Shown here piece after piece: positions 1 through 11,045 of a DNA stretch of 11,045 nt. Source of the DNA: Schlesneria sp. (lineage in GTDB: Bacteria > Planctomycetota > Planctomycetia > Planctomycetales > Planctomycetaceae); assembly GCA_025353525.1 (NCBI GenBank), contig JANXOO010000016.1:1-11045 (forward strand), written 5' to 3'. Positions within the stretch are counted from its first letter, which is position 1. Each line of letters begins with the position of its first letter. The notes beneath the pieces are model-generated. The model was not told the DNA's origin. It saw only the letters and a list, made by a program, of their open reading frames with translations, and searched no databases. Both the position numbers and the translations under genes were made by a program.

Positions 1-2186
1 TGGATGTGCTGCTCGGTCGCCAGCCGGATGTCGGTCAGATTGATGCCGTCGTATGTATTGCGGATGCATCCAACCTTGAACGCAATCTTTACATTGTCAG
101 TCAGGTCCTTGATCTGGGACTACCAACGGTCCTCGTACTGAACATGTGGGATGTCGCGATCGAACGCGGGATTACGATCGACACCGAGGAATTGGGACGA
201 CGGTTGGGAATCGACGTAGTCTCGTGCGAGGCGCATCGAAGAAAACAGATCGACCAGGTTCGATCGGCGCTTGTCGACGCTTGCCGGCTTCGTGAAGTGA
301 TTTCGCCCGGTCAGTCTCAGATATCCGCCTCAAATTCATCGCAAAACGCGACTCAGCAAGAGTATCGCACCGCCAACGACACTTCCCCACCTGGGCACCG
401 CGATTCTGTTGATGAACGACCGCCTCTTTCAATCCGTCCGCAACTATTTCCGGCAGCGTTCCGGGAAGAAGCCCTTCGATTGCAGTCCGATTTTCAGCAA
501 CCGGGTCAGCAGCCTCTGCCACTTTATCTGATTGAACGTTTGCTGCTGGATGTTGGTGGCCAGCTTGAAGTCGAACTGACCAGGCCGCAACCCGAGATCC
601 TGATCGCAACGCTGAAGCAATCGCGAGAGCGTTTGAATGGGGCTGGATGTCGCGTTCCAGGCATCGAGTCGAAAGTCCGCTATGGCTGGGCAAGGCAGAT
701 GCTCAGCGGCGTGATGACCGTTCCTGAGAAGCGACTCGCAAACTGGACGGATTGGCTGGACCGGCGGCTGACTCACAAGTTTTGGGGACTCGCGTTTTTC
801 TGCCTGACAATGTTTCTCGTTTTCCAGTCAATTTCAACGGTCGCTCAACCGCTGATGAAGCTGTGCGAAGCGAGCCAGAAGTTCGCTGGCGAACTCGTCG
901 GCAATCTGCTGCCATTCGGGCCGCTCCGCAGTTTGCTGGTCGACGGAGTGATCGCCGGAGTCGGCGGAATTCTCGTCTTTGTCCCTCAAATCTGTCTGCT
1001 GTTTTTGTTCATCGCTCTGCTCGAAGACTGCGGCTATATGGCACGTGCCGCGTTTTTGATGGACAAATTGATGACGAAAGTGGGACTGAGCGGCAAGTCG
1101 TTTGTGCCTCTGATGTCATCGTTTGCCTGTGCGATTCCCGGTATCATGGCGACGCGAACGATCGAAAACCGTCGCGACAGGATGGTCACAATCCTGGTCG
1201 CACCTCTGATGAGTTGTTCCGCGCGGGCTCCGGTCTATTGGCTGATGGTCGCCGCATTTTTCCCCAAGACCGCTTGGGCAGGGGGCTGGATTACACTGCA
1301 TGCCCTGATGCTGTTCACGATGACCTTCTTCGGTGCCTTCGTCGCGATCCCGATTGCATGGCTCTTCAAGAAGACGCTGTTTAAAGGCGAGACCCCTCCG
1401 TTCGTAATGGAGCTTCCGTCGTACAAATGGCCGTCGCCACGCATCGTATTGCATCGCGTTTTCGATCGGGCCAGTGCCTTTGTACGTCGTGCCGGGACGC
1501 TCATTCTGGCAACCTCGATCCTGATCTGGTTCGCCAGCTACTTCCCTGGAAGCCACATCGAAGAGCAAAAGGTGTTGGAACGCATACGGCAAACCGAGGT
1601 CGAACTGGTGGATGAACTGGACCAAAAGGTAACGCTCGAAAAACAGAGCCACCAGCCCAATGCACCGCAGGCCGAAATCGACGCCCGAATCGCGGATGTC
1701 GAGCTGCGATTGAAACCGCTTCATGAACTTTTCCAGGAGCGAAACCATATCTCGGAGCGGTTGTTGACGGACAGTTATCTGGGCCGATTCGGCAAGCTGA
1801 TCGAACCTGTCGTAAGACCACTCGGTTGGGACTGGCGGATCGGAGTGGGCGTTTTGGCGTCATTCCCGGCACGCGAAGTCGTCGTTGCGACACTTGGGAC
1901 TATTTACAGCCTTGGCGGCGATGTTGACGAGCACAGCGAAGGATTGCAGTCGGCACTCCAGGCGGCGAAGTGGCCTGATGGTCGGCCTGTCTATTCGATT
2001 CCGGTTGCCATGTCGATCATGGTCTTTTTCGCGATGTGCGCCCAATGTGCCTCGACGTTGGTCGTAATTCGTCGCGAGACGAACCATTGGGGCTGGGCGG
2101 CATTCACGTTCGGCTACATGACAGCGCTGGCATATATCGGAGCGTGGATCGCGTTCACGCTGACCGCCTGGGCAACCGGCATATGA
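1..2186 (+). CDS. feoB: Ferrous iron transport protein B (FeoB), 5'-truncated by window edge
   Basis: FeoB is the inner-membrane Fe(II) importer, with an N-terminal GTPase domain and a C-terminal permease. The first whole visible codon is at 3-5 (Asp) and 727 residues are visible. G1-G3 lie upstream of the window. G4 is NMWD at visible residues 47-50. The G5 region reads SCEAHRRKQ and lacks the usual SA-x-G-x-G glycines. A Ser/Gln-rich linker follows (about residues 100-150), then the helical NFeoB part, then membrane segments from about residue 260. The first Gate domain shows GLSGKSFVPLMSS from residue 361 and SCSARAP from 404 (Cys405). The second shows SFPAREVVVATLGTIYSLG, and the end has MCAQCASTLVVIRRET. 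Between them, about residues 519-593 form a charged, coiled-coil-like insert. No FeoC follows; FeoA, if present, would be upstream. The apparent GTG start at 6 is internal to the gene. Identity is very secure. Confidence 0.97.
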   Translation, partial: DVLLGRQPDVGQIDAVVCIADASNLERNLYIVSQVLDLGLPTVLVLNMWDVAIERGITIDTEELGRRLGIDVVSCEAHRRKQIDQVRSALVDACRLREVISPGQSQISASNSSQNATQQEYRTANDTSPPGHRDSVDERPPLSIRPQLFPAAFREEALRLQSDFQQPGQQPLPLYLIERLLLDVGGQLEVELTRPQPEILIATLKQSRERLNGAGCRVPGIESKVRYGWARQMLSGVMTVPEKRLANWTDWLDRRLTHKFWGLAFFCLTMFLVFQSISTVAQPLMKLCEASQKFAGELVGNLLPFGPLRSLLVDGVIAGVGGILVFVPQICLLFLFIALLEDCGYMARAAFLMDKLMTKVGLSGKSFVPLMSSFACAIPGIMATRTIENRRDRMVTILVAPLMSCSARAPVYWLMVAAFFPKTAWAGGWITLHALMLFTMTFFGAFVAIPIAWLFKKTLFKGETPPFVMELPSYKWPSPRIVLHRVFDRASAFVRRAGTLILATSILIWFASYFPGSHIEEQKVLERIRQTEVELVDELDQKVTLEKQSHQPNAPQAEIDARIADVELRLKPLHELFQERNHISERLLTDSYLGRFGKLIEPVVRPLGWDWRIGVGVLASFPAREVVVATLGTIYSLGGDVDEHSEGLQSALQAAKWPDGRPVYSIPVAMSIMVFFAMCAQCASTLVVIRRETNHWGWAAFTFGYMTALAYIGAWIAFTLTAWATGI

Positions 2187-2274
2187 TTAAGGGCAGATTT
2201 TGAAACTCAATCTCTTCGAACCTGCGCACTTGATTTGTCATTGAACCTGAAAAGATTGTCCCGGATTCGTTTTC

Positions 2275-4476
2275 TCAGAAATCTGTGGACTTTTGAAAAC
2301 GTTCACCAAATTGCAGGAGCAACGGCAGAAGCACAAGGTTGACGGCAAGTCCTCCCGCAATCGCGACACTGACCATCACTCCGAAGTAGATCAGCGGCAC
2401 GAAATGCGATGTCGCCAGAACCAGAAAACCCAGAATCAGTGCGATATTGGAATAGAGCAGCGGTTGACGGACCTCTGACTGCACATGCTGAAGGGCACCC
2501 TTGAAGTCGAGTCCCGATCGGCGGGCTCGCAAGTACGCCGACATGTAGAAAATGCTGTCGTGGATTGTCAGTCCCATCGTGTCACTCGAAATCATCGCCG
2601 TCCCGATATTGACCGGGATCGCAAGCCAGCCCATTCCCCCCAGTAGCAGAACGATCGGAATGAAATTGGGAACCAGCGAAACGATTCCCATCCAGACGCT
2701 GCGATAGGCAATCGACATGATTGTCACCAGCGCGATTGCTCCCAATATCAGGTCGGTCCATTGGTCGTGTAGCAGGCTTTCGATCAGAAACGTCAACAGA
2801 ACGAACAGACCTGTCACTTTGGCCTCGGGAAACTCTGATCGGGCGATCTCGCCGACACAATCAATCAATTGTTGTTTCGTTTCCGAGGGCTGGCGTTCGA
2901 AAGATCGCAGCATGATTCGCATGCGGCCCGCGTCTGCGTTAAAAAGGCCCGGTATGAATTCGGGCTGGATTCGATTCAGATTTCTCGCTTTGGCTTCCAG
3001 TGTTCCCGAGAGCAAGTAAACATCCGGGATCAAATCGAGTCCATCCGTGATCGCAACGACTTTCGTCAGTGCCGATCCTTGATCAGTGCGAATTGCCCGC
3101 AATTTCATTGCCAACCGCCGAACTTTTTCCAGGTGGTTTTCGTCGAGTTCGCCGGGTGCCGGAAAATTGACTTCCCATGCGCCTGCGCCGCCGAGTTTCG
3201 ATTCCAGAAAATCGAGTCCCCGGACAACGGGGCTGTCAGAACGGAAGTTCTTGCTGAAGTCAGTCTCGATATGCAATCGAAACAGTCCGAAAGTGCCCAG
3301 TACAACTGTCGCTCCACACGCTGCAAAAACTTGTCGCGGATGGCCGAGTACCCAATTGGCGAGCCCTTGCAGGGACGCATTGACCTGCCGTTCACCACGC
3401 GGAGCGGATAACTTGCCGCGTTCCAGGCCCAGCAAAAATCCGGCCGGCATTATCAGAATCATTGCGACCAGAACCAGCAGCGAGCCGATCACCATCGTCA
3501 GGCCGAACGAGCGAACCGGATGCAGATGGCTCGACAATTGGGCTCCGAAACCGGCCGCCGTTGTCAGGCAGACCCAGAAGATATCGGCCCCGATCACGCG
3601 CACGGTCTGACGAAACGCCGCCTCGCGATCGAGTTCTTCTCGCAGGTTTCGATAAAACAGCGACATGTAGACGACCGTCGAAACGCCAATAATTGTGACG
3701 AGCGATCCTAAAATCGAACTGACCATACTGAGTTGCATGCCGCTTTGAAACAGCACTGCTTTCGTCCAGACGATGGCGCATTGCACGATCACGAATGGCA
3801 GAATCACTGCGCGGAGGCTGCGTAAAAAAAAGAGGATGACCAATACCAGCAACCCCGATGCAGCCCACCCCATCCATTCGCCGTCTTCCTGCGCGTACCG
3901 GAACATATCGTGAACGAGAACCGGTTCTCCGACGACAAGTGTGGGCAAACGTTGTTCACTGGCAATACGATGAATTTCAGCAAGCGTCGCTGCACGAGTG
4001 ACCGGCGACGTTTTGGCATCGATTAATCGCAACGCGATGGCCGTCGTTTGATCGTCAACCCCCAGCAAAATCCCCCGACTGAATTCGATCAGTTCCGGCC
4101 GCCGACTCTTGAAAAACGGAAGCCGGGTGATGTCGAGGACTTTGGTGAGGCTTTGAATGGTGTGGGGTTCGACTCCCGCGACCCCTTCCAGCCGGTCGGC
4201 CAGTCGCTCCACGCCAGTCAGTCCCTCGTCCGAAAACAAATCCGGATCGGTATAGGCAACGAAGATGAATTCATCACCGCCAAACCAGCTCTTTCCTTCG
4301 ACGTATTCTTTAAATCGGACATTTTTGGCGGCATAGAGCGACTCGATCGACTGATCGAATGACAGACGTTGAGAGGGCCTGATCGCGACCACGGTGATGG
4401 CGATCGCAATAATCAGCAGCAGGCGATGACGAGTCGCAAGCAGGTTCACCAAACGATCAAAAGCCCCGAATGGCAT
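2275..4476 (-). CDS. RND-superfamily / MMPL-type membrane exporter
   Basis: A 733-residue RND-superfamily permease, probably a proton-driven exporter of hydrophobic or lipid-like substrates; the substrate is unknown. It is built as two homologous halves. Each has one membrane helix, a large extracytoplasmic loop and a five-helix bundle: TM1 about residues 17-33, loop 34-200, TM2-6 about 203-350, TM7 about 381-399, loop 400-570, TM8-12 about 571-722. Family signatures include the TTAAGF stretch of TM5 (about 305-310) and GLTIHDSIFYMSAY in TM10 (635-648). At the positions where many RND proteins carry acidic relay residues, TM4 has T267-V-V-Y270 and TM10 has H639-D640. The frame can be extended to a GTG at 4587, but those extra 37 residues are polar and unlike the family. 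I prefer the ATG at 4476, which precedes a hydrophobic first helix and has a GGAAAA box 6 nt upstream. The gene is convergent with feoB and divergent from acnA. No adjacent membrane-fusion or outer-membrane partner is visible. Confidence 0.86.
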   Translation of the reverse strand: MPFGAFDRLVNLLATRHRLLLIIAIAITVVAIRPSQRLSFDQSIESLYAAKNVRFKEYVEGKSWFGGDEFIFVAYTDPDLFSDEGLTGVERLADRLEGVAGVEPHTIQSLTKVLDITRLPFFKSRRPELIEFSRGILLGVDDQTTAIALRLIDAKTSPVTRAATLAEIHRIASEQRLPTLVVGEPVLVHDMFRYAQEDGEWMGWAASGLLVLVILFFLRSLRAVILPFVIVQCAIVWTKAVLFQSGMQLSMVSSILGSLVTIIGVSTVVYMSLFYRNLREELDREAAFRQTVRVIGADIFWVCLTTAAGFGAQLSSHLHPVRSFGLTMVIGSLLVLVAMILIMPAGFLLGLERGKLSAPRGERQVNASLQGLANWVLGHPRQVFAACGATVVLGTFGLFRLHIETDFSKNFRSDSPVVRGLDFLESKLGGAGAWEVNFPAPGELDENHLEKVRRLAMKLRAIRTDQGSALTKVVAITDGLDLIPDVYLLSGTLEAKARNLNRIQPEFIPGLFNADAGRMRIMLRSFERQPSETKQQLIDCVGEIARSEFPEAKVTGLFVLLTFLIESLLHDQWTDLILGAIALVTIMSIAYRSVWMGIVSLVPNFIPIVLLLGGMGWLAIPVNIGTAMISSDTMGLTIHDSIFYMSAYLRARRSGLDFKGALQHVQSEVRQPLLYSNIALILGFLVLATSHFVPLIYFGVMVSVAIAGGLAVNLVLLPLLLQFGERFQKSTDF

Positions 4477-4654
4477 AACGTTTTTCCAAAGTCCAGGCTC
4501 GGATTCGACAATGCCCCGATCGAAGGATTGGCTCCGATTGATGTTAATTGCAAGAAACTTGCGAGATCGACAGGACACGGAATACACGGCACGGGCTCAA
4601 CCCGCAACCCTGACGCAGGGCGATTTCGCCGCCAGACGAAGGTTTCGCCATTCC

Positions 4655-4701
4655 GAAAGACATATCTTTCACCGCACTGCGAAATCAGTGTTTCTTTCGC
4701 A
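4655..4701. repeat. Two adjacent inverted repeats
   Basis: GAAAGA at 4655-4660 pairs with TCTTTC at 4665-4670 around a 4-base loop. TGCGAAA at 4678-4684 pairs with TTTCGCA at 4695-4701 around a 10-base loop. Both lie in the divergent region, about 180-220 bases upstream of the exporter ATG and 300-350 upstream of acnA. They could be operators or RNA stems, or chance matches. The base pairing is certain and the function is unknown. Confidence 0.4.
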
Positions 4702-4721
4702 ATCGATTTTTTCCGTCATTC

Positions 4722-4790
4722 TGAAAAAGGGGGACCCCGGCGCGCCGGGGGTCTTTCTGGTGCCTGTCCCCCTGGTAATCCCCTTTTTCA
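4722..4790. repeat. REP/MITE-like nested palindromic element
   Basis: The outer arms are a perfect 11-bp inverted repeat: TGAAAAAGGGG at 4722-4732 and its exact reverse complement at 4780-4790. Just inside the left arm lies a perfect 16-bp self-complementary palindrome, CCCCGGCGCGCCGGGG (4735-4750), which extends to GA/TC at its ends across a one-base bulge. The right half carries TGGTGCCTGTCCCC (4758-4771). From memory, GGGGACAGGCACC-type motifs next to A- or T-runs recur in many bacterial genomes as REP-like repeats linked to REP-associated tyrosine transposases. No transposase and no clear target-site duplication are visible here. It sits between two divergent genes, so a terminator role is unlikely. 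The inverted repeats are seen directly; the mobile-repeat identity is inference. Confidence 0.6.
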
Positions 4791-4849
4791 CCGATCGGTA
4801 TTTCATTTCCCGCCGGTCGCCTGACGATGTCGCGTTGCTTCAATTCGTT

Positions 4850-4879
4850 TTGATGGCTTGATACGATCTGGGATATCAT
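4850..4879 (+). promoter_or_regulatory. Candidate sigma-70 type promoter for acnA
   Basis: TTGATG at 4850-4855 (four of six matches to the -35 consensus) is followed after 18 bases by TATCAT at 4874-4879 (five of six matches to the -10 consensus). It would give acnA a leader of about 115 bases. This is a match by eye to the general bacterial consensus. Planctomycete promoters are poorly conserved, so confidence is low. Confidence 0.35.
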
Positions 4880-4906
4880 CAATTCTCCAATTGGCAGGGG
4901 ATATTG

Positions 4907-4924
4907 ACGACTTCGTCGTACGAC
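4907..4924. promoter_or_regulatory. Palindromic possible operator upstream of acnA
   Basis: The 5-mer ACGAC occurs at 4907-4911, inverted as GTCGT at 4915-4919, and again as ACGAC at 4920-4924. The result is a perfect 10-bp palindrome (GTCGTACGAC, 4915-4924) overlapping a small hairpin with a TTC loop. It lies just downstream of the candidate acnA promoter, where a repressor site or leader hairpin would fit. No regulator family is recognised. Confidence 0.25.
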
Positions 4925-4988
4925 AATGAGGCAAGTGGCCAATTCAACGGCGAACAACTCTAATGCGAATTTGTTCGTCAAAGCAGGC

Positions 4989-4995
4989 TGAGGAA
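4989..4995 (+). promoter_or_regulatory. acnA ribosome binding site
   Basis: TGAGGAA lies 7 bases upstream of the ATG at 5003. It is the clearest Shine-Dalgarno sequence in the window and supports that start. Confidence 0.7.
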
Positions 4996-5002
4996 ATCGG
5001 AT

Positions 5003-7669
<2,667 letters not shown>

Positions 7670-7691
7670 TCGCGAATGGACTGATGCGAAC

Positions 7692-8372
7692 GTGCGAATT
7701 GCAGAGATTTTTCATTCGGTGCAGGGCGAAGGACTCTTCGCGGGGACACCGTCGGTGTTCGTGAGAACGACCGGATGCAATTTGAGATGCTGGTTTTGCG
7801 ATACCCCTTACGCCTCGATTCGCCCCGAAGGTCCCCGCCGTGACTGGCGAAACGTACTGCACGAGGTCCTTGGACTCGAATGCGAGCACGTGGTGCTGAC
7901 CGGCGGTGAACCGCTGCTTCAGCCCGAAGTCGTTAGTCTTTCGGTCGCGCTGCGCCGCGAGGGACGTTTCCTCACGATCGAGACAGCCGGCACAATTTTT
8001 CGACCGGTCGAAGCAGATCTGATGTCGATCAGCCCCAAGCGTTCGAATTCGTTGCCGCACGAAGTCAATCGCTGGCAACAGCGGCATGAGCGGGATCGCG
8101 ATCGCCCCGATGTGATGGCCCAGCTTATGAAAGGCTCGGATTATCAGCTCAAGTTCGTCGTTGATTCGCCGGCCGACCTTGATGACATCATCGGTTATTT
8201 GAAGCAGTTTCCCGACGTTGGATCGGACAAGGTCTGGCTGATGCCTCAGGGAATCCGGCAGGCAGAACTCGAAGAAAAAGGCCGATGGCTTGGTCCGATC
8301 GCCAACGAGTTGGGCTATCAGTTCTGCCCTCGTCGGCAGATCGAACTGTTTGGAAACATTCGTGGAACATGA
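7692..8372 (+). CDS. queE: 7-carboxy-7-deazaguanine synthase (radical SAM)
   Basis: QueE is a radical SAM enzyme that contracts 6-carboxytetrahydropterin to 7-carboxy-7-deazaguanine, a precursor of tRNA queuosine and of 7-deazaguanine DNA modifications. The 226-residue length is normal. The N-terminus reads RIAEIFHSVQGEG, typical of the family. The cluster motif C-x3-C-x2-C is Cys29, Cys33 and Cys36, followed by DTPYAS. TGGEPLLQ at residues 70-77 is the SAM-contacting motif, and SPK near residue 116 and QLKFVV further on also fit. The start is a GTG, because the ATG at 7684 is in another frame and extending upstream gives no other start. There is no clear ribosome binding site, so translation may be coupled to acnA, which ends 22 bases earlier. 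No queC, queD or queF lies next to it, so those pathway steps must be encoded elsewhere. Confidence 0.95.
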   Translation: MRIAEIFHSVQGEGLFAGTPSVFVRTTGCNLRCWFCDTPYASIRPEGPRRDWRNVLHEVLGLECEHVVLTGGEPLLQPEVVSLSVALRREGRFLTIETAGTIFRPVEADLMSISPKRSNSLPHEVNRWQQRHERDRDRPDVMAQLMKGSDYQLKFVVDSPADLDDIIGYLKQFPDVGSDKVWLMPQGIRQAELEEKGRWLGPIANELGYQFCPRRQIELFGNIRGT

Positions 8373-8445
8373 TCAACGACATTTGTCAGAAACGTGTTTC
8401 TTGAGAAAAAATCGGGAATCTCTGAAAATCTTGAGAGAAACCGGA

Positions 8446-8474
8446 TTGACAGACTTTGATGTTGCCGGTACATC
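8446..8474 (+). promoter_or_regulatory. Candidate promoter for the NtrC-like gene
   Basis: TTGACA (8446-8451) is a perfect -35 consensus. The hexamer 17 bases later, TACATC (8469-8474), matches only three of six -10 positions. If used, it gives a leader of about 350 bases containing all the palindromes of this gap. No -24/-12 sigma-54 promoter was found. Confidence 0.3.
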
Positions 8475-8518
8475 TCGCCCGCCTTTCTCCAATTCCAGAA
8501 AACAATTCAAATCACTCG

Positions 8519-8533
8519 CCAGTCATTGACTGG
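8519..8533. promoter_or_regulatory. 15-bp palindrome CCAGTCA-T-TGACTGG
   Basis: Perfect 7-bp arms surround a single central base. A further copy of the half-site TGACTGG is at 8590-8596. The tight one-base centre suggests a protein-binding dyad more than an RNA hairpin. The binding protein is unknown. Confidence 0.4.
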
Positions 8534-8606
8534 AACCGCCAGCCGTTGTCATTGCGATTTGTCGCGATGCCTCGATCGGTTTCCTTCAATGACTGGCACC
8601 TCGGCC

Positions 8607-8618
8607 ACGAACGTTCGT
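8607..8618. promoter_or_regulatory. 12-bp perfect palindrome ACGAACGTTCGT
   Basis: The sequence is fully self-complementary with no spacer. It shares the half-site CGAACG with the palindrome at 8675-8689, about 70 bases downstream. Both lie upstream of the NtrC-like gene and could be operators for one dimeric DNA-binding protein. Confidence 0.4.
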
Positions 8619-8674
8619 TCGTAGTCGAATGCCTTTCTGAATCTCCCAAAACAATTCGTTCCAATCGCAGACCT

Positions 8675-8689
8675 TCGTTCGACGAACGA
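8675..8689. promoter_or_regulatory. 15-bp palindrome TCGTTCG-A-CGAACGA
   Basis: Perfect 7-bp arms surround one central base, and the half-site CGAACG is shared with the palindrome at 8607-8618. It lies about 145 bases upstream of the preferred start of the NtrC-like gene. Confidence 0.4.
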
Positions 8690-8832
8690 GTCACCCGGCC
8701 ATTTGGCTGAACTCCAACGTCAAACAATTCGTTTGCATCGAAGTCGCTCGTGACGCGGGTTTTCCCTTCGTTTCGATCGCCTTGGGTGCGTTCACATCTC
8801 TCGACCAGTTCCTTGCTGATCACGGTGCCATC

Positions 8833-10377
8833 ATGAATCACTCCCATCCCGATGTTATACCCTTCCCGCAACGAACGACTGTCACTCCACCCGCTGCGGC
8901 GGTCGAGGCGGCACCGTCCATTCTGGTCGTCTCGTGCGATCCCGAAATGGCTCGGCGATTGTGCGAGGACAGCCAGACCCTGGGAATGGTTTGCCGGACG
9001 GTGTCGTCCGTCGAAGCGGCTCTCCAGTCCTTGCACACGCAATCGGCAGATATCTGTCTCGTCGGAACGCTGTCAACCGGCGAGACTGTCGCCGGGTTGA
9101 CGAACCAGATTCAGCAAAAGGGATGGTCGACACAGGTGATCTGTGTGGTCTCCCAGGCCTCCGAAGACGGCCCTCAACTCTTTTCGAGTGCCACGGGGGT
9201 CGAACACCTTTCCGAGCCTTATTCGCCAACAAATTTCTCTCGCGTACTGACCGGGGCCAGCCAACGGTCACGGCTGCACGCCGAAAATCGCCGCTTGAAA
9301 CGACAACTCAGCAATCGCAATCTTCGCGACATGGTCGGACACAGTCAGGCCATGCAAGGATTGCGTCAGCAGGTTCAGACGATTGCAGAACAAGCAGGTT
9401 GCGTCCATCTGAAAGGTGAACAGGGAACGGGGGTCGATCTGGTCGCACAGGCGATTCATGATTCCAGCCGTCGTGCTCATCGACCATTCGTAAAAGTTGA
9501 CTGCAGCGTTCTGTCAGCAGAAACCCTGGAAGAGGAACTGTTCGGGCAACTCGAACAGGAATCCGGCGGCATCGCACGACACAAACCGGGTCGCCTGGAG
9601 CAGGCCGACGGCGGCACGCTGTTGCTCGACCAGGTTCAGTACATCGCGTTGCCCGTTCAGAAGCAGTTGGTCAGTCTGCTGCGAGAACAACGCTTCGAAC
9701 ATCCGGAAACGCACGAACGGGTTCGCTTCGATGTCCGATTCATTTTCGGTTCGCACGTGGATCTGGAATCACAGGTTGATCGGGGACTGTTCCGACGCGA
9801 TCTGCACGAAGAAATCTCGGCGTCGGCGATCGAATTACCGACACTCCGCTCGCGTAAAGAAGACATTGGCTCGTTGACCGAGCACTTCCTGCGACGGGTC
9901 GCTGGTCGCGAAGGAAAACCGCCCCGTTCGATCATGATCGAAGCACTGCACGTTTTGCAGAGTTACGACTGGCCGGGCAATGTGCGAGAACTCGAAAACT
10001 TGATCGAACGCGCCTGTGCGCTCGACTGGGGTTCAAAACTGACTGCGGCAATGATCGAGCCGTGGATGTCCAGGGAATGTACCGAGGAAGAAGCCGATGC
10101 ACTTCCCGGTATGACGTTGGCCGAAATGGAACGCAAACTGATCGAAGCCACATTCAACCGGTTTGCCGGCAATCGGGAAAAAACGGCAAAAGCGCTTCAA
10201 ATCGGGATTCGTACACTGTCCGGAAAACTTCGCGAATACGGTTATCCACCACGTGGCGGGCCAGGTTCAAACATCAAAGCGTGGTCTCCGGAAGAAGTAC
10301 CGACTCCGACGATCGCCGTTACACCTGCGATCAACGGCGATGCCGAACCCGATCAATTTGAACGTCGTGCTGCCTAG
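8833..10377 (+). CDS. Degenerate NtrC-like regulator: pseudo-receiver, pseudo-AAA+, Fis-type HTH
   Basis: The 514 residues have the architecture of an NtrC-family sigma-54 activator. Receiver-like domain about 28-150: the acidic pair of ILVVDDEP is ILVVSCDP (S34-C35-D36), the phosphoacceptor Asp position is Gly78, and the conserved Lys is Glu in LSEPYS. AAA+ domain about 170-400: Walker A is GEQGTGVD with Val201 for Lys; the GAFTGA loop is QESGGI (242-247) with length preserved; Walker B ends D266-Q267, not DE; the finger region FRxDLYYRL is FRRDLHEEI, keeping Arg321 but with Glu327 for the second Arg. Retained are ELFG, GRLEQADGGTLLLD, LRSRKEDI and the W380-PGNVRELENLIERA motif. The C-terminal Fis helix-turn-helix (about 446-470) looks functional. 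It probably binds DNA without phosphorylation, ATP hydrolysis or sigma-54 activation, perhaps as a repressor or architectural factor. The start is uncertain: I chose ATG 8833 over an upstream TTG at 8782, and neither has a strong ribosome binding site. Confidence 0.9.
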   Translation: MNHSHPDVIPFPQRTTVTPPAAAVEAAPSILVVSCDPEMARRLCEDSQTLGMVCRTVSSVEAALQSLHTQSADICLVGTLSTGETVAGLTNQIQQKGWSTQVICVVSQASEDGPQLFSSATGVEHLSEPYSPTNFSRVLTGASQRSRLHAENRRLKRQLSNRNLRDMVGHSQAMQGLRQQVQTIAEQAGCVHLKGEQGTGVDLVAQAIHDSSRRAHRPFVKVDCSVLSAETLEEELFGQLEQESGGIARHKPGRLEQADGGTLLLDQVQYIALPVQKQLVSLLREQRFEHPETHERVRFDVRFIFGSHVDLESQVDRGLFRRDLHEEISASAIELPTLRSRKEDIGSLTEHFLRRVAGREGKPPRSIMIEALHVLQSYDWPGNVRELENLIERACALDWGSKLTAAMIEPWMSRECTEEEADALPGMTLAEMERKLIEATFNRFAGNREKTAKALQIGIRTLSGKLREYGYPPRGGPGSNIKAWSPEEVPTPTIAVTPAINGDAEPDQFERRAA

Positions 10378-10415
10378 CGAGAACTCGCCAGACGGTAGAG
10401 ACATCGAAAAATCCA

Positions 10416-10434
10416 CAACCGATTTGTGCGGTTG
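10416..10434 (-). terminator. Weak hairpin, possible terminator for the leftward signalling gene
   Basis: CAACCG at 10416-10421 pairs with CGGTTG at 10429-10434 around a 7-base loop. Read on the minus strand, the stem is followed after four bases by five T residues (10406-10415). It is 180 bases beyond the stop of the Hpt gene and the stem is short, so this is a weak call. A competing pairing, CACAA/TTGTG, overlaps it. On the plus strand an A-rich run follows, so it would not terminate the NtrC-like gene. Confidence 0.25.
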
Positions 10435-10585
10435 AAACGTAAAAAACACGTATCCCTTCGTTCCGGTTTTTGGGAGAGAGCCGGCTCGAGGGGATTGTGT
10501 TTTCTTTGTGTGATTTTTCCATTCAGGGACGCCACTCGCAATGTGGCAGTGCCGGAAACCGAGCTTAACGCCTGACACCTCCGGG

Positions 10586-10610
10586 GTGATCCCGAATCAA
10601 AAACGATCAC
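10586..10610. repeat. Inverted repeat GTGATC/GATCAC next to the Hpt gene stop
   Basis: GTGATC at 10586-10591 pairs with GATCAC at 10605-10610 across a 13-base loop, ending two bases before the stop codon of the leftward gene. No T-run follows, so it is not a classic terminator. It may stabilise the mRNA 3' end or be chance. Confidence 0.25.
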
Positions 10611-10612
10611 TT

Positions 10613-11045
10613 TCAACTTCGTGCGAGTTCCGGTGACTGCAATTGGCCGACGAGCTCTTCGAGTCGTGACAGGCTGCTCTCAATCGACGCCGTATCAACT
10701 GCTCGAATACTGTCCTCCAGCGATCGGGCAGGCTCGGTCAAAACCGGGAAACCCGCCATTCCGCCAGTTCCTTTCATCCAATGCGCCAGCTTTGCCATTC
10801 GCTCCAGATTGTTGTCGTACCTGGCCTGACGCAACTCGCCCATTTTCTTGCGGGCTGTTTCAATGAATTCACAAACGAGTTCCGCAAACGGAGCCTGTTC
10901 GATCGGGAGTTCAGATATCAACATGGAACGAGGTTCCTTCGATGGACTTACCGACTCGTCGACCAAACTCGACGGATTGCCGGAAATTAACGTGGACAAC
11001 CTTGCCAGTAACACGTCCTGGCGAATCGGTTTCGTTAAATAGTCG
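10613..11045 (-). CDS. C-terminal receiver tail plus Hpt domain, likely hybrid histidine kinase; 5'-truncated
   Basis: The open frame runs off the right edge. The first visible residues read DYLTKPIRQDVLLARL, the last strand and helix of a receiver domain with its conserved Lys at visible residue 5. A GTG at 11014 is therefore an internal codon and not the start. After a linker (about residues 20-45) comes an Hpt domain, about 45-140. Its signature AHWMKGTGGMAGF carries the phosphorylatable His88 (codon at 10781-10783), followed by the TEPARSLED helix. 143 residues are visible. A receiver followed by Hpt at the C-terminus is typical of tripartite hybrid sensor kinases of the BarA/ArcB sort, in which phosphate passes His-Asp-His to an external regulator. 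The kinase core would be outside the window; a stand-alone receiver-Hpt protein is the alternative. It is convergent with the degenerate NtrC-like gene. Confidence 0.86.
   Translation of the reverse strand, partial: DYLTKPIRQDVLLARLSTLISGNPSSLVDESVSPSKEPRSMLISELPIEQAPFAELVCEFIETARKKMGELRQARYDNNLERMAKLAHWMKGTGGMAGFPVLTEPARSLEDSIRAVDTASIESSLSRLEELVGQLQSPELARS

Follow-up and report, generated by a model that had tools for sequence, protein, structure and literature searches.

The hexapeptide GAFTGA is the sigma-54 contact of NtrC-type activators. From the DNA-binding end of such proteins also Fis is derived, a lone domain of about 98 amino acids (aa). FlrC and FlbD are described in passages of PMC3930126 as proteins with a receiver–AAA+–Fis layout which activate sigma-54 via GAFTGA and ATP. 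Other NtrC-type proteins have no working GAFTGA; according to parts of PMC3162934 and PMC10274813, sigma-70 promoters are the reported or proposed site of action of VpsR, TyrR, HupR and DhaR, and VpsR reportedly needs no ATP. Caulobacter NtrC also lacks GAFTGA and works at sigma-70 promoters, where its sites often overlap those of the nucleoid-associated GapR (passages in PMC10274813 and PMC12421884).

The protein described here is encoded in a window of 11,045 nucleotides, which is the entire contig C1155 of a planctomycete genome (6.28 Mb, 1559 contigs, 89% complete). It has the same receiver–AAA+–Fis layout as FlrC and FlbD but neither of their means of activation, and its gene lies outside a flagellar cluster, whereas intact relatives resemble FlrC and FlbD also in where their gene lies, at the orthologous place in a flagellar cluster with a kinase next to it (compared with passages of PMC3930126). 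VpsR, TyrR, HupR and DhaR resemble the protein in lacking a working GAFTGA; in the present family receiver, Walker A, Walker B, arginine finger and kinase were lost together and family-wide, and constraint is strongest on the DNA-binding end. Caulobacter NtrC differs in that it keeps and needs its Walker A/B residues and keeps kinase and phosphoacceptor (parts of PMC10274813 and PMC12421884). With Fis the family would share a Fis-type helix-turn-helix (HTH) working independently of an AAA+ motor; unlike Fis, it retains a full-length pseudo-receiver and pseudo-AAA+ domain. VfmH of Dickeya was dropped as a comparison because its ATPase motifs are kept.

The gene and its product

The features of the locus are as follows.

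8446..8474, + strand: candidate sigma-70-like promoter TTGACA-17-TACATC, about 360 nt upstream of the ATG (consensus match, no mapped start)
8833..10377, + strand: coding frame of the pseudo-activator, 514 aa from ATG to TAG, by translation
8905..9252, + strand: pseudo-receiver, residues 25-140; S34, C35, G78 and E128 stand at the positions of the acidic pair, Asp78 and Lys128, all substituted
9064-9066, + strand: Gly78 codon GGA, phosphoacceptor position
9310..9852, + strand: AAA+ core, residues 160-340, which keeps its fold by prediction but not its catalytic set
9433-9435, + strand: Val201 codon GTC, Walker A Lys position
9556-9573, + strand: QESGGI where GAFTGA is expected (loop L1), length unchanged
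9631-9633, + strand: Gln267 codon CAG, Walker B Glu position
9811-9813, + strand: Glu327 codon GAA, second arginine-finger position
9853..10077, + strand: AAA+ lid, residues 341-415
10108..10272, + strand: Fis-type HTH and family-specific tail YGYPPRGGPGSN, residues 426-480, the near-invariant part
10366..10374, + strand: C-terminal Arg-Ala-Ala, degron-like, kept as [AV]A in 126/126 family proteins

The translation of 8833-10377 contains 514 aa and no internal stop, and in the alignment close orthologues begin at the same ATG (8833). Pfam matches are Sigma54_activat (1.9e-38), AAA_lid_14 (1e-22) and HTH_8 (4.3e-10). No Pfam receiver match was obtained on the 514-aa protein; in the structure model, residues 29-141 alternate between strands and helices much as a receiver does. 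Pfam, model and Foldseek agree on the NtrC-type (bEBP) order and fold, namely pseudo-receiver, AAA+ and Fis-type HTH. The model (mean pLDDT 77, pTM 0.54, tail disordered) is matched best by NtrX, NtrC1, FleQ, LuxO and VpsR in Foldseek, and AAA+ domains of FlrC align to it at a TM of 0.90; as modelled, the fold is kept in the window protein.

The requirements for a bEBP are a different matter in this protein: GAFTGA is absent, the ATPase set of Walker A Lys, Walker B Asp-Glu and arginine fingers is incomplete, and the pocket of two-component response regulators (acidic pair, Asp, Lys) is missing. R321 (the first arginine-finger Arg), Walker B Asp266 and the P-loop glycines are retained. An earlier note, made from the letters of the window, had listed five substitutions (Gly78, Val201, Gln267, QESGGI without a change in length, and Glu327), an intact frame of 514 codons, and the persistence of the fold-defining motifs and the Fis HTH. 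All five substitutions lie at the codons given above, the frame is open here as in the family, and the structure prediction which the note had proposed as a follow-up agrees with a retained NtrC-type fold.

Residues 1-14 (8833-8874) form a disordered N-terminus with a conserved peptide; several genera have PD[VI]IPFPxR here, others EPxILRFP. The −35 element of the candidate promoter is conserved within the genus. Promoter and leader together span 8446-8832, and the leader is long and conserved, in orthologues as well; similarly long leaders occur in a distant group (G164, G158, G138, G019).

The neighbours in the window are FeoB, an MMPL/RND protein, aconitase, a QueE-like radical SAM protein and an Hpt protein, none of them flagellar. 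The Hpt-domain protein (10613-11044, minus strand) runs off the contig end and contains a receiver-like stretch before the Hpt domain; its gene, part of a phosphorelay, converges on the regulator gene.

Extent of the family, erosion of motifs and selection

A whole-protein search in 59 relatives yielded orthologues with 66-87% identity in all 14 other genomes of the genus and one with 63% in a neighbouring genus, while others within the family reach 35-45%. The profile of the C-terminal end (HTH and tail) matches 126 of the 170 genomes of the order, all of which fall in one GTDB family (f1), and 36 of 58 genera; the gene is single copy in 124 of the 126 genomes. Family matches score at least 118 bits with a wide gap below, except for second matches in G011 (108.7 bits) and G120 (60.3 bits). 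Across 397 genomes of the class, scores of at least 108 bits occur only inside f1 among the matches listed; the best one listed outside f1 has 89.2 bits, and none of those listed there extends to the tail end. The second match in G011 (L251, contig C63, reverse strand 6617-7096) is a shortened copy 3 kb away with a frame of 160 codons; it has internal losses in AAA+ and HTH, retains the RAA end and, judged by these losses, looks like a decaying duplicate. Databases label the family proteins sigma-54-dependent regulators, a label contradicted by their sequence. A search of the open-licence PMC literature found no paper on this pseudo-activator family, which does not prove absence from print.

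The motif census comprised all 126 family proteins, including G122, a contig-edge fragment without these sites, and G125, which has no receiver. GAFTGA occurs in none (0/126). The Walker A Lys is found in 15/126 and the Walker B Glu in 13/126, and the Lys never together with Asp-Glu (0/126). The first arginine-finger Arg is present in 66/126 and the second in 3/126, the receiver Asp in 72/126, and the full phosphorylation pocket (acidic pair, Asp, Lys) in 0/126. The stretch of loop L1 varies widely in length in the family and has 19 residues in all eight intact orthologues. A separate motif alignment left out L008, L010, the row of L120, which had been read in a wrong frame, and duplicate proteins. 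In a 67-row tree at least five changes are needed for the Walker A Lys, four for the Walker B Glu and eight for the receiver Asp, parsimony counts which cannot separate gain from loss. No member seen retains GAFTGA, and some still have the Walker A Lys, the Walker B Glu or the receiver Asp; thus an order in which the sigma-54 contact was lost first and the motor eroded later would fit.

Throughout the genus (15 members, L016-L030) the Walker A Lys, the Walker B Glu and GAFTGA are missing, so the sequencing artefact at the motif codons which the earlier note had considered is ruled out. The alignment of orthologues, also suggested there, showed that the losses are shared but unequally fixed. 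Gly78 is lineage-specific, since G007 of the same genus has Asp at this position as have 72/126 family proteins; loss of the phosphoacceptor as a family-wide trait was dropped for the same reason.

Among the 15 genus members dN/dS is 0.067 overall, 0.081 in the receiver, 0.056 in AAA+, 0.053 in the lid, 0.006 in HTH and tail and 0.237 in the C-terminal linker, ratios which are rough because synonymous sites are near saturation. Both the pseudo-AAA+ domain and the pseudo-receiver are therefore under purifying selection and are more than idle remnants. Pairwise identity within the family (7626 pairs, without G122 and G125) averages 24% for the receiver, 38% for AAA+, 44% for the lid and 84% for HTH and tail, where a family collected by its HTH favours HTH conservation; the genus set used for dN/dS came from the whole protein. 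The corresponding means among eight intact orthologues (28 pairs) are 55%, 70%, 51% and 66%. The earlier note took this for a pseudo-enzyme under selection rather than a gene in decay, a view borne out by the low dN/dS and by the lack of GAFTGA and of a complete ATPase set in 126/126 proteins, the fragment G122 aside.

A retained AAA+ domain could serve a sigma-70-type activator which, like VpsR, TyrR and HupR, recruits the housekeeping polymerase and holds a ligand in the old nucleotide pocket, instead of repressing or being governed by its amount. The fold matches named above, VpsR included, the P-loop glycines (G198 in 125/126, G195 in 121/126), the low dN/dS of AAA+ and the precedents in passages of PMC3162934 and PMC10274813 speak for this possibility. 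However, residue 201 of the P-loop, Walker B and the arginine fingers vary from genus to genus, unlike one conserved ligand site, and a set of ligand residues was not identified in the AAA+ sequences, which makes such an activator less likely than not.

A search for RpoN was successful in 35 of 36 genomes; the sole miss is the window genome, probably an assembly gap given its completeness of 89%. As RpoN persists, the change lies in the activator. The window genome contains 15 PF00158 matches, several of them with intact motifs, and these intact paralogues, as far as shown, carry other HTH ends. Together with the kept fold and RpoN in the relatives, they would permit a pseudo-subunit in mixed rings with intact NtrC-type proteins, or a decoy occupying enhancers, either of which would damp sigma-54 activation. 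This is improbable: AAA+ interface residues are gone (the second arginine-finger Arg, for example, is left in 3/126), AAA+ is far more variable than the DNA-binding end, and the HTH ends of the intact paralogues are different. Another PF00158 protein of the same genome, L010 (G000:C40:5793-6233), has GTGR at Walker A, no GAFTGA and an unrelated DNA-binding end, and is possibly a second pseudo-activator.

Intact orthologues, the kinase and the flagellar cluster

All motifs are kept in L039-L041, L043, L112, L114, L119, L122 and L125, which are class-level relatives and Pirellulales-labelled records (L122 was labelled Planctomycetales by its depositor). Outside f1, 20 loci from the 62 genomes among the matches listed were sampled; four more of the 62 are L039-L041 and L043. 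GAFTGA or GAFTSA is present in 18 of these 20 loci, and GAFTGA in 8/8 of the earlier intact orthologues. Walker A, GAFT[GS]A, Walker B and arginine-finger patterns were all found in 17/20, the other three being the contig-edge fragments L322 and L329 and a regulator missed by the search pattern (L338). A histidine kinase matches in the flank of 18/20.

The family forms a single clade (SH-aLRT 99) adjoining the intact orthologues in quick trees of 56+8+3 and 56+25+3 rows with several long branches, which took 56 of the 126 family proteins from 35 genera. By this tree and by the gene order described below, it shares common descent with the kinase-paired flagellar-cluster regulator of the relatives sampled, a lineage probably of the FlrC/FlbD type. 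R460, T461, L462, K465, L466, Y469 and G470 of the recognition helix are identical in 126/126 family proteins and 8/8 intact ones, and for this reason both would share an operator. The earlier note had held that orthologues with canonical motifs combined with a high dN/dS would speak for a decaying gene. Canonical orthologues do exist, outside the family only, yet dN/dS is low, which argues for an ancestral change of function and not for decay.

Intact loci have the order TPR protein, FlgN, histidine kinase abutting the regulator, FlgB, FlgC, FliF, FliG and FliI (FlgN, FlgC, FliF, FliG and FliI by Pfam name). The order TPR-FlgN-regulator-FlgB-FlgC-FliF is common to family and intact loci. Flagellar neighbours are present in 61/126 family loci, where FlgN immediately precedes the regulator and a kinase is absent; in the examined flanks of the other 65/126, the window's genus included, a flagellar neighbour was not found. 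The search for a kinase in the 126 family flanks, 110 of them with at least 1.3 kb upstream, gave one weak match 1157 bp away. FlgN adjoins FlgB with no regulator between them in 7 of 20 loci examined from genomes of the order without the gene. From these contexts, loss of the kinase accompanies the dead motor, and some lineages later lost the regulator entirely.

FliF is present in 38 of the 44 gene-less genomes, while neither FliF (two queries) nor FlhA was detected in 12 of the 126 gene-bearing ones, eight of which have a completeness of 90% or more and a contamination of 5% or less; in these tallies unlisted negatives were obtained by subtraction. The FliF search scored up to 8 candidates per genome, so that single misses are possible, and FlhA and PF08345 were fully scored for the 12. 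PF08345 is a poor FliF marker here (61/170 against 143/170 with a purpose-made alignment), and the idea that the gene outlived the flagellum in many genus members, which rested on it, was dropped. Freshwater planctomycetes without flagellar genes have been reported independently (part of PMC6461901). dN/dS is 0.033 in seven genomes without FliF/FlhA and 0.040 in eight flagellate relatives. Taken together, gene and flagellum are only loosely coupled. The window genome itself has two FliF-like genes (G000 contigs C711 and C801) and two FlhA-like genes (C275 and C1120), which suggests two flagellar or secretion systems.

Absence of the gene from 44/170 genomes of the order, the FlgN-FlgB junctions and the second copy in G011 might indicate a gene on its way out, in late decay after loss of function. 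This is highly improbable with open frames, a near-invariant DNA-binding end and a dN/dS as low in genomes without FliF/FlhA as in their flagellate relatives.

A dyad search in 22 upstream regions gave none common to more than two and no better result than shuffled sequences. The scan for sigma-54 promoters before the flagellar TPR gene found matches of 8-9 out of 10 letters in 2/7 intact, 3/15 family and 1/11 gene-less loci.

The C-terminal end and the mode of action

The final residues are Ala-Ala or Val-Ala in 126/126 family proteins, and [RK][AV]A in 118/126. The linker after GGPGSN ranges from 4 to 34 residues, yet the [AV]A end is constant. Such an end is found in 29/689 flanking frames over 150 aa and in 16/365 conserved neighbours. 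It also occurs in 12/27 intact orthologues; the trait thus predates the family and became fixed there. The tmRNA tags of relatives end with LAA in 26/27 and MVA in one, three loci having yielded no tag, so the third-last residue is R/K in the family versus L in the tags. The terminal Ala-Ala matters most for ClpXP, and other cellular proteins bear such ends (passages of PMC7652416). A C-terminal Ala-Ala or similar, as in ssrA-like ClpXP substrates, is thus shared by the whole family, and a ClpX fragment lies at a contig end of the window genome. The end is compatible with control by ClpXP turnover.

At the level of sequence, the family has lost all that a phosphorylated activator of sigma-54 driven by ATP is known to need, and the DNA-binding end is frozen. 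A FlrC/FlbD-type sigma-54 activator has probably become a regulator which binds DNA and needs neither phosphorylation nor ATP nor sigma-54, and whose activity would be set by its amount, likely through promoter and ClpXP. The ancestral protein probably drove flagellum genes via its motor. As the sequences show, GAFTGA, the ATPase set and the phosphorylation pocket were lost or eroded in the family's ancestor, as was the histidine kinase next to the regulator, while the fold was retained and the HTH became nearly invariant and acquired its fixed tail. The resulting protein may work through DNA binding alone, in the form of a stable dimer, at the flagellar operators of its ancestor and perhaps others. 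It could act as a repressor, comparable to FlbD at fliF, or as a sigma-70-type regulator like VpsR and TyrR, sigma-70 action being modelled by VpsR and Caulobacter NtrC (passages of PMC10274813 and PMC12421884); a static repressor or scaffold, as proposed in the earlier note, is plausible. With neither phosphorylation nor an ATP switch, activity would depend on amount, so that the amount itself would be the switch, most likely set by the protein's own promoter and by ClpXP turnover via the (R/K)-A/V-A end. Several observations speak against this reading: the purifying selection on pseudo-AAA+ and pseudo-receiver, the receiver Asp in 72/126 and the Walker A Lys in 15/126, a C-terminal end that partly predates the family and has R/K where the tmRNA tags have L, and the outcome of the dyad search and the sigma-54 promoter scan, neither of which gave a usable site.

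CtrA and TacA of Caulobacter are listed as ClpXP substrates (part of PMC8138137). It is conceivable, though unlikely, that the family protein has become a free-standing Fis-like regulator uncoupled from the flagellum, in which ClpXP proteolysis has taken over control from phosphorylation, a parallel to the proteolytically controlled swarmer-stalk regulators of Caulobacter.

The DNA-binding end is kept almost unchanged even in some species without detected flagellum genes. Single NtrC-type proteins without sigma-54 contact were already known; here at least 36 genera allow the dismantling to be traced, and sister families still contain the ancestor type, intact and paired with a kinase. The pseudo-activator family is real, selected, widespread and misnamed in databases, and counts of planctomycete sigma-54 activators based on domains alone are too high because these proteins are named sigma-54-dependent regulators. 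As a natural experiment, the family can show what role is left to an NtrC-type protein that has lost its motor.
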